Shown here: one piece after another, positions 1-64,000 of the stretch
Layout: the number at the start of each line of letters is the position of its first letter
How positions within the stretch are numbered: the stretch's first letter is position 1
Assembly: GCF_008802355.1 (NCBI RefSeq)
Contig: NZ_VZRA01000003.1
Span: 356,374-420,373, forward strand
Direction: 5' to 3'
From: Oryzomonas sagensis
GTDB lineage: Bacteria; Desulfobacterota; Desulfuromonadia; Geobacterales; Pseudopelobacteraceae
Length of the DNA: 64,000 nt
The notes under the pieces: generated by a model
What the model was told of the DNA's origin: nothing
The model's database searches: none
The model's input: the letters and a program-made list of their open reading frames with translations, nothing else
Program-made: the position numbers and the translations under genes

Positions 1-235
1 GGCCCATGGTCGCCGCGTAAAGTTCTACTTTGCCACCCAGGTCGCTACCCGTCCACCTTCCTTTGTCATCTTTACCAATCAGCCGGACAGCATTCATTTT
101 TCCTATGAACGCTATCTGGTCAACCGCTTCAGGGAAGCCTTTGGTTTCGACGGCGTGCCGATCCGGCTTATCTTCAGAGGACGCGAAAAAAACGGCGCTG
201 CCCGCCACCCCCTGGCCAAGCGTGAGCGGCATTGA
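1..235 (+). CDS. der: GTPase Der (EngA), C-terminal fragment
   Basis: The first 235 bases encode the last 77 residues of an open frame that enters from outside the window. The peptide contains [18 protein letters not shown], and [18 protein letters not shown] followed by GVPIRLIFR. This is the signature of the KH-like C-terminal domain of Der/EngA, the double-GTPase needed for 50S ribosome maturation. Both G domains lie upstream of the window and cannot be judged. The stop TGA is at 233-235, and the next gene begins 80 bases later on the same strand. The identification rests on this C-terminal motif set alone, but it is distinctive. Confidence 0.9.
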
Positions 236-315
236 TAAAGGCTTTACTTGCCAATATCGATGGTTTACAATTCAGTCCATTTTTTGCATCACCACACAGG
301 TAGGGGCATTTCCGT

Positions 316-1383
316 ATGAGTCTTGTCGGAAACCTTGAAGAGCTTGGACTGGGCGAGATTCTGCAACTGATCAGCCTCAGTCGGAAGACCGGGGTGCTTT
401 CCCTCCGCAGCGGGGGGCGTGAAGGAACGATCGTCTTCAGGCATGGGCTGGTGGTAAAGGCGCTCTCGTCCGCCTCAAGGATGGGGCTGGGGGAATTGCT
501 TGTCCAGAGGGGCGTCATAGACCATGATACCCTCGACAAGGCCTTGGAACTCCAGAAGGAACGGGGCTTCAGCGAACACCTGGGAATAATCCTGACCAAA
601 CGTTTCTCTGTGGTCCACGAAACCATTGAAGAGGTCGTCCGCGAACAGATCGAACAGCTTGTCCTGTCACTTTTCACCTGGCTTGAGGGAACGTTCGATT
701 TTGAGCCTCAGGATAATATCGAGGCCATTGACGAGGGTATTGTCGACCCGCTGCAGTTCATGCTTTCCAAGGGGCTTAACCCGCAGTTTCTGGCCATGGA
801 AGGGACCCAAGTCGCCCAGGCCGCCAGCGAGAGCCGCGCCGCCGTCGAAGCGGGCCACGATAGCGGCGGCACCGATGAGGCGGAAATCTCCTTCAACCTA
901 TCCGATGTGGTCCACACGCCGGAGACCATACCCGAAGAGGCAATCGCCCGCCCGTTGGTGATTGTCGACGATGACGGCACGACATTAAAGACACTGGCGG
1001 AATTGCTGCGGGAAAACGGCTACGAAGTCCATGCCATGACCAGCAGCGAGGATACGCTGATCAGGGTCGATAATCTCTATCGCGGCGGCGGGTATCCCCT
1101 TGTTCTCGTGGATCTGATCATGCCCCGGATGGACGGTTCGGGGGTCCTCGGCGGGATTGAGCTGCTGGAACTTCTCCACAACAATTTCACGGACATCCCC
1201 ATAGTGGTGATGACCGACTACCATCACGCGGAAGCGGAAAAGAGGGTCAGCGACATGGGCTACCGCTGCGTGATGAAACCCCACCGCGCCGAATGTTCTT
1301 CACCTGAAAGCCTGCGGGCATTTCTGCCGTCGCTTCTGGAAGCGTTGCAACGCTCGGAAGCGGGTGAAGCGGCACGGGTATGA
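316..1383 (+). CDS. DUF4388 domain response regulator
   Basis: This 355-residue cytoplasmic protein opens with a DUF4388 (PatA N-terminal-like) domain at about residues 1-130. It starts SLVGNLEELGLGEILQLIS, as is typical of the family. A C-terminal receiver domain spans about 212-350, with an acidic pocket at D218-D220, a phospho-acceptor Asp at about 266 (LVLVDLIMPRMDG), a Thr at about 300 and a Lys at about 321. A loop of roughly ten residues after the phospho-Asp is longer than usual. It is the first gene of the chemosensory operon and may be a CheA target or an adaptor. The output of DUF4388 is unknown, so the role is inferred from position. Confidence 0.85.
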   Translation: MSLVGNLEELGLGEILQLISLSRKTGVLSLRSGGREGTIVFRHGLVVKALSSASRMGLGELLVQRGVIDHDTLDKALELQKERGFSEHLGIILTKRFSVVHETIEEVVREQIEQLVLSLFTWLEGTFDFEPQDNIEAIDEGIVDPLQFMLSKGLNPQFLAMEGTQVAQAASESRAAVEAGHDSGGTDEAEISFNLSDVVHTPETIPEEAIARPLVIVDDDGTTLKTLAELLRENGYEVHAMTSSEDTLIRVDNLYRGGGYPLVLVDLIMPRMDGSGVLGGIELLELLHNNFTDIPIVVMTDYHHAEAEKRVSDMGYRCVMKPHRAECSSPESLRAFLPSLLEALQRSEAGEAARV

Positions 1384-1498
1384 TGCCGCAGTTTTGTGGC
1401 GCACGAGGGGATATCGTATCGACTATGGTGAAGAGCTTTAATGAACCAATCACGTGTGGCGCTGAGGTATGATGCTTGTGGGTACGACAGGTGAAGCG

Positions 1499-1870
1499 GT
1501 GAACAGAAAGACAATACTCATTACGGACGACTCCACGGCGCTTCGGGCCATGCTGGTGTCCATCATCGAATCTCTGGGCGATTTCCGCATCGTAGAGGCT
1601 GCCAATGGTTTCGAGGCCCTGCGCCTTCTGCCGCGGGAACACGTCGACCTGATCTTCACGGACATCAATATGCCTGATATCAACGGTCTGGAACTGCTCA
1701 GCTATCTGCGCAACAACCCCAATTACGAGCACATACCGGTCATCATCATCTCCACGGAAGGAAGCCAGGGCGATATAGAAAAAGGCAGATTGCTCGGCGC
1801 CAATGAATATGTCGTCAAACCGTTGGATTGCTCTGACCTGAAGCATATCATCGTGAAATATCTGGGATGA
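1499..1870 (+). CDS. CheY-like single-domain response regulator
   Basis: This is a stand-alone receiver domain of 123 residues. It has the acidic pair D10/D11, phospho-acceptor D55 (LIFTDINMPD), a Ser-Thr switch pair at 85-86 and Lys108 (VVKPLD). I place the start at the GTG at 1499, which has AGGTGAAG just upstream and gives a normal CheY N-terminus. An ATG at 1469 would add ten residues not expected for the family. The gene lies 26 bases before cheA and is most likely its phosphorylation target. No DNA-binding or enzymatic output domain is present, so it should signal by protein contact. Confidence 0.88.
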   Translation: MNRKTILITDDSTALRAMLVSIIESLGDFRIVEAANGFEALRLLPREHVDLIFTDINMPDINGLELLSYLRNNPNYEHIPVIIISTEGSQGDIEKGRLLGANEYVVKPLDCSDLKHIIVKYLG

Positions 1871-1895
1871 TCACCTGAGATGACGGACACCCTCC

Positions 1896-3998
1896 ATGGC
1901 TGACAACAATAACCCCCTTATAAGCAAAGCCGTACGGGACTTTCTGGCCGAAGCCGAGGAAATTGTCGAGCACCTCGGTTCCGAACTGGCCGATCTCGCC
2001 GATGTGGCCGACAATGGCGATGTGGACCCCGACCTGCTGAATGCCATCTTCCGGGGAGCTCACTCCCTGAAGGGGTTGGCCGGCATGTTCGGCTTTGCGG
2101 ACATTTCCGAATTGTCCCACAATATGGAGAATCTTCTGGACTGGCTTCGGCTCGGCAAGCTCAAGCTCGATGCCGGAGTGATCGGAGTATTGCTCGAAGC
2201 CCACGATGTTCTGCTTTCCCTCGTGCGGAGCCTGCCCGAAGGGGAGGGGGGGGGCGAGCCTGACGGAAAGATCTCGGCCTGCACGGCCAGGATCAATGCC
2301 TGCCTGGAAGAACCGAACCGCGATGCGGCGCAGGCTTCGCCCCTGGAGGCCCTGGGGCTTTCCGAGCAGGTGTTGAAATCCCTCACGGAATATGAGGAAC
2401 ATCGCCTGTTGGAGAATCTCTCCAAGGGCAAGAACATCTACCGTGTCCATGCCTCCCTCGAACTGGCGACCTTTGATCAGGACCTGGCGGCGATTTCCGA
2501 CGCGATCAAGACCTGCGGCGAGATTATCAGTACCCTGCCCAGCATGAGCAGCAACATGGAAACCAACATCGATTTCGATATCCTGGCCGGTTCCGCTCAT
2601 GCCTTGGAAGAATTTGCGCCGGCCGTCCGGCACGACAGTGTGACCGTGGCGCTCTTGAACGGCGATCCGGAACAGCCGGCCGCTGGTGCGGCCACCGCTC
2701 CCCCAAAAAACGGGAACGAAGAACCGGCAAACCTTCCCGCGCCCCCGGACGCTCTGCCGGCCCCTGCCCCGGCAAGCCCGGCCGCCGGGACGCCCCCCCT
2801 GTCCGCCAAGAGCATCAGCCGCACGGTCCGTGTGGATATCGGCAAGCTTGACGAGTTGATGAACATCGTCGGCGAGCTTGTCCTGGCCCACTCCTCCATT
2901 GCCGCCTTGGCGGAGCGGTTGCGGAACGAGCGTTTTTCCCGGGTAGCCGTCGAGCTCGGCAAGTCCGCCAAGGTGCTGGAGCGCAAGTTGACCGACCTAC
3001 AGAAAGGGGTCATGGATATTCGCATGATCCCGGTAGGACAACTCTACGAGAAGATGTCCCGCATTGTCCGCACCATTTCCCGCGAACAGGGCAAAAAGGT
3101 TGAACTGCTCTTCTACGGGGCGGATACGGAACTGGACAAACTGATCGTGGAGGATATCTCCGACCCGATGATGCACATCATCAGAAACGCCATCGACCAC
3201 GGCATCGAGAGCCCGGAAAAGCGGCTGGCGGCCGGCAAGCCTGAAAAGGGCGTCATAAAAATTTCCTCGTTCCAGAAGGGAAACCACGTTGTTATCGAGG
3301 TGGAGGACGATGGCGGCGGGATCGATATCGACAAGGTCAAGGACCGGGCGCTCCAGAAGGGCTTTGTGCAGGATCTGGGCGCCGTTTCCGACAAGGACGC
3401 GCTCGATTTCATCTTCCTTCCCGGCTTTTCCACCACCGACCAGGTGAGTGAGGTCTCGGGACGCGGTGTCGGTATGGACGTGGTCAGAAACAATATCGCC
3501 GCTATTTCGGGCATGGTCGATATTGAGACCACGAAAGGGCGGGGTACCCGCTTCATCATCACCCTGCCGATCACCCTGGCCATCATCAAGTCCCTGATCA
3601 TCTCCTGTGCCGGCAGAACCTACGCCTTGCCGGTGACCTCGGTGCTGGAATCGCTGCTTTTGACCGGCGGTGATATCAAGACCGTGGAGCGCCGTGAAGT
3701 CACGCAACTGCGTGATACGACCCTGCCGCTTCTCCGGCTGGAGGAGTTCCTCTGTCTGAACCGCCGGTCGGACCGCCCCGAGGAGTTCTATGTCGTGGTG
3801 GTCGGCGTAGCCGAAAAGCGGCTGGGCGTCGTGGTGGACGAACTGCTTGGCCAGCAGGACATCGTGATCAAGTCCTTGGGCGATGGCTTCAGGCGGTTTC
3901 CCGGCATCGCCGGAGCGGCCGATCTCGGGGATCAGCGCACGATCCTGGTACTGGATGTGGGCGGCATGGTCAACGATACCTTGAGATCCGGGAGCTGA
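1896..3998 (+). CDS. cheA: Chemotaxis-type histidine kinase CheA
   Basis: This 700-residue kinase of a chemosensory array has the expected order of domains. An Hpt domain at about 1-110 carries the phosphorylated His56 in RGAHSLKGLAG. A linker follows, rich in Pro and Ala at about 250-300. The dimerisation helices (VDIGKLDELMNIVGELV) start at about 310. The ATPase domain has MHIIRNAIDHG, a VEDDGGGID box and GRGVGMDVV. A CheW-like regulatory domain fills the end from about 565. There is no recognisable CheY-binding P2 domain of the E. coli type between 120 and 290. It is transcribed with two CheW adaptors, CheR and CheB, but no receptor gene is adjacent, so receptors must be encoded elsewhere. 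Confidence 0.95.
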   Translation: MADNNNPLISKAVRDFLAEAEEIVEHLGSELADLADVADNGDVDPDLLNAIFRGAHSLKGLAGMFGFADISELSHNMENLLDWLRLGKLKLDAGVIGVLLEAHDVLLSLVRSLPEGEGGGEPDGKISACTARINACLEEPNRDAAQASPLEALGLSEQVLKSLTEYEEHRLLENLSKGKNIYRVHASLELATFDQDLAAISDAIKTCGEIISTLPSMSSNMETNIDFDILAGSAHALEEFAPAVRHDSVTVALLNGDPEQPAAGAATAPPKNGNEEPANLPAPPDALPAPAPASPAAGTPPLSAKSISRTVRVDIGKLDELMNIVGELVLAHSSIAALAERLRNERFSRVAVELGKSAKVLERKLTDLQKGVMDIRMIPVGQLYEKMSRIVRTISREQGKKVELLFYGADTELDKLIVEDISDPMMHIIRNAIDHGIESPEKRLAAGKPEKGVIKISSFQKGNHVVIEVEDDGGGIDIDKVKDRALQKGFVQDLGAVSDKDALDFIFLPGFSTTDQVSEVSGRGVGMDVVRNNIAAISGMVDIETTKGRGTRFIITLPITLAIIKSLIISCAGRTYALPVTSVLESLLLTGGDIKTVERREVTQLRDTTLPLLRLEEFLCLNRRSDRPEEFYVVVVGVAEKRLGVVVDELLGQQDIVIKSLGDGFRRFPGIAGAADLGDQRTILVLDVGGMVNDTLRSGS

Positions 3999-4002
3999 GG
4001 CC

Positions 4003-4803
4003 ATGTATAAAGCCTTTTTCGGATTCCGGGAGAAGCCGTTCAGCAAGACCCCCGACCCTCGTTTTCTTTTTCTCAGCGCGGGGCATGAAGAGGCCTTGGC
4101 CCGCCTGGAGTTTGTGCTGGAGGAACGGGAAATAGCCGTCCTTACCGGCGAGATCGGTTGCGGCAAGACAACGCTCTCCCGGGCGCTTATGGACCGGCTT
4201 GGTGATGGCTACCGCTTCTGTTACATCGTCAATCCGCGCCTGACGGGACTGGAATTCCTGCGGACCACGGCCCGCCTGCTCGATATCGAGGAGCCGGCGG
4301 CGCTCAAGGACGAATTGCTTGAGCAGATCAATACGGTCGTCTACGACAGCTACCAGAAGGGGATTTGCCCGGTCATCGTGGTCGATGAAGCCCAGATGAT
4401 CTCCGATGCGGAGGTGTTTGACGAGATCCGCCTGCTGACCAATTTCCAGCTGGATGACCGCAATCTGCTCGCGGTGATCATCATGGGGCAGCCGGAATTG
4501 CGTCCCATGCTGGCTTCGTCCCGGTTCGAGCCCCTGCGGCAGCGGATCGCCCTCAATTACCATCTGGAGCCGCTTACGCTGGAAGAAACCATGGAATATC
4601 TCGATTTCAGGCTTGAAAAGGCCGGCGGTATGCCCGGTTTATTCACCCCCGACGCTGTCCAGAAGATATTCGAGATTACCGGCGGCGTCCCGCGCAAGAT
4701 CAACTCCATTGCAACCAATGCCCTGTTGGTCGCCTACGGCAACGACGCAGCCCTGATCGATTCGACGGTCATCGATGAAATTAAAGACGAACTGATGATG
4801 TAG
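4003..4803 (+). CDS. ExeA-like AAA ATPase
   Basis: This 266-residue AAA ATPase is of the ExeA/GspA family. It starts with the family hallmark MYKAFFGFREKPFSKTPDPRF. Walker A is GEIGCGKT at 49-56 and Walker B is VIVVDEAQ at about 124-131. A sensor-like MGQPEL lies at 161-166 and an RQR stretch at 179-181. ExeA proteins usually carry a C-terminal peptidoglycan-binding region and help assemble secretin channels; this one ends after the ATPase domain. It begins four bases after cheA and sits 15 bases before a cheW, so it is co-expressed with the signalling proteins. Its job there is unknown. It might couple the array to envelope structures, but that is inference. Confidence 0.85.
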   Translation: MYKAFFGFREKPFSKTPDPRFLFLSAGHEEALARLEFVLEEREIAVLTGEIGCGKTTLSRALMDRLGDGYRFCYIVNPRLTGLEFLRTTARLLDIEEPAALKDELLEQINTVVYDSYQKGICPVIVVDEAQMISDAEVFDEIRLLTNFQLDDRNLLAVIIMGQPELRPMLASSRFEPLRQRIALNYHLEPLTLEETMEYLDFRLEKAGGMPGLFTPDAVQKIFEITGGVPRKINSIATNALLVAYGNDAALIDSTVIDEIKDELMM

Positions 4804-4818
4804 AAGGATTCCAACCGC

Positions 4819-5574
4819 ATGAACCTGGCAAAGATTCGGCAAAAAGTCCAAAACAGAGAGGCCCGGGAGCGGACTGTCGAAGCGGAGCGCATCAGTCTGG
4901 ACGCGCCGCCGTTGGAGGCGCCTTCACTCCAGGTCGCCGCCGCCCCTTCTCCCGTTGCCGCTGATGATCGCCCGTCCGTTGCCGATACGGCGGTCGCAGT
5001 GATTCCTGAAAGCCGGCAAAACCCCTTGCCGAGGCGGGCCAGGAATATCGATCCTCTCGACATCATCCTCGCGGGGCGGGCAGCGGCCGGATGCGACGAC
5101 GACCTGCCGCTGGCGTCCGAAGGCCAGGTGGTCGCCGAGGTATCGGAGTACGAGGAAATACTCTGTTTCCGGATATCGGACGAGATATACGGCATCAACA
5201 TCATGGAACTCAAGGAGATCATCAAACCCCGTGAGACGACCGAGGTCCCCCGTGCCCCGCTGTTTATCATGGGGGTGATTTCCCTGCGCGGCGTCATCAT
5301 TCCCATATTCAACATGCGTGAACGCCTTGGCCTCCCTCTGGGGGACCGCACCGGCCGGGAACGTATTGTGATCGCGAAGCGCAACGAAGGGTTCGCCGGC
5401 CTGTTGGTGGACGAGGTTATTCAGGTCGTGCGTATCGGGAAAGAGGAACGCGAACCCGCTCCAGCCGTTCTTGAGGGGATTGACCGGGATTTTGTCTGCG
5501 GCATCGGCCGCACCGGAACCATGATGATCATTCTGCTCAATGTGGCAAGCATTACCGATATCAACCTCTGCTGA
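4819..5574 (+). CDS. cheW: CheW-like adaptor with N-terminal extension
   Basis: This 251-residue protein has a CheW domain at roughly 112-250. Matching features are LCFRISDEIYGINIMELKEI, then ISLRGVIIPIFNMRERLGL. An unrelated Ala/Pro-rich leader of about 105 residues precedes it, starting with the basic segment MNLAKIRQKVQNREARERT. CheW proteins bridge receptors and CheA at the inner membrane. The long leader is about as long as the domain itself and looks unstructured, so it may tether or localise the adaptor. A second, shorter CheW follows at 5648, so the operon supplies two non-identical adaptors. Confidence 0.9.
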   Translation: MNLAKIRQKVQNREARERTVEAERISLDAPPLEAPSLQVAAAPSPVAADDRPSVADTAVAVIPESRQNPLPRRARNIDPLDIILAGRAAAGCDDDLPLASEGQVVAEVSEYEEILCFRISDEIYGINIMELKEIIKPRETTEVPRAPLFIMGVISLRGVIIPIFNMRERLGLPLGDRTGRERIVIAKRNEGFAGLLVDEVIQVVRIGKEEREPAPAVLEGIDRDFVCGIGRTGTMMIILLNVASITDINLC

Positions 5575-5647
5575 AGCACGCCGGTCCCGGCCCTGCCGGC
5601 CGCTGTTCACCACTATGGCTGTTTGAACGGAGCCGCACGAATAGATT

Positions 5648-6118
5648 ATGAAAACAGATCTGCAGAACATAGAGTTGGCGTGTTTCAGCCTGGGTAACAG
5701 GCTCTTTGCGGTGGATATCATGCGCATCAAAGAGATCATCCTGCCCCAGAAGCTTTCCGGTCTGCCCCGGGAGTCGGACCTGCTGGAAGGGGTCATCAAC
5801 CTGCGCGGCGAATTGATTCCGGTCATGGACATGCGGAATCGTTTCGGCATGCCGAAAGCCGATGAGCGCGAGCGCGTCCCGGGCCGACTCCTGATCGTCT
5901 CGCTTCAGGGACAGATGCTGGCTCTGGCGGTGGATAACGTCCAGGAGGTCATCACCGTTCCGGCGGGCGAGATCAAACCCGCTCCCGATATCACCGAAGG
6001 AATCGGCATGGAATACGTTTTGGGGATGTGCCTTTCACATGAGCAGATGTTCATGATCCTGGACATCGACTCCCTGCTTGCCCCCTCTGATATGCGCCTG
6101 GAGTCGCTTCGTGGATAA
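5648..6118 (+). CDS. cheW: CheW-like adaptor
   Basis: This 156-residue protein is essentially a single CheW domain. It contains LACFSLGNRLFAVDIMRIKEI near the start, then INLRGELIPVMDMRNRFGM. It should link receptors to the CheA of this operon. Relative to the upstream CheW it lacks the long N-terminal leader. The stop overlaps the likely GTG start of the HEAT-repeat gene at 6111 by eight bases, which suggests translational coupling. The 73-base gap before it holds no obvious terminator. Confidence 0.92.
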   Translation: MKTDLQNIELACFSLGNRLFAVDIMRIKEIILPQKLSGLPRESDLLEGVINLRGELIPVMDMRNRFGMPKADERERVPGRLLIVSLQGQMLALAVDNVQEVITVPAGEIKPAPDITEGIGMEYVLGMCLSHEQMFMILDIDSLLAPSDMRLESLRG

Positions 6119-8123
6119 TCGGGAAGATATACGCACCGCCCTCAAATCAGCCGACGAAGAACTGCGGCGCGCGGTCATCGATTCCCTGCGCGGCAGGAAC
6201 CTGGAGGATGTGGGCGAGTTTGTTTTTACCGCCATGGGCGATGGCAGCTGGCGGGTGCGCAAGGAAGCGGTCAATGTGTTTGTGGCGGCAGAGCCCTCCG
6301 GCCATTTTATCGCCGAACTGCTGGAACTGTTGCGCGATGAGGGCAATGCCGGGCTGAGAAATTCCGCTGCCGAGGCTATTGTCTTGCTTGGGGCGCGGGC
6401 GGCCCTCCAGTTGAAAACCCTTGCCGCCGACCCCGATGCCGGCGTGCGGAAGTTCGTGGTCGATGTCATGGGGGGGATCGGGGACGTCGAGTTCATCCCG
6501 GTGCTGCTGGCCGCCCTCTATGACTCCGATGTGAACGTTTCCGCCGCCGCAGCCGAACATCTGGGCACCATCGGCGACGCCGGGGTGGTGCCGGAACTGC
6601 TCGCGGCAATCGCCGCGAATGAAAACGCCTTCTTTCGTTTCAGCGTCCTGTCCGCCCTGGGAAAACTCGGGACCCCGGGGCCGGTGCCGGAGGAGATCAA
6701 GAAGCTTGTCGGGCAGGATATCTTCAGCAAGGTGCTCTATGACTGCCTCGGGAGCATCGGTGACCATACGGCCGCACCCATTCTCCTGGAGGGCTTTCTC
6801 TCCAGCCAGAAGAGCGCCCGTTGCGCTGCCGTCAAGGCCTTCAACCGTATCCTGCTCCGTTCCGGCGCCATGGAACGTCAGCGACTCCAGGGGGCAGTGC
6901 GCCGCCTGTCGGGCGGCGAGGTCGTGCCGGCTTTCATGGAACTGCTGGAGGTGGAAGGGCATGATACCGCCCTGGCGGAAGCGGTAACGAACCTGCTGGG
7001 GGTTATCGGCGACCCGCGCGCCGCTGTGCCTCTTTTGGCGGCATATCTCACCGAACGGCTTTCGAGTTTGGCGCTCAACGCCCTTTCGGCTTTAGGCCCC
7101 GCCGGCATGGATACGTTGCGGGAAATCTATCCCAACGCCGACGAAAAGGTGTGCGGCGCCATCTGTACGCTGTTTGGGGAATTGGGCTACCCCGGGGGAG
7201 ACGACCTGATTCGCAGCGCCTTGCGCAGCCCCTCGCCGCTGGTGCGCAGGTCCGCGGTACAGGCCGCCGGCCGGCGGGGACTATCGGACTGCATCCCGGA
7301 GATCATCGGGCTGCTCGAAGAGGCGGACGATGGCTTCTGCGGCGCCATCATCTCCTGCCTTCAACTCCTGGCCCAAAAGGACAGCAACCCCGTCAGGGCG
7401 GTTGCGCGCCAATTGGCCGATTCCGAGCAGCCACAGCGCCGCCGCGACGCGGCCTCGCTCTTTGCCGCCCTGCGTGACGGCGACTACCTGTCGCGGCTCG
7501 TCAAGGACGAGGATCCCTCCGTGCGGCAGACCTCGGCGGCTGCCATTGGGAAGCTCCATATTCCCTCCCTGCAGGGGGTGTTGCAGATTGCCCTGGTGGA
7601 CGAGACCCCGGAGGTGCGCATGGTGGCGGCCGAGGCCTTGGGTGAATCGGGGAACGCCGCTGCCCTCGAGCCTTTGAGGCTGGCCCTGCGCGATGACGAC
7701 TCCCGGGTGCAGTGCGCGGCCCTGAAAAGCATGACCCGCCTGGAACCGGCGGCTATTCTCGACGTGATCGAACCCCTGCTTCCCGCTGCCGGCGGTCTGC
7801 TCATGATCACCTGCCTTGAAGTGCTGGAGTCGTTAGGGGATGCCGCCGCCCTGGACCTGGTGGAGACGGTCCTGGATAACAGGGATGAAGAATTGGTCAT
7901 ATTGGCGTTCAACATCCTTGCCCGTCACGACAAGGACCGAATCCTGCGGAATGCCGAGCGGCTTTTTGCCCATCACCATGCCGGCATCAGGTATGACACG
8001 GCGGTGACTCTGGCGGGACTTGCCGGCCAACGGCCCCGGGCCGTTCTGAAAAACGCCCTCAGGAATGAAGGGAACAATCTGGTCAGGGACCTGATGAAAC
8101 GTCTGTTGAAAGGGGGCGCATGA
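6111..8123 (+). CDS. HEAT-repeat protein of the chemosensory operon
   Basis: This 670-residue protein consists almost wholly of HEAT/PBS-lyase-type repeats. Units of about 31 residues recur with patterns such as DPDAGVRKFVVDVMGGIGD, DDSRVQCAALKSM and DPSVRQTSAAAIGKL. I choose the GTG at 6111, with GGAG seven bases upstream. A TTG at 6078 would extend the frame far into the preceding cheW. Such alpha-solenoids are protein-interaction scaffolds with no catalytic residues. A HEAT-repeat gene beside cheR and cheB has parallels in other Deltaproteobacteria-type chemosensory clusters, as far as I recall. It ends by overlapping cheR by four bases. The partner is unknown. Confidence 0.88.
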   Translation: MDNREDIRTALKSADEELRRAVIDSLRGRNLEDVGEFVFTAMGDGSWRVRKEAVNVFVAAEPSGHFIAELLELLRDEGNAGLRNSAAEAIVLLGARAALQLKTLAADPDAGVRKFVVDVMGGIGDVEFIPVLLAALYDSDVNVSAAAAEHLGTIGDAGVVPELLAAIAANENAFFRFSVLSALGKLGTPGPVPEEIKKLVGQDIFSKVLYDCLGSIGDHTAAPILLEGFLSSQKSARCAAVKAFNRILLRSGAMERQRLQGAVRRLSGGEVVPAFMELLEVEGHDTALAEAVTNLLGVIGDPRAAVPLLAAYLTERLSSLALNALSALGPAGMDTLREIYPNADEKVCGAICTLFGELGYPGGDDLIRSALRSPSPLVRRSAVQAAGRRGLSDCIPEIIGLLEEADDGFCGAIISCLQLLAQKDSNPVRAVARQLADSEQPQRRRDAASLFAALRDGDYLSRLVKDEDPSVRQTSAAAIGKLHIPSLQGVLQIALVDETPEVRMVAAEALGESGNAAALEPLRLALRDDDSRVQCAALKSMTRLEPAAILDVIEPLLPAAGGLLMITCLEVLESLGDAAALDLVETVLDNRDEELVILAFNILARHDKDRILRNAERLFAHHHAGIRYDTAVTLAGLAGQRPRAVLKNALRNEGNNLVRDLMKRLLKGGA

Positions 8124-8998
8124 CTTTATCCCTGGATACAGGACAGCCCATGTCCGATGATGAGTTCCGGGTCATACGGGACAGTATTTACAGCCATTGC
8201 GGCATTTTTTTCGACGACGACTCAAAATACCTTCTGGAGAAGCGTCTTGCCCGCCGCCTGACCGCCCTGAGCCTGAATAATTTCCGCGAATATTATCACT
8301 TTTTGAAATACGACCGGAATAAAGACCAGGAAATGATGGACATCATGGATGTCCTTACGACCAACGAAACCTATTTCTTTCGGGAATCGTTCCAGCTTTC
8401 CGCTTTCACGGATGAAGTCGTTCCGGAACTCATCAGCGTAAAGTCGGCTCGGGGGGACCGAACGTTGCGCATCTGGAGCGCAGGCTGTTCAACGGGAGAA
8501 GAACCCTACACCATCGCCATGCTGCTGCGGGACATGCCCCGTTTGCGGGGGTGGAAGATCGAGATCATCGGCACCGACATCAGCCAGCGGGTCCTTCAGC
8601 ACGCCCGGCGCGGAGTCTACACGAAATCGTCGTTTAGGGCGACCGAAGAACGCTATATCAAACGTTTCTTTTACGAATATGACGGCGGGCTCAAGGTGAC
8701 GGACGATATCCGGGAAATGGTCACCATCAGCCATCTCAACCTCTTCGACAAGATCCGCATGATGATGCTCGGCAAGATGGATCTCATCTTCTGCCGCAAT
8801 GTGATCATCTATTTCGATCTGGCGGCCAAGAAGAGAGTCGTCGAAGAGTTTCACCGCTCCCTCCATGACGGAGGTTTCCTGCTTCTGGGGCATTCCGAGT
8901 CGCTGATGAACGTCACCACGCTTTTTACGCTGCGCCACTTCAAGAATGATATGATCTATCAGAAGCCGGAGCGCTCTGCACTGGGAGACGATTTATGA
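8120..8998 (+). CDS. cheR: Chemoreceptor glutamate methyltransferase CheR
   Basis: This 292-residue protein transfers methyl groups from S-adenosylmethionine to glutamates on chemoreceptors. It has an N-terminal helical domain (about 11-80) and a SAM-binding domain. The latter contains RIWSAGCSTGEEPYTIAM, IIGTDISQRVL and MDLIFCRNVIIYFD. The ATG at 8120 overlaps the end of the HEAT-repeat gene and has AAAGGGGG in front. An internal ATG at 8150 is a less likely start. The stop overlaps cheB in ATGA, so cheR and cheB should be translated together. Confidence 0.94.
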   Translation: MTLSLDTGQPMSDDEFRVIRDSIYSHCGIFFDDDSKYLLEKRLARRLTALSLNNFREYYHFLKYDRNKDQEMMDIMDVLTTNETYFFRESFQLSAFTDEVVPELISVKSARGDRTLRIWSAGCSTGEEPYTIAMLLRDMPRLRGWKIEIIGTDISQRVLQHARRGVYTKSSFRATEERYIKRFFYEYDGGLKVTDDIREMVTISHLNLFDKIRMMMLGKMDLIFCRNVIIYFDLAAKKRVVEEFHRSLHDGGFLLLGHSESLMNVTTLFTLRHFKNDMIYQKPERSALGDDL

Positions 8999-10056
8999 GA
9001 AGGCTCAAGGTGCTTGTCGTAGACGATTCCGCCTTCAGCAGACGCACCATCACCAAGATGCTCGAGGGACTTGAGTGTGTCGAAGTGGTCGGCTACGCCA
9101 CCAATGGCGAGGAGGGGATCCACAAGGTGGCAACCCTTAAGCCGGACCTCGTCACCCTTGACCTTGAGATGCCGAAAATGGACGGATTTACGCTGCTGCG
9201 CATCCTGACGGTCCGCTATTCGACCCCGGTGATTATCGTGAGCGCCCTGAGCAGTGCAGACAAGGTGTTCAAGGCCTTGGAGCTGGGCGCCCTGGATTTC
9301 GTGGCAAAGCCTTCCAGCGGGGCCTCCAACGATCTGCTGCTCATCAGGGAAGACCTTCAGCAGAAGGTGCTCCAGTTTGTCAATCAGGGCTTGCCGCGGT
9401 TAAAGCAGCCACCGTTGCCGTCCCATGAAAGGGGGCGGGGAGATGCGGGCGCGGCGAAGCCCGGCGTTGTTGGCCAATCGCCCTTCGATCTTGTCGCCAT
9501 CGGTGCCTCAACCGGCGGGCCGCCGGCGCTGCAATTTTTCTTCTCCGCATTCGAGAGGGCATACCCCTTTGCCGTCGTGGTGGCCCAGCATATGCCGTCA
9601 GGGTTCACCCACGCCTTTGCCGAGCGCTTGAACCGCGCCTCCCTGTTCGAGATAAAGGAGGCGGTAGATGGCGATTTGGTGCTGCCGGGCAGGGTGCTGA
9701 TAGCCCCCGGAGGTTCGAACCTCGTGTTGGAACTGCACAACGGGCGGGCGGTTGCGCGGGTCGTCCCTCCCACGAGTGCCGACCGTTATGTGCCGTCGGT
9801 GGACGTCATGTTGGAATCCTGTGCCGATATCTACAAAAAGCGCATGATTGCCGTCATCCTGACCGGCATGGGAAATGACGGCACCAAGGGCGTTCGCAAA
9901 GTCAAAGGCCAGGGCGGCTTTGTGATCGCCGAATCCGATGAAACGGCCGTTGTCTACGGGATGCCGCGCGAAGCCGTAGCGACCGGCCTTGTGGACAGGG
10001 TTGTCCCCATGCAATGCGTGCACCGGGAAATCCTGGCCAAAGGCCCATTTACCTAA
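8995..10056 (+). CDS. cheB: Receptor methylesterase CheB
   Basis: This 353-residue protein has a receiver domain (about 1-125, phospho-Asp within LVTLDLEMPKMDG) joined to a methylesterase domain (about 160-350). The esterase triad is visible: Ser in AIGASTGGP, His in VVAQHMPSGF and Asp in LTGMGNDG. It removes methyl groups or deamidates Gln on receptors when phosphorylated by CheA. It closes the chemosensory operon; the following leuS is 75 bases away. Having both CheR and CheB implies that methylation-dependent adaptation operates, and thus that cognate receptors exist elsewhere in the genome. Confidence 0.95.
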   Translation: MRRLKVLVVDDSAFSRRTITKMLEGLECVEVVGYATNGEEGIHKVATLKPDLVTLDLEMPKMDGFTLLRILTVRYSTPVIIVSALSSADKVFKALELGALDFVAKPSSGASNDLLLIREDLQQKVLQFVNQGLPRLKQPPLPSHERGRGDAGAAKPGVVGQSPFDLVAIGASTGGPPALQFFFSAFERAYPFAVVVAQHMPSGFTHAFAERLNRASLFEIKEAVDGDLVLPGRVLIAPGGSNLVLELHNGRAVARVVPPTSADRYVPSVDVMLESCADIYKKRMIAVILTGMGNDGTKGVRKVKGQGGFVIAESDETAVVYGMPREAVATGLVDRVVPMQCVHREILAKGPFT

Positions 10057-10131
10057 TCTCGTATCGCCGCCGGTACGCACACGTGCTCTTTATACGTAAT
10101 CCAATTTTATGGTCCAGAAAGGAACATCATT

Positions 10132-12603
10132 GTGGAACAGAAGTACATCCCCAAGGATATAGAACAAAAATGGCAGCGCTGTTGGGAGGAAGCGGCATCC
10201 TTTGCCGTCACCGAAGATCCGGATAAGAAGAAGTATTATCTGCTGGAGATGTTTCCCTATCCCTCCGGCAGGATACATATGGGCCACGTGCGCAATTATT
10301 CCATCGGCGACGTGGTCGGCAGGTTCAAGAAGATGCGCGGCTTCAACGTGCTTCACCCCATGGGATGGGATGCCTTCGGGATGCCGGCTGAAAACGCCGC
10401 CATCCAGAATAAGAGCCATCCGGCCAAGTGGACCCATGAAAACATCGACTATATGCGCGGCCAGCTCAAGAAAATGGGGCTTTCCTACGACTGGGGCCGC
10501 GAACTTGCCACCTGCGACGTGGCCTATTACCGCTGGGAGCAGAAGATCTTTCTGGAGATGCTCGCCAAGGGGCTGGCGTACAAGAAGACCTCCTTTGTCA
10601 ACTGGTGCCCGAAATGCGAGACCGTGCTGGCCAACGAACAGGTGGAGGACGGCGCCTGCTGGCGGTGCGACAGCGAGGTCAAGCAGAAGGAGCTCGATCA
10701 GTGGTTCTTCCGCATCACCGATTACGCCGAGGAGCTGCTGGAGTGGACCTTCAAGCTCCCCGGGTGGCCGGAGCGGGTGCTGACCATGCAGCGCAACTGG
10801 ATCGGCAAGAGTATCGGCTGCGAGATCGATTTTCCCCTGGAAGGGCGCAGCGAGTCCGTCAAGGTCTTCACGACCCGCCAGGATACGGTCTTCGGCGCCA
10901 CCTTCATGTCCCTGGCCCCCGAACACCCCCTGGCCCGACAGGTGACCACTTCCGACCGGAAAGCCGAGGTCGACGCCTTTATCGAGAAGGTCAAAAAGAC
11001 CGACCGCATCAAGCGGACCGCCGATGACTTTGAAAAGGAAGGGGTCTTCACCGGTTCCTACTGCATCAATCCCCTCACCAAGGCCCGCATGCCGGTGTAT
11101 CTGGCCAACTTTGTCCTGACCGACTACGGCACCGGCGCGGTCATGGCGGTGCCGACCCACGACCAGCGCGATTTCGAGTTTGCCCGTAAATATTCGTTGC
11201 CGCTCCAGGTCGTGATCCAGCCGGAAGGGGAGAGCCTCGATACCGCCTCCATGCAGGCCGCCTTCACCGAGGTCGGAACACTGGTCAACTCGGGCCGGTT
11301 CGACGGTCTGAAGAGCGATGCCGCCAAAGAGGCCATCGCCGATTACCTGGAGCAGGAGGGGATCGGCAAGAAGACGGTGAATTTCCGTTTGCGCGATTGG
11401 GGCATCTCCCGGCAGCGCTACTGGGGCAACCCCATCCCGGTCATCTACTGCGACGACTGCGGCGTGGTGCCGGTGCCGGAACAGGACCTGCCGGTGCGGC
11501 TCCCCATGGACGTGGAGTTCAGCGGCGAAGGGGGAAGCCCGCTGGCCAAGCTGGACTCCTTTGTCACCTGCACCTGCCCCAAATGCGGCAAGGCGGCGCG
11601 GCGCGAGACCGACACCATGGACACCTTCGTCGAGTCGTCCTGGTATTTCCTGCGCTACTGCTGCCCCGACTTCCAGGACGGCCCCCTGGACAAAAAGCGG
11701 GTGGATTACTGGATGTCCGTTGACCAGTATATCGGCGGTATCGAGCACGCCGTCCTGCATCTCCTGTATGCCCGTTTCTTTACCAAGGTGTTGCGCGACC
11801 TGGGGTACGTCTCCTGCGACGAACCGTTCACCAACCTGCTGACCCAGGGCATGGTCATCAAGGACGGCGCCAAGATGAGCAAGTCCAAGGGCAACGTGGT
11901 CGATCCCAATGCCCTCATCGAGCGCTACGGCGCCGATACGGCCCGCCTCTTCTCCCTGTTTGCAGCGCCGCCGGAAAAGGATCTGGACTGGAGCGACCAA
12001 GGGGTGGACGGCTCGTTCCGTTTCATCAACCGCGTGTGGAAACTGGTCCATGACCGCCTCGACCTGGTGAAAAACGCCGCTGCGCCGGACCTGGCAACGC
12101 TTACGACCGAGGAGCGCACCCTGCGCCGTGCCGTCCACAAGACCATCAAAAAAGTGACCGAGGACATCGAAGAACGGTTCCATTTCAATACCGCCATCGC
12201 ATCGATCATGGAACTGCTCAACACGCTTCAGCCCGCGGAACTCCAAACGCCGCAGTACGGCGCCGTCATGAAAGAGGCCCTGGAAACCACGGTGCTGCTG
12301 CTGGCTCCCTTTGTCCCGCACGTGAGTGAGGAGTTGTGGCAGCGCCTCGGCAATGCCACGCCCCTTTCCCGCACCGCCTGGCCGGAATACGACCGGGATG
12401 CGGTCGTGGACGAAGAGGTGCTGGTTGTCGTCCAGGTCAACGGGAAGCTCCGTACCCGGATCACGGTGAGTGCCGGGACCAGCATGGAGGAGCTCGAAAA
12501 GTCTGCCCTGGCGGACGAAAAGGTGCTCCCGTTTCTCGAGGGCAAACAGGTGCGCAAGGTCATCTGCGTGCCGGGCAAGCTGATCAACATCGTGGTGGCG
12601 TAG
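10132..12603 (+). CDS. leuS: Leucyl-tRNA synthetase
   Basis: This class I synthetase of 823 residues charges tRNA-Leu. The HIGH-type motif is [14 protein letters not shown] near residue 45 and the KMSKS loop is AKMSKSKGN. The editing (CP1) domain includes [20 protein letters not shown] and the threonine-rich [16 protein letters not shown] zinc-type knuckle CTCPKCGK lies near residue 485. The start is GTG at 10132 with AAAGGA about nine bases upstream. Full length and all motifs are as expected. lptE and holA follow, probably in one transcript. Confidence 0.98.
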
Positions 12604-12614
12604 GGGGAGGGGAC

Positions 12615-13145
12615 ATGTCTTTCGGAGGTCTATTCCGCCTTTTCCCGCTCCTGCTGCTCTGCTGCACGTTGTTATGTGCGGGGTGCGGCTATCGCTTCGC
12701 CGGAACGGCCGGAAACACGCTGGCAACGGGCCAGTCGATCTGGGTGGCGTTCATCGTCAACGAGACGGTCAGCCCAACTGCGCAGACCGTGATCCGGCGG
12801 GCGTTGTACGAGGAAAGCCACACCATGAGGGGATTGTCCCCGGCGGACAAAGAGGCGGCGGCCGACCTCAGGGTGCGGGGCAAACTGGCCTCCTATACCC
12901 TCAAGGCGGTCTCCTATTCTGCCGCCGACCAGGTGAAGGAATACCGTCTGACCATCTCCGTTGATCTGGAATTGCATAAAAAGGGCGGGACGGCCCCTGT
13001 GTGGAAGGGAACCGTCCAGGCATCCCAGGACTTCCCCGCGTCCACCGACCTGGCCCTGCAGCATAACGCCGAGGAGGCGGCCCTGAAGGCGGCCTCCCGG
13101 ACCCTGGCCGACCGGTTTCTCGTGGCCGTGGAACAGGCCTATTGA
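12615..13145 (+). CDS. lptE: LPS-assembly lipoprotein LptE
   Basis: This is a 176-residue outer-membrane lipoprotein. The N-terminus has a hydrophobic signal ending in LLCAGCGYRFAG, a lipobox with lipidated Cys at about 24, followed by the GYRF seen in LptE proteins. LptE plugs the LptD barrel and helps insert lipopolysaccharide into the outer leaflet. I start it at the ATG at 12615, just after a GGAGGGGAC stretch; an in-frame start inside leuS is not credible. The position between leuS and holA is the conserved place for lptE in Gram-negative bacteria and supports the name. The family is weakly conserved in sequence. Confidence 0.85.
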   Translation: MSFGGLFRLFPLLLLCCTLLCAGCGYRFAGTAGNTLATGQSIWVAFIVNETVSPTAQTVIRRALYEESHTMRGLSPADKEAAADLRVRGKLASYTLKAVSYSAADQVKEYRLTISVDLELHKKGGTAPVWKGTVQASQDFPASTDLALQHNAEEAALKAASRTLADRFLVAVEQAY

Positions 13146-13147
13146 TC

Positions 13148-14152
13148 ATGACTGCCCAGGAGTTCGAAACCGCCGTCAACAAGGGGACCATCCCGCCGCT
13201 CAGCTATCTGTACGGCGAGGAGACGTTCCTGATCGAACGGGCCGTGCGCCAATTGCTGGAACGGGCCATCGATCCTTCGCTCAAGGATTTCAACTTCAAC
13301 GTTTTCTACGGCAATGAAACCAAAGGGGTCGAAATCCTCGATGCCGCCCAGACCCTGCCCATGTTCGCCGAGCGGCGGGCCGTGCTGGTAAAACGCGCCG
13401 ATGCGCTCAAGGCCGATGTGCTGGAGAGCCTGCTGCCCTATGTCCGCAATCCGGCGGCAACCACGTGCCTCGTGTTCACCGGCGCCAAGATCGACCAGCG
13501 CAAGAAATTCTTCCAGGAGCTCAAGAAACAGGGCTGCCTGGTGGAATACAAGCGGCTCTACGACAACAAGCTGAGCGGCTTCATCCAGAGCGAAGCGGTG
13601 GTCCAGGGAAAAACGATCGACCCGGCCGCCGCCGGGTTGCTGTCTCTTCTGATCGGCAACAACCTCCAGGAGTTGGCGTCCCAGATTGAAAAACTGGCTG
13701 TGTACTGCGGCGACCGGTCGCGGATAACCGTGGAGGACGTACGCGTCATCGCCAGCAGCAGCAAGGCGTTTACCGCCTTCGAGCTTGCCCGCTTCCTGGG
13801 GATGCGCGATTTGCAGAATGCCCTCAAGAGTCTGGGGGCTCTCTTTCGCAACGGCGAGGATGCGCCGATGATGATCGGCGCCCTGACCCGGCATTTCCGG
13901 CAGTTGTGGCGGATCAGGGAGTTGCTGGACCGCAGGGTGTCCCAGGCCGATATCGGCCGGGAACTCAATATCCACACGTTTTTTCTGGGGGAAGTGGTCC
14001 AGCAGGCGCGCAATTTTTCGCGGGATGAATTGGGAATGTTGTTCGAGGAACTTTATCGCTGCGACGTTGCGTCCAAGACAGGGGGAGGGCAGTCGGCCGG
14101 TTTGATGCACGGCTTGGTGGTCGGGATCTGTACGGCAACGCTGGCACGGTAA
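13148..14152 (+). CDS. holA: DNA polymerase III subunit delta
   Basis: This 334-residue clamp-loader subunit opens the beta sliding clamp. The family start is seen in MTAQEFETAVNKGTIPPLSYLYGEETFLIERAV, the nucleotide-binding-like fold leading with a YLYGEE motif. It lacks a true Walker A, as delta does. The C-terminal collar domain is helical, with ALTRHFRQLWRIRELL. I use the ATG at 13148; a TTG at 13142 that overlaps the lptE stop is an alternative. No strong ribosome site is visible, so coupling to lptE is likely. The gene converges on rpsT, with a shared terminator between them. Confidence 0.93.
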   Translation: MTAQEFETAVNKGTIPPLSYLYGEETFLIERAVRQLLERAIDPSLKDFNFNVFYGNETKGVEILDAAQTLPMFAERRAVLVKRADALKADVLESLLPYVRNPAATTCLVFTGAKIDQRKKFFQELKKQGCLVEYKRLYDNKLSGFIQSEAVVQGKTIDPAAAGLLSLLIGNNLQELASQIEKLAVYCGDRSRITVEDVRVIASSSKAFTAFELARFLGMRDLQNALKSLGALFRNGEDAPMMIGALTRHFRQLWRIRELLDRRVSQADIGRELNIHTFFLGEVVQQARNFSRDELGMLFEELYRCDVASKTGGGQSAGLMHGLVVGICTATLAR

Positions 14153-14240
14153 TGCATATGCATTTTGAAACGGGGATGAACGGGGCAACCACCGATAGGT
14201 GATGGGTAGTGCCGGCGCCGCCACATGGTCGTCAGATGCG

Positions 14241-14279
14241 AAAAAAGGGAACGCCCCGTTTGAGGGAGGTTCCCTTTTT
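14241..14279. terminator. Bidirectional rho-independent terminator between holA and rpsT
   Basis: A-run plus GGGAAC pairs with GTTCCC plus T-run across a loop of about 16 bases, giving a stem of about eleven pairs. The A-tract on one side and T-tract on the other serve both strands. It lies where the convergent genes holA and rpsT meet. Confidence 0.85.
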
Positions 14280-14307
14280 GATTCATATGTGTATGTGCCG
14301 GTGTGTC

Positions 14308-14571
14308 TTACGCCAGGGTATTGACGAGCTTGGTCAGGCGCGACACGTTCCGGGAGGCGTTGGAGGTGTGGATCACGCCCTTGGAAGCGGAGGCGTCGAT
14401 GACCGGAATGGCGGCCTTCAGGGCTGCGGTGGCGGCTTCCTTGTCCTTGGCCTCGACAGCCTCGCGCACCCGTTTGATATATGTCTTCAGCGTTGAGGTA
14501 ACGTGCCGGTTGCGGGCATTCCTCTTGGCGTTCTGTTTAATCCGTTTGATTGCCGATTTGTGATGTGCCAA
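14308..14571 (-). CDS. rpsT: 30S ribosomal protein S20
   Basis: This 87-residue, Lys/Arg-rich, all-helical protein binds 16S rRNA. It starts [18 protein letters not shown], a typical S20 N-terminus, and ends with [11 protein letters not shown]. Upstream on the minus strand is AGGTGCAG near 14575 and a sigma-70-like promoter at 14624-14653. It is a monocistronic gene, placed opposite to holA, which is the usual genomic neighbourhood in this group. Confidence 0.97.
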
Positions 14572-14623
14572 GCTGCACCTCCGTATGATTCTTTTCGCGT
14601 GTAATGTCTAAATTGAAGCTAGT

Positions 14624-14653
14624 TTAGTAACACTACTGCGGTTGCGTTGTCAA
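14624..14653 (-). promoter_or_regulatory. Sigma-70-type promoter of rpsT
   Basis: Read on the minus strand there is TTGACA (14653-14648), an 18-base spacer and TACTAA (14629-14624). The start codon of rpsT is about 50 bases downstream. The -35 box is consensus; the -10 box matches four of six positions. Confidence 0.65.
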
Positions 14654-14659
14654 GATAAA

Positions 14660-15280
14660 TTATGGCGACAGCCTGACCCGTCTGCCCTCCACACGAATCT
14701 TCCCCGCGCAGAAGAGGCGTATGGCCTCGGGATAGATACGATGTTCCTCATGCTGAATGCGGGCCGCGAGCTTTTCTTCCGTGTCGTCTTCCGGGACGGG
14801 AACGACCGCCTGGAGGATGATCGGACCGGTGTCGGTTCCGCCGTCCACGAAGTGAACCGTGCAGCCGCTAAAGCGGACACCGTAGTCAAGGGCTTGTTTC
14901 TGGGCGTGAAGGCCCGGGAAAGCCGGCAAAAGGGCTGGGTGGATGTTCATGATGGCGTGGGGAAACGCCGTGACCATCACATCGGTCAGAATCCGCATGA
15001 AGCCGGCCAGGACCACCAACTGGGCGCCATGGTCCCGCAACAGATCCACCAGGGCGGCATCGTACTCCCGGCGGTCGGCGTAAGCGCCACTCTCGTGGAT
15101 GATTGCCGGAATGTTGTGCTTTTCGGCGCGTTTCAGGGCAAAGGCATCACGTCTGTTGCTGATCACGCACGCAATGGTGGCATTGATCCCGCCTGACGCA
15201 ATGCGGTCGATAACGGCCTGGAGATTGGTGCCGTTTCCCGAAACCAGAACCGCCAGCCTGACCGGATTTCCGTCAGTCAC
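14660..15280 (-). CDS. purN: Phosphoribosylglycinamide formyltransferase
   Basis: This 206-residue enzyme adds the formyl group from 10-formyl-tetrahydrofolate to GAR in purine synthesis. Family motifs are LAVLVSGNGTNLQAVID at the start, LAGFMRILTD with the HPALLPAFPGLHAQ loop after it, and CTVHFVDGGTDTGPII with the catalytic Asp. I place the start at the GTG whose G is shared with the purM stop (TAGTG), with GGAGGGG just upstream. A longer in-frame start inside purM is not needed. Translation is therefore coupled to purM. Confidence 0.95.
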   Translation of the reverse strand: MTDGNPVRLAVLVSGNGTNLQAVIDRIASGGINATIACVISNRRDAFALKRAEKHNIPAIIHESGAYADRREYDAALVDLLRDHGAQLVVLAGFMRILTDVMVTAFPHAIMNIHPALLPAFPGLHAQKQALDYGVRFSGCTVHFVDGGTDTGPIILQAVVPVPEDDTEEKLAARIQHEEHRIYPEAIRLFCAGKIRVEGRRVRLSP

Positions 15281-16332
15281 TACCCCTCCACCAGTTCGAC
15301 GCACTCGCTGCCGTCCGCGCAGGTGGTAATGTCGCCGATAACCCAAGCCTGCTCGCCAAGCCCCTTCAGGCGGTAGACGATATCCTCGGATTCCTCCTCC
15401 GAGACAGCCACCACCATGCCGATCCCCATGTTGAAGGTGCGGTACATCTCCGCACGTTCGACGTTGCCGGCCTCCTGCAAGATGTGAAAAAGGGGTTGCC
15501 GTTCCCAGCGATCCAGGTGGATGGTGGCTTTACACCCCTTGGGCAGGATGCGGGGGATGTTTTCCAGCAGTCCGCCTCCGGTGATATGGGCAATGCCGTT
15601 GATCCTGAAATCCTTGAGCAGGTTCATGATGGAACGGATATAGATGCGTGTCGGCGTCAGCAGCTCTTCGCAGACGGTCCGGCCGGTGTCGGCCAGCTGG
15701 GAGTCCAGGGACAGCCCCAGGCGTTCGAAGATGAGTTTGCGCGCCAGCGAGTAGCCGTTGCTGTGGAGTCCGCTGGAGGCTATGCCGATCAGGCGGTTGC
15801 CGACGGATATGCCCGAGCCGTCGATGATGTTGTCCCGCTCCACCACCCCTACGGCAAAACCGGCGATATCGTACTCGTTATCGGCGTAGAAACCGGGCAT
15901 TTCAGCCGTTTCGCCGCCGATAAGGGCACAGCCGGCCTGTTTGCATCCTTCGGCAATTCCTTTGACGATGTCCGCCGCTTTCTCGGGCTGGAGCCTGCCG
16001 GTTGCCAGGTAGTCGAGAAAAAAGAGCGGCTCCGCTCCCTGTACCACAATATCGTTGACGCACATGGCCACCAGGTCGATGCCAACGGTATCGTGGCGGT
16101 CTGCCATAAAGGCGATCCTGAGCTTGGTGCCGACGCCGTCGGTCCCGGACACGAGCACCGGGTTTTTATATTTGGCGGTATTTAACGAAAAAAGGCCGCC
16201 GAAACCGCCGATATCTGCCATGACCTCCGGGCGGGACGTGGCCTTGACCAGCGGTTTAATCATGCTGACAAAGCTGTTGCCGGCCGCTATATCAACCCCG
16301 GCATCCTTATAGGTTATCCTTCGTTCGCTCAA
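15280..16332 (-). CDS. purM: Phosphoribosylformylglycinamidine cyclo-ligase
   Basis: This 350-residue AIR synthetase closes the imidazole ring in purine synthesis using ATP. Visible motifs are [13 protein letters not shown] at the start, [11 protein letters not shown], the [14 protein letters not shown] loop and [15 protein letters not shown] set the start at a TTG preceded at eight bases by a strong AAGGAGG; upstream in-frame codons would add about 48 residues not seen in PurM. The length then agrees with the family. It forms a two-gene unit with purN and fires from a promoter opposite to that of pilB. Confidence 0.96.
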
Positions 16333-16359
16333 ACCCTCTACCTCCTTAGATGAAAAACT

Positions 16360-16388
16360 TTTGTAAAACACGGGCGGTAAAATGTCAA
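16360..16388 (-). promoter_or_regulatory. Promoter of purM-purN
   Basis: On the minus strand there is TTGACA (16388-16383), a 17-base spacer and TACAAA (16365-16360). This is about 28 bases ahead of the TTG start of purM. The spacing is ideal. It lies back to back with the pilB promoter. Confidence 0.6.
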
Positions 16389-16452
16389 TTTCAAACTGCA
16401 AAAGCTGATTTGTTCGGCTCTGGTAGCGTGCCGGTCCGGCAACAACAACAGC

Positions 16453-16481
16453 TTGACAATACTGGGTACTCCGCATAATAT
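16453..16481 (+). promoter_or_regulatory. Near-consensus sigma-70 promoter of the pil block
   Basis: TTGACA at 16453-16458, exactly 17 bases, then TATAAT-like TAATAT at 16476-16481. The predicted transcript starts about 23 bases before the pilB ATG. A promoter this close to consensus suggests strong constitutive expression of the pilus motor genes. Confidence 0.75.
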
Positions 16482-16510
16482 CTCACGACGCTGACATTAG
16501 CGGGGGTGAT

Positions 16511-18217
16511 ATGCAGTCGAGCCGGCTGGGAGAGATCCTGGTAAAAAACAACCTGATCACCAAGGAACAGCTTGCCAAGGCGCTTGAGGAACAAAAGCTT
16601 TCCGGTGGCCAGATGCGTCTCGGCACGATTCTGATCAAGCAAAATGCCATCAGCGACCAAAATCTTACCTCGTTTCTCTCCAAGCAATACGGCGTTCCTG
16701 CCGTCAATCTCTCTGATTATGACATAGACCCCGCCGTCATCAAGGTCATTCCCCAGGAAGTTGTCCAGAAATACCAGCTTATACCGGTCAACCGCGCCGG
16801 CGCAACGCTGATCGTCGCGGTCAGTGATCCGTCCAATCTGTTCGCCATCGAAGACATTAAGTTCATGACCGGCTATAATGTGGAGATGGTGGTTGCGTCC
16901 GAATCGGACATCAAAAACGCCATCGACAAGAATTACGATCAGTCCGCGTCGCTGGCCGATGTCATGGGCGACATGGATTTTGAGGATGTGGAGGTCGTCG
17001 GCGAGACCGACGAGGTGGACGTCAACTCCCTGGAACGGGCCACCGAGGACGCTCCGGTTGTCAAGATGGTCAATGCCATCCTCCAGGACGCCATCAGGAA
17101 AAAGGCCAGCGATATTCATATCGAACCCTACGAAAAGGTGTTCCGCGTCCGCTACCGTATCGATGGTGTCCTCTACGAGGTGATGAAACCGCCGCTCAAG
17201 CTGAAAAACGCCATTACCTCCCGTATCAAGATCATGTCGGAGTTGGATATCGCCGAACGGCGACTGCCCCAGGATGGCCGTATCAAGATCAAACTGGGCG
17301 GCGGCAAGGACATGGATTTTCGCGTTTCGGTGCTGCCGACGCTGTTCGGCGAGAAGATCTGCCTGCGGCTCCTGGACAAGAGCAACCTGCAAACGGACCT
17401 GACCAAGCTGGGGTACGAACCTGAGGCCCTGGCGCACTTTTTGCGCGAGATTCACAAGCCGTTCGGCATGGTGCTGGTCACCGGCCCCACCGGCAGCGGC
17501 AAGACGGTTTCCCTCTATTCGGCCCTGGCGGAGCTCAACAAGGTTTCCGAGAATATCTCCACCGCCGAGGACCCGGTTGAATTCAACTTTGCCGGCATCA
17601 ATCAGGTGCAGATGCACGAGGATATCGGCCTCAATTTTGCCGCGGCGCTGCGCTCTTTTCTGCGGCAGGATCCCGATATCATCATGATCGGCGAGATTCG
17701 TGATTTCGAGACCGCTGAAATAGCAACCAAGGCGGCCTTGACCGGCCACATGGTGCTTTCCACCCTCCACACCAACGATGCCCCGGCCACCATCAACCGC
17801 CTGCTCAACATGGGGATCGAACCGTTTCTGGTAGCGTCGGCCGTCAACCTGATTACGGCCCAGCGCCTTGCCCGCCGGGTCTGCGCCGAATGCAAGGAAC
17901 CGGAAGACATCCCGGTCCAGGCATTGATCGACGCCGGCGTCTCACCCGATGAGGCGCCTTCCTTTGTCTGCATGCGCGGCAAAGGGTGTTCCGTCTGCAA
18001 CAATACCGGCTACAAGGGGCGGGTCGGTTTTTATCAGGTTATGCCCATGCTTGATGAAATCCGTGAACTGATCCTCAATGGCGCCAATACCGCCGAGATC
18101 AAGCGGGAGTCAATGCGGCTGGGCATCAAGACCATGCGTCAGTCAGGGCTCACCAAGCTCAAGGAAGGAGTCACTTCCTTTGAAGAGGTCCTGCGGGTAA
18201 CTGTTGCTGACGACTAG
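16511..18217 (+). CDS. pilB: Type IV pilus extension ATPase PilB
   Basis: This 568-residue hexameric motor drives pilus polymerisation at the inner membrane. An N-terminal MshEN/GspE-N domain (about 1-150, starting QSSRLGEILVKNNLITKEQL) precedes the ATPase. Walker A is GPTGSGKT at about 325, followed by an Asp-box (STAEDPVEF), Walker B (DPDIIMIGEIRD) and a His-box (LSTLHTNDAP). A tetracysteine zinc site CAEC and CSVC is present, as in true PilB/GspE. MshEN domains of this class can bind cyclic-di-GMP, a plausible link to the GGDEF proteins in the window. pilT follows after 14 bases. Confidence 0.96.
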   Translation: MQSSRLGEILVKNNLITKEQLAKALEEQKLSGGQMRLGTILIKQNAISDQNLTSFLSKQYGVPAVNLSDYDIDPAVIKVIPQEVVQKYQLIPVNRAGATLIVAVSDPSNLFAIEDIKFMTGYNVEMVVASESDIKNAIDKNYDQSASLADVMGDMDFEDVEVVGETDEVDVNSLERATEDAPVVKMVNAILQDAIRKKASDIHIEPYEKVFRVRYRIDGVLYEVMKPPLKLKNAITSRIKIMSELDIAERRLPQDGRIKIKLGGGKDMDFRVSVLPTLFGEKICLRLLDKSNLQTDLTKLGYEPEALAHFLREIHKPFGMVLVTGPTGSGKTVSLYSALAELNKVSENISTAEDPVEFNFAGINQVQMHEDIGLNFAAALRSFLRQDPDIIMIGEIRDFETAEIATKAALTGHMVLSTLHTNDAPATINRLLNMGIEPFLVASAVNLITAQRLARRVCAECKEPEDIPVQALIDAGVSPDEAPSFVCMRGKGCSVCNNTGYKGRVGFYQVMPMLDEIRELILNGANTAEIKRESMRLGIKTMRQSGLTKLKEGVTSFEEVLRVTVADD

Positions 18218-18231
18218 AAAGGACGGGCTCA

Positions 18232-19335
18232 ATGGTTAATCTGCACCAACTGCTGAAGGTTCTTGTCGAAAGCAATGGTTCCGACCTGCATATCACCACC
18301 AACACCTCGCCCCAGATCAGGGTTGACGGCAAGCTGACGCCGCTGGATTTCCCGCCGCTGAACCAGGTTGAGACCAAGCAGCTCTGTTATAGCGTCCTGA
18401 CCGATGCCCAAAAGCACAAGTTCGAAGAAGAAAACGAATTGGACCTTTCGTTCGGGGTCAAGGGGCTTTCCCGCTTCAGGGGCAATATATTCGTCCAGCG
18501 CGGGGCCGTGGCCGGGGTATTCAGGGTTATCCCCTACCGCGTCCTGACGTTCGAAGAGCTTGGGCTGCCCGCCATCGTTTCCGAGTTGGCGGCCAAGTCC
18601 CGGGGGCTGATTCTCGTGACCGGCCCGACCGGCAGCGGCAAGTCCACGACCCTGGCTTCCATCATCGATTACATCAATATCAACCGCCACGAGCACATCG
18701 TCACCATCGAGGACCCGATCGAGTACCTGCACCCCCATAAAGGGTGTCTCGTCAACCAGCGCGAGGTGGGGGCCGACACCAAGGGGTTCAAAAATGCCCT
18801 CAAGTACGTGCTGCGCCAGGATCCCGACGTGGTTCTGGTCGGCGAGATGCGCGATCTGGAAACCATCGAGGCGGCGCTGACCCTCTCGGAAACCGGGCAT
18901 CTCTGTCTGGCCACTCTGCATACCAACTCCTGCGTCCAGACCATAAACCGTATTGTGGATGTGTTCCCCCCGTATCAGCAGACCCAGATACGGGCGCAGC
19001 TTTCCTTTGTACTGGAGGGAGTCATATCCCAGGCGCTGATCCCGAGAATGAACTCGCGGGGACGTGCGTTATCCCTGGAGATCATGGTTCCCAATGCCGC
19101 CATTCGCAATCTGATTCGTGAAGACAAGGTCCATCAAATCTATTCACAGATGCAGGTCGGGCAGGAGAAGTACGGCATGCAGACGATGAACCAGTCGCTC
19201 CTGTCCCTGTATCAGAAACGAATGATATCCCTGGAAGAGGCCCTTGGGCGCTCTCAGGACCCGGAAGAACTCAAGCAGATGATCAATAACCCCTCTGCCG
19301 GCCTGAATATGCAGAGACGGCCGCCTGCTCACTAA
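18232..19335 (+). CDS. pilT: Type IV pilus retraction ATPase PilT
   Basis: This 367-residue motor powers pilus depolymerisation. Evidence is the PilT start (LHQLLKVLVESNGSDLHIT), Walker A GPTGSGKSTT at about 131, the Asp-box TIEDPIEYLH, Walker B DVVLVGEMRDLET, and the His-box LATLHTNS. The PilT-specific C-terminal AIRNLIREDKVHQIYSQMQ motif is present. It lacks the zinc tetracysteine of PilB, as expected. The gene lies between pilB and pilC in the arrangement usual for Geobacter. Genomes of this group often have several PilT paralogues, and the exact one cannot be chosen from sequence alone. Confidence 0.95.
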   Translation: MVNLHQLLKVLVESNGSDLHITTNTSPQIRVDGKLTPLDFPPLNQVETKQLCYSVLTDAQKHKFEEENELDLSFGVKGLSRFRGNIFVQRGAVAGVFRVIPYRVLTFEELGLPAIVSELAAKSRGLILVTGPTGSGKSTTLASIIDYININRHEHIVTIEDPIEYLHPHKGCLVNQREVGADTKGFKNALKYVLRQDPDVVLVGEMRDLETIEAALTLSETGHLCLATLHTNSCVQTINRIVDVFPPYQQTQIRAQLSFVLEGVISQALIPRMNSRGRALSLEIMVPNAAIRNLIREDKVHQIYSQMQVGQEKYGMQTMNQSLLSLYQKRMISLEEALGRSQDPEELKQMINNPSAGLNMQRRPPAH

Positions 19336-19354
19336 AAGCGAGGAGTATCGGACA

Positions 19355-20569
19355 ATGCCAAAATTTTCATGGGAAGCACGCACCAAAACCGGTGGCGTGC
19401 AGAAGGGCGTCATTGAGGCTGCAAATACCAACATCGTTGAAGCCCAGTTGAAAAAGTACGGTTTTACCAATATCAGCATCAATGAACAGGTCAAGGCGTT
19501 TTCCATCAAACTCCCCAAGTTTGGCGGCGGCAAGGTCGAAACCAAGGATCTGGTCGTCTTCACCCGCCAGTTTGCCACCATGATCGATTCGGGCCTGCCG
19601 CTGGTCCAATGCCTTGAGATCCTTGCCAGCCAGCAGGAGAACAAGACCTTCAAGGATATACTCTATAAGGTGAAGGAGAGTGTGGAAAGCGGTTCCACCT
19701 TTGCCGACGCCCTCGGCAAGCATCCCAAGGCCTTTGACCAGCTTTATGTCAATCTCGTGGCCGCAGGCGAGGTCGGCGGTATCCTCGACACCATCCTGAA
19801 CCGCTTGGCGGCCTACATCGAAAAGGCCATGAAGCTGAAGAAACAGATCAAGGGGGCCATGGTCTATCCCATCACCATCATGTCCATCGCGGTTATTGTC
19901 GTCGGGGTCATCCTCATTTTCGTCATCCCGACCTTCGCCAAGATGTTTGCCGATTTCGGCGGCGATTTGCCGGCCCCGACCAAGTTTGTCATCGGCCTGA
20001 GCAATTTCCTGATGAAGTACATCATTGTCATCATTGCCGTCATCTTCGGCATTATTACCGCCATCAAGAAATACTACGCCACGGCCGGCGGGCAGAAGAA
20101 GATCGACCGCATGGCGCTCAAGGCGCCGATAGCCGGGCCGCTGATCAGGAAGGTTGCCGTTGCCAAGTTCACCAGGACCCTGGGCACGATGGTCAGTTCC
20201 GGCGTGCCGATTATGGACGGGCTTGATATCGTGGCCAGGACCGCCGGCAACAAGATCGTCGAAGAGGCGATCTACGGCGTGCGCCAAGCCATCTCCGAGG
20301 GCAAGACCATGGCCGAGCCGCTGGCCTCCTGCGGCGTTTTTCCCCCCATGGTCGTCCAGATGATCGCCGTTGGCGAGGCGACCGGCGCCATGGACGCCAT
20401 GCTGGGCAAGATCGCCGATTTCTACGATGACGAGGTGGACGATGCCGTTTCGGCCATGACCGCCATGATGGAGCCGCTGTTGATGGTGTTTCTGGGAACG
20501 GCTGTCGGTGGTTTGGTCGTTGCCATGTACCTGCCGATCTTCAAGCTGGCGGGGACCGTCGGCGGCTAA
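19355..20569 (+). CDS. pilC: Type IV pilus inner-membrane platform protein PilC
   Basis: This 404-residue polytopic protein is the platform on which PilB and PilT act. Two homologous GspF domains are visible (about 65-190 and 270-395). They contain DLVVFTRQFATMIDSGLPLVQCL and VAKFTRTLGTMVSSGVPIMDGL. Membrane segments lie near 170-200, 210-240 and 375-395. The N-terminal MPKFSWEARTKTGGVQKG is typical. Spacing to pilT is 19 bases and to pilS three bases, so one transcript is likely. Confidence 0.95.
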   Translation: MPKFSWEARTKTGGVQKGVIEAANTNIVEAQLKKYGFTNISINEQVKAFSIKLPKFGGGKVETKDLVVFTRQFATMIDSGLPLVQCLEILASQQENKTFKDILYKVKESVESGSTFADALGKHPKAFDQLYVNLVAAGEVGGILDTILNRLAAYIEKAMKLKKQIKGAMVYPITIMSIAVIVVGVILIFVIPTFAKMFADFGGDLPAPTKFVIGLSNFLMKYIIVIIAVIFGIITAIKKYYATAGGQKKIDRMALKAPIAGPLIRKVAVAKFTRTLGTMVSSGVPIMDGLDIVARTAGNKIVEEAIYGVRQAISEGKTMAEPLASCGVFPPMVVQMIAVGEATGAMDAMLGKIADFYDDEVDDAVSAMTAMMEPLLMVFLGTAVGGLVVAMYLPIFKLAGTVGG

Positions 20570-20572
20570 GAT

Positions 20573-22204
20573 ATGGGGCTTGAACGAAAACTCAGGCTTT
20601 TCATCTATGCCAGGATCGTGGTGTCATTCCTGTTCCTGGCGTCTACCGTACTCCTGAATTATCAGGACCTTACCTCGGCTGATGGGCACCTTCAAAGCGG
20701 TTTGATCCGCTTGATGGCGTTTTCGTTTCTGTTCTCCCTGTGTTGCCTGTTGTTTCTCCGGCTCCAGAGATACCACGCCTTTATCGCCTACCTCCAGACG
20801 ATCTGGGATCTGCTCTTCGTAACGGTCCTCCTGCTGTTCACCAACGGCATACTCAGCCCCTATTCCTTTCTCTATCTCCTTTCCATCATGAGCGCCGGTC
20901 TGTTGCTGGGGGGGCGGCAAGCGCTCTACGCAGCATCCCTCTGCAGCATACTCTACGGTTCCATCGTCGATCTGCAATACTTCGGCCTGCTGGCCTCGAT
21001 CGGCCTCAGCCGGTCCGATGCCCAGCAACTTGGCGCATCGCACATTTTTTACACGATCTTCTTCAACCTCATGGGCTTTTATCTGACGGCCCTTATCACC
21101 AGTTTTCTTTCGGCGCGCGCCAGGGAAAGCGAGGAAGCGCTCCGCGAGAAAACCGTCAACTATGATGAGCTGGAGCGTTTGAGCACGAGCATCGTATCGA
21201 ATCTGGAAAGCGGTCTGCTTACGATTACCCCGGCCGGCAGGATCAGGGTTTTCAATCGTTATGCCGAAACGATTACCGGCATGACGCAGGCTGATGCCTA
21301 TGATACCCGGCTTGCGGACATCTTTCCGGCGCTTGCGGATATTGCCGGCAATATGGACTCCCGGATGGACGGGGAGCTCGAATATGCACTGCCAAGCGGC
21401 GAGATGATGACCCTCGGCTACAACACCGTGTCGTTCTGCGACAGCCAGGGAGCATCGGCGGGGGCAATCGTCAACTTCAAGGACCTCACCTCCATGAAAC
21501 GGATGGAAACGGCCCTGAAAAGGGCGGACCGGCTGGCGGCGCTCGGCGAGGTATCCGCCCGCATGGCCCACGAAATCAGAAACCCTTTGGCGGCCATGAG
21601 TGGCTCGGTCCAGATGCTGGCCGAGCACGGTTCCGTATCGGAAGACGATCAGCGGCTGTTGAAGATCGTGCTGCGCGAGGCGGGAAGGCTCAACGGTCTG
21701 ATTACCGATTTTCTTGCCTATGCCCGTCCTTCATCCCCCTGCAAGGAGCGGTTCGAGTTGCGGCCGCTGGTGGAAGACCTGATTATGCTCCTGTCTTCGG
21801 ACAGTCACTTCAGTACGGTGTCCTTTCGTAATCTCGTTGCCGCGCATATACTGATTCAAGCCGATATCAATCAACTGCGGCAGGTCCTGCTGAATCTGTT
21901 CCGTAATTCCGCGGAGGCCATGCCGGAGGGGGGCGTGGTGGGGATCGAATCGCGTTTTCAACTCAGCGGAGCGGATGGTTTCAACAAAACCCCCGCAGCG
22001 GTTATTACGGTGACCGACAGCGGTTGCGGTATCGACAGCACTACGGCGGCCCACCTGTTCGAACCCTTCTGGACCACCAAGGCGGAGGGTTCCGGCCTTG
22101 GGCTGGCCGTCACCTACCGCATTATCGAAGCCCACGGCGGGACCATCACCGTCGAATCGCCTCCCGAGGGCGGCTGCTGTTTTACCATCACGCTCCCTGT
22201 GTAA
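20573..22204 (+). CDS. pilS: PilS-type sensor histidine kinase
   Basis: This 543-residue membrane sensor kinase has about six hydrophobic segments in residues 10-185 and a PAS domain at about 195-310 (LSTSIVSNLESGLLTI). A phospho-acceptor His at about 333 lies in ARMAHEIRNPLAAMSG. The C-terminal ATPase has LFRNSAEAMPEGG, VTDSGCGI and GSGLGLAVTYRI. In other Geobacterales PilS pairs with the sigma-54 activator PilR to control pilA. Here the next gene is not pilR but a permease, so the partner must lie elsewhere or differ. The name rests on position after pilC and on domain layout. Confidence 0.85.
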   Translation: MGLERKLRLFIYARIVVSFLFLASTVLLNYQDLTSADGHLQSGLIRLMAFSFLFSLCCLLFLRLQRYHAFIAYLQTIWDLLFVTVLLLFTNGILSPYSFLYLLSIMSAGLLLGGRQALYAASLCSILYGSIVDLQYFGLLASIGLSRSDAQQLGASHIFYTIFFNLMGFYLTALITSFLSARARESEEALREKTVNYDELERLSTSIVSNLESGLLTITPAGRIRVFNRYAETITGMTQADAYDTRLADIFPALADIAGNMDSRMDGELEYALPSGEMMTLGYNTVSFCDSQGASAGAIVNFKDLTSMKRMETALKRADRLAALGEVSARMAHEIRNPLAAMSGSVQMLAEHGSVSEDDQRLLKIVLREAGRLNGLITDFLAYARPSSPCKERFELRPLVEDLIMLLSSDSHFSTVSFRNLVAAHILIQADINQLRQVLLNLFRNSAEAMPEGGVVGIESRFQLSGADGFNKTPAAVITVTDSGCGIDSTTAAHLFEPFWTTKAEGSGLGLAVTYRIIEAHGGTITVESPPEGGCCFTITLPV

Positions 22205-22221
22205 CGGACAGGCCGATTGAG

Positions 22222-23388
22222 ATGCCCATCCCGGTTTCCTACAGCTTTCGCAATCTTTTCACCCGCCGCCTGACAACCTTTCTGACGGCAACGGGAATGG
22301 CGCTGGTGGTGTTCGTTTTCGCTTCGATCCTGATGTTGTCGGCGGGATTGGAGAAAACGCTGGTTGAAACCGGTTCCGACGATAATGTCATTGTCACCCG
22401 CAAGGCGGCCAACTCGGAGGTGCAAAGCGGTGTGGAGCGCTCCCAGGCCGCCATTGTGGAGAGCCTGCCGGATATCGCTACCGGAAGCGACGGCACCCTC
22501 CTGGCGGCCAAGGAACTGGTCGTCCTGATAAGCCTTCCCAAGCGGGGCAGCGACAAGCCGGCCAATGTGGTCATCAGGGGGATTGATCCGGCGTCCCTCA
22601 AGCTCCGTCCCCAGGTGCGACTGGTAGAGGGGCGCATGCCACGTCCCGGTTCAACGGAAATCATGGCGGGCGGCAGTATCGCGCAGCGCTTCAAAGGCGG
22701 CGGGATCGGCGAATCGCTGCGCTTCGGCATGCGCGACTGGACGGTAGTCGGTATCTTTGATGCCGGCGCTACCGGTTTCAATTCCGAGATATGGGGTGAT
22801 GCCATCCAGTTGATGCAGGCTTTCCGACGGCCGGTGTACTCCTCGGTCACCTTCCGGCTGCGCGACAGCGGCGACTTTTCTGCGGTCAAGGCCAAGCTGG
22901 ATGCCGACCCGCGACTGACGTTGGATGTGCGCCGCGAAACCCGCTACTATCGAGATCAATCCGAGGCCATGGCCAAGTTTTTACGCATACTCGGCATGTC
23001 GTTGACGGTGATCTTCTCCCTGGGCGCCATCATCGGTGCCATGATCACCATGTATGCCGCCGTCGCCAACCGGGTCGGAGAGATCGGCACCCTGCGGGCC
23101 CTCGGTTTCCAGCGCAGCAGCATCATGCTGGCCTTTTTGATGGAGTCCCTGCTGCTCGGCCTGATCGGCGGTGTCGCCGGACTTTTCATGGCGTCATTCA
23201 TGCAATTTATCACCATCTCGACCATGAACTGGCAGACCTTTTCCGAGCTTGCCTTTTCATTTACCCTTACTGTCGAAATTATTTACAAATCACTCTTGTT
23301 TTCACTGCTCATGGGGTTTGTGGGTGGCGTAATCCCGGCCGTGCGGGCCAGTCGTCTGAATATCGTCGATGCCCTGCGGGAAGGTTGA
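22222..23388 (+). CDS. FtsX/MacB-type ABC transporter permease
   Basis: This 388-residue membrane protein has the layout of the MacB/LolC permease family. One transmembrane helix lies near residues 18-42, then a periplasmic MacB-PCD-like domain (about 45-260), and three helices follow at about 262-290, 310-335 and 350-375. The cytoplasmic coupling motif is NRVGEIGTLRALGFQRSSIM and the C-terminal motif is PAVRASRLNIVDALREG. I start it at the ATG at 22222, 17 bases after pilS. No ATP-binding subunit lies beside it, which is unusual, and the substrate cannot be named. Confidence 0.85.
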   Translation: MPIPVSYSFRNLFTRRLTTFLTATGMALVVFVFASILMLSAGLEKTLVETGSDDNVIVTRKAANSEVQSGVERSQAAIVESLPDIATGSDGTLLAAKELVVLISLPKRGSDKPANVVIRGIDPASLKLRPQVRLVEGRMPRPGSTEIMAGGSIAQRFKGGGIGESLRFGMRDWTVVGIFDAGATGFNSEIWGDAIQLMQAFRRPVYSSVTFRLRDSGDFSAVKAKLDADPRLTLDVRRETRYYRDQSEAMAKFLRILGMSLTVIFSLGAIIGAMITMYAAVANRVGEIGTLRALGFQRSSIMLAFLMESLLLGLIGGVAGLFMASFMQFITISTMNWQTFSELAFSFTLTVEIIYKSLLFSLLMGFVGGVIPAVRASRLNIVDALREG

Positions 23389-23403
23389 AATGGAGAAGCG
23401 TTG

Positions 23404-24147
23404 ATGAACGGATTGTTCCGTAAAAAACACATCGTATTGGCGGCCCTGGCCGGGGCATCGCTGGCCCTGTACCTGATTGACTACTCTGTTCTCGGCAACA
23501 GCCGCGACATCGCTTCCAGTTTTTTAGGAAATCTGGCATTCCTGCCACTTTATGTCATATTTATTACACTAATAGTTGAGCAAATTGTCCGGGAGCGGGA
23601 GCGCCAGGCGGTCATGCGCAAGCTCAATATGGTGATCGGTGTTTTTTTCAGCGAGGTCGGCAACCGTCTGCTCAGGGAGCTATCGACCTGTGTGGCGACC
23701 TGTGGAGAATTGAAAGGCCATCTCGTGATTGGCGGGAACTGGAAAGATGACGAATTCGCAAAGGCGCTGGACTACCTGGGCCGGACCGATATCAGGATCA
23801 GTTGCGATGCAGGGGGCAAGAACCGGCTGAAGGCGTTCCTGATCGAAAAGCGCACGTTTCTGGTTGGGCTCCTGGAAAATCAGAACCTGCTGGAGCACGA
23901 GCAGTTTACCGACCTGCTGTGGGCCGTATTCCATCTGGTGGAGGAGTTGGAGGCGCGGTCATCCTTTGAGGCAATGTCTCCGAGCGATACCGAACACATC
24001 AATGGTGATATCAAGCGCGTTTTCGGGCACCTGTCCCGTGAATGGGTCCTGTACATGCAACACCTCAGGGTTGACTACCCCTACCTGTTTTCCCTGGCCG
24101 TCCGCCTCAACCCCATGCTCGACACCCCGGATCCCCGGGTCTACTGA
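23404..24147 (+). CDS. Membrane-anchored protein of unknown function
   Basis: This is a 247-residue protein I do not recognise. Two hydrophobic segments at about 8-26 and 43-60 are followed by a basic-acidic stretch (VEQIVRERERQAVMRKLNMV). A soluble, mostly helical cytoplasmic part of about 185 residues then continues to the end. No catalytic motif or conserved Cys pattern is evident. The start is the ATG at 23404 with GGAGA seven bases upstream; a TTG directly before it is the alternative. It follows the permease closely and its last base is shared with the P-type ATPase start (codons overlapping in TGATGG), so the three genes are probably one unit. Confidence 0.6.
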   Translation: MNGLFRKKHIVLAALAGASLALYLIDYSVLGNSRDIASSFLGNLAFLPLYVIFITLIVEQIVRERERQAVMRKLNMVIGVFFSEVGNRLLRELSTCVATCGELKGHLVIGGNWKDDEFAKALDYLGRTDIRISCDAGGKNRLKAFLIEKRTFLVGLLENQNLLEHEQFTDLLWAVFHLVEELEARSSFEAMSPSDTEHINGDIKRVFGHLSREWVLYMQHLRVDYPYLFSLAVRLNPMLDTPDPRVY

Positions 24148-26804
24148 TGGAGTGGCACCTGCGGGACATCGCAACCGTTCTGGCGGAACAGAAGGTCGAT
24201 GCCGCCTGCGGCCTCTCATCCGGCGAAGCCGCCTGCCGCTTGTCCCGTTTCGGCAGTAACGAATTGCGGGAGCGGGGCGGCACGTCGCCCTGGCTGATTC
24301 TGTGGGAGCAGTTCACCTCGACCATGGCGCTGATCCTGACCGGGGCAGCGTTCCTTTCTGCTTTTGTCGGTTCTTTCAAAGACAGCCTGACTATCCTTGC
24401 CATCGTCTGCCTCTTTGCCCTCCTGGGATTTGTACAGGAATACCGTGCGGAGCGGGCCATGCGGGCGCTCAAACGGCTGGCCGTGCCTGTGGTGCGGGTG
24501 CGGCGCAACGGGATGCCGGTTGAAATTCCGGCAGTCGATCTGGTGGCGGGCGATATCGTCCTCTTGGAGGCAGGCAACCTGGTGCCGGCCGATTGCAGGG
24601 TGATTGAGGTCTACAGCCTCCGGGTGCAGGAGGCGGTCCTGACCGGGGAGGCCGAAGAGGTCGAAAAGTGTGTCGAGGCCTTGGGAACAATGGATGATCC
24701 CATTCCGACCGGCGAGCGCGTGAACATGGTCTTCATGGGCACCACGGTTGCCTATGGCCGTGGGGCGGCCGTTGTGGTGGCAACCGGCATGAACACGGAG
24801 TTGGGGCGTATCGCCGGCATGTTGCAGGATGTGGCCCAGGAATGGACGCCGTTGCAGAAGCGCCTCGACCGCTTGGGAAAAATTCTGGCCCTTGCCGCGG
24901 TGGCGGTTTCGCTGTTGTTTCTGGCCATCGGCCTGCTGCGTGGCGAGGACCTGCGCCTGATGCTGATGACCGCCGTCAGCCTGGCGGTGGCCGCTATCCC
25001 GGAGGGATTGCCGGCGGTAGTCACCATTACCCTGGCCATCGGCTCGCAACGCATGCTGAAACGTCACGCCCTGATCCGCAAGCTGCCGGCTGTTGAAACC
25101 CTCGGCTCGGTGACCGTGATCTGTTCCGACAAGACCGGCACCCTGACCCAGAACCGCATGACGGTCACCGAGGTCGTCACCAGCGCAGAAGTCCTGCAAC
25201 AGGCCGCTCCGCAGCTCGACGGCGCGGAATCGGAAGCTGAAGCCGCCCGCCGTGGAATACTGGCCTGTGTTGCGCTCTGCAACGAGGCCGTGCTGGCGGA
25301 AGGAGAGGGGCAGGGGGTAGGGGACCCGACCGAGATCGCGCTTCTTGCGGCCGCGGCACAAGAGGGACTGTTGCGCCATGAGCTGGAGGCCCGCCTGCCG
25401 CGCGTTGCCGAGACTCCCTTTGATTCCACGGTCAAACGCATGGTCACCTTCCACACGGTTGGAGATGCTGCTGTTGCGGCATCGCTTGGACTTCCCGCCC
25501 CTCTGAACACCGGTGAATGTCTTGTGGTCGGCAAGGGGGCGCTGGGGGCGGTGCTGGAACTGTGCGACCGGGTCGGCGACCAGCCGCTTGCGGCAGCGGA
25601 GCGTCAGGCGGCCATGACGGCCGTCGACCGCCTGGCGGGCCAGGGAAGGCGGGTGCTGGCCGTTGCCTGCGGCATCGGCGGCCGGGACACACACGCTGTT
25701 CACGGTCTTTCCCTGATCGGTTTGGTCGCTATGATGGACCCCTTGCGCCCCGAGGCGCGGGATGCGGTTGAACTCTGCCGCCAGGCGGGCATCCGGCCAG
25801 TCATGATAACCGGCGACCACCCGTTGACCGCCAGGTCCATTGCCGACGGGCTGGGTATGGGGGAGGGGGGGCGGGTCATGACCGGTGCCGAGCTTGAGCA
25901 TATCGGCACGGCCGGCCTGGTTGCGGCGGGCGGGGAGGTGTCGGTCTATGCCCGGGTCTCGCCGGAGCACAAGCTGATGATCGTCGATGCCCTGCAACGC
26001 CAGGGGCAGGTGGTGGCCATGACCGGGGACGGCGTCAACGATGCCCCGGCCCTGAAAAAGGCCGATATCGGCGTCTCCATGGGGATAACCGGCACCGACG
26101 TGGCCCGCGAGGCGGCCGATATGGTGCTCCTGGACGACAACTTTGCCACCATTGTCTCTGCGGTGCGTGAGGGGCGCACCATCTACGACAATATCCGCAA
26201 GTTCATCGAATTCTCCGTGGCCGGCAACCTGGGCAAGATTCTGGCGGTGCTGACCCTGCCATTTCTGGGATTGCCCAGCCCCCTTACCCCGCTGCAACTG
26301 CTCTGGCTCAACCTGCTCACCGACGGCCTGCTCGGCCTGGGGATGGGAGTGGAACGCTCCGAGCCGGACGTCATGGCCCGTCCCCCGCTTTCTCCAACCT
26401 CCCAGATCTTCGATCGCCGCATGGTGCGCCATACCCTGTTGACCGGGGGGATTATCGGCACTTCGACCATTCTGCTGACCTATCACCATTGGCGGTTCCA
26501 CCCCGAGAACTGGCAGACCGTATTGTTCACCTCCCTGGCCTTTGCCCAGATCGGCCAAGCCATGGCCCTGCGCTCATTTCGGCACTCCTTTTTCCGCATG
26601 GGGCTCTTCGGCAACCCCCTGCTCCTCTCCATGGTCGGATTAGTGATCCTGCTGCAGGGGATGGTCGTTTATCTGCCGGCCATGCAGGCCTTCTTCAAAA
26701 CCACCACCCTGGCTGCCGAGGCGCTGGCCTGGGTCTTTGTCCCGGGAATAGTGCTGTTCGCCGTCCTGGAGGTCGAAAAGGTCGTCGTGCGGCGGGTGGC
26801 GTAA
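24147..26804 (+). CDS. P-type cation-transporting ATPase, Ca2+-ATPase (P2A) type
   Basis: This 885-residue inner-membrane pump has all P-type landmarks. An N-terminal cation-ATPase domain is followed by an actuator loop with TGEAEEVEK (TGEA in place of the commoner TGES). The phosphorylated Asp at about 328 lies in [11 protein letters not shown]. An [10 protein letters not shown] segment and [18 protein letters not shown] hinge follow. PEGLP in helix 4 and NLLTDG in helix 6 fit calcium or manganese transporters of the PMR1/SERCA branch. Substrate is inferred from these helix motifs only. It follows the unknown membrane protein without a gap. Confidence 0.88.
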
Positions 26805-26908
26805 AGTTATCCCTGTGACGTTGTGTTTAGTTTGTACCTCAGTTGTGGTAGTATGTTCCTAGAAAAGGGGATGGTTTGGTTTCTCGCGTCGCACAACGGG
26901 AGGTGGCT

Positions 26909-27577
26909 ATGAAACGGCTTATCCTGGCGGCACTGATGGGGCTCACGATCTTGATCCAGACAGGGTGCGGCAATGACGGCGGCAGAGCGCACCCGACATT
27001 CGTTGCCCAGATTGTGAGCGATTCTACTTCTGACGGCGATATCGCACGGGATTCCGTCAGCGGCGTTTTCACCGTTACGCAGGGCATGTCGCCAACTGTC
27101 CAAAGCGTGTTCGCCGGCATAGATCCGGCTACCGGGGCCGAATACCGCGCATTCCTCGATTTCCCCCTGACCGAGGCGGGCGGCGTCCCGGGGAATGCCG
27201 TTATTTTGTCGGCGTTCCTGGATATCGTTATCACCAGTATCCAGCCCCAGCCCCTGAGCGGTACGATCCCGGTCCGCATCGACCTTGTTTCCTTTCAGCC
27301 GCCAACGCTGGTGGGAACGGATTTTGATCGAACGCTCCAACCGGCGCTGGCAACCACCACGATCACCCCTCCCATTTCCCAATCAGATTTCGGAAAGCAT
27401 GTAACGGTGGATGTGACAGGTTTGATGGTGGAAGCACAGCGGTTGGGACTGCTCAACTTCCAGGTCCGTATCCTGCGTGATGCGGGGATCGCTTCGTCGG
27501 GGCTTATTGAAATCAACGATACCACCGGAACGAACCGGGGCATTCTCGCACCGCTGTTGCAGGTCACCTACTTCTAG
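26909..27577 (+). CDS. Putative lipoprotein of unknown function
   Basis: The 222-residue product begins with a lysine-arginine start and a hydrophobic run ending LIQTGCGND, a lipobox with Cys at about 20. The mature part is rich in Thr, Val and Ile and reads like beta-sandwich sequence (for example VTVDVTGLMVEAQ). No enzyme motif is seen. The start is the ATG at 26909 behind GGGAGGTGG. It is separated from the P-type ATPase by about 100 bases and may have its own promoter. The beta-rich composition would suit a surface or periplasmic binding protein, but that is a guess. Confidence 0.65.
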   Translation: MKRLILAALMGLTILIQTGCGNDGGRAHPTFVAQIVSDSTSDGDIARDSVSGVFTVTQGMSPTVQSVFAGIDPATGAEYRAFLDFPLTEAGGVPGNAVILSAFLDIVITSIQPQPLSGTIPVRIDLVSFQPPTLVGTDFDRTLQPALATTTITPPISQSDFGKHVTVDVTGLMVEAQRLGLLNFQVRILRDAGIASSGLIEINDTTGTNRGILAPLLQVTYF

Positions 27578-27652
27578 CCTGCGGTGATGCAGGAGGAACA
27601 GGACCGGAAAAAACGACCTAGTGCAGCCTCAGTTTTATCTTGAAAGGATCAC

Positions 27653-28105
27653 ATGAGCTCACTGCGATTCCCTGAACCGTTCAAGCATGAACACGAACCG
27701 GTCCAAAACGTCAACGAAATACTCGAAGCTCAATTGACGTTCGGCCAGAAGGCGTCGGATTGGTTCGCCCTGAATCTCGGCTCCTGGTGGTTCATTACCA
27801 TCCAGTCCATCATCCTGGGCGTCTGGATCGTGGTCAACGTGACCGCTTGGGCTCGGCACTGGGATCCCTATCCCTTTATCCTGATGAACCTGGTGTTGTC
27901 CATGCAAGCGGCCTATGCCGCCCCCATCATCATGATGAGCCAGAACCGGCAGGCGGCCAGGGACCGGTTGGAGGCCCACAACGACTACCTGATCAACCAA
28001 AAGGCTGAAAAGGAAATCCGTGCCATTCTGGATCATTTGGCAGCCCAGGACCAGGCCCTTCTGGAGATTCACCAGATGATCGCAGAGTTGCGAGGCGACA
28101 GATGA
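27653..28105 (+). CDS. DUF1003 membrane protein
   Basis: This 150-residue protein matches the DUF1003 family. There is an amphipathic N-terminus, then ADWFALNLGSWWF-type sequence leading into two transmembrane helices (about 43-62 and 75-98). The conserved DPYPFILMNLVLSMQAAYAAPIIMMSQNRQ region spans the second helix, and a charged helical tail follows (DRLEAHNDYLINQKAEKEI). DUF1003 proteins sit in the inner membrane and have no assigned biochemical role. A terminator-like hairpin follows at 28201. Confidence 0.85.
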   Translation: MSSLRFPEPFKHEHEPVQNVNEILEAQLTFGQKASDWFALNLGSWWFITIQSIILGVWIVVNVTAWARHWDPYPFILMNLVLSMQAAYAAPIIMMSQNRQAARDRLEAHNDYLINQKAEKEIRAILDHLAAQDQALLEIHQMIAELRGDR

Positions 28106-28106
28106 A

Positions 28107-28246
28107 GGGAGGAGGGAACCCCGGCGAGCGCTAAACGCTGTCGCTCTCTTCCCCCGTAGTTGCAGGATGGAAACATCAGTAGTATCTCTCGTGATCATAC
28201 CGCGCAGTCTGAATAGAGGTCAGGCTGCGCGTTTTTTTTTTTTTTT
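28107..28246 (+). terminator. Structured leader and hairpin with a 15-T tract
   Basis: A 12-pair stem (28201-28212 with 28220-28231, one G-T pair, seven-base loop) is followed by 15 consecutive T at 28232-28246. This is a textbook terminator after the DUF1003 gene. Upstream, 28107-28160 can also fold: a purine-rich GGGAGGAGGGA faces TCTCTTCCCCC around an inner AGCG/CGCT stem. The next start codon is only 27 bases past the T tract, so no separate promoter fits between them. Either the hairpin terminates partially or it is an attenuator. Confidence 0.7.
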
Positions 28247-28272
28247 GCAATTCTGTCCGCCGGGAGACCATC

Positions 28273-28899
28273 ATGGCACCACAAATCGATGAACTGATCC
28301 AGAAGATCAGGGAGCTTGAAGAAGAACTGGAGGTCGAGTTCCGCACCAAACGGGAGCAGTTCCAGTTTATCATCGAGGAGAAGCGCGTCCGTTTCGCCGA
28401 AGAGGCGGCACGCCAGCAGCGCCGCCTCAAGACCGGGTTTTTCCGCTATTTGGCTGAATCCCGGCCGCTGAACGTTCTGACCGCCCCGGTCATCTATGCC
28501 GGATTCATCCCTTTTCTGTTGTTGGATCTTTTCCTGTTGATCTACCAGGCGGTCTGTTTCCCGATCTACGAAATTCCCAAGGTCAAGCGTGCGGAATACC
28601 TGGTTTTTGATCGTGAGGACCTCCCCTATCTCAACATCATAGAAAAGTTGAACTGCTTTTACTGCTCCTATGGCAATGGACTGGCAGCCTATTTTCGGGA
28701 GATCGCCGCCCGCACCGAACAGTACTGGTGCCCGATCAAGCATGCTCGCCGCATCCGGGCCGCCCATGATCGCTATCCTCGCTTTTTTGAGTACGGCGAC
28801 GCCGAAAGTTATCGCAAAGGGTTGGAGCGGCTAAGGAAAGAGTTTGACAAGGGCAACGGCATAAAACAGGAGGGCAAAAAGGCACAGAAGGATACATAA
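28273..28899 (+). CDS. Conserved membrane protein with Cys motif, function unknown
   Basis: This 208-residue protein has a charged N-terminal coiled-coil (about 5-55, ELIQKIRELEEELEVEF). A hydrophobic segment of about 45 residues follows, probably two helices, at about 68-105. A distinctive motif LNCFYCSYGNG lies at about 132-142 and a later ARTEQYWCPIKHAR at about 155-168. I have a memory of this motif pair in uncharacterised proteins of many Proteobacteria, without a known role. The three cysteines could bind metal or form a redox site. GGGAG precedes the ATG at 28273. The gene lies directly behind the 15-T hairpin. Confidence 0.7.
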   Translation: MAPQIDELIQKIRELEEELEVEFRTKREQFQFIIEEKRVRFAEEAARQQRRLKTGFFRYLAESRPLNVLTAPVIYAGFIPFLLLDLFLLIYQAVCFPIYEIPKVKRAEYLVFDREDLPYLNIIEKLNCFYCSYGNGLAAYFREIAARTEQYWCPIKHARRIRAAHDRYPRFFEYGDAESYRKGLERLRKEFDKGNGIKQEGKKAQKDT

Positions 28900-29014
28900 A
28901 TACAACATAGCGGGTGGACTTTTGGAGAACACGTCGGTAGTATGAATCCGTTTGTCTGCGGCCGGATCGGCCCGCAGCGAAAGCGAACAATGATGTCGAA
29001 AGGACACTGTTTTC

Positions 29015-30661
29015 ATGAAATGCATCCCCATTCCCCGCACCGAATCCGCCCATGACTACCAATTACTGATCAAACGACTGCTCCTGCACCCCATAGTGGA
29101 TGCGCCGGACCAGGAAATCGTCTACCGGGACCAAGTCCGCCATAGTTACCGCCAGTTCCGCGAGCGGGTCCAGCGCCTCGCGGCGGCCCTGACACGGATG
29201 GGAGTGAAACCGGGAGATACTGTGGCGGTTATGGATTGGGACAGTCACCGCTATCTGGAGTGCTTTTTTGCCGTGCCGATGATCGGCGCGGTGCTGCACA
29301 CCATCAACGTGCGTTTTTCCGCGGAACAGATTCTCTTCACCATCGACCATGCCGAGGATGACGTGCTTCTGGTCAACTCCGAGTTTCTGCCAATCCTGGA
29401 ACAGATCCGCGGCCGCATTGACACGGTGCGCGACTTTATTCTCCTCAAGGGCGACGAACCGCATCCCCACGAGACAACCTTGACATTCACCGCCGAGTAC
29501 GAGGAACTGCTGGCCTCGACCCCGCCGGAATTCGAATTTCCCGACTTCGACGAAAATACCCGTGCCACCACCTTTTATACCACCGGCACCACCGGCATGC
29601 CCAAGGGGGTCTACTTCAGTCACCGCCAACTCGTGTTGCATACCCTGGGGGTCCAGGCGGCGCTCTGCTCCTCGGTTGTCCAGGGATGTCTGCATCGCGG
29701 CGACGTTTACATGCCCATCACTCCCATGTTCCATGTTCATGCTTGGGGGTTGCCCTATGTGGCCACGTCACTGGGGCTCAAACAGGTCTACCCCGGTCGT
29801 TACGCACCGGATATGCTGCTGGAACTGATCGAACGCGAAAAGGTCACCTTTTCCCATTGCGTGCCGACCATTCTGCACATGCTGCTCAAACATCCCCATG
29901 CGGCCAAGATCGACCTGAGCAACTGGAAGCTGATCATCGGCGGCGCTGCCATGTCCCAGGCGTTGTGCATGGCGGCATTGGGACACGGCATAGATATTTT
30001 TACCGGCTACGGCATGTCCGAGACCTGTCCCATCCTGACCCTTGCCCAATTGACCCCCGATATGCTGAAGCTAAGCCCGGAAGAGCAGGCCGAGATCCGC
30101 TGCAAGACCGGTTTGGCGCTTCCCTTGGTCGATCTGAAAGTGGTGGGGGAAGGGCGGGACGAGATGCCTCGCGACGGCCGCAGCACGGGCGAGATTGTCG
30201 TCCGCGCCCCCTGGTTGACCCAGGGATATCTGAAGGATCACAAAACCTCCGAGAAACTCTGGGAGGGAGGCTACCTGCACACCGGTGACGTGGCGGTGCG
30301 GGATGAGCGGGGATACGTGAAGATAACCGACCGGAGCAAGGACGTCATCAAGGTCGGTGGAGAGTGGATATCCTCTCTGGAATTGGAGGATATCATCGCC
30401 CATCATCCCGCTGTGGCCGAGGTGGCCGTGATCGGCCTGCCCGATGAAAAATGGGGCGAGCGGCCCTTGGCCTTGGTGGTGCCAAAACCGGGCACGGTGG
30501 TCGTTGAAAAGCAGATTCAGCACCATGTTCGGGAATACGCCGACAAGGGGATGATCTCCAAGCAGGTCGTCCTTCTCAGGACGCGGATGGTGGAGACTAT
30601 TGATAAGACGAGTGTGGGGAAGATTAATAAGGTGGCGTTGCGGGAAAGGTATGTTTATTGA
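29015..30661 (+). CDS. Fatty acid-CoA ligase (AMP-binding enzyme)
   Basis: This 548-residue adenylate-forming enzyme activates a carboxylic acid, most likely a medium- or long-chain fatty acid, to its CoA thioester. Motifs: the P-loop [17 protein letters not shown] at about 185-200, the A5 region [12 protein letters not shown], the A7 [14 protein letters not shown] motif, and A8/A10 segments [12 protein letters not shown] and TSVGKINK. The length and order fit the alkK/FadD-like group. Host-like GC content persists until the last codons, after which the sequence turns AT-rich. Exact chain-length preference cannot be read from sequence. Confidence 0.9.
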
Positions 30662-30987
30662 GTCTTACGATAATAAAATGAGGTCTAATAATAGCCTAAA
30701 AAATTGCCAAGAGCTTTGTTAAATTATCCGACACGGGACCTCTCATACATCTAAAAAAGTGTAAAAATTACTGACAGGTTAGTCTCGTGCCCTTATCATG
30801 TTTGTGAATATCAAATATATGTATTTGCATATTTAGCTTGTTGTTAATATTAATGAAACGTGCAGCTTAATTGGAGATGAAAAGTAAATGTAAAGCAAAG
30901 CAATACTGGTCTCGCTGTTTAAGGTGGCACACAAATTGCTTCTAATTTCTGTAGTAAACAAAGCGCTGCACTTATTGGGGGGATAAG
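30662..30987. other. AT-rich intergenic region at the left edge of the island
   Basis: These 326 bases contain no open frame I can support. The composition changes sharply from the GC-rich acyl-CoA ligase gene to A+T-rich sequence. The only recognisable element is the sigma-54 promoter at 30925-30939. No repeat, attachment site or transposase remnant was seen, although a degraded one could be missed by eye. Confidence 0.7.
30925..30939 (+). promoter_or_regulatory. Sigma-54 (RpoN) -24/-12 promoter of the PEP-CTERM gene
   Basis: The sequence TGGCAC, five bases, TTGC is an exact match to the sigma-54 core consensus, with GG at 30926-30927 and GC at 30938-30939. The predicted start of transcription is near 30951, some 37 bases before the ATG. 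Sigma-54 control of PEP-CTERM genes through the PrsK/PrsR two-component pair is established in the exosortase literature; here the activator is not in the window. Confidence 0.8.
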
Positions 30988-31728
30988 ATGAAACTAACAA
31001 ATTTTAAAATTACCAAGGCTATCCTCGCAGCTCTAGCGATATTTTTTGTATCGGGAGTTGATGCTAATGCAACCTTGATTTATTCAAATAATTTTGAGGA
31101 TACCGTTGGAAGTGAATGGTCAGTCAATACAACATCTGTAACCCCCATAGGCAATCGTCACTTTTTAGGTGATTTTTCCAACGACTCTACAACTCTTACT
31201 CTGAGTGGCCTTTCTGCAGGTTTAGCAACTGTATCATTTGATGTGTATTTTATCCGATCATGGGACGGCGACAACCAGGCTTTTGGCCCTGATTATTTTA
31301 ATGTGGCAATCAACAATTCTCAGCTTCTACACCAATCTTTCAGCAACGGTGACCTCAGTATGCAGTCAAACGCATCACAAGCTGCTGAACGCTATACCCT
31401 TGGATATTCCTATTACAATGGCCTCCCCGGATATAATGTAACATATTCCAACATGGATTCAGTTTACCACTTTGTCCTTACGCTCCCAAGCCTCTCCAAC
31501 CTCATGGCTATTACTTTTTCGGGTAAAGGTTTGCAAGATAACTATGTCACTGGATTAGATGGCTCTTCATATCTTGACGAATCATGGGGGCTCGACAATG
31601 TAATTGTGGATGTTGCCCCCGTACCGGAACCTTCCGGTCTCTTGATGCTCTTTACCGGTGGGGCTATATTGCTGATATTGTGTTGGAGGAAACCATTTAA
31701 TAGTGCCAGACTTTATTTAAATATTTAA
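30988..31728 (+). CDS. PEP-CTERM sorting-domain protein
   Basis: This 246-residue exported protein has a signal peptide (basic start, hydrophobic 12-25, likely cleavage after DANA). The body is Ser/Thr/Asn-rich and beta-type. The C-terminal sorting signal is VPEPSGL, a hydrophobic helix (about 216-231) and a short basic tail (WRKP). PEP-CTERM proteins are cleaved at the PEP motif by an exosortase and are linked to exopolysaccharide-bearing biofilms. The tail runs about ten residues past the basic cluster, longer than usual. No exosortase is in the window. A good GGGGGG ribosome site precedes the ATG. Codon use is AT-rich. Confidence 0.85.
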   Translation: MKLTNFKITKAILAALAIFFVSGVDANATLIYSNNFEDTVGSEWSVNTTSVTPIGNRHFLGDFSNDSTTLTLSGLSAGLATVSFDVYFIRSWDGDNQAFGPDYFNVAINNSQLLHQSFSNGDLSMQSNASQAAERYTLGYSYYNGLPGYNVTYSNMDSVYHFVLTLPSLSNLMAITFSGKGLQDNYVTGLDGSSYLDESWGLDNVIVDVAPVPEPSGLLMLFTGGAILLILCWRKPFNSARLYLNI

Positions 31729-31768
31729 ATCGTTGCAGACAAACACTTTCTTTGTAATGTATTGTAAT

Positions 31769-31793
31769 ATCTAAATTATATTCCAATTTAGAT
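31769..31793. repeat. Perfect 9-base inverted repeat, AT-rich
   Basis: ATCTAAATT and its complement AATTTAGAT are separated by seven bases. It lies 41 bases after the PEP-CTERM stop and about 80 bases before the outer-membrane gene. The weak A-T stem without a T tract is a poor terminator. Nearly the same palindrome recurs at 35487-35506. Confidence 0.5.
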
Positions 31794-31871
31794 TGAAACT
31801 AATTGAATAGTCGACCAATTGGCTGGTAAGTTGTTGTTTAATTGAATTTATTCTGTCTGAGCGAAAGGAAA

Positions 31872-33920
31872 ATGATGTTCGCCCAGTTTCTGCTATACCC
31901 CCTGATTGCTCTGATCGTTTTGTTCCCACAATTTTCTTCGGCAACAGAAGATGCCCACACAATGTTTATGAAGGGTATGTCACTGGAGGCATCTCTCCAG
32001 ACGTTTGCAGCGCGTAGTTGTTTTGCTAAAGCGACCCAGATAGAGCCAGACAATACGGGTTATAAAGAACATAACGCGTGGTTCCTCAATGAATATGGCT
32101 TCTCTGAAGAAGCCGAAAAGTTTTTTTTAAATTTGGTAAAAATTAAACCGACTGATACTATCTATCGTGGACTTGCCTGGAACCAATTGGCTGTCGGGCA
32201 TCTGGCTGAGTCTGTTGCAACATATCGAAAAGTTATTCCTGATATATCATCAACATTCCTTGAGTCGAGGACATTAGTTAGTATCCGTCGTCGGCTTAGC
32301 GAAGATAATGCCGCTAAAATAAATAAGCTTCTTGTCCATCTCTCCCAGTCACCATCGGATACCTCTGCTCAACAAGAACTGTTCAGAACATATACCTATC
32401 AGAGGTTGTGGGACGATGCCTTTCGCATCGGTCAACAAATTCGCAACGATGATCCTAACAATCTTCATTTTCGCTGGGAGTTTGCGCGCATGCTTTTTTG
32501 GAGTAATCGACTTGAACAAGCCGACTCTGAGTTTGCATCTATGGCCGCAACTCATCCAGACAATCCTTTTATACTTTGGGAATGGGCAAAAGTTCAGTCG
32601 GCAAGAAATAGGCTTGAAGAGGCCGGAAAAAATCTTGAGAGGGCATTACTACTTGCACCGGCAACACCCGAAATTATCAAAGATTTGGCCGAACTGCATG
32701 CTCGTAGGGGGGACAGCCAGAAATCTTTAAAATCAACTCAACTACTTCTTCAAAACAAGGAACGACCGCTAATTGCGGCCTTGACAGAGGCGCGCTGTAA
32801 CCATTTTCTTGGGAATGGAAATAAAGCACAGCAACTATACAAACAGATTCTTGCCTTATATCCTGCCAATCAGGAAGCTCTCTGGGGACTTGCTGAAATT
32901 TCCGTTAAAACTGGCCCTGTTTACGATGCGATGAATGCTATTAAACAACTTGAAACTATTAACGATAGTGACCCACGTATTTATGAATTGCTAGAGATAC
33001 TTAAAATATCAAGCTTGCCACGAATAACTGTTCGGACAGATTGGTACAGCAATTCTAATAATTATTCCCGTTTAAATAGTGGTTTTGATTTTGAAGGCCC
33101 ACTGTGGGTGGGACTGTTAACCAAAACTGGCTATATCTACTCTAGGTTTCGCCAAAACGGTTTTAATACCATTAACCGTCAATCAGTTTTTGTGCAGGCA
33201 GAAAAGAAAATTCAACACTATCTCGCTATAACCGGTCGGTTGGATGGCAACTTCTATGACAATCAACAAAATCACCTAAACTTACGCCTGTCTTCAACCG
33301 TTGAACTTAATTCTTTAGGCGTAGTTAAGCTAAGTTATGACCATATTGACATAATCGACACAGAACCGGCCTTTGGTAATCAATTCTATAACCCTGTCGT
33401 CTCTATAGGCGCAGCACGTCTAAAGTTGACCACAAATGACTATTCTGTTTATCTTCGACAAGGGATCGTCAAGGAATGGGCTCTGTGGGGAAAACTGACA
33501 TATGGCGATTATTCTGACGATAATCTTAAACTTAGCTCCGTTGTTGGAGTAGATTATTCACCAGAACTGTTTCCAAATTTTAAGGCATATTATAGTTACT
33601 TTTTTTTGGATTATTCCCATAAAGCTCTAGAGAGTGCGTATTTTGACCCTTCAAATTTTTCTGCCCACACTACCGGAATGGCATACCGCGTAAAATCAGA
33701 TCGCTTTATCTACGGAGGGGAGTGGAACCTAAACTATCTTCAACGTAGCGGGGGCATTGGCAACACTATTTCAATCTTTACCGGCCTTGATATTGGTAAC
33801 ACCCAAGGGCTGCATTGTGAGGCAAAGTATTTTTATCAGAATAGAGGAGAAAATCGGGATTCGTTTAGTGGTCATTATGCCGCCCAGCAAATTCTGTTGT
33901 CTTATTTTGTCTTGTTCTAG
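31872..33920 (+). CDS. TPR-containing outer-membrane beta-barrel protein (polysaccharide export)
   Basis: This 682-residue protein has a signal peptide (MMFAQFLLYPLIALIVLF, cleaved near FSSATE). A tetratricopeptide superhelix occupies about 25-390, with helical pairs such as NPFILWEWAKVQSARNRLEEAGKNLERALLLAP. From about 400 to the end alternating polar/aromatic strands look like a beta-barrel, closing with YFVLF, an aromatic C-terminus expected by the BAM machinery. The architecture is that of PgaA/BcsC-type exporters, which pass a polymer across the outer membrane. I start at the ATG at 31872 with AAAGGAA close upstream (the next ATG is equally good). The synthase gene follows after nine bases. 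Confidence 0.82.
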   Translation: MMFAQFLLYPLIALIVLFPQFSSATEDAHTMFMKGMSLEASLQTFAARSCFAKATQIEPDNTGYKEHNAWFLNEYGFSEEAEKFFLNLVKIKPTDTIYRGLAWNQLAVGHLAESVATYRKVIPDISSTFLESRTLVSIRRRLSEDNAAKINKLLVHLSQSPSDTSAQQELFRTYTYQRLWDDAFRIGQQIRNDDPNNLHFRWEFARMLFWSNRLEQADSEFASMAATHPDNPFILWEWAKVQSARNRLEEAGKNLERALLLAPATPEIIKDLAELHARRGDSQKSLKSTQLLLQNKERPLIAALTEARCNHFLGNGNKAQQLYKQILALYPANQEALWGLAEISVKTGPVYDAMNAIKQLETINDSDPRIYELLEILKISSLPRITVRTDWYSNSNNYSRLNSGFDFEGPLWVGLLTKTGYIYSRFRQNGFNTINRQSVFVQAEKKIQHYLAITGRLDGNFYDNQQNHLNLRLSSTVELNSLGVVKLSYDHIDIIDTEPAFGNQFYNPVVSIGAARLKLTTNDYSVYLRQGIVKEWALWGKLTYGDYSDDNLKLSSVVGVDYSPELFPNFKAYYSYFFLDYSHKALESAYFDPSNFSAHTTGMAYRVKSDRFIYGGEWNLNYLQRSGGIGNTISIFTGLDIGNTQGLHCEAKYFYQNRGENRDSFSGHYAAQQILLSYFVLF

Positions 33921-33929
33921 GAGGGGCAC

Positions 33930-35471
33930 ATGTCCATAAATACAGCCATAAAGAGCTGGCTGGATGATATTCAGGGTAAGAAAAAATATCAACGATACAA
34001 AGAACAAGAAACTCGTACCAGAAGGGTCTTGGGGCAAATATTTGCAATTCTCAATATTCCGTGTGCGGTGTTTTATTTCTCTTGGTGTGTTTATAAAGCT
34101 AATTGGCAGTATTGGTATACTTTCATACCTTTTATTTTAAGTGAAAGTGTATTCCTTGTTCACTACCTACTCTGGATTAATTTGCTCTGGTACAAACGCC
34201 ATCACCACCCTGAAGGGGTTATTTCTCAAAAAAAATATTCAGTAGACGTCTTTATTCCTGTTTGCAGAGAGCCGCTTGAAATCGTAAGACGGACGGTTAT
34301 GGCCGCCTGCACTATTGATTATGAGAACAAGATTGTTTACATCCTCGACGATGGCGAAGACGATAAACTTCTCTCTATGGCCGAGGAATTTTGTATAGGC
34401 TATATCCGTCGTCCCACCCATGAAAACCGCAAAGCTGGCAACCTTAATTATGCATTTAGTCGAACCAATGGAGACTTGATCCTTGCTCTTGATGCCGATC
34501 AAGTTGCTGAAAGTAATATTTTGAAAAGTATTGTCGGCTATTTTTCAATTCCTCGTATTGCTTTTGTACAGACTGAACAGCGCTTTAACCTACCGAAAAA
34601 CGATCCATGGGGAAATTCTGACGAGGTTTTCTACAAAGCCATGCAGTCTGGTAAAGATAATGATAATGCTGCCATTTCTTGCGGTAATGGAGTCGTCTAT
34701 CGTCGAGAAGCATTGATGGAAATTGGAGGGTTTTCAGAGTGGAACTTAGTGGAAGACCTTCACACATCTATGCGTATCCATGCTAAGGGGTGGAAAACTG
34801 TATACCATGATACAGCCTTTACTATTGGCCATGCTCCGGAAGATGTTTGCAGCCACCTGAAACAACGATGGCAATGGGCAGTGGATTCGTTGCGACTTTT
34901 TTTTTGGGATTCGCCTCTGCGTCACAAAGGGCTCTCTTGGAGGCAAAAAGCTCAGTATCTGCACTTTGGCTACAATTACATCTCTTTCGGCGTTTTTTTA
35001 CCGATTTTTTTCCTCCTACCTATTTGGTCTCTTTTCACACATAATTTCATGCTTAAGGCGAATTTGTCGGAATACTTTCTTGCCAGATTACCATACTTTA
35101 TTGTCTATTTGATAGCTAACAAGCTTCTCACGGATGGCCTCAACAACTATAAAGTATTTCAGTGTCAAGCGGGACTTTTTTATGTGTATTTCAGCGCTGT
35201 GGTGACTGCTCTTCGCTGTCGCACAAAGCTTCCTGACTACACTGTAACTAGCAAGGTCAAAAAACATTCCCTGTTCACGACAAAGATTTTATCATGTTGG
35301 CCTCATATGCTCATTTCCCTGTTTTCACTTATAGCAATAGTATATGGTATTGTGACAATACATAATGATCCCTGGTTTTTAATAGTAAATATTTTTTGGG
35401 CGACCTGGACTATCGTTACCCTTAGTAGATTTATCGGTCTTAGCTTGTGGCCCCAAATGTACATGCGATGA
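33930..35471 (+). CDS. Processive family 2 glycosyltransferase (cellulose/PNAG synthase-like)
   Basis: This 513-residue inner-membrane synthase has two N-terminal helices (about 35-56 and 62-88). A cytosolic GT2 domain follows, with SVDVFIPVCREP, DD at 140-141, DAD at 188-190, CGNGVVYRR near 251-259, VED at 274-276 and QRWQW at 312-316. At least four helices lie after residue 350. These are the landmarks of BcsA-like synthases that make and translocate a beta-linked chain. Two deviations: the closing motif has Gln where QxxRW has Arg, and no PilZ domain follows. The polymer is unknown. The stop overlaps the next start in ATGA. Confidence 0.85.
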   Translation: MSINTAIKSWLDDIQGKKKYQRYKEQETRTRRVLGQIFAILNIPCAVFYFSWCVYKANWQYWYTFIPFILSESVFLVHYLLWINLLWYKRHHHPEGVISQKKYSVDVFIPVCREPLEIVRRTVMAACTIDYENKIVYILDDGEDDKLLSMAEEFCIGYIRRPTHENRKAGNLNYAFSRTNGDLILALDADQVAESNILKSIVGYFSIPRIAFVQTEQRFNLPKNDPWGNSDEVFYKAMQSGKDNDNAAISCGNGVVYRREALMEIGGFSEWNLVEDLHTSMRIHAKGWKTVYHDTAFTIGHAPEDVCSHLKQRWQWAVDSLRLFFWDSPLRHKGLSWRQKAQYLHFGYNYISFGVFLPIFFLLPIWSLFTHNFMLKANLSEYFLARLPYFIVYLIANKLLTDGLNNYKVFQCQAGLFYVYFSAVVTALRCRTKLPDYTVTSKVKKHSLFTTKILSCWPHMLISLFSLIAIVYGIVTIHNDPWFLIVNIFWATWTIVTLSRFIGLSLWPQMYMR

Positions 35472-36370
35472 AGTTTGGAATTTACCATCTAAATTATAAT
35501 TTAGATAGAGCTGCTCTTGCTATTCTTGAAAAAAAATATGGAACCGAAATTTCCATCCTTTCTTTTTATAGAGCCTGGAATGATTGCAAGATTGAAGATG
35601 ACCTGCCTTGGCTGAGTTGGCTTTTGTCTGCGCCAAAAGAAATCCTTTTAACATGGGAACCTTGGTCCATCAATTCTGAATTTGGTGTGCTCGAAAAGCA
35701 GCCCCATTTTTCACTTATAAACATTACCGCCGGAGTATTTGATACCTACATTAGGGCATTTGCCTCTACTCTGGCAGCTTGCCCAAAGGCTATTTTACTA
35801 CGTCCGATGCATGAAATGAATGGCTCTTGGTACCCTTGGGGTGGCACTGTAAATAATAATACACCTGAGGAATTTCTGAAAGCTTGGAACCATATCAGAA
35901 CACTTTTTTTTGAAGTTGGTGCATCAAATGTTAAATGGGTCTGGTCGCCATATACTTCATCATATCCAGATACTCATGAAAACAGAATCTGTAATTATTT
36001 TCCTGGTGATGACCAAATCGATATGATAGCTCTTGACGGCTACAATTGGGGGGCGTCAACTGAATGGAGTAATTGGCATAGTTTCGTTGATTTGTTCAGA
36101 GATGGGTATGATATTGTAACTTCTCTTTCAAGAAGACCTGTGATAATTGGCGAAGTCGGGTGTGCAGAGTTAGGCGGAGAAAAGCCAGATTGGATAAGTG
36201 ATATGTTTTCAATTCTGCCATCACGATTTGAGCGGATAGAAGCGTTAATTTGGTTTGATATTAACAAGGAATGCGATTGGCGTATAGCTTCTTCTGCTTC
36301 TTCAATGCGTATTTTCAAGAGCAGATCGCATATGTTTTTTGCCTCGTGCGCAAGTTGTCCTATCAAGTAG
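35468..36370 (+). CDS. GH26-like glycoside hydrolase without signal peptide
   Basis: The 300-residue product has a TIM-barrel glycosidase pattern like family GH26 (beta-mannanase type). The acid/base Glu lies in LLRPMHEMNGSWYPWGG at about residue 119. The nucleophile Glu lies in RPVIIGEVGCAELGG at about residue 232. Other matches are VKWVWSPY and MIALDGYNW. The start ATG at 35468 overlaps the synthase stop, so translation is coupled. There is no signal peptide or membrane helix: the first strand begins at residue 2. Secreted hydrolases usually accompany such synthases, so a cytosolic one is odd. The substrate is unknown; GH26 includes beta-mannanases and related enzymes. Confidence 0.78.
   Translation: MKFGIYHLNYNLDRAALAILEKKYGTEISILSFYRAWNDCKIEDDLPWLSWLLSAPKEILLTWEPWSINSEFGVLEKQPHFSLINITAGVFDTYIRAFASTLAACPKAILLRPMHEMNGSWYPWGGTVNNNTPEEFLKAWNHIRTLFFEVGASNVKWVWSPYTSSYPDTHENRICNYFPGDDQIDMIALDGYNWGASTEWSNWHSFVDLFRDGYDIVTSLSRRPVIIGEVGCAELGGEKPDWISDMFSILPSRFERIEALIWFDINKECDWRIASSASSMRIFKSRSHMFFASCASCPIK
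35487..35506. repeat. Perfect 20-base AT palindrome within the GH26-like gene
   Basis: ATCTAAATTATAATTTAGAT is fully self-complementary. It covers codons 7-13 of the hydrolase and repeats the arms of the inverted repeat at 31769-31793. It could be an operator or a cruciform site, or chance in AT-rich DNA. Confidence 0.45.
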
Positions 36371-36505
36371 ACAGTTTATGGTAAGTTGATGTTCCGTCCC
36401 AAGTGTTCAGCTGCACCATATCGATTAAAGGCTGATGATGTACTCTTATAGCTTGCCTGAGCGGAGGCTATTTTAATGAAATGGATAAATTGAATTCGGA
36501 GTACC

Positions 36506-37093
36506 ATGAACTTCCTCTTCCATCTCTATCTCTCCGACAATGATCCGGACCTGCTGACCGGCAATTTCATGGGCGATTTTGTCAAGGGGAGGGTGGGTGA
36601 AAACTACCCTCCCGGTGTGGCGGCTGGGATCATGCTGCACCGTCGTATCGACAGTTTTGCGCAACAGCATATTATCTTTCGTCGGAGCTATGGCCGAATT
36701 GCGCCGCAGTACCGGTTATGGCGTGGGGTATTTGTCGATCTGTTTTATGATCACTTCTTATCTGCGGGCTGGAACGAGTGGACGGATGAATCCTTGACGA
36801 GTTATCTGGCCCGAGCCAAGAAGATGGTTGAGGCACGGCGGGTATGGCTGCCGGAACGTCTGCAGGGCCTGCTGCCGGTTGTTTTTGATGAGTTGCTTCC
36901 CTCCTATTGCGAGATAGACGGCATCGGCCTAGCCCTTGAGCGCATGTCGCGCCGGGTGACGCGAGATAACCCTCTGGCCGGCGGTGAACGGGAACTGAGA
37001 CGGAACTATGCCGAGTTGCGCGAGGACTTCCGTTGTTTTCTGCCCGCTGTCAGCGAATTCGTTGCGAATTTTGCAGAGCGGGGGCGGCGCTAA
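36506..37093 (+). CDS. acpH: Acyl carrier protein phosphodiesterase
   Basis: This 195-residue protein belongs to the AcpH family (DUF479), which removes the phosphopantetheine arm from holo-ACP. Family features are the start MNFLFHLYLSDNDPDLLTGNFMGD, the metal-ligand pattern AGIMLHRRIDSF, and VFVDLFYDHFL with its Asp and His. GC content and codon use return to the host type here, so it lies just outside the AT-rich island. CGGAG precedes the ATG. A terminator follows at 37201. Confidence 0.9.
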   Translation: MNFLFHLYLSDNDPDLLTGNFMGDFVKGRVGENYPPGVAAGIMLHRRIDSFAQQHIIFRRSYGRIAPQYRLWRGVFVDLFYDHFLSAGWNEWTDESLTSYLARAKKMVEARRVWLPERLQGLLPVVFDELLPSYCEIDGIGLALERMSRRVTRDNPLAGGERELRRNYAELREDFRCFLPAVSEFVANFAERGRR

Positions 37094-37200
37094 CATAAAC
37101 GAAACCCCTTCAATATCCTTCCTTAACCCAACTCCACAGTAATCACTTGTTTTTTTACTTGCAACCCATTGATTTTTAATTATATATAATGACTGAAACT

Positions 37201-37237
37201 GCGGCACAGTCCAATTGAAACGCTGTGCCGCGTTTTT
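37201..37237 (+). terminator. Rho-independent terminator after acpH
   Basis: GCGGCACAG (37201-37209) pairs perfectly with CTGTGCCGC (37223-37231), followed by a GTTTTT tract. It lies 108 bases past acpH and 47 bases before the next start codon. Confidence 0.75.
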
Positions 37238-37283
37238 ATGATCATTTTCTTATTCTATCCACTTCGTCTTACCGGGCTCCTCT

Positions 37284-39851
37284 ATGAAGTTGCGCTCCAA
37301 ATCTTTGCCGATATTGTCTGTGTCTCTGGCTGGGATGTTTCTGTTGCTCTATTTTGTTACCAAGGTGTTCCTGCTCGATAGCTTTGCCAGGATCGAAGTG
37401 CGGGAAGCCGCAGAGAACGTGGAACGAGCGGTCAACCTGATCAACGATGAAGCCAATAACCTCAACATAGTCTGTGGTGATTATTCCGCTTGGGATGATG
37501 CCTACCGCTACGTGAGGGATGGCAACCATGCTTTTGAAAAATCGAATTTGACCGCCCCCACCTTCGCAAAGCAACGTCTCAACCTGATCATGTATCTCGA
37601 CAGTGCCGGGGATGTCATCTTCGGCAAGGTCTTTGATCTTGAAAAAGGCCGGTTTACGCCAGTTCCTGCCGGATTTTTTCGCCACATCGCTCCCGGGAAC
37701 CTGCTGCTGAGCCACTCCACGCCCGACAGCACGGTCAAAGGTGTCATCAACCTGCCGGAAGGCCTGATGATAGTCGCTTCTCGGCCGATACTGACCAGTG
37801 AGTACAGGGGGCCCATCCGGGGCACGTTGATCATGGGGCGGTACCTGAATGCGTCGGAGGTTGCCGGTTTGGCAACGATGGCCCGCCTTTCCCTGCGCCT
37901 GCTGCCAGGAGGGGCAACGAGCGTCTTGGGCGAGGATGGGGTGATGCTGAACGAGGCCAGCCCACGTACGGTCGTGGCGGACGGATTCCGCTATATTAAC
38001 GGATATGCCTTGGTAAAGGATATTTACGGCCACAAGGCTTTTATTGTCAAAGTAACCGACCGGCGCACCATCTATGGAAGGGGGATGCGGGCCGTAGGAT
38101 ATTTCTTGCTCTGCTTCTTTGGCTTGGTTCTGGGATTTGCGGTCATCGTGCATTTTTTGCTGAAAAAACTCGCCGTGTCGCAGCAACAGGGTAAGGAGCT
38201 TGAGCAGCGCTACAGTCTGGTTATCGAGGGGGCCAACGAGGGGATCCTCATCACGGAGCGGACAACCGGGGCGATCATAGAATCCAACGGTGCGATCCAG
38301 AACTATCTGGGATACACCGCTGAAGAGTTGATCGGCCTGTATCTCGGTCAGCTTGCCTTTGGCGATGCCGCCATAACCGATACCCTGATAGAAAGGCTTT
38401 TGCAGCAAAAACGGGAGTATCGCCTCCGTCGTAAAGACGGCTCTGCCCTTGATGCTGAATTGAGCGCCGGCCTGATACCCTATGACGGCAGGGAAGCCCT
38501 GTGCATTATGGTCAAGGATATCAGAGAGCGAAAACAGTTTGAGGAAACCTTGTTTTTTCAGGCAAATCACGACCTTCTGACCGGCATTCCCAACCGTTAT
38601 CTTCTCCATGACCGCCTGGAACAGGCCCTGGCGGCGGCACGACGGGAAGGGCATATCGTGGCGGTCCTGCTTTTGGATCTGGACAACTTCAAGATCATCA
38701 ATGATACCTACGGTCATCCGGTTGGTGATCAACTTCTGAAAAGCGTTGCCAATCGGCTGAAATCCGTTGTCCGGAGCGGCGATACCATCGCCCGGCTCGG
38801 CGGCGATGAATTCGTGATTATCCTCACCCGCATCGGCAGGATTGAGGACGTGATCCTGGTGGCGGAACACCTTTTGAAACACTTTTTCAAGCCCTTTGTG
38901 GTCAATGACAATGAGTTCTTCGTGTCGCCCAGTATCGGGCTCGCCCTGTACCCCAACGACGACGACAGCGCGGCGGCCCTGCTCACCAAGGCCGACACGG
39001 CGATGTATCACGTCAAGGACAAGGGAAGGGCCGGATTCCAGTTCTTTACAACCGAGATGAACACTCGCGTCGTGGACCGTATGGAGCTGGAAGTCGGGCT
39101 GAGACGTGCCCTTGAACGGGGAGAATTCGTCATCCATTATCAGCCAAAGGTCGAGTTGGCCACCCGGCGGATACAGGGGATGGAAGCGCTGTTGCGCTGG
39201 AATCATCCCGAGCGTGGCTTGATTCCGCCGGATACGTTCATTCCCCTGGCGGAAGAAACCGGTCTGATTATCATGATCGGCGAGTGGGTGTTGCGCACGG
39301 TGTGTGAGCAGAGCAGTAAGTGGCAGGCGGCGGGGCTGCCGACGATGAAGATGGCGGTAAATATTTCGGCGCGCCAATTCAAGCAGCAGGACCTGGTGGA
39401 GCGAATAGGTGCAATCCTTGCCGAAACCGGTTTTGACCCCGGGCTCCTGGAGCTGGAGCTTACCGAAAGCTATCTCATGAACAATGTCGATGAGGCGGTT
39501 GCAAAACTTCACGGGCTCAAGAGTATGGGACTCGGCCTCTCTCTGGACGACTTTGGAACGGGCTATTCGTCTCTGGGCTATCTGAAGCGGTTTCCCATCG
39601 ATGTCGTGAAGATAGACAAATCCTTTGTGGACGATATTCTTATTAATCCGGATGACGCGATTATTGTGCGGACCATTATCCTTATGGCGCACAACCTCAA
39701 TATGAAGGTCGTGGCCGAAGGGGTGGAAACCGGGGAACAATTGGATTTTCTTGCTGAGCACGGCTGCGAGATGATCCAGGGATACTACTTCAGCCGGCCC
39801 CTGCCTGCCGATGGCTTTGCGGCAATGGTTCGCACGTGGGGTATCGAGTAA
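37284..39851 (+). CDS. CHASE4-PAS-GGDEF-EAL cyclic-di-GMP signalling protein
   Basis: This 855-residue inner-membrane protein has helices near 10-30 and 267-290 that flank a periplasmic sensor resembling CHASE4 (NLNIVCGDYSAWDDAYRYV). After it come a PAS domain (about 305-420), a GGDEF domain (about 425-585) and an EAL domain (about 595-850). The GGDEF motif is intact (RLGGDEFVIIL). The EAL domain retains GMEALLRW, ELTES, DDFGTGYSSL and KIDKSFV, so both synthesis and breakdown of cyclic-di-GMP are possible. It sits just downstream of the polysaccharide island and a terminator. Which activity dominates cannot be told from sequence. Confidence 0.93.
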   Translation: MKLRSKSLPILSVSLAGMFLLLYFVTKVFLLDSFARIEVREAAENVERAVNLINDEANNLNIVCGDYSAWDDAYRYVRDGNHAFEKSNLTAPTFAKQRLNLIMYLDSAGDVIFGKVFDLEKGRFTPVPAGFFRHIAPGNLLLSHSTPDSTVKGVINLPEGLMIVASRPILTSEYRGPIRGTLIMGRYLNASEVAGLATMARLSLRLLPGGATSVLGEDGVMLNEASPRTVVADGFRYINGYALVKDIYGHKAFIVKVTDRRTIYGRGMRAVGYFLLCFFGLVLGFAVIVHFLLKKLAVSQQQGKELEQRYSLVIEGANEGILITERTTGAIIESNGAIQNYLGYTAEELIGLYLGQLAFGDAAITDTLIERLLQQKREYRLRRKDGSALDAELSAGLIPYDGREALCIMVKDIRERKQFEETLFFQANHDLLTGIPNRYLLHDRLEQALAAARREGHIVAVLLLDLDNFKIINDTYGHPVGDQLLKSVANRLKSVVRSGDTIARLGGDEFVIILTRIGRIEDVILVAEHLLKHFFKPFVVNDNEFFVSPSIGLALYPNDDDSAAALLTKADTAMYHVKDKGRAGFQFFTTEMNTRVVDRMELEVGLRRALERGEFVIHYQPKVELATRRIQGMEALLRWNHPERGLIPPDTFIPLAEETGLIIMIGEWVLRTVCEQSSKWQAAGLPTMKMAVNISARQFKQQDLVERIGAILAETGFDPGLLELELTESYLMNNVDEAVAKLHGLKSMGLGLSLDDFGTGYSSLGYLKRFPIDVVKIDKSFVDDILINPDDAIIVRTIILMAHNLNMKVVAEGVETGEQLDFLAEHGCEMIQGYYFSRPLPADGFAAMVRTWGIE

Positions 39852-39952
39852 AGAGCGCGGCGCTGGCGGGAACCCCTGCCGTGTACCACGTGAGGTTCTC
39901 CTGCGTCGGCGTGTCCGAAAATGGCGGTTATTCCAAAAAGGAGTGAATATTC

Positions 39953-40951
39953 ATGTCTGAAACCACCAGGATCGTTATCCTTGACGGCTATACCATCAAC
40001 CCCGGCGACAATCCCTGGACCCCGGTTGAGAGCCAGGGGATATGTGCCGTTTACGACCGCACCCCGCCTGAACTCACCCTGGAGCGCGCCGCTCAAGCGG
40101 AAATAATTCTGACCAGCAAGGTCAAGCTGGATGCAGCCATCCTGAACGCCCTGCCGAGACTCAAATATATTTCGCTTTTGGCCACGGGATACAATAATAT
40201 CGATGTGGCCGTCGCCGGCCGGCTTGGCATTCCGGTTTCAAATATTCCTGCCTATTCCACCGAATCGGTTGCCCAGACCGCCTTTGCCCTGCTGCTGGAA
40301 TTGGCCGTGCAGGTGGGGGTTCACAATGCCGCCGTCAGGGCCGGTGAATGGACCCGTTGCCCCGATCATTCCTTCTGGAAGGCGCCGATCGTCGAGTTGG
40401 ACGGCCTGACGCTGGGGATCGTGGGGTACGGTACGATCGGCCGGGCGGTGGCGCGTATCGGCGCAGCTTTCGGCATGCGGATCATCGCCCACGCCCCCCG
40501 CATCCCTCAGGATCCGGGAACGGTCCCGATCCGGTTCGTCGCTCTGGAAGAGCTGTTCTCTACGGCGGATGTCGTAAGTCTCAACTGTCCCCAGACCGGC
40601 GACAATGCCGGCTTCGTCAACTCGCGGCTTCTGGGGATGATGAAGTCCAGCGCGTTCCTGATCAATGTGGCGCGGGGAGGGCTGGTGAACGAAGCCGATC
40701 TGGCCCAGGCGTTGCAAACCGGCCGGATTGCCGGCGCCGGGCTGGATGTGGTCGCCCATGAGCCGATGCTCGCCGATAACCCGCTCCTCGACGCTCCCAA
40801 CTGTATCTTTACGCCCCATATAGCATGGGCTTCGCTGGCGGCGCGGCAGCGGCTCATGGGTATTGTTTCCGCCAATGTCGCATCATATCTTGCAGGAGTT
40901 CCGGCCAACGTGGTCAATAGCCCGTATCTTGCGCCGGCTGCTGGGCGGTAA
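39953..40951 (+). CDS. D-2-hydroxyacid dehydrogenase (glycerate dehydrogenase-like)
   Basis: This 332-residue NAD(P)-dependent oxidoreductase has the glycine-rich nucleotide motif GIVGYGTIGRAVARIG. The catalytic set is Arg in LINVARGGLVNEADL, Glu in GLDVVAHEP and His in FTPHIAWAS. N-terminal DGYTINPGDNPWTPVE resembles hydroxypyruvate/glycerate dehydrogenases, which reduce hydroxypyruvate to D-glycerate. Exact substrate is uncertain because the family is broad. An AAAAAGGAGTG site precedes the ATG. It stands alone between two cyclic-di-GMP proteins. Confidence 0.9.
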   Translation: MSETTRIVILDGYTINPGDNPWTPVESQGICAVYDRTPPELTLERAAQAEIILTSKVKLDAAILNALPRLKYISLLATGYNNIDVAVAGRLGIPVSNIPAYSTESVAQTAFALLLELAVQVGVHNAAVRAGEWTRCPDHSFWKAPIVELDGLTLGIVGYGTIGRAVARIGAAFGMRIIAHAPRIPQDPGTVPIRFVALEELFSTADVVSLNCPQTGDNAGFVNSRLLGMMKSSAFLINVARGGLVNEADLAQALQTGRIAGAGLDVVAHEPMLADNPLLDAPNCIFTPHIAWASLAARQRLMGIVSANVASYLAGVPANVVNSPYLAPAAGR

Positions 40952-40972
40952 AATCCGCCGGGAGATTCGCCA

Positions 40973-41929
40973 ATGGAAGAACCCCAACAAAATCCGCAAA
41001 AACCGTTTCCCATCCTTGTCGTGGATGACAACCTTCTGCAAAGAACCATTCTCGAAGCCGGCCTGAAGGCGGCGGGGCATGAGGTGGTCGTTGCCGAAAA
41101 CGGCAAGGAAGGTCTGGAGATCTTCAGGAAAGGGTATTACCCGATCGTCATGACCGATTGGGTGATGCCCGAAATGAACGGCCTTGAGCTATGCCGGGCC
41201 ATCCGCGCCGACGATTCCGGCCGCTATACCTATATTATCCTTCTCACCTCCCAGGATTCCAAAAACGACATCATTGCCGGGCTTGAGGCCGGGGCCGACG
41301 AATACCTGATCAAACCGGCCCATCAGGCCGAACTGGTTTCCCGCCTGAAAACGGCCAAGCGGGTGTTAGAACTGGAAAGTTCCCAGCAGCGCTACATCGA
41401 AGAGATCAAAAACCTCTCCCTCATCGATCCGGTGACCGGAATCTTCAATCGTCGCTACATGGAGGATCATATCCCCCAGGAGATCAAGCGGGCGTATCGT
41501 TATGAACGTGCGCTTTCCCTGATATTGGTCAGTATCAATCAGTTCAGGGATGTTCTCGGAGCTTACGGACACTACTCCGGCGATGTGGTGCTCAAAAGTT
41601 GCGCCGATTGCCTGGCGGAGTCGATTCGCAAGGACGTGGACTGGCTGGCGCGCTACGGCGAGGACTCGTTCGTGGTGGTGCTGGCGGAAACCGACATGGC
41701 CGGAGCGATGATCGTGGCCAAGCGCCTGCGACTCAGGATCGCTTCCCAGGTCATCACGATGTACGACAAAGAGGTGCGGGTAAGCGCCAGTTTCGGCGTG
41801 TCCGGTTTTACCGCCAGCCAGCAGAAGACCGGCATGACCGCGGATGTGCTGATTGATAATGCGGATCGTTGTCTCACATCGGCCAGGGAAGAGGGCGGCG
41901 AAACGATCAAAGGGGTCAGGATCGGCTGA
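40973..41929 (+). CDS. Response regulator with degenerate GGDEF domain
   Basis: This 318-residue cytoplasmic protein has a receiver domain (about 12-130, phospho-Asp in IVMTDWVMPEMNG, Lys in YLIKPAH). A GGDEF-fold domain follows (about 150-315, SLIDPVTGIFNRRYMEDHI). The catalytic loop reads RYGEDSFVVVL, so the GGDEF signature has become GEDSF. Loss of the second Gly and the final acidic pair predicts no diguanylate cyclase activity. It may bind GTP or serve as a phospho-regulated protein-protein switch. The ATG follows the dehydrogenase stop by 21 bases. Confidence 0.88.
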   Translation: MEEPQQNPQKPFPILVVDDNLLQRTILEAGLKAAGHEVVVAENGKEGLEIFRKGYYPIVMTDWVMPEMNGLELCRAIRADDSGRYTYIILLTSQDSKNDIIAGLEAGADEYLIKPAHQAELVSRLKTAKRVLELESSQQRYIEEIKNLSLIDPVTGIFNRRYMEDHIPQEIKRAYRYERALSLILVSINQFRDVLGAYGHYSGDVVLKSCADCLAESIRKDVDWLARYGEDSFVVVLAETDMAGAMIVAKRLRLRIASQVITMYDKEVRVSASFGVSGFTASQQKTGMTADVLIDNADRCLTSAREEGGETIKGVRIG

Positions 41930-42132
41930 AATAGTCGGTAGACTGGTGTAACACTTTACATTATATTGCTGAATTACCCGTTTTTGCCGGCTTTTTAGCG
42001 ATCAACCCGGTGGCGATTTCGTTTTATCCACGCATCGCTGAAGAAACCTCCCGCTCTACCCATGGCCTGTCCCTACCGGCGGGCCGTTTCTATGACTGCT
42101 TCATGCTGCATGTCCTGACCGTGCCTCCGCTA

Positions 42133-42160
42133 TTGACTTTATCAAAGCACAAGGTATGCT
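42133..42160 (+). promoter_or_regulatory. Sigma-70-like promoter of the DUF502 gene
   Basis: TTGACT (42133-42138), 16 bases, TATGCT (42155-42160), about 28 bases before the ATG. The rest of the 258-base intergenic stretch from 41930 shows nothing else recognisable. Confidence 0.5.
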
Positions 42161-42187
42161 CGGCACATCATCATCGCGAGGGGTTTC

Positions 42188-42778
42188 ATGAAAGTCATTG
42201 TCGATCATTTGAAGGAAAAATTCATCGCCGGCCTGTTCGTGGTGATCCCGGTGGGGATCACGATCTTTATCCTGACCTTCCTGTTCAACTTTGCCGACGG
42301 CATCCTGGGCAGCTACCTGGACACCCTGTTCAGTCTCTTTATTCACCACGATCTCCATATACCCGGTCTCGGCATGATTACCGGCGCGGTCGTCATCTAC
42401 TTTGCCGGCATCTTCGCCACCAATGTTCTGGGAAACCAGTTCCTCAAGCTTGGGGATAACCTGCTGGAGCGCATCCCGCTCGTCAAGTCGATCTACTCGT
42501 CCAGCAAACAACTGCTCAAGGTGTTCCGGGAAGGGAAAACCTCCTATCGCCGGGCGGTCTTTGTGGAGTGGCCGCGTCCCGGCGTACGCGCCATCGGATT
42601 CGTGACGGCCGAGGTCGTGCGTGACGGGGTGCCGCTGGTGGTGGTCTATGTGCCGACCATGCCCAATCCCACCTCCGGCTTCGCCCTGTTCTTCCGGGAG
42701 GATGAGGTCTTCGACAGCGGCATGACCGTGGAGGAAGCCGTGAAATTCGTGGTTTCCGGCGGCATGGTGATCAGCTGA
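42188..42778 (+). CDS. DUF502 membrane protein
   Basis: This 196-residue protein has two hydrophobic segments near 12-38 and 58-85. The second is followed by the conserved DUF502 stretch NLLERIPLVKSIYSSSKQLLK. Later motifs GFVTAEVV and VVYVPTMPNPTSGFALFF are also typical. DUF502 proteins lie in the inner membrane; no function is established. GCGAGGGG precedes the ATG. recQ follows after 31 bases and may share the transcript. Confidence 0.88.
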   Translation: MKVIVDHLKEKFIAGLFVVIPVGITIFILTFLFNFADGILGSYLDTLFSLFIHHDLHIPGLGMITGAVVIYFAGIFATNVLGNQFLKLGDNLLERIPLVKSIYSSSKQLLKVFREGKTSYRRAVFVEWPRPGVRAIGFVTAEVVRDGVPLVVVYVPTMPNPTSGFALFFREDEVFDSGMTVEEAVKFVVSGGMVIS

Positions 42779-42809
42779 TGAGTCGTCCTCCGCAACACCC
42801 GGTGGCGCC

Positions 42810-44618
42810 ATGACCACGTCCTTGCAGGAAACCCTGAAGAATATTTTCGGCTACACCTCCTTCAGGCCGCACCAGTTGGAGATTATTTCCGCCATCATCG
42901 CCGGCGAGGATGCTTTTGTCCTCATGCCGACCGGCGGCGGCAAGTCCCTCTGCTACCAGGTGCCGGCCCTGCACCGGGCCGGGGTGGGCATTGTGGTTTC
43001 GCCGCTCATCTCCCTGATGAAGGACCAGGTGGACGCCCTGACGGCCAACGGCGTCGCTGCCGCGCTCTACAACTCTTCGCTGAAGGAGGCTGAGGCCCGG
43101 CAGGTGCTGGCCCGACTCCATGGCGGCCAACTGGACCTGCTGTACGTCTCGCCGGAACGGCTGATGAGCGATGGTTTCCTGGACCGTTTGCAGGGCCTGG
43201 ACATCGCGCTGTTCGCCATTGACGAGGCTCATTGCGTCTCCCAGTGGGGACATGACTTCCGGCCGGAATACGTGCAACTCGGCCGGCTGCGGGACCTGTT
43301 TCCCGGAATCCCGCTGATTGCCCTGACCGCCACCGCCGACCCCCAGACACGCACCGATATCATCGGGCGTTTGGGATTAACGGAGGCGGTTTGTCACGTG
43401 GCCGGTTTTGACCGCCCGAACATCCGCTACACGGTGTTGGAAAAACAGAAACCGTTCCAGCAGTTGAGCTCGTTTCTCAAGGGACGTCCCGATGAGGCCG
43501 GGATCGTCTATGCCCTTTCCCGCAAACGGGTGGAGGAGTTGGCGGGACGTCTGGCCGAGGCCGGCATCAAGGTTGCCCCCTACCATGCCGGCCTTTCGGA
43601 CAGGGAGCGGCAGCAGACCCAGGACGCCTTTCAGCGGGACGACCTGCGGGTGGTGGTGGCTACCGTGGCCTTCGGCATGGGGATCGACAAGCCCAATGTG
43701 CGTTTTGTGGTGCACTATGACCTGCCGAAGAACATCGAGAGTTACTACCAGGAAACCGGCCGTGCCGGCCGGGATGGACTGCCGGCCGAGGCGCTGCTCC
43801 TGTTCGGTTACGGTGATATCGCCATCTCCCGGGCCTTGATCGAAAATGGCGGCAACCCGGACCAAAAACGGATCGAACTGCACAAGTTGAATGCCATGGT
43901 CGGCTTTGCCGAGGCGCTGACCTGTCGCCGTCGCGTCCTTTTGGGCTATTTCGGCGAGCATCTGGAGGAGGACTGCGGCAACTGCGATGTCTGCCAGAGT
44001 CCGCCGGAACGCTACGATGCCACCGAGGATGCCCAGAAGGCGCTCTCCTGCGTCTACCGGGTCGGACAGCGCTTCGGCATGGGGCATGTCATCGAGGTGC
44101 TGCGCGGCTCACGCAGTCAACGCATCCAGAGCCTGGGGCATGATCGGCTCTCCACCTACGGCATCGGCAAGGAGTTGTCCCAGGACGCCTGGGGCGGGCT
44201 CATGCGCCAACTGCTGCACCTGGGCTATCTGGAGCAGGATGTGGGCAATTACTCGGTGTTGCATCTGACTGCCCGTTCAAAGCCGGTCCTGCGGGGGGAA
44301 GAGCGAGTGGTGCTGGCCCGGCCGCGGGTCAGGGTGGTGGCGGCGAAGAAGGAACCGAAACGGGGCAGGGGCGAATTGGAGTATGACCGGGAGCTTTTCG
44401 AGCGGTTGCGTATGCTGCGCAAGCGCCTGGCGGACGAACAGCAGGTGCCCCCCTTCGTTGTGTTCGGGGATGCCACCCTGGTGGAGATGGCCGCCTATCG
44501 CCCCGCGGATGACGATGGCCTGGCGCGTATCAGTGGGGTAGGGAAACACAAATTGGCCCGCTACGGGGCGGCATTCCTGCGGGAGATCCGCGGAGAGGCC
44601 GATCTCTCCGACAGCTAG
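42810..44618 (+). CDS. recQ: ATP-dependent DNA helicase RecQ
   Basis: This 602-residue superfamily 2 helicase unwinds DNA 3' to 5' in recombination and repair. Motifs: GYTSFRPHQLEIISAI (motif 0), MPTGGGKSLCYQVPA (Walker A), IDEAHCVSQWGHDFRPEY (DEAH box and aromatic-rich loop), TATADPQ and QETGRAGRDG. The RQC zinc site shows CGNCDVC plus the earlier Cys in ALTCRRRVLLGYFGE. A winged helix and a single HRDC domain (about 525-595) complete the protein. Full length, no defects. Confidence 0.97.
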   Translation: MTTSLQETLKNIFGYTSFRPHQLEIISAIIAGEDAFVLMPTGGGKSLCYQVPALHRAGVGIVVSPLISLMKDQVDALTANGVAAALYNSSLKEAEARQVLARLHGGQLDLLYVSPERLMSDGFLDRLQGLDIALFAIDEAHCVSQWGHDFRPEYVQLGRLRDLFPGIPLIALTATADPQTRTDIIGRLGLTEAVCHVAGFDRPNIRYTVLEKQKPFQQLSSFLKGRPDEAGIVYALSRKRVEELAGRLAEAGIKVAPYHAGLSDRERQQTQDAFQRDDLRVVVATVAFGMGIDKPNVRFVVHYDLPKNIESYYQETGRAGRDGLPAEALLLFGYGDIAISRALIENGGNPDQKRIELHKLNAMVGFAEALTCRRRVLLGYFGEHLEEDCGNCDVCQSPPERYDATEDAQKALSCVYRVGQRFGMGHVIEVLRGSRSQRIQSLGHDRLSTYGIGKELSQDAWGGLMRQLLHLGYLEQDVGNYSVLHLTARSKPVLRGEERVVLARPRVRVVAAKKEPKRGRGELEYDRELFERLRMLRKRLADEQQVPPFVVFGDATLVEMAAYRPADDDGLARISGVGKHKLARYGAAFLREIRGEADLSDS

Positions 44619-44650
44619 TATCCCGTGCCTGACGTGCAGGAGGCAGCCTG

Positions 44651-45076
44651 GTGAAGAGTGCTCCCCAATTTCCCCTGCGTATTTTCTATGACGGTTCCTG
44701 CTCGGTGTGCAGTTCGGCAATGGCCCGCTATCGTGTCAAGGACGGCGGCGGGAAGCTGAACTTCATCGATATCAGCGCTCCGGAATTCGATCCTGTGGCC
44801 TATGGCATCCCCCTGGCCGAGTTCATGTATCAGTTGCATGCCATCGACCGGAACAACACGGTCTATCGGGGAACAGACGCCTTCGGGGCTATCTGGCGGG
44901 CCTTTCCGGCTTCGACAGGCTACGGTCTTCTCGCAACCGTACTATCGCTGCCCGGTTGTACCGCCATTGCCCGATTGGGCTATCGTCTTTTTGCCCGGAT
45001 TCGCCGGTTCTTGCCCAAGCAAAACGCTGCCTGCGCCGATGGGAGTTGCAAAATCGGCAGGCACAGGCCTGGGTAG
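44651..45076 (+). CDS. DCC-family (DUF393) thiol-disulfide oxidoreductase-like protein
   Basis: This 141-residue thioredoxin-fold protein has the family motif FYDGSCSVCSSAM with a CxxC pair at about 16-19. The second half has FGAIWRAFP and LPGCTAIARLGYRLFARIRRFL. Function in this family is not established; redox activity is assumed from the CxxC. The start is GTG at 44651 behind AGGAGG at a seven-base spacing. It lies 32 bases after recQ. Confidence 0.85.
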   Translation: MKSAPQFPLRIFYDGSCSVCSSAMARYRVKDGGGKLNFIDISAPEFDPVAYGIPLAEFMYQLHAIDRNNTVYRGTDAFGAIWRAFPASTGYGLLATVLSLPGCTAIARLGYRLFARIRRFLPKQNAACADGSCKIGRHRPG

Positions 45077-45184
45077 CGGCGCGTCGAGGTCTGGGGGGGA
45101 TTCGTGATGCTGTTCACCTATCCGGGGGGCAGCATGCACATGGAGAGTTCCCTTAGGTTTTAGCGGGTTGGCGGGTCAAACGAA

Positions 45185-45218
45185 AAAAGCCCGTTGGAGA
45201 CGATTCCAACGGGCTTTT
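45185..45218. terminator. Bidirectional terminator between the DCC gene and the helicase gene
   Basis: AAAAGCCCGTTGGA (45185-45198) pairs perfectly with TCCAACGGGCTTTT (45205-45218) across six bases. It serves both the plus-strand recQ-DCC transcript and the minus-strand helicase gene. The 108 bases before it contain nothing recognisable. Confidence 0.88.
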
Positions 45219-45246
45219 GCTCTGCCGTGGCGGGGCGGCCGGGCTG

Positions 45247-46653
45247 CTACTCTGCCTGGGGAGCGGCAGCACTTCCCGGTTCCGTTTTTTCACCCGGTTT
45301 GCGGCGTCTGCGGCGGCGTTTTTTCGCCGGTGCTTCTCCGGCTGCGCCCTCCGTAGCGGCGGCGGGAGAGGGGAGGACTGCCGCAGCCGCCGGTTTCGGT
45401 TTTACGCTGCCGCTCCTTCCGGGACGAGCCGTCCGTTCGCCGCCCCGGCCCCGGCTGCCGCCGGTTTTTGCCTCGAGCGGCTTGCGTTTGGGGCGCGGAG
45501 TCCGCACGTAGTCGTTGACGAACAGCTCGTCCTCGGCCCACTCCGTGGGGATCTTGTCCTTGATATACTCCTCGATGGCTTCCAGGAAAAAGGCGCCGTC
45601 CTCATCGGCCAGGGAGATGGCCTTACCCGTGGAACCGGCCCGCGCGGTGCGGCCGATGCGGTGGACGTAGTCCTCGCAGTCCTGGGGCAGGTCGTAATTG
45701 ATGACATGGGTAACCCCCTCGATGTGCAGGCCGCGTGAGGCGACATCGGTGGCGATCAGGATCGGGAGCTTGCCCTGCTTGAAATCGTCGAGGATGCGCA
45801 TGCGTTTGCGCTGTTCCACATCGCCCGAGATGACGCGGCAGGGGAAACCGTTGGCGTTCAGCCTATCGAACAGGTACTCGGCCTCACGCTTGGTATTGAT
45901 GAAGATCATGGTGCGCTCCATCCCGGTGCGACGGAGCAATCCCAGCAAAAGGGGGAATTTTTCCTTGCGGGAGACGTGGTACAGAACCTGTTCGACCCGC
46001 TCGGCGGTCATCTTTTCGGGTGTGACCGAGAGCTTTTGCGGCATGTTCATGAACTCGTAGGCAAGTTCCATGACCCGCAGGCTGAGGGTGGCCGAAAACA
46101 TCAGGTTCTGGCGTTTGTCGTAGGGGGGGAGCCGCCGCAGGATGAAACGCAGATCGGCGATAAAGCCCATGTCGAACATGCGGTCGGCCTCATCGATTAC
46201 CAGCATCTCAATCCCTTTGAGGGAATAGACCTTCTGTTTCAGATAATCGATCAACCGGCCCGGGGTGCCGACTATGACGTCGGCCCCTTCGCGCAGGGCG
46301 CTCCGCTGTTTCATGTAGTCGACCCCGCCGTAAATCGCCTGGGTGACCAGGCCGCAGTGCCGGCCCAACAGTTGTGCGTCTTCCTCGATCTGGACCACCA
46401 GTTCCCGCGTTGGTGCCAGGATCAGGGCCCGCGGCTGGTGCGTACCAGTACCTTTGTTTTCCAAAAGACGGGTAAACAGGGTGATCAGAAAAGCGGCGGT
46501 CTTGCCGGTACCGGTCTGGGCCTGGCCGGCCACATCCTTCCCGCTCAGGGTGAGCGGCAGGGTTTGTTCCTGAATAGGGGTACATTCGCTGAAACCGGCG
46601 TCCCGGATGCCTTGCCGGACCTCTTCAGGGATTGAAAGCTCGTCGAATCGCAT
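45247..46653 (-). CDS. DEAD-box RNA helicase (RhlE/RhlB-like)
   Basis: This 468-residue ATP-dependent RNA helicase has the Q motif (FSECTPIQEQTLP), AQTGTGKT Walker A, PTRELVVQIEED, TPGRLIDYL, VIDEADRMFDMGF, SATLS and HRIGRTARAG. A C-terminal tail of about 90 residues is Lys/Arg- and Ala/Pro-rich (KKRRRRRRKPG). It probably adds non-specific RNA binding, as in RhlE-type helicases. Such enzymes act in cold adaptation, RNA decay or ribosome assembly. It is transcribed alone on the minus strand and diverges from the prenyl synthase gene. Confidence 0.93.
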   Translation of the reverse strand: MRFDELSIPEEVRQGIRDAGFSECTPIQEQTLPLTLSGKDVAGQAQTGTGKTAAFLITLFTRLLENKGTGTHQPRALILAPTRELVVQIEEDAQLLGRHCGLVTQAIYGGVDYMKQRSALREGADVIVGTPGRLIDYLKQKVYSLKGIEMLVIDEADRMFDMGFIADLRFILRRLPPYDKRQNLMFSATLSLRVMELAYEFMNMPQKLSVTPEKMTAERVEQVLYHVSRKEKFPLLLGLLRRTGMERTMIFINTKREAEYLFDRLNANGFPCRVISGDVEQRKRMRILDDFKQGKLPILIATDVASRGLHIEGVTHVINYDLPQDCEDYVHRIGRTARAGSTGKAISLADEDGAFFLEAIEEYIKDKIPTEWAEDELFVNDYVRTPRPKRKPLEAKTGGSRGRGGERTARPGRSGSVKPKPAAAAVLPSPAAATEGAAGEAPAKKRRRRRRKPGEKTEPGSAAAPQAE

Positions 46654-46776
46654 TAGTCTGCTTCCTCATGTTACGCAAAAATATCTGATTGTTGCCAGTT
46701 CCATACCATATACCGTGACGTAGCGTCTGGCAATGGAAACATGAAGAATTTGCGCGGTGCGGCGGCCAGAAATGCT

Positions 46777-46806
46777 TTGACAAACCGTTTTTCATTCCAT
46801 TACTAT
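46777..46806 (+). promoter_or_regulatory. Sigma-70 promoter of the polyprenyl synthase gene
   Basis: TTGACA (46777-46782), 18 bases, TACTAT (46801-46806). An upstream in-frame ATG at 46805 would overlap the -10 box, so this promoter supports the later ATG at 46838. Confidence 0.65.
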
Positions 46807-46837
46807 GACAAAACTTCACTTCAAGGAAACCACCCAG

Positions 46838-47806
46838 ATGCAGGCCGCCCTGAACATCATTGGAGACGAACTCAAGCTCGTCGAGCAGCAATTTCGCAAA
46901 GACCTGGAATCCGACGTACCCCTGATCCGCAAAGTCGGGGAATACGTGCTGTCCAGCGGCGGCAAACGCGTCCGTCCGGCCTTGCTGCTGCTCGCCGCCA
47001 AGCTCTGCGGCTATCAGGGGGACAAGGCGGTCCCTCTGGCAAGCGTGATCGAGTTCATCCATACCGCCACACTGCTGCATGACGATGTGGTTGACAGTGC
47101 CACCCTGCGCCGGGGCATTGCCTCGGCCAACACCCTGTGGGGTAATGAGGCCTCGGTGCTGGTCGGTGATTTTCTCTTTTCCAAATCCTTTTCCCTGATG
47201 GTCGGCGTGGGCAGCTTTGATATCCTGCGGGTGCTCTCCGGCGCCACCACGATCATTGCCGAGGGAGAGGTCCTGCAGCTGCTCTCCACCGGTGAACTCG
47301 ATCTGACGGAAGAACGTTACATCGGCGTCGTGCGCGCCAAGACCGCCATCCTCATGTCGGCTGCCTGCGAAGCGGGGGCGATCCTGGGGGCTGTTCCGGC
47401 TGACCGGCAAAAAGCCATGGCCGATTTCGGCATGGAGTTGGGAATCGCCTTCCAGCTCATGGACGACCTCCTCGATTACACCGCCTCTGAGGAGGAGTTC
47501 GGCAAAAGCATCGGCCATGACCTGGAAGAGGGCAAGATCACCCTGCCGCTGATCCACACCCTGCGCCAGTGTACCGCCGAAGAACGCTCCGTTATCGAAG
47601 TGGTTGTGGAAAAGGACGAGATGTCGCTGGATGAATTCCGCGAGGTTTCAGGCCTGGTCAAGCAGTACGGCGGCATCGAATATACCGTGGAGGCGGCCAA
47701 ACGCTACATTGCCGCAAGCCAGGGGCGCCTCGACCTGTTTGCCCCGTCGCCGCTCAGGGACGCCCTGGCGGAGCTTGCCGATTATGTGGTTACCCGAAGC
47801 CGCTAA
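46838..47806 (+). CDS. ispB: Trans-polyprenyl diphosphate synthase
   Basis: This 322-residue synthase extends farnesyl diphosphate to the side chain of the respiratory quinone, menaquinone in this group. The first Asp-rich motif is LLHDDVVDSATLRRG and the second is FQLMDDLLDY. GGKRVRPALLLLAAKLCG binds the diphosphate. The start at 46838 is preferred over 46805 because of the promoter position and because it gives the usual IspB length. The chain-length class (octa- or similar) cannot be read with confidence. The lipoprotein gene follows after 43 bases. Confidence 0.92.
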   Translation: MQAALNIIGDELKLVEQQFRKDLESDVPLIRKVGEYVLSSGGKRVRPALLLLAAKLCGYQGDKAVPLASVIEFIHTATLLHDDVVDSATLRRGIASANTLWGNEASVLVGDFLFSKSFSLMVGVGSFDILRVLSGATTIIAEGEVLQLLSTGELDLTEERYIGVVRAKTAILMSAACEAGAILGAVPADRQKAMADFGMELGIAFQLMDDLLDYTASEEEFGKSIGHDLEEGKITLPLIHTLRQCTAEERSVIEVVVEKDEMSLDEFREVSGLVKQYGGIEYTVEAAKRYIAASQGRLDLFAPSPLRDALAELADYVVTRSR

Positions 47807-47849
47807 GCCTTTCCCGACTGCCACGTACCGCAAATTTCTGGAGGAATAC

Positions 47850-48368
47850 ATGAAACGGTTTCTGTGTCTCGTCGTTCTGGGTGCAGTGGTGGCGCTTACG
47901 GCATGTACCAAAAAGGAAACAGCCAAACCCCAAGGGCCGCTCCAGGAAAACAGCCCGGCCCCGGCGATCACGGTAAACGCCCTGGACGGCAAGCCGCTGA
48001 ACCTTTCGGACCTGAAGGGCAAGGTGGTGGTCCTCAACTTCTGGGCGACCTGGTGCCCCCCCTGCCGCGAGGAGATTCCTTCCATGATGAAGCTCAACAG
48101 CGCCATGGCCGGCAAACCGTTTCAAATGGTGGCGGTTTCCATCGACGAGGGGGGGCAACCGGCGATCGAGTCGTTCTTCAAGACCAGCGGATTCAGCCTG
48201 CCTGCCTATACCGATCCGGATAACCGCGCTGCCAAGGCATACGGCATAACCGGCGTACCTGAAACCTTTGTCATCGACAAAAATGGCATCCTGTTGAAAA
48301 AGGTCATCGGCCCGATGGCGTGGGATTCCCCCGATGTCCTGTCCTATCTGGATGGTTTGACAAAATAG
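47850..48368 (+). CDS. TlpA-like thioredoxin lipoprotein
   Basis: The 172-residue product has a lipoprotein signal ending VALTACTKK (Cys about 19). A thioredoxin-fold domain of the TlpA/ResA type contains VLNFWATWCPPCREEIPSM, with active-site CPPC, and the cis-Pro segment TGVPETFVID. It acts in the periplasm as a membrane-tethered disulfide reductant, often for cytochrome c maturation. The ATG at 47850 has GGAGG upstream. Its neighbour ten bases downstream is ccdA, the usual electron donor, which strengthens the role. Cytochrome-rich Geobacterales depend on this pathway. Confidence 0.93.
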   Translation: MKRFLCLVVLGAVVALTACTKKETAKPQGPLQENSPAPAITVNALDGKPLNLSDLKGKVVVLNFWATWCPPCREEIPSMMKLNSAMAGKPFQMVAVSIDEGGQPAIESFFKTSGFSLPAYTDPDNRAAKAYGITGVPETFVIDKNGILLKKVIGPMAWDSPDVLSYLDGLTK

Positions 48369-48378
48369 GAGTCTTGCC

Positions 48379-49110
48379 GTGCATTCCCAGCATGTCACAT
48401 ATGCAGGCGCTTTCATCGCCGGACTGCTTTCGTTTCTCTCCCCCTGCGTCCTGCCGCTGATCCCTTCCTATATCACCTATATCACCGGTCTCTCCTTTGC
48501 CGATCTGCAGGCCGAGCATCCGTCTCACATCGTCCGCCGCAAGGCTATGCTGCACGCCCTTGCCTTCATTGCTGCCTTTACCGTGGTATTCGTACTGTTG
48601 GGGGCTTCGGCAACCTTTGTCGGTTCGTTCCTCCAGGAGCATATCGGGGTGGTGCGCAAGGTCGGCGGGGTATTGATCGTCCTGTTCGGGATCCATGTAA
48701 CCGGGCTGGTGCCGCTTCATTTCCTGATGGGCGAGAAGAGGGTGCAGCTTCATCAAAAGCCGGCGGGCTATGTGGGAAGTTTTCTGGTGGGTATCGCCTT
48801 TGCCGCCGGATGGACCCCCTGCATCGGTCCGATCCTGGCCTCGATCCTGATGGTGGCCGCCACCGAAGGCAGCATCATGCAGGGAATCATTCTGCTGCTG
48901 CTGTATTCCCTGGGGTTGGGTATCCCGTTCTTCCTCTCAGCCCTGGCCATGCATCACTTCATGGCCGTCTTCAACCGGTTCAAAAAGTTTATTCGCGTAT
49001 TCGAGATCTGTACCGGCCTTTTCCTGGTGCTGGTCGGCGTCCTGATCTATACGAACGGCCTGGCGCGTCTTTCCGGTTATGCCGGCATGCTCTTCAAGGG
49101 GATTGAGTGA
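48379..49110 (+). CDS. ccdA: Cytochrome c biogenesis protein CcdA
   Basis: This 243-residue, six-helix membrane protein carries reducing power from cytosolic thioredoxin to periplasmic thioredoxin-like proteins. The two conserved Cys sit in SFLSPCVLPLIPSY and AAGWTPCIGPILASI, each in a helix with prolines as the family demands. The start is GTG at 48379 with GGAG seven bases upstream. It is paired with the TlpA-like lipoprotein, and its stop overlaps the next gene's start by four bases (GTGA). Confidence 0.95.
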   Translation: MHSQHVTYAGAFIAGLLSFLSPCVLPLIPSYITYITGLSFADLQAEHPSHIVRRKAMLHALAFIAAFTVVFVLLGASATFVGSFLQEHIGVVRKVGGVLIVLFGIHVTGLVPLHFLMGEKRVQLHQKPAGYVGSFLVGIAFAAGWTPCIGPILASILMVAATEGSIMQGIILLLLYSLGLGIPFFLSALAMHHFMAVFNRFKKFIRVFEICTGLFLVLVGVLIYTNGLARLSGYAGMLFKGIE

Positions 49111-49538
49111 AGATTCACCGGGCGCGGCACTCCATGCAACTTGCCGTGTCGCAACTATCGGTGACCGAAGCCTTCTATGCCGGCATACTGGAGTTGCCGG
49201 TGCAGCGCTCCTTTACCTCCCCGGGCGCCCCGGACTACCTCGTAATGGATATGGACAACATGGCCTTGATCTTCGTGGAAGAGGATGACGTCATAAAGTC
49301 CCATCCAATGCTTGAACCCCGCTTCAGCATGTTCCCCCGCGGCATCGGCATGACGCTGCATTTTCGGGTCGACGATATCGAAGGCATCAGCGAGGCCATC
49401 ATTGAAGAGGGCTTGGAGCTTCTCTACCCCCTTGAAGTCAAGCCCTACGGCATCAAGGAGTTGTGGTGCTTCGACCCGGACGGTTATCTGGTGGTACTGG
49501 ACGAACCGGTTGAAAAGAGCAAGAGGTCCGGTTCGTAG
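49107..49538 (+). CDS. VOC-superfamily (glyoxalase/bleomycin resistance-like) protein
   Basis: This 143-residue protein of vicinal-oxygen-chelate fold shows HSMQLAVSQLSVTEAFYAGILELPVQR in the first half and LHFRVDDIEGISEAIIEEG then GIKELWCFDPDGYLVVLDEP in the second. Metal ligands could be His9 or so, and a Glu near the end. The reaction is unknown; the family includes lyases, dioxygenases and binding proteins. The start is GTG overlapping the ccdA stop, with AAGGGG upstream. Confidence 0.83.
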   Translation: MKIHRARHSMQLAVSQLSVTEAFYAGILELPVQRSFTSPGAPDYLVMDMDNMALIFVEEDDVIKSHPMLEPRFSMFPRGIGMTLHFRVDDIEGISEAIIEEGLELLYPLEVKPYGIKELWCFDPDGYLVVLDEPVEKSKRSGS

Positions 49539-49565
49539 GGGGGGCGGCCCCGCGATCAATTATCC

Positions 49566-50278
<713 letters not shown>

Positions 50279-50297
50279 GAGTCTGTTAAAAAAACTC

Positions 50298-50420
50298 AGG
50301 TTGTTCAAAAATGGTCAGATCGTCGCACCCGCTAGACAAGCCCTGCGGAGGCGTAGCAGAGCTACGCCGCACAAAAGGGCTTTCGAGGATGGCGGCGAGA
50401 TGGCTGTTTTTCAACAACCT
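50298..50420. repeat. Palindromic repeat element A between pyrR and pyrB
   Basis: The element is bounded by 14-base inverted ends, AGGTTGTT then C or G then AAAAA, at 50298-50311 and 50407-50420. Its centre is a perfect 8-base hairpin GGCGTAGC/GCTACGCC at 50350-50368. The middle resembles the centre of the element at 54391, read in the other orientation. It looks like a non-coding MITE- or REP-like sequence. Confidence 0.7.
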
Positions 50421-50437
50421 CATAGGGGGGAGGGGGC

Positions 50438-51370
50438 ATGGCAGAGTTCAAACACAGAAATATCATTGCACTCAGGGACCTGACCAGGGAAGATATGGAG
50501 CTGCTCCTGGCGACGGCCGAAAACATGCGGGAGATCAACAGCCGCGACATCAAGAAGGTCCCCACGTTGCGCGGCAAGACCATCGTCAATCTGTTTTACG
50601 AGGCATCGACCCGCACGCGGACTTCCTTTGAAATAGCCGCCAAACGGCTTTCCGCCGATACCGTCAATATCTCCCCTTCCACCAGTTCGGCCACCAAGGG
50701 GGAAACCCTGGCGGATACGGCCCTGAACCTCCTGGCCATGAAGCCTGATATCATCGTCATGCGCCATGCGGTTTCCGGCGCCCATTACCACCTGGCCCAA
50801 AAGGTGACCTGCTCGGTGGTCAACGCCGGTGACGGCGCCCATGAACATCCTTCACAAGGGCTTTTGGACCTGTTGACCATACGGGACCGGTTCGGCCGGC
50901 TGGATGGCCTCAAGGTGGCCATTGTGGGCGACATCACCCATAGCCGGGTGGCCCGCTCCGATATCCAGGGGTTGACCAAGATGGGGTCCCACATCTACCT
51001 GGCCGGCCCGCCGACCATGATGCCGCCGGCAGTGGAAAAGCTGGGGAACGTCACGGTGTGCGCCACCATGCGGGAAGCCATCCAGGATGCCGACGTGGTC
51101 ATAATGCTGCGCATCCAGCAGGAACGCCAGGGCAAGACCTTGATGCCCAATGCTCGGGAATACTCCCGCTACTTCGGGCTCAATCCCGAGAACCTCAAGC
51201 TGGCCAAGCCGGGAGCCATGGTCATGCACCCCGGCCCCATCAACCGCGGCGTGGAGATGTCCTCCTACGTGGTGAACGGCAGCCAGTCCCATGTTCTCAA
51301 ACAGGTGGAGAACGGCGTGGCGGTGAGGATGGCCATGCTCTACCACGTATGCGGCGGGGAGTTGGTGTGA
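50438..51370 (+). CDS. pyrB: Aspartate carbamoyltransferase catalytic subunit
   Basis: This 310-residue enzyme makes N-carbamoyl-aspartate, the committed step to UMP. It shows the carbamoyl-phosphate signature [19 protein letters not shown], then [15 protein letters not shown] (the 80s loop) and [12 protein letters not shown]. Further on [12 protein letters not shown] is the aspartate-binding loop. Length is that of class B/C catalytic chains. No pyrI is adjacent. The 5' neighbour is pyrR across the repeat element and the 3' neighbour is pyrC across another. Confidence 0.96.
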
Positions 51371-51371
51371 T

Positions 51372-51569
51372 GAAGCGGCCGCTTTTCCGCCAGCTCGGCG
51401 TAAGTCTTCGGTACCGTTTGTGCGGCATAGCGCTGCTCATCCTATCCTTCTCCCCGGGGGAGAAGGGATACCGTTACCCTCTCCCCCGGGGAGAAGGTGG
51501 CCAAAGCCGGGTGAGGGCCTCCGCGCGATACCTCGACAGCCTTGATCTGACGAAAAATCGACCGCTTCA
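51372..51569. repeat. Palindromic element B, interrupted by a second repeat
   Basis: The outer element has 22-base inverted ends (51372-51393 and 51548-51569) that match at 18 positions. Its arms are closely related to the element at 54391. At 51438-51517 a different, 80-base sequence interrupts it near its centre. That insert carries two GC hairpins (TTCTCCCC/GGGGAGAA and CTCCCC/GGGGAG) and ends GTGAGGG. This is a nested insertion of one intergenic repeat in another. Confidence 0.7.
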
Positions 51570-51605
51570 AGGGAACACATAAACCTAACACTTAGGGGTG
51601 ACCAT

Positions 51606-52880
51606 ATGAATCTTTTGATCAAGAACGGCCGGGTGATCGATCCTTCCCAGGGATTGGACGAAATAGCGGATGTGCTGGTGGAAGCCGGGCTGGTGAAGGA
51701 GATCGGCAAGAACCTGAAGGCGCCGGCCGGCGTGGAGACCGTCGATGCCGCCGGGAAGTACGTGGTGCCGGGACTGGTGGACATGCACGTGCACCTGCGC
51801 GATCCGGGGCTGGAGTACAAAGAGGATATCGTCAGCGGCACCCGGGCCGCGGCGGCGGGCGGTTTCACCTCCCTGGCCTGCATGCCCAATACCAAGCCGG
51901 CCATCGACAACAAGGCCGTGGTCAGCTATATCATCAACAAAGCCACTACCGACGGGTTCTGCAACGTCTTTCCGGTCGGCTGCATCACCTACGGCATGGG
52001 CGGGGAGCGCATGGCCGAGATGGGCGAGTTGAAAGAAGCCGGTTGCGTTGCGGTTTCGGACGACGGCAGGCCGGTCGCCAATGCGGAGCTCATGCGCCGC
52101 GCCCTCGAATATGCCCGAGGCATCGGCATCCTGGTCATCTCCCATGCCGAAGACCTGGCATTGGTGGGGGAGGGGGTCATGAACGAAGGCTTCACCTCCA
52201 CGGAACTCGGCTTGAAGGGAATCCCCCGGGTTGCCGAGGATATCGCCACGGCCCGGGACGTGATGCTGGCAGAATACACCAATTCGCCGCTCCACATCGC
52301 CCACGTTTCCACCAAAGGGTCGGTGCGCATCATCCGCGAGGCCAAGGCCCGCGGCGTCAAGGTGACGTGCGAAACCGCGCCCCATTACTTCACCCTGACC
52401 GATGACGCGGTCCGCGGTTACGACACCAACGCCAAGATGAACCCGCCGCTGCGCGAGGCCGACGACGTGGCCGCCGTCAAGGAGGGGCTCCGGGACGGCA
52501 CCATCGACTGTATCGCCACCGATCACGCGCCGCACCATCTGGATGAAAAGGACGTGGAGTTCAATGCGGCCTTAAACGGCATCATCGGTTTGGAGACGTC
52601 GCTGCCGCTCTCCCTGAAACTGGTCGGGGACGGTATCCTGACCATTAATCAACTGATTGAAAAAATGTCGTGTAATCCTTCGAAAATACTTGGCATATCG
52701 CGCGGAAGTCTTCGCGTCGGCGGTGTGGCGGACGTGACCGTAATCGATCCCGCCGCCGAGTGGACGGTGGAGACGGAAAAGCTGGTCAGCAAGTCCCGGA
52801 ACACCCCTTTTGCCGGCTGGAAGATGAAAGGGGCGGCGGCCTGCACCATCCGGGGCGGCGCAGTGGTTTTTTCCCGGTAA
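51606..52880 (+). CDS. pyrC: Dihydroorotase
   Basis: This 424-residue zinc amidohydrolase closes carbamoyl-aspartate to dihydroorotate. Metal-binding motifs: [11 protein letters not shown] near 60, then the His pairs in LVISHAED and [13 protein letters not shown]. The catalytic Asp lies in [14 protein letters not shown]. The N-terminal [18 protein letters not shown] is that of type I PyrC. GGGGTGACC sits before the ATG. All catalytic residues are present, so it is active rather than a pyrB-associated pseudo-dihydroorotase. Confidence 0.96.
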
Positions 52881-52898
52881 TTGACGGCGGAGGACACC

Positions 52899-53261
52899 AT
52901 GCTGCAACTCAAGCGGGTGTACGAACCAGCGGAAGCTGGGGACGGCAAGCGTATCCTGGTCGACCGCCTCTGGCCACGGGGGATCTCCCGGGATGCGGCG
53001 CGGATAGATGCCTGGCTCAAGGACATTGCGCCCAGCGACCAACTGCGCCGCTGGTTCGGCCATGACCCCGGAAAATGGGAGGAGTTCCGCAGCCGTTACC
53101 GTGAAGAGCTCCGGGAACATGCCCCCCTGGTGGAGCAACTGCGCAACGAAGCGGACGATACAACCATAACCCTGCTGTTTGCCGCGCGCGATAGCGACCG
53201 GAACAATGCAGTGGTTCTGAAGCAAGTCATCGAGTCTTATCAAAAGGAGTCATACGTATGA
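52899..53261 (+). CDS. DUF488 family protein
   Basis: This 120-residue protein matches DUF488: LQLKRVYEPAE near the start, ILVDRLWPRGISRD, WLKDIAPSDQLRRWFGHDPGKWEEF and TLLFAARDSDRNNAVVL. Function is not established for the family. I start it at the ATG at 52899 with GGCGGAGGA upstream. Its last codons overlap the carA start by four bases, so expression is tied to pyrimidine synthesis, although a role in that pathway is not known. Confidence 0.88.
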   Translation: MLQLKRVYEPAEAGDGKRILVDRLWPRGISRDAARIDAWLKDIAPSDQLRRWFGHDPGKWEEFRSRYREELREHAPLVEQLRNEADDTTITLLFAARDSDRNNAVVLKQVIESYQKESYV

Positions 53262-54379
53262 AAGCAGTCCTTGCGCTCGCCGATGGGCGCATTTTTGAGG
53301 GAAAATCATTTGGAGCCGGCGGCGAGGCCACGGGTGAAGTGGTTTTCAATACCTCCATGTGCGGTTATCAGGAGGTCCTGACCGATCCGTCCTATAAGGG
53401 GCAGATGGTCACCATGACCTACCCCCAGATCGGCAACACCGGCATCAACCCCGAGGACATCGAGAGCCGCGGTCTTTTCCTCTCCGGTTTTATCGTCAAG
53501 GAGTATATGGACTGCTACTCCAACTGGCGCGCCACCATGAGCCTGGACGCCTACCTCAAGGAAAACAGCGTCGTGGGCATCCAGGGTCTCGACACCCGTG
53601 CCCTGACCCGGCACTTGCGGGACAAGGGAGCCCAGAACGGGATTATCTCCACGGTTGATTTCGACCGGGAGAGTCTTGTCAAAAAGGCGCGGGCCATCCC
53701 CAGCATGGCCGGTCTGGACCTGGCCAGCGGCGTCAGTTGCGACAAGCCGTACCATTGGACCGAGGGGCTGTGGAACTTGGAGACGGGCTATGCCACGGTT
53801 GATCCCGCCACCCTCAACTACAAGGTGGTGGCTTTCGATTTCGGCATCAAGTACAACATCCTGCGCTGCCTCGTGGATGCCGGCTGCGACGTGACCGTGG
53901 TGCCGGCCGCGTTCCCGGCCGAAGAGGTGCTGGCCATGAATCCGGACGGCATCTTCCTCAGCAACGGCCCGGGCGACCCGGAGCCGCTGACCGGCGTGAT
54001 CGGGAACCTGCGCAAGCTTATCGGCAAAAAGCCGATCTTCGGCATCTGTCTCGGCCACCAGTTGCTGGGATTGGCCCTGGGGGGCAAGACCATGAAACTC
54101 CCCTTTGGCAACCACGGCTCCAACCTGCCGGTCATGGACATGGCGACCCGCAAGGTCGAGATCACGGCCCAGAATCACGGTTTTGCCGTTGATCTCGATT
54201 CCCTGGGCACTGTGGCCTGCCTGGGGCACGAGAACCTGAACGACCAGACCGTGGAGGGGATCCGTCACTGCGACCTGCCGATCTTCTCGGTGCAGCATCA
54301 CCCCGAGGCCTCGCCGGGACCGCACGATTCCCAGTATTTGTTTGGAAGGTTTGTGGAAATGATGGAGAAGTATCGCTAA
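53258..54379 (+). CDS. carA: Carbamoyl phosphate synthetase small subunit
   Basis: This 373-residue glutaminase subunit supplies ammonia to CarB. The N-terminal half has the FNTSMCGYQEVLTDPSY signature. The C-terminal class I amidotransferase domain has the nucleophile Cys in IFGICLGHQLLG. The catalytic His and Glu lie in SVQHHPEASPGP. AAAGGAG precedes the ATG. carB is not adjacent but lies 1.9 kb further on, past three unrelated-looking genes. Confidence 0.97.
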   Translation: MKAVLALADGRIFEGKSFGAGGEATGEVVFNTSMCGYQEVLTDPSYKGQMVTMTYPQIGNTGINPEDIESRGLFLSGFIVKEYMDCYSNWRATMSLDAYLKENSVVGIQGLDTRALTRHLRDKGAQNGIISTVDFDRESLVKKARAIPSMAGLDLASGVSCDKPYHWTEGLWNLETGYATVDPATLNYKVVAFDFGIKYNILRCLVDAGCDVTVVPAAFPAEEVLAMNPDGIFLSNGPGDPEPLTGVIGNLRKLIGKKPIFGICLGHQLLGLALGGKTMKLPFGNHGSNLPVMDMATRKVEITAQNHGFAVDLDSLGTVACLGHENLNDQTVEGIRHCDLPIFSVQHHPEASPGPHDSQYLFGRFVEMMEKYR

Positions 54380-54390
54380 CGGCTACGGCC

Positions 54391-54499
54391 GCCGCTTTTG
54401 CGCCAGCTCTGCGTAAGTCTTCGGGAGGTCCTTGTGCGGCGTAGCGCTGCTACGCCTCCGCGGCCTCCCTCGACAGCCTTGATCTGACGCAAAATCGGC
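54391..54499. repeat. Palindromic repeat element C between carA and the radical SAM gene
   Basis: The 109-base element has 16-base inverted ends (54391-54406, 54484-54499) that match at 14 positions. The central hairpin is GGCGTAGC/GCTACGCC. It is the intact relative of the interrupted element at 51372 and shares its core with the one at 50298. The whole sequence can fold on itself. Confidence 0.72.
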
Positions 54500-54531
54500 A
54501 ACCGACAGGAAAACCGAAGGCCGAAGAAAAA

Positions 54532-55440
54532 ATGATTTTGAACTATCTGACCCTTTATCAATCGGGCGAATTGCTGGAACGTGTTCGCACAGCCTATGGC
54601 CGCCTGGCCGCCTGCGATATCTGCCCCCACGACTGCGGCGTGAACCGTCTTCGGGGGGAGCGGGGAATCTGCGGCGCCGGGGCGCATCCGGCAATCGCTT
54701 CGGCCAATGTCCATAACGGCGAGGAACCGCCCATCTCCGGCAGCCGGGGGTCCGGCACGATCTTTCTCACCGGGTGCAGCCTGAAATGCCGCTTCTGCCA
54801 GAATTTTCCCATCAGCCAGATGGGCAACGGCGAGGTGATAACGACAAAGGTCTTGGCCGATCGGATGCTCAAGCTCCAACAGCGGGGGGTGCACAACATC
54901 AATCTCGTCACCCCCACCCACTACCTGCCCCAGATCCTGGCTGCGCTCTATCTGGCCATTCCCCAGGGGTTCCGGCTCCCCCTGGTCTGGAATTCCAGCG
55001 GCTACGAGAAGGTTGATGTCCTGGCGCTCCTGGACGGTGTGGTGGACATCTTTCTGCCGGATATGAAGTATGCCGATAACGGAATCGCCGAGCGCATCTC
55101 CTCGGCCCCGGGGTATGCGGACATCAACCGGCCGGCTGTCGCCGAGATGCTCCGGCAGGTGGGGCACCTTGAACTCGACGATGAAGGCTTGGCGGTCAAG
55201 GGGTTGATTATCCGTCATTTGGTCCTGCCGGAGGGGCTGGCGGAAACGCGTAAAACCTTGTCCTGGATTGCCGGGAACCTGGGGACGGCAACCCATATCT
55301 CCCTGATGCGCCAGTACTTCCCGGCCCACCTGGCCGTGGACATGCCGGTACTCGGCCGCAAGCTCACCGATGACGAGTACGATGAGGCGCTGGAAGCACT
55401 GGAAGAGTTCGATCTGGACAACGGCTGGGTGCAGGATTGA
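54532..55440 (+). CDS. Radical SAM protein (PflA-like activase family)
   Basis: This 302-residue enzyme has the cluster-binding motif FLTGCSLKCRFCQNFPIS (CxxxCxxC at about 83-90). A N-terminal Cys set CDICPHDCGVNRLRGERGICGAG resembles a second iron-sulphur or zinc site. This is the layout of the AmmeMemoRadiSam-related and PflA-like proteins of unknown target. Possible substrates include glycyl-radical enzymes, but none is encoded nearby. It lies in the pyrimidine operon, four bases before the overlapping ferritin-like frame. Function beyond radical SAM chemistry is not known. Confidence 0.82.
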   Translation: MILNYLTLYQSGELLERVRTAYGRLAACDICPHDCGVNRLRGERGICGAGAHPAIASANVHNGEEPPISGSRGSGTIFLTGCSLKCRFCQNFPISQMGNGEVITTKVLADRMLKLQQRGVHNINLVTPTHYLPQILAALYLAIPQGFRLPLVWNSSGYEKVDVLALLDGVVDIFLPDMKYADNGIAERISSAPGYADINRPAVAEMLRQVGHLELDDEGLAVKGLIIRHLVLPEGLAETRKTLSWIAGNLGTATHISLMRQYFPAHLAVDMPVLGRKLTDDEYDEALEALEEFDLDNGWVQD

Positions 55441-55460
55441 GCGAAAGGGGCATAACGGCG

Positions 55461-55958
55461 ATGGATACCACGAGCAACCATGCGGATCATTGCCTTATCT
55501 TTAAAATCTGCGCCAGGATAGAGGCCCAGACCGCGGAACTCTATCACTATTACAGCGAACTTTTTCGCGAGAACCGCGATGCGGCGCAACTTTGGCACAA
55601 AACAGCGCTTGAGGAGGAAAATCACCTCCGGCAGTTCGAGCTTGCCGACCGGCTCTATCGCAATGTGGACTTTGTCGTAGCGATTGATCCCGAGCGAGCG
55701 GAAAGGGTATGCCACAAGTTGGGCATGCTTGTGTCCCATGTCCGGCAGCAGCCCCCCGATCTCGAAACGGCCCTGTCACGGGCCATCGAGATGGAGGAAG
55801 CGCTGGCCGACCTACACATGGAGAGCGTCGTCAGGTTTGCGGATGATTCCATCCAAAAGATCTTCAGAGCGATGATGCGTTTCGATCAGGAGCATGTCCA
55901 GCTGCTGAAGAAATTCCTGACCGATGTGACCAAGCCCCGGACGGAGAGGGACGGATGA
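55461..55958 (+). CDS. Rubrerythrin/ferritin-like diiron protein
   Basis: The 165-residue all-helical protein has the repeated carboxylate pattern of ferritin-like proteins. Glu in ICARIEAQTAELYHYYSELF and the ExxH in ALEEENHLRQFEL belong to the first pair of helices. The second pair has AIEMEEALADLHME and FDQEHVQLLKKF. A diiron site is therefore likely. No rubredoxin domain is attached. The start is taken as the ATG at 55461; a TTG at 55437 overlapping the radical SAM stop is possible. The stop overlaps the next start (ATGA). The partner may be the upstream radical SAM protein, protecting it from oxygen; this is a guess. Confidence 0.75.
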   Translation: MDTTSNHADHCLIFKICARIEAQTAELYHYYSELFRENRDAAQLWHKTALEEENHLRQFELADRLYRNVDFVVAIDPERAERVCHKLGMLVSHVRQQPPDLETALSRAIEMEEALADLHMESVVRFADDSIQKIFRAMMRFDQEHVQLLKKFLTDVTKPRTERDG

Positions 55959-56281
55959 AAACGATAGGGTTGCTGATAGTATCCAACATTTTCATGACCT
56001 TTGCCTGGTACGCCCACCTGAGGAACCTGCGTACCCGGCACTGGCTGATCGCCGTAGCGGTTTCCTGGGGGATCGCTTTCTTTGAATACCTGGTCCAGGT
56101 GCCGGCCAACCGCATCGGTTACGGCCGTTTTTCCCTGGCTCAGTTGAAGATCATGCAGGAGGTCATCACCCTGTCGGTCTTTGTACCCTTTGCCGTACTG
56201 TACATGGGCACCTCCCTGACCTGGAATTATCTCTGGGCCGGTCTTTGTCTGGCTGGAGCCGTTTTTTTCATATTTCGCTAA
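55955..56281 (+). CDS. DUF486 / DMT-family small membrane protein
   Basis: This 108-residue protein has four hydrophobic helices. The DUF486 family pattern is clear: [11 protein letters not shown], then [19 protein letters not shown] and [22 protein letters not shown]. Transport function is supposed from the drug/metabolite transporter fold, but no substrate is known. The start overlaps the diiron gene stop. carB starts 23 bases downstream. Confidence 0.88.
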
Positions 56282-56304
56282 TCACGAGAAGGAGTCATGC
56301 ATAT

Positions 56305-59300
56305 ATGCCGAAACGTACCGACATCAAGAAAGTTCTCATCATCGGAGCCGGCCCGATCGTCATCGGTCAGGCCTGCGAATTCGACTACTCCGGCACCCAG
56401 GCCTGCAAGGCCTTGAAGGAGGAGGGATTCGAGGTGGTACTGTTGAACAGCAACCCGGCCACCATCATGACCGACCCGGATTTTGCCGACCGTACCTACA
56501 TCGAACCGGTAACCCCCGATATTTTGGCCAAGATTATCGAGCGGGAGCGTCCCGATGCCGTGCTGCCCACCCTGGGCGGCCAGACGGCGTTGAACACCGC
56601 CGTGGCGGTGGCCGAAGCGGGTATCCTGGACAAGTTCGGCGTGGAGTTGATCGGCGCCAAGCTGCCGGCCATCAAGAAGGCCGAGGATCGCACGCTTTTT
56701 AAACAGGCGATGGAAAAGATCGGTTTGGCCGTTCCTTCCTCGGGTCTGGCCCACAACTACCGGGAGGCCATGGAAGTCGTCAAGGAGGTCGGGTTCCCGG
56801 CCATTATCCGCCCCTCGTTCACCCTGGGCGGCACCGGCGGCGGCATCGCCTACAACATGGAAGAGTACGAAAAGATGGCCCTGGCCGGCATCGACGCGTC
56901 GCCCACCGACGAAATCCTGGTGGAGGAGTCGGTCATCGGCTGGAAGGAATATGAACTGGAGGTGATGCGCGACACGGCCGACAACGTGGTGATCGTCTGC
57001 TCCATCGAAAACTTCGACCCCATGGGGGTGCATACCGGCGACTCCATCACGGTCGCCCCGGCCCAGACCCTGACCGACAAGGAATATCAGATTCTCCGTG
57101 ACGCGGCCCTCAAGATCATCCGCGAGATCGGCGTGGATACGGGCGGCTCCAATATCCAGTTCGGCATCAATCCCCAGAACGGCCGCCTGGTGGTGATCGA
57201 GATGAACCCGCGCGTCTCCCGGTCGTCGGCCCTGGCCTCCAAAGCCACCGGCTTCCCCATTGCCAAGATCGCCGCCAAACTGGCGGTGGGGTATACCCTG
57301 GACGAGATCACCAACGACATCACCCGCGAGACGCCGGCCTGCTTCGAGCCGACCATCGATTACGTCGTCACCAAGATACCCCGCTTCACCTTTGAGAAGT
57401 TCCCGGCCGCCGATGCCATCCTGACCACCCAGATGAAATCGGTAGGGGAGGTGATGGCCATCGGCCGTACCTTTAAGGAGTCGTTTCAAAAGGCGCTCCG
57501 TTCCCTGGAGATCGGTTTTTCCGGTTTCGAGTCGCGCCTGTTCGACCTGAATGCCGAAACACGCCGGGCTCTGACCGTCAAGGAGCAGCAACTTCTGATA
57601 GAGAAGCTGCACACCCCCAATTGGGAGCGGCTCTGGTACGTGGGCGACGCCTTGCGCAGCGGCATGACCGTTGCCGAGATCCACAGGCACACCGCCATCG
57701 ACCCCTGGTTCTTGCACAATATCCGCCAGATCATCGAGATGGAGGAACGGCTGAAGCTGGTCGAGCCGAAGAAATCCAGCGAAGACGACCTTAAACAGAT
57801 TATCCGCGAAGCCAAGCAGATGGGCTTTTCGGACAAATTCCTGGCGCAGCTCTGGCGGATGGGCGAAGATGCGCTGCGCGGCCTGCGCTGGTCTCTGGGG
57901 GTGCGCCCGGTGTATAAGCGGGTCGATACCTGCGCCGCCGAGTTCGTGGCCTATACCCCGTACCTGTACTCGACCTATGAGGAAGAGTGCGAGGCCGAAC
58001 CGACGGACCGCAAGAAGATCATGATCCTGGGGGGCGGCCCCAACCGCATCGGCCAAGGGATCGAATTCGACTACTGCTGCGTGCACGGCGTCTTTGCCCT
58101 GGCCGAGGACGGCTACGAGACCATCATGGTCAACTGCAACCCGGAGACGGTTTCCACGGATTACGACACCTCGGATCGGCTCTACTTCGAACCCTTGACC
58201 CTGGAGGACGTGCTGGAGATCGTCGCCAAAGAGAACCCGGCGGGCGTGATCGTGCAGTTTGGCGGCCAGACACCGCTCAAGCTGGCGGTGGCGCTTGAAA
58301 AAGCGGGCGTGCCGATCATCGGCACCTCGCCGGATGCCATCGACCGGGCGGAAGACCGGGAGCGGTTCCAGGAAATGCTCCATAAACTGGGGCTGCGCCA
58401 ACCCGAGAACGGCACGGCCCGCTCTTTTGAAGAAGCCGAGAAGGTGGCCAACCGTATCGGGTACCCGGTCGTGGTGCGCCCATCCTACGTGCTGGGCGGG
58501 CGCGCCATGGAGATCGTCTACAACGCGGAAAACCTGCTGCGTTACATGACCACCGCCGTCAAGGCTTCGCCCGGGCACCCCATCCTGATCGACAAGTTCC
58601 TGGACGAGGCCATCGAGATCGACGTGGATGCCCTCTGCGACGGCAGCGAGGTCGTCATGGGCGGGATCATGGAGCATATCGAGGAGGCCGGCATCCATTC
58701 CGGCGATTCGGCCTGTTCCTTGCCGCCGTACTCCATTGCCGCCGAGACCGTGGCCGAGATTCGCCGCCAGACCGTCCTGATGGCCCTGGAACTGAACGTC
58801 AAGGGGCTCATGAACGTGCAGTACGCCGTCAGGAATGGCGATATCTACATCCTGGAGGTCAACCCCCGGGCTTCACGCACCGCGCCCTTCGTTTCCAAGG
58901 CGACCGGACGCCCCCTGGCAAAGATAGCGGCCCGGATCATGGCCGGCAAAAGCCTCAAGGAGTTGGGTGTGCACGGCGACATCGTGCCGAAGCACATATC
59001 GGTCAAGGAGGCGGTGTTCCCCTTTGTCAAATTCCCCGGCGTGGATACGATTCTGGGGCCGGAGATGAAGTCCACCGGCGAGGTGATGGGTATCGGCGAC
59101 ACCTTCGCCAAGGCCTTTGCCAAGTCGCAACTGGGGGCCAATGTGAAGATGCCGTTGACCGGCAATGCCTTTATCAGTGTGCGGGACGCCGACAAGAAAC
59201 ATGTTGTAACCACAGCTGAAAAGTTGTATAGAAATGGTTTCGCAATCTGGGCGACCGGCGGCACCGCCGCGTTTCTGGAAGAAAAGGGGATTCCGGTCCG

Positions 59301-59556
59301 CCGGATCAACAAGGTTGTCGAGGGGCGTCCCCATGTGGTTGACGCCATCAAGAACGACGAGATCAGCCTGGTGGTCAACACGACCCATGGAGCCCAGGCC
59401 GTGGCAGATTCCTTCTCCATTCGTCGCGAGTCCCTGATGCACGGCATCGCCTATTACACTACGGTGGCCGGTGCCAAGGCGGCAGTGGACAGCATCATTG
59501 CACTGAAAGCCCAGGATCTGGACGTCAAGACCCTGCAGGAATATCTGGAAGAATAG
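56305..59556 (+). CDS. carB: Carbamoyl phosphate synthetase large subunit
   Basis: This 1083-residue enzyme makes carbamoyl phosphate from bicarbonate, ammonia and two ATP for pyrimidines and arginine. Two homologous ATP-grasp halves are evident: [18 protein letters not shown] near residue 17 and [18 protein letters not shown] near 572. The allosteric MGS-like domain ends the chain with [21 protein letters not shown] use the ATG at 56305, with AAGGAG ten bases upstream. Full length. It is the largest gene in the window. Separation from carA by three genes is unusual. Confidence 0.98.
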
Positions 59557-59643
59557 CGGCCGGAGGCATGTCCTCCCGCCGATTTGTTTTGTGTGCTTGT
59601 GCAATAGTGACATTAATTTATGTGTTCAGGAGATCGATAGTAG

Positions 59644-60120
59644 ATGTCCCATTCCATACCGTTGACAAAAGAAAGTTTTGAAGCGCTCCAGGAAGAGTTG
59701 AAACGCCTGATCCGCGTGGAACGCCCCAAGGTCATTCAGGATATTGCCGAGGCACGCAGTCACGGCGATCTCTCGGAAAATGCCGAGTATGACGCGGCTA
59801 AAAACCGTCAGGCCTTTATCGAAGGACGCATTCAGGAGTTGAATGGCAAGCTGGCCCGGGCCTATGTGGTTGACCTTTCCGGCATGAAACCGGACAAGGT
59901 GGTGTTCGGTTCCACCGTCACCCTGTACGACACCGCCTCCGAGGAAGAGGTGTGCTACAAGATCGTCGGCGAGGATGAGGCGGATATCAAGCTGAGCAAG
60001 ATATCGTGCACGTCTCCCGTTGGCAAGGCGCTGATCGGCCACAAGCTTGACGATACCGTCAAGGTGATGGTCCCATCGGGCACCAAGGAATACGAAATCA
60101 TCGACATCAAATACGAGTAA
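59644..60120 (+). CDS. greA: Transcript cleavage factor GreA
   Basis: This 158-residue factor rescues backtracked RNA polymerase. The N-terminal coiled coil carries the acidic tip in ARSHGDLSENAEYDAAKNRQAF. The C-terminal domain includes FGSTVTLYDTASEEEVCYKIVGEDEAD and SPVGKALIGHKLDDTVKVMVPSG. greA beside carB is a common order in proteobacteria, and here it follows carB by 87 bases. A CAGGAG lies about eleven bases before the ATG. Confidence 0.97.
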   Translation: MSHSIPLTKESFEALQEELKRLIRVERPKVIQDIAEARSHGDLSENAEYDAAKNRQAFIEGRIQELNGKLARAYVVDLSGMKPDKVVFGSTVTLYDTASEEEVCYKIVGEDEADIKLSKISCTSPVGKALIGHKLDDTVKVMVPSGTKEYEIIDIKYE

Positions 60121-60158
60121 AGGGCGGGGCATCCCCCTTTTTGCGAGGAGAGACGACA

Positions 60159-60359
60159 ATGGCTGGTACGATTACGAAGGATATGACCTTTTTTGAAGTT
60201 ATGCGCATGTATCCCGACGCCGTCGCGGTGTTGCAGAAGTACAACCTGGGATGTATCGGCTGCATGGGCGCCCAGAACGAAAGCCTCGAACAGGGAGCCA
60301 ATGCCCACGGCATCGATGTGGAGGCGCTGGTAAAGGACCTGAACGCGGCCATCGCCTGA
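60159..60359 (+). CDS. DUF1858 small protein
   Basis: A 66-residue protein with the DUF1858 pattern: TITKDMTFFEVMRMYPDAVAVLQKYNLGCIGC, in which a CxxC ends the helical region, then a short helical tail. Relatives form the N-terminal domain of ScdA/RIC-type and hybrid disulfide proteins; they may bind a metal or cofactor by the Cys pair. I start at the ATG at 60159 with GAGGAG upstream. A terminator follows. Confidence 0.85.
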   Translation: MAGTITKDMTFFEVMRMYPDAVAVLQKYNLGCIGCMGAQNESLEQGANAHGIDVEALVKDLNAAIA

Positions 60360-60380
60360 TTCGCAGCCAGGCCGATTATT

Positions 60381-60423
60381 GCAAAAAGCCCCGGGGAACA
60401 TTTCTTCCCCCGGGGCTTTTTGC
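60381..60423 (+). terminator. Rho-independent terminator at the end of the pyr operon
   Basis: GCAAAAAGCCCCGGGG (60381-60396) pairs perfectly with the sequence at 60408-60423, with a T-rich tail. It ends the long transcript that could begin at the pyrR promoter, or a shorter greA transcript. Confidence 0.9.
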
Positions 60424-60448
60424 GTTTCCGGAATGAAGTGTGTACAAT
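60420..60448 (+). promoter_or_regulatory. Possible promoter of thpR
   Basis: TTGCGT (60420-60425), 17 bases, TACAAT (60443-60448), about 36 bases before the thpR ATG. The -35 box is weak and overlaps the terminator stem, so confidence is modest. Confidence 0.4.
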
Positions 60449-60483
60449 CAAAACGGTAAAGACTGAGCGTAAGGGAGGTCGCC

Positions 60484-61053
60484 ATGCGACTCTTCATCGC
60501 CATCGAGCTTCCCGGCGAGATCAAGCGGCAACTGGAAGGAATGGGCACCGGGATCCCGGGTGGCCGCTGGGTGCCGGCTGACCAGCTCCATCTGACCCTG
60601 GCATTCCTCGGAGAGGTTGACGACGGCACGCTCAGGCAGTTGACCGGGGCCTTGGCGAGGATTCGGGTGCCAGGTTTCACCCTCCGGTTCAACGGCACCG
60701 GTTGCTTTCCCGACCTGCGCCGGCCCAGGGTGCTCTGGGCCGGACTGGAACCGGAGCCAAAGCTGGACGATCTGGCCTCTCTGGTGCGCGAAGCGGCGGT
60801 GGCGTGCGCCATCGCCCAGGAGGAGCGCCCCTTTTTCTCCCACATCACCCTTGCCCGCCTCAAGCTGCCCGCTCCCCGTGAGGTGGAGGCGTTTCTAACG
60901 CGTCACCGCACGCTGGAGCTCCCGCCGATCGACGTTCGGGAGTTTCTTCTCTTTCAGAGCCGGCTGACGCCCCAGGGGGCCATTCATACGCCGGTACAAG
61001 GGTTTGCCCTTTGGGCTGATGCGGCGTCCAGCGGGGCCCTGGAGGAAAATTGA
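60484..61053 (+). CDS. thpR: RNA 2',3'-cyclic phosphodiesterase ThpR
   Basis: This 189-residue 2H-phosphoesterase was formerly called 2'-5' RNA ligase. The two HxTx motifs are LHLTLAFLG near residue 39 and SHITLARLKLP near residue 122. It starts MRLFIAIELPGEIKRQLE, as is common in the family. It opens RNA 2',3'-cyclic phosphates to 2'-phosphates. GGGAGG precedes the ATG. It is followed by a 272-base non-coding gap in which I see no clear element. Confidence 0.93.
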   Translation: MRLFIAIELPGEIKRQLEGMGTGIPGGRWVPADQLHLTLAFLGEVDDGTLRQLTGALARIRVPGFTLRFNGTGCFPDLRRPRVLWAGLEPEPKLDDLASLVREAAVACAIAQEERPFFSHITLARLKLPAPREVEAFLTRHRTLELPPIDVREFLLFQSRLTPQGAIHTPVQGFALWADAASSGALEEN

Positions 61054-61325
61054 TCGTCCTGCCCATCCGTTCCAGCCGGCTGACGCCGGGAGTATGCCCT
61101 TTCCGGTCGGGGAGGCGGGCGTGCCCCGTTTGATGTGGATTTTGGCGCTGTTATGGTGTATAAATGCCGAATTATCTCTGACCCCATAAACTTCAGCGCG
61201 ATTCTGGAAAGTTGCCGTCTCACCATGGATATCGGCCCAGGCTGTTCAGCATCCATAACCATTGCCGGCCCCGCACACCTTTCCGGAAAGGCGGCCCGAA
61301 CCGCACCGGAGTTGAGAGTTGTCCT

Positions 61326-63689
61326 GTGCCGAAGGTAACGCTTTCGTCCAATAACGCCCTGGTAATCCCCCCCGATTGGCTCGCCCATCTCGGTATCGGA
61401 CCGGGCGGCGTTGTTTCCGTTGAGTTGGAGGCGGGAGGTACACTGGTGCTTCGTGGGGCAGGGGACGTCTCCCCCTGTGCCGCGTCCCCGGAAGCGGCGG
61501 TGGAAAATCCCGCACCGGTGAGGTCTCACCCCAAAGATGATGGCGCTCCGCTGAAGGAGGCTATTGCCCGCAAGAACCTCCAGACCCGCATGCAGTTCAT
61601 CAAGGGGGTTGGTCCCAAGCTCACGGAACTGTTGGAAAAACGCGGCGTTGTGACCGTCGAGGATGCCTTGTACCTGTTGCCGCATCGCTACGAGGACCGC
61701 CGCGAGTTGACCCCTGTTGCCCGTTTGAAGCCCGGTTTCAGTGCGGTCTTTTCCGGAAAGGTGCTGTCGGCCGATATCGCGGCCACCAAGGGGGGGAGAC
61801 GTTTTTTCGAGGCCCTGGTGGCGGACGACAGCGGCTCCATCGCCTTGAAGTGGTTCAATGCCAACCCCACCTTCATGAAGCGGGTTTGGAAGGCGGGCCG
61901 GACCGGCGTCTTCGTCGGCGAGGTCACTCAGTTCGGCTTCCAGCGGGAAGTACACCACCCGGACGTCGAGTGGCTTGCGGAGGGCAAGGACATCCAGGAT
62001 ATCCTGGATGCCGACCCGGTCAACTTCGGCAGGATCGTGCCGGTATACCCCCTGACCGAAGGGCTGAGCCAGAAGGTCATGCGGCGGGTGATGAAGGAGG
62101 TGGTGGACGGTTTCCTCGGTTCGCTCCAGGAACTGATCCCCGCGCCCATCCTGGAACCGCTGCTGCTGCCCGGCCTGCGGCAGTCCGTGCGGGAGCTGCA
62201 CCTGCCGCCGCCCGAAGCCGGGCTGGACGACCTCAACCAGGGGCGCACCCCCGCTCACCGGGCCATCGCCTTTGACGAGTTCTTCTTCTGGGAGCTGGGC
62301 CTGGCCTTGAAAAAGCGCGGCGTGACCCTGGAGGAGGGGATTGCCTTCCAGGTGACCCATCGCTACACCAAACAGTTGGCCAAGATGCTCCCCTTCGAGC
62401 TGACCGCTGCCCAGCGCCGGGTCCTGTCCGAGATCAAGGTGGACATGATGGCGCCGCATCCCATGCACCGGCTGGTGCAGGGGGACGTGGGGAGCGGCAA
62501 GACGCTGGTGGCGCTGATGGCGGCGCTGATCGCAGTGGAAAACGGCTATCAGGTGGCCATCATGGCCCCGACCGAGATCCTCGCTGAACAGCACTGGCAT
62601 ACCATCCACCGCTTTTGCAAGGAATTGGGCGTTGAAACAGCGTTGATTACCGCAGGCATGAAGGGCAAGGCAAAGTCGGAAGCCTTGGGGCGCGTGGCGT
62701 CCGGCGCCGCCCAGATCGTCATCGGCACCCATGCCGTCATCCAGGATAAGGTCGAGTTTGCCCGCCTGGGATTGGGAGTCATCGATGAGCAACACCGTTT
62801 CGGTGTCCTGCAGCGCGGCATTCTCAAGAAGAAGGGCGCCAACCCCGATATCCTGGTGATGACTGCCACCCCGATTCCCCGGACCCTGGCCATGACCCTG
62901 TTCGGCGACCTGTCGTTGTCGGTGATCGACGAACTGCCGCCGGGCCGCACGCCGGTAGAGACGCGAATAGCCTTCGAATCGCGGCGGCCGCAGGTATATG
63001 CCGCGATTCGCGAGGAGGTACGCCAGGGACGGCAGGCCTATGTCATCTATCCCCTGGTGGAGGAATCCGAGAAATCGGACCTCAAGGCGGCCAGCCAGAT
63101 GGCCGACCATTTGAGCCGGGCGGTGTTTCCCGATCTGCGCATCGGCCTGCTGCACGGCCGTATGGCGCCGGATGAGAAGGAAGCCGTTATGGGGGCCTTC
63201 AAGGCCCGGGAACTGGACGTCCTGGTGTCCACCACGGTTATCGAGGTGGGAATCGATGTCCCCAACGCCACGGTCATGGTCATCGAGCATGCCGAACGCT
63301 TCGGCCTCTCCCAACTGCACCAGTTGCGGGGGAGGGTGGGGCGGGGCAGCGCACGGTCCCGCTGCATCCTTTTGACCGCCGGCAAGTTCTCCGATGATGG
63401 CGAAAAGCGGCTGCGGGTCATGGAGTCGACCAACGATGGCTTTCGCATTGCCGAAGCCGATCTGGAGATTCGGGGACCCGGCGATTTTCTCGGTATCCGC
63501 CAGTCGGGCATGCCCGATTTCCGGGTGGCCAATATCCTGCGGGACGGGGGCATCCTGGAACAGGCCCGCCAGGCGGCGTTCGGGCTGTTGGAGCAGGACC
63601 CCGACCTGTCGGCGGTGGGCCATGGCCCCCTCAGGGAAGAGTTGCTCCGCCGCTGGGGACAGCGGCTGGAGTTGGCGTTGATCGGGTAG
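61326..63689 (+). CDS. recG: ATP-dependent DNA helicase RecG with AbrB-like N-terminal extension
   Basis: This 787-residue branch-migration helicase is about 90 residues longer than the classic RecG. The family parts are complete. The wedge/OB domain follows FIKGVGPKLTELLEKRGV, Walker A is GDVGSGKT and the DExH box is IDEQHRFG. TATPIPRTLAM and LSQLHQLRGRVGRG are also present. The first 44 residues (PKVTLSSNNALVIP, LGIGPGGVVSVELE, TLVLRG) match the SpoVT/AbrB swapped-hairpin pattern, and a linker of about 40 residues follows. The start is the GTG at 61326; an in-frame ATG at 61593 lies inside the conserved core region. It acts on stalled forks. Confidence 0.93.
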   Translation: MPKVTLSSNNALVIPPDWLAHLGIGPGGVVSVELEAGGTLVLRGAGDVSPCAASPEAAVENPAPVRSHPKDDGAPLKEAIARKNLQTRMQFIKGVGPKLTELLEKRGVVTVEDALYLLPHRYEDRRELTPVARLKPGFSAVFSGKVLSADIAATKGGRRFFEALVADDSGSIALKWFNANPTFMKRVWKAGRTGVFVGEVTQFGFQREVHHPDVEWLAEGKDIQDILDADPVNFGRIVPVYPLTEGLSQKVMRRVMKEVVDGFLGSLQELIPAPILEPLLLPGLRQSVRELHLPPPEAGLDDLNQGRTPAHRAIAFDEFFFWELGLALKKRGVTLEEGIAFQVTHRYTKQLAKMLPFELTAAQRRVLSEIKVDMMAPHPMHRLVQGDVGSGKTLVALMAALIAVENGYQVAIMAPTEILAEQHWHTIHRFCKELGVETALITAGMKGKAKSEALGRVASGAAQIVIGTHAVIQDKVEFARLGLGVIDEQHRFGVLQRGILKKKGANPDILVMTATPIPRTLAMTLFGDLSLSVIDELPPGRTPVETRIAFESRRPQVYAAIREEVRQGRQAYVIYPLVEESEKSDLKAASQMADHLSRAVFPDLRIGLLHGRMAPDEKEAVMGAFKARELDVLVSTTVIEVGIDVPNATVMVIEHAERFGLSQLHQLRGRVGRGSARSRCILLTAGKFSDDGEKRLRVMESTNDGFRIAEADLEIRGPGDFLGIRQSGMPDFRVANILRDGGILEQARQAAFGLLEQDPDLSAVGHGPLREELLRRWGQRLELALIG

Positions 63690-63725
63690 TTTTTACTTCT
63701 CACTGGTGAATAGGATGTTTGCGGT

Positions 63726-64000
63726 ATGCGTGTACTGACAGGTGTGGACGTTTTAAAGAAAAACTTTGATAGTTCTGTTGTAACTATTGGTAATTTCGAT
63801 GGAGTTCATAGGGGCCATGCCGAGTTGTTCCGGCAGGTGAAGGCAGCGGGCGCCCAGCGGGGCCTCCCCTCGGTGGTGGTCACCTTCGAACCGCACCCGC
63901 TGGCGGTGCTGGCGCCTAAAAACGCTCCTCCGCTGATCACCACGTTTGCCCAGAAAAAGGCCCTGATCGCCGAAGCGGGTGTCGATTGCCTGGCTGTGAT
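63726..64000 (+). CDS. ribF: Riboflavin kinase / FAD synthetase, 5' fragment
   Basis: The last 275 bases encode the first 91 residues of an open frame that leaves the window. VVTIGNFDGVHRGHAELFRQV carries the GNFDGVHxGH nucleotidyltransferase signature, and VVTFEPHPLAVLAP follows as in RibF. The N-terminal FAD synthetase domain is therefore present; the riboflavin kinase domain lies outside. It begins 36 bases after recG on the same strand. Confidence 0.93.
   Translation, partial: MRVLTGVDVLKKNFDSSVVTIGNFDGVHRGHAELFRQVKAAGAQRGLPSVVVTFEPHPLAVLAPKNAPPLITTFAQKKALIAEAGVDCLAV

Follow-up and report, generated by a model that had tools for sequence, protein, structure and literature searches.

A compact GT2-GH26 gene cassette in Oryzomonas sagensis, a candidate beta-glucan export module with a PEP-CTERM protein

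Synthase-dependent polysaccharide systems are recognized by a membrane GT2 synthase, a TPR protein, an outer-membrane pore and a periplasmic enzyme that degrades or modifies the polymer, and every operon of this kind encodes an enzyme degrading its own polymer (PMC8829089). In the Bcs system (BcsA, BcsB, BcsZ, BcsC) the membrane GT2, an endo-glucanase and a TPR/barrel exporter lie in one cluster. A GT2 and a TPR/barrel exporter also occur in PgaABCD, the PNAG system, together with a deacetylase and PgaD, and they form the core of NfrBA-YbcH of Escherichia coli, for which ManNAc has been proposed as the polymer (PMC8669469). BgsBA of Sinorhizobium meliloti is a two-gene operon with a BcsA-like synthase that is devoid of PilZ and has a mixed-linkage beta-glucan as product. 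In the XrtA/PEP-CTERM system, with PepA of Aquincola as example, a TGGCAC sigma-54 promoter drives a PEP-CTERM gene that precedes a TPR gene, and PrsK, PrsR and XrtA are encoded in the genome. The 2006 description of the exosortase showed the cleaved PEP-CTERM protein passing to an acceptor drawn as an unknown nucleophile, bound for the exopolysaccharide layer (PMC1569441). Lic26A of Clostridium thermocellum, finally, is a GH26 lichenase secreted for the digestion of plant glucan.

Here we describe a four-gene cassette of Oryzomonas, a soil bacterium, in a window of 64 kb, the whole stretch of DNA that was analysed (Table 1). We judge it somewhat probable, from sequence comparison, that the cassette is a synthase-dependent beta-glucan export module cooperating with an exosortase-sorted surface protein. 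The four consecutive plus-strand genes called in a first-pass annotation were verified in an ORF check of the window, and the description of their DNA as atypical was borne out by a GC of 0.40-0.42 and a GC3 of 0.34-0.40, against a GC3 of 0.74 in the preceding gene. The island as a whole (GC 0.41 vs. 0.59) is bordered by genes for an AMP-binding ligase and an ACP phosphodiesterase, with identical flanking genes in loci L005 and L050. Horizontal transfer probably brought this compact exopolysaccharide cassette into Oryzomonas. The island ends share one 9-base match only, which we regard as chance, and neither tRNA genes nor Rfam families were found in the 64-kb window. Contigs searched with the GT2 yielded O. 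japonica, whose strain Red96 has the cassette at locus L005, one MAG and one weak chance match, and its best plasmid matches were BcsA and other GT2 proteins at about 33% identity or less.

Table 1. Features of the Oryzomonas cassette, in positions of the 64-kb window.
Feature	Positions	Strand	Basis
AT-rich island, limits approximate	30662..36505		composition and L005/L050 gene order
Sigma-54 (-24/-12) promoter site TGGCACACAAATTGCTT	30925..30941	+	genome motif search, shuffling
PEP-CTERM protein with signal peptide, body predicted to be beta-rich, PEP motif, helix and basic tail	30988..31728	+	TIGR02595
PEP-CTERM sorting signal VPEPSGLLMLFTGGAILLILCWRK, residues 212-235	31621..31692	+	TIGR02595/PF07589 profile searches
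Putative exporter: exported TPR protein, outer-membrane barrel predicted at the C-terminus	31872..33920	+	TPR_19; C-terminal homology
GT2 processive synthase, BcsA-related, without PilZ	33930..35471	+	profile and sequence searches
VED motif replacing TED	34749..34757	+	alignment
QRWQW motif replacing QxxRW, Gln315 for Arg	34863..34877	+	alignment
GH26 endo-beta-glucanase, Lic26A type, without signal peptide	35468..36370	+	PF02156, alignment
GH26 acid/base Glu116	35813..35815	+	RPMHEMNG; HE invariant in alignment
GH26 nucleophile Glu229	36152..36154	+	aligns with Lic26A residue, Gln in chain 2cip

The first-pass annotation had placed the cassette among synthase-dependent systems, outside bcs and pga, and our comparisons agree. 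The GT2 is closest to BcsA and the cellulose synthases, and it reached 250 bits with the CelA model TIGR03030, under the cut-off of 699 bits. With its VED and QRWQW motifs, and with neither PilZ in the GT2 nor a BcsB gene in the cassette, a bcs variant was rejected. A pga variant was likewise rejected, on scores for PgaC (53.8 bits vs. 422) and PgaA (40.3 vs. 367) far below the cut-offs and on the lack of a deacetylase and PgaD in the cassette. Unlike the Bcs cluster, the cassette carries a GH26 without signal peptide in place of BcsZ and has a PEP-CTERM partner. It also differs from BgsBA, which is without GH26, TPR/barrel and PEP-CTERM genes, and from NfrBA-YbcH, which has no hydrolase or PEP-CTERM gene.

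On sequence comparison, the GT2 of the window is placed in a distinct BcsA-related clade, separate from BcsA. QxxQW replaces QxxRW in all 18 of the 18 sequences of this clade, a change that had escaped the first-pass annotation, whereas BcsA, BgsA and NfrB retain QxxRW. NfrB further differs in having TED and an MshEN domain, and BgsA in having Arg at the position of BcsA residue 299 and a C-terminal c-di-GMP-binding tail, where the GT2 of the window has Glu and no tail. The QxxQW motif alters the catalytic signature, and the donor may therefore be other than UDP-glucose, or the product other than a beta-glucan. Cellulose synthases likewise have Glu at the 299 position, unlike BgsA and CrdS (PMC6821405), so mixed linkage is not favoured for the synthase of the window. 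The clade is mixed in this residue, with Arg in loci L040-L042, and the marker therefore decides nothing on linkage.

One alternative, which we consider unlikely, is a divergent minimal cellulose system making plain 1,4-beta-glucan, in which GH26 replaced BcsZ. The kinship of the synthase with BcsA and its Glu at the 299 position would fit such a system, as would a BcsS-family barrel gene (PF17036, 55 bits vs. 24) that stands before the GT2-GH26 pair in L040. Cellulose is, however, poorly reconciled with a cassette lacking BcsB and PilZ, with QxxQW in a synthase clade apart from BcsA, and with a GH26 that is closest to a mixed-linkage glucanase.

The annotated TPR scaffold fused to a barrel held with certainty for the TPR domain (TPR_19, E 4e-21); for the barrel it is carried by homology. 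The C-terminal half of the protein is homologous to that of TPR/barrel proteins linked to other synthases (hhalign 97% and 91%), and we infer a barrel because of these matches, with no curated barrel model matching the region. AlphaFold runs on the protein (2 sequences) gave a pLDDT of 37, and the model was discarded, leaving the barrel unconfirmed by structure prediction; barrel similarity to NfrBA-YbcH was not detected. ATG 31872 was the better start than TTG 31842. Of the general components of synthase-dependent systems, the membrane GT2 and the TPR protein are present, and the outer-membrane pore is predicted by homology.

The distribution of the cassette was searched among Desulfobacterota genomes, where a GT2 gene directly followed by GH26 was found in six further genera. 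Because the pair recurs across other genera, families and classes, we take its adjacency to be more than chance. The trees of both proteins contain the same three groups. As to the triplet with the TPR/barrel gene, it is not a one-off, since L067 and L068 have it in the same order; one relative (L006/L066) has PEP-CTERM, GT2 and GH26 genes without TPR/barrel. The homologues do not lie in bcs, pga or alginate loci, so that both objections foreseen in the first-pass annotation fall away.

In eight genomes, which belong to five genera and all have an exosortase, the GT2-GH26 pair adjoins a PEP-CTERM-like gene. These neighbours are of two unlike protein types and change position; four of them score below the curated cut-off. 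Two clade genomes without exosortase (G601, 85% complete, and G618) keep the TPR/barrel-GT2-GH26 order and have no PEP-CTERM gene adjacent. That the core can do without this gene had not been recognized in the first-pass annotation. The association with exosortase has a p of 0.022 by genome and 0.048 by lineage, with few lineages. The PEP-CTERM gene thus follows exosortase presence across genomes, which supports its status as a true associate of the cassette.

The PEP-CTERM protein itself scored 19.4 bits with TIGR02595 (cut-off 16) and 16.6 with Pfam PF07589 (under the cut-off of 20.7). Its signal peptide was read from the sequence, and it bears the PEP motif, helix and basic tail of an XrtA/PEP-CTERM substrate in a genome that encodes XrtA (233 bits, cut-off 106), which upholds the earlier call of a predicted exosortase substrate. 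The sugar transferase and deacetylase of XrtA, PrsK and PrsR are encoded as well. A sigma-54 consensus site, not seen in the first pass, lies 63 bp upstream of the start codon; it is one of two matches genome-wide, and its score was equalled in 0 of 1000 shuffles. Such an upstream site, with PrsK and PrsR in the genome, belongs to the described regulation of XrtA/PEP-CTERM systems (PMC1569441). In contrast to the PepA locus, the TPR gene here encodes a TPR/barrel exporter, and the cluster has its own synthase and GH26. AlphaFold predicted a beta-rich protein (3 sequences, pLDDT 51). A carbohydrate-binding fold is not claimed, because a fold search of the PDB gave nothing below E 0.001; PDB sequences gave only chance antibody matches.

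The same promoter, together with the 143-bp gap to the next gene, the cassettes of G601 and G618 that do without a PEP-CTERM gene beside them and the frequency of single-gene operons among PEP-CTERM genes (PMC1569441), could also be read as marks of a gene that belongs to the PrsR/XrtA regulon independently of the cassette and whose polymer partner would be the product of the separate XrtA exopolysaccharide locus (L051) on contig C7. That locus may be the main client of the exosortase. We nevertheless find an independent gene rather improbable, given the recurrent proximity to GT2-GH26 despite changes of protein type and position, and given just three PEP-CTERM matches in the genome.

The GH26 protein scored 49.5 bits with PF02156 (cut-off 20.2). 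Its likely start, ATG 35468, overlaps the GT2 stop (ATGA) and was preferred to GTG 35447. The nearest solved relative is Lic26A, a 1,3-1,4-beta-glucanase (36.5% identity over 222 positions, E 3e-43), with which it shares both catalytic Glu residues and a C-terminal NKExDWRI; unlike Lic26A, it is single-domain and synthase-adjacent. A mannanase assignment by default was rejected. A beta-mannan or other non-glucose chain, with QxxQW denoting a different sugar donor, would suit the altered signature of the whole clade and a family that is mostly mannanase (PMC13390465), but is very unlikely with mannanase matches reaching just 6e-8 over about 90 residues.

An N-terminal hydrophobic segment was found in 0 of the 9 measured GH26 members of the clade and in 4 of 4 from group B. 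Because it has no signal peptide, the GH26 is predicted to be cytosolic, and it would in this respect be unlike the hydrolases of known synthase-dependent systems. The earlier view, which counted the glycosidase among the components of an ordinary periplasmic set, did not stand, with signal peptides missing in every clade member and an enzyme of lichenase type. Processing of imported or recycled oligosaccharides, or export without a classical signal, would agree with the missing signal peptide, and either would make the GH26 something other than a clearing enzyme. Since the GH26 gene is strictly linked to that of the synthase and overlaps its reading frame, and since the cassette has no importer gene, we regard this as improbable.

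Protein families, gene order, the promoter site, the missing signal peptide and the co-occurrence with exosortase are read from the sequences; for the beta-glucan export module, we infer the sugar and its linkage, the export step, the part played by GH26 and the contact between protein and polymer as follows. The membrane GT2 would polymerize a nucleotide sugar, most likely UDP-glucose, to a beta-glucan (mixed 1,3/1,4 or plain 1,4) and extrude the chain, which the TPR/barrel protein would guide across the periplasm and outer membrane. The polymer, left without identity by the first-pass annotation, is narrowed to a probable beta-glucan, for which the kinship of the GT2 with cellulose synthases, the Lic26A affinity of GH26 and the BcsS-family gene of L040 speak. 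The translationally coupled GH26 may stay in the cytosol as an endo-beta-glucanase and remove or edit glucan misplaced on that side of the membrane. The sigma-54/PrsR promoter would drive the PEP-CTERM protein, which XrtA would process and which may join the glucan at the surface, serving as matrix protein or anchor. More speculatively, and with doubt on our part, we posit that a new bacterial beta-glucan is the product of the unnamed processive GT2 clade (QxxQW, V/I/L-ED), that a cytosolic lichenase-type GH26 polices it, and that it serves the exosortase-processed PEP-CTERM protein as acceptor or binding partner, in a minimal polymer-plus-protein matrix module.

The synthase clade shows a naturally altered form of a signature motif kept by synthases of the cellulose, mixed-linkage and ManNAc types, and a cytosolic glycanase would depart from the rule of a periplasmic hydrolase in synthase-dependent systems. 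A three-gene synthase cassette that has its own PEP-CTERM gene, and is without that gene where the exosortase is missing, is small enough for a direct test of a link between protein and polymer. The cassette may offer a simple route to the target of the exosortase surface-protein system.

The four consecutive genes described in the first-pass annotation are all present, and their families were confirmed with Pfam and NCBIfam: a PEP-CTERM protein (above the cut-off of TIGR02595, below that of PF07589), a TPR protein with a putative outer-membrane barrel as its C-terminal half, a cellulose synthase-related GT2 synthase, and a GH26 enzyme. The probable start codons are the ATG at 31872 for the TPR/barrel gene and the ATG at 35468 for the GH26 gene, the latter overlapping the GT2 stop codon (ATGA). 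Predicted structures of the PEP-CTERM and TPR/barrel proteins were too poor in quality for use. The DNA is atypical as claimed, with a GC of 0.40-0.42 and a GC3 of 0.34-0.40 in the four genes versus 0.58 and 0.74 in the preceding gene. The host belongs to Oryzomonas, near O. japonica, and both other cassette-bearing Oryzomonas genomes (L005, L050) have the same genes on either side of the AT-rich island. Such a synthase was not found in three more Oryzomonas genomes, two of them under 90% complete. Horizontal acquisition of the cassette is suggested by its patchy distribution combined with its composition. Two genes past it, outside the island and nearer to host GC, lies a gene for a CHASE4-PAS-GGDEF-EAL protein, equally placed in L005 and L050, which could affect c-di-GMP near the cassette.

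Features of the cassette, its surroundings and related loci
Feature	Sequence	Position	Strand
AT-rich island	window	about 30662-36505	
PEP-CTERM protein	window	30988-31728	+
TPR/barrel protein	window	31872-33920	+
GT2 synthase	window	33930-35471	+
GH26 enzyme	window	35468-36370	+
CHASE4-PAS-GGDEF-EAL protein	window	37284-39851	
705-residue exported-looking protein	L006 (L066)	3550-5667 (6660-8777)	
Exopolysaccharide locus	L040	1057-10139	
Synthase with SPOR domain	L040	6288-8456	
Synthase with SPOR domain	L041	8869-11010	

The search for GH26 covered 395 genomes from the phylum (Desulfobacterota) and 277 from the class. Every close relative of the window enzyme (clade A; E about 1e-78 or better) is directly preceded by a relative of the window GT2. 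The pair occurs in Oryzomonas (window, L005, L050) and in six other genera: G633 (L066, the same locus as L006), G601 (L067), G618 (L068), G440 (L038), G134 (L039), G193 (L040), G414 (L041) and G175 (L042). A GT2 search of the same 395 genomes ranked the clade-A genomes first and a second group (A2), at 35-39% identity, next. The GT2 and GH26 trees show an identical three-way split, as joint inheritance of the pair would predict. The full TPR/barrel-GT2-GH26 order, which the first-pass annotation had proposed to look for, recurs in L067 and L068, and a related barrel end precedes the GT2 in L038. L006/L066 has PEP-CTERM, GT2 and GH26 genes without a TPR/barrel gene; a nearby 705-residue protein without a Pfam match might be a substitute.

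The best match of the window synthase among solved structures is BcsA (E 4e-45), the BcsA-family match being partial (250 bits vs a cut-off of 699), and it carries neither PilZ nor a BgsA-type tail. Clades A and A2 (n=18) were aligned with BcsA, BgsA, NfrB, a cyanobacterial synthase and GH26-linked group B synthases; BgsA was an unannotated S. meliloti record, taken as such by pSymB location, tail and Arg at the 299 position. QxxQW is found in 18/18 of the former and QxxRW in all others, with V/I/L-ED and TED divided likewise. The QxxQW clade is supported by 100/99 and 95/100 in two trees, and our literature search found no mention of the motif. At the BcsA-299 position, cellulose synthases are reported to carry Glu/Asp, and BgsA/CrdS to carry Arg (PMC6821405); it is Glu in the window enzyme and Arg in L040-L042, so this marker is mixed within the clade and does not discriminate between linkages. 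The L040 and L041 synthases have one additional hydrophobic helix and, at the C-terminus, a SPOR domain, which would link them to peptidoglycan.

In A2, present in most of the genomes searched within one Desulfobacterota class (L103, L105-L110), the synthase gene precedes that of a TPR/barrel protein about 1,400 residues long and GH26 is absent; several loci add a lipoprotein that matches M48 peptidases. Group B (L045, L047, L048, L049) combines a TPR/barrel protein, a QxxRW GT2 and a GH26 with signal peptide or lipobox, without a PEP-CTERM gene, and seems to be another, unnamed GH26-linked synthase family.

The best PDB matches of the window GH26 are all the C. thermocellum lichenase Lic26A (E 3e-43), followed by mannanases (E 6e-8 or worse, about 90 residues). 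Both catalytic Glu are present in every aligned member. In clade A the catalytic domain begins at the very start, and the highest 12-residue mean hydrophobicity within the first 60 residues is at most 1.6 in nine members, versus at least 2.1 in group B (some starts outside the window were picked by eye). The clade-A enzyme is therefore predicted to be cytosolic. In known synthase-dependent systems, polymer degradation or modification takes place in the periplasm (PMC8829089; PMC7112194).

In L040, the clade-A synthase follows Wzz-, ATPase- and kinase-like genes of an exopolysaccharide locus; a BcsS-family barrel gene lies upstream of it and a PEP-CTERM-like gene downstream. Each operon of the synthase-dependent type is noted to include a gene for an enzyme that can degrade the polymer made (PMC8829089). 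This rule, the lichenase-type GH26 beside a BcsA-like synthase, and the BcsS-family protein point to a beta-glucan.

The co-occurrence of a PEP-CTERM gene, which the first-pass annotation had proposed to test, is seen in part of the clade: a PEP-CTERM-like gene adjoins the pair, before or after, in eight clade-A genomes, all eight with an exosortase above cut-off. Four of these genes (L038-L041) score below the curated cut-off, some reading VPLP or VPAP instead of PEP, and were called on whole architecture (signal peptide, PxP motif, helix, basic tail). G601 (85% complete) and G618, which keep TPR/barrel-GT2-GH26, lack an exosortase genome-wide and a PEP-CTERM gene within the flanks read; both are present in G633, which shares its genus with G618. 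The association holds without exception but in few cases (Fisher p 0.022 by genome, 0.048 by lineage; L042, where the contig ends, was left out). The window genome carries XrtA, with the XrtA-type sugar transferase, deacetylase, PrsK and PrsR all above cut-off, and only three PEP-CTERM matches, the best-scoring being that of the window, which passes the tests for an XrtA substrate. Upstream of this gene, at -63, TGGCACACAAATTGCTT matches the sigma-54 consensus, a layout described for PEP-CTERM genes by Haft and colleagues (PMC1569441). The genome contains this pattern twice, and shuffled versions of the upstream region never scored as high as the site. L038, L039 and L066 also have good sites (4-5/1000 shuffles as high); the L050 site does not exceed chance (170/1000).

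The cassette fails the tested features of bcs and pga, in line with the mismatch noted initially, and those of bgs as well, and is not to be filed under any of the three. While the gene content, motifs, promoter site and co-occurrence are documented here, the roles that follow are proposals. Since its parts are those expected of a synthase-dependent exopolysaccharide system, we posit that it works like one: the GT2 would synthesize and extrude the polymer, the TPR/barrel protein would guide and export it, the GH26 may clear or edit it in the cytosol, and a surface protein, sigma-54-controlled and exosortase-processed, would work with it.
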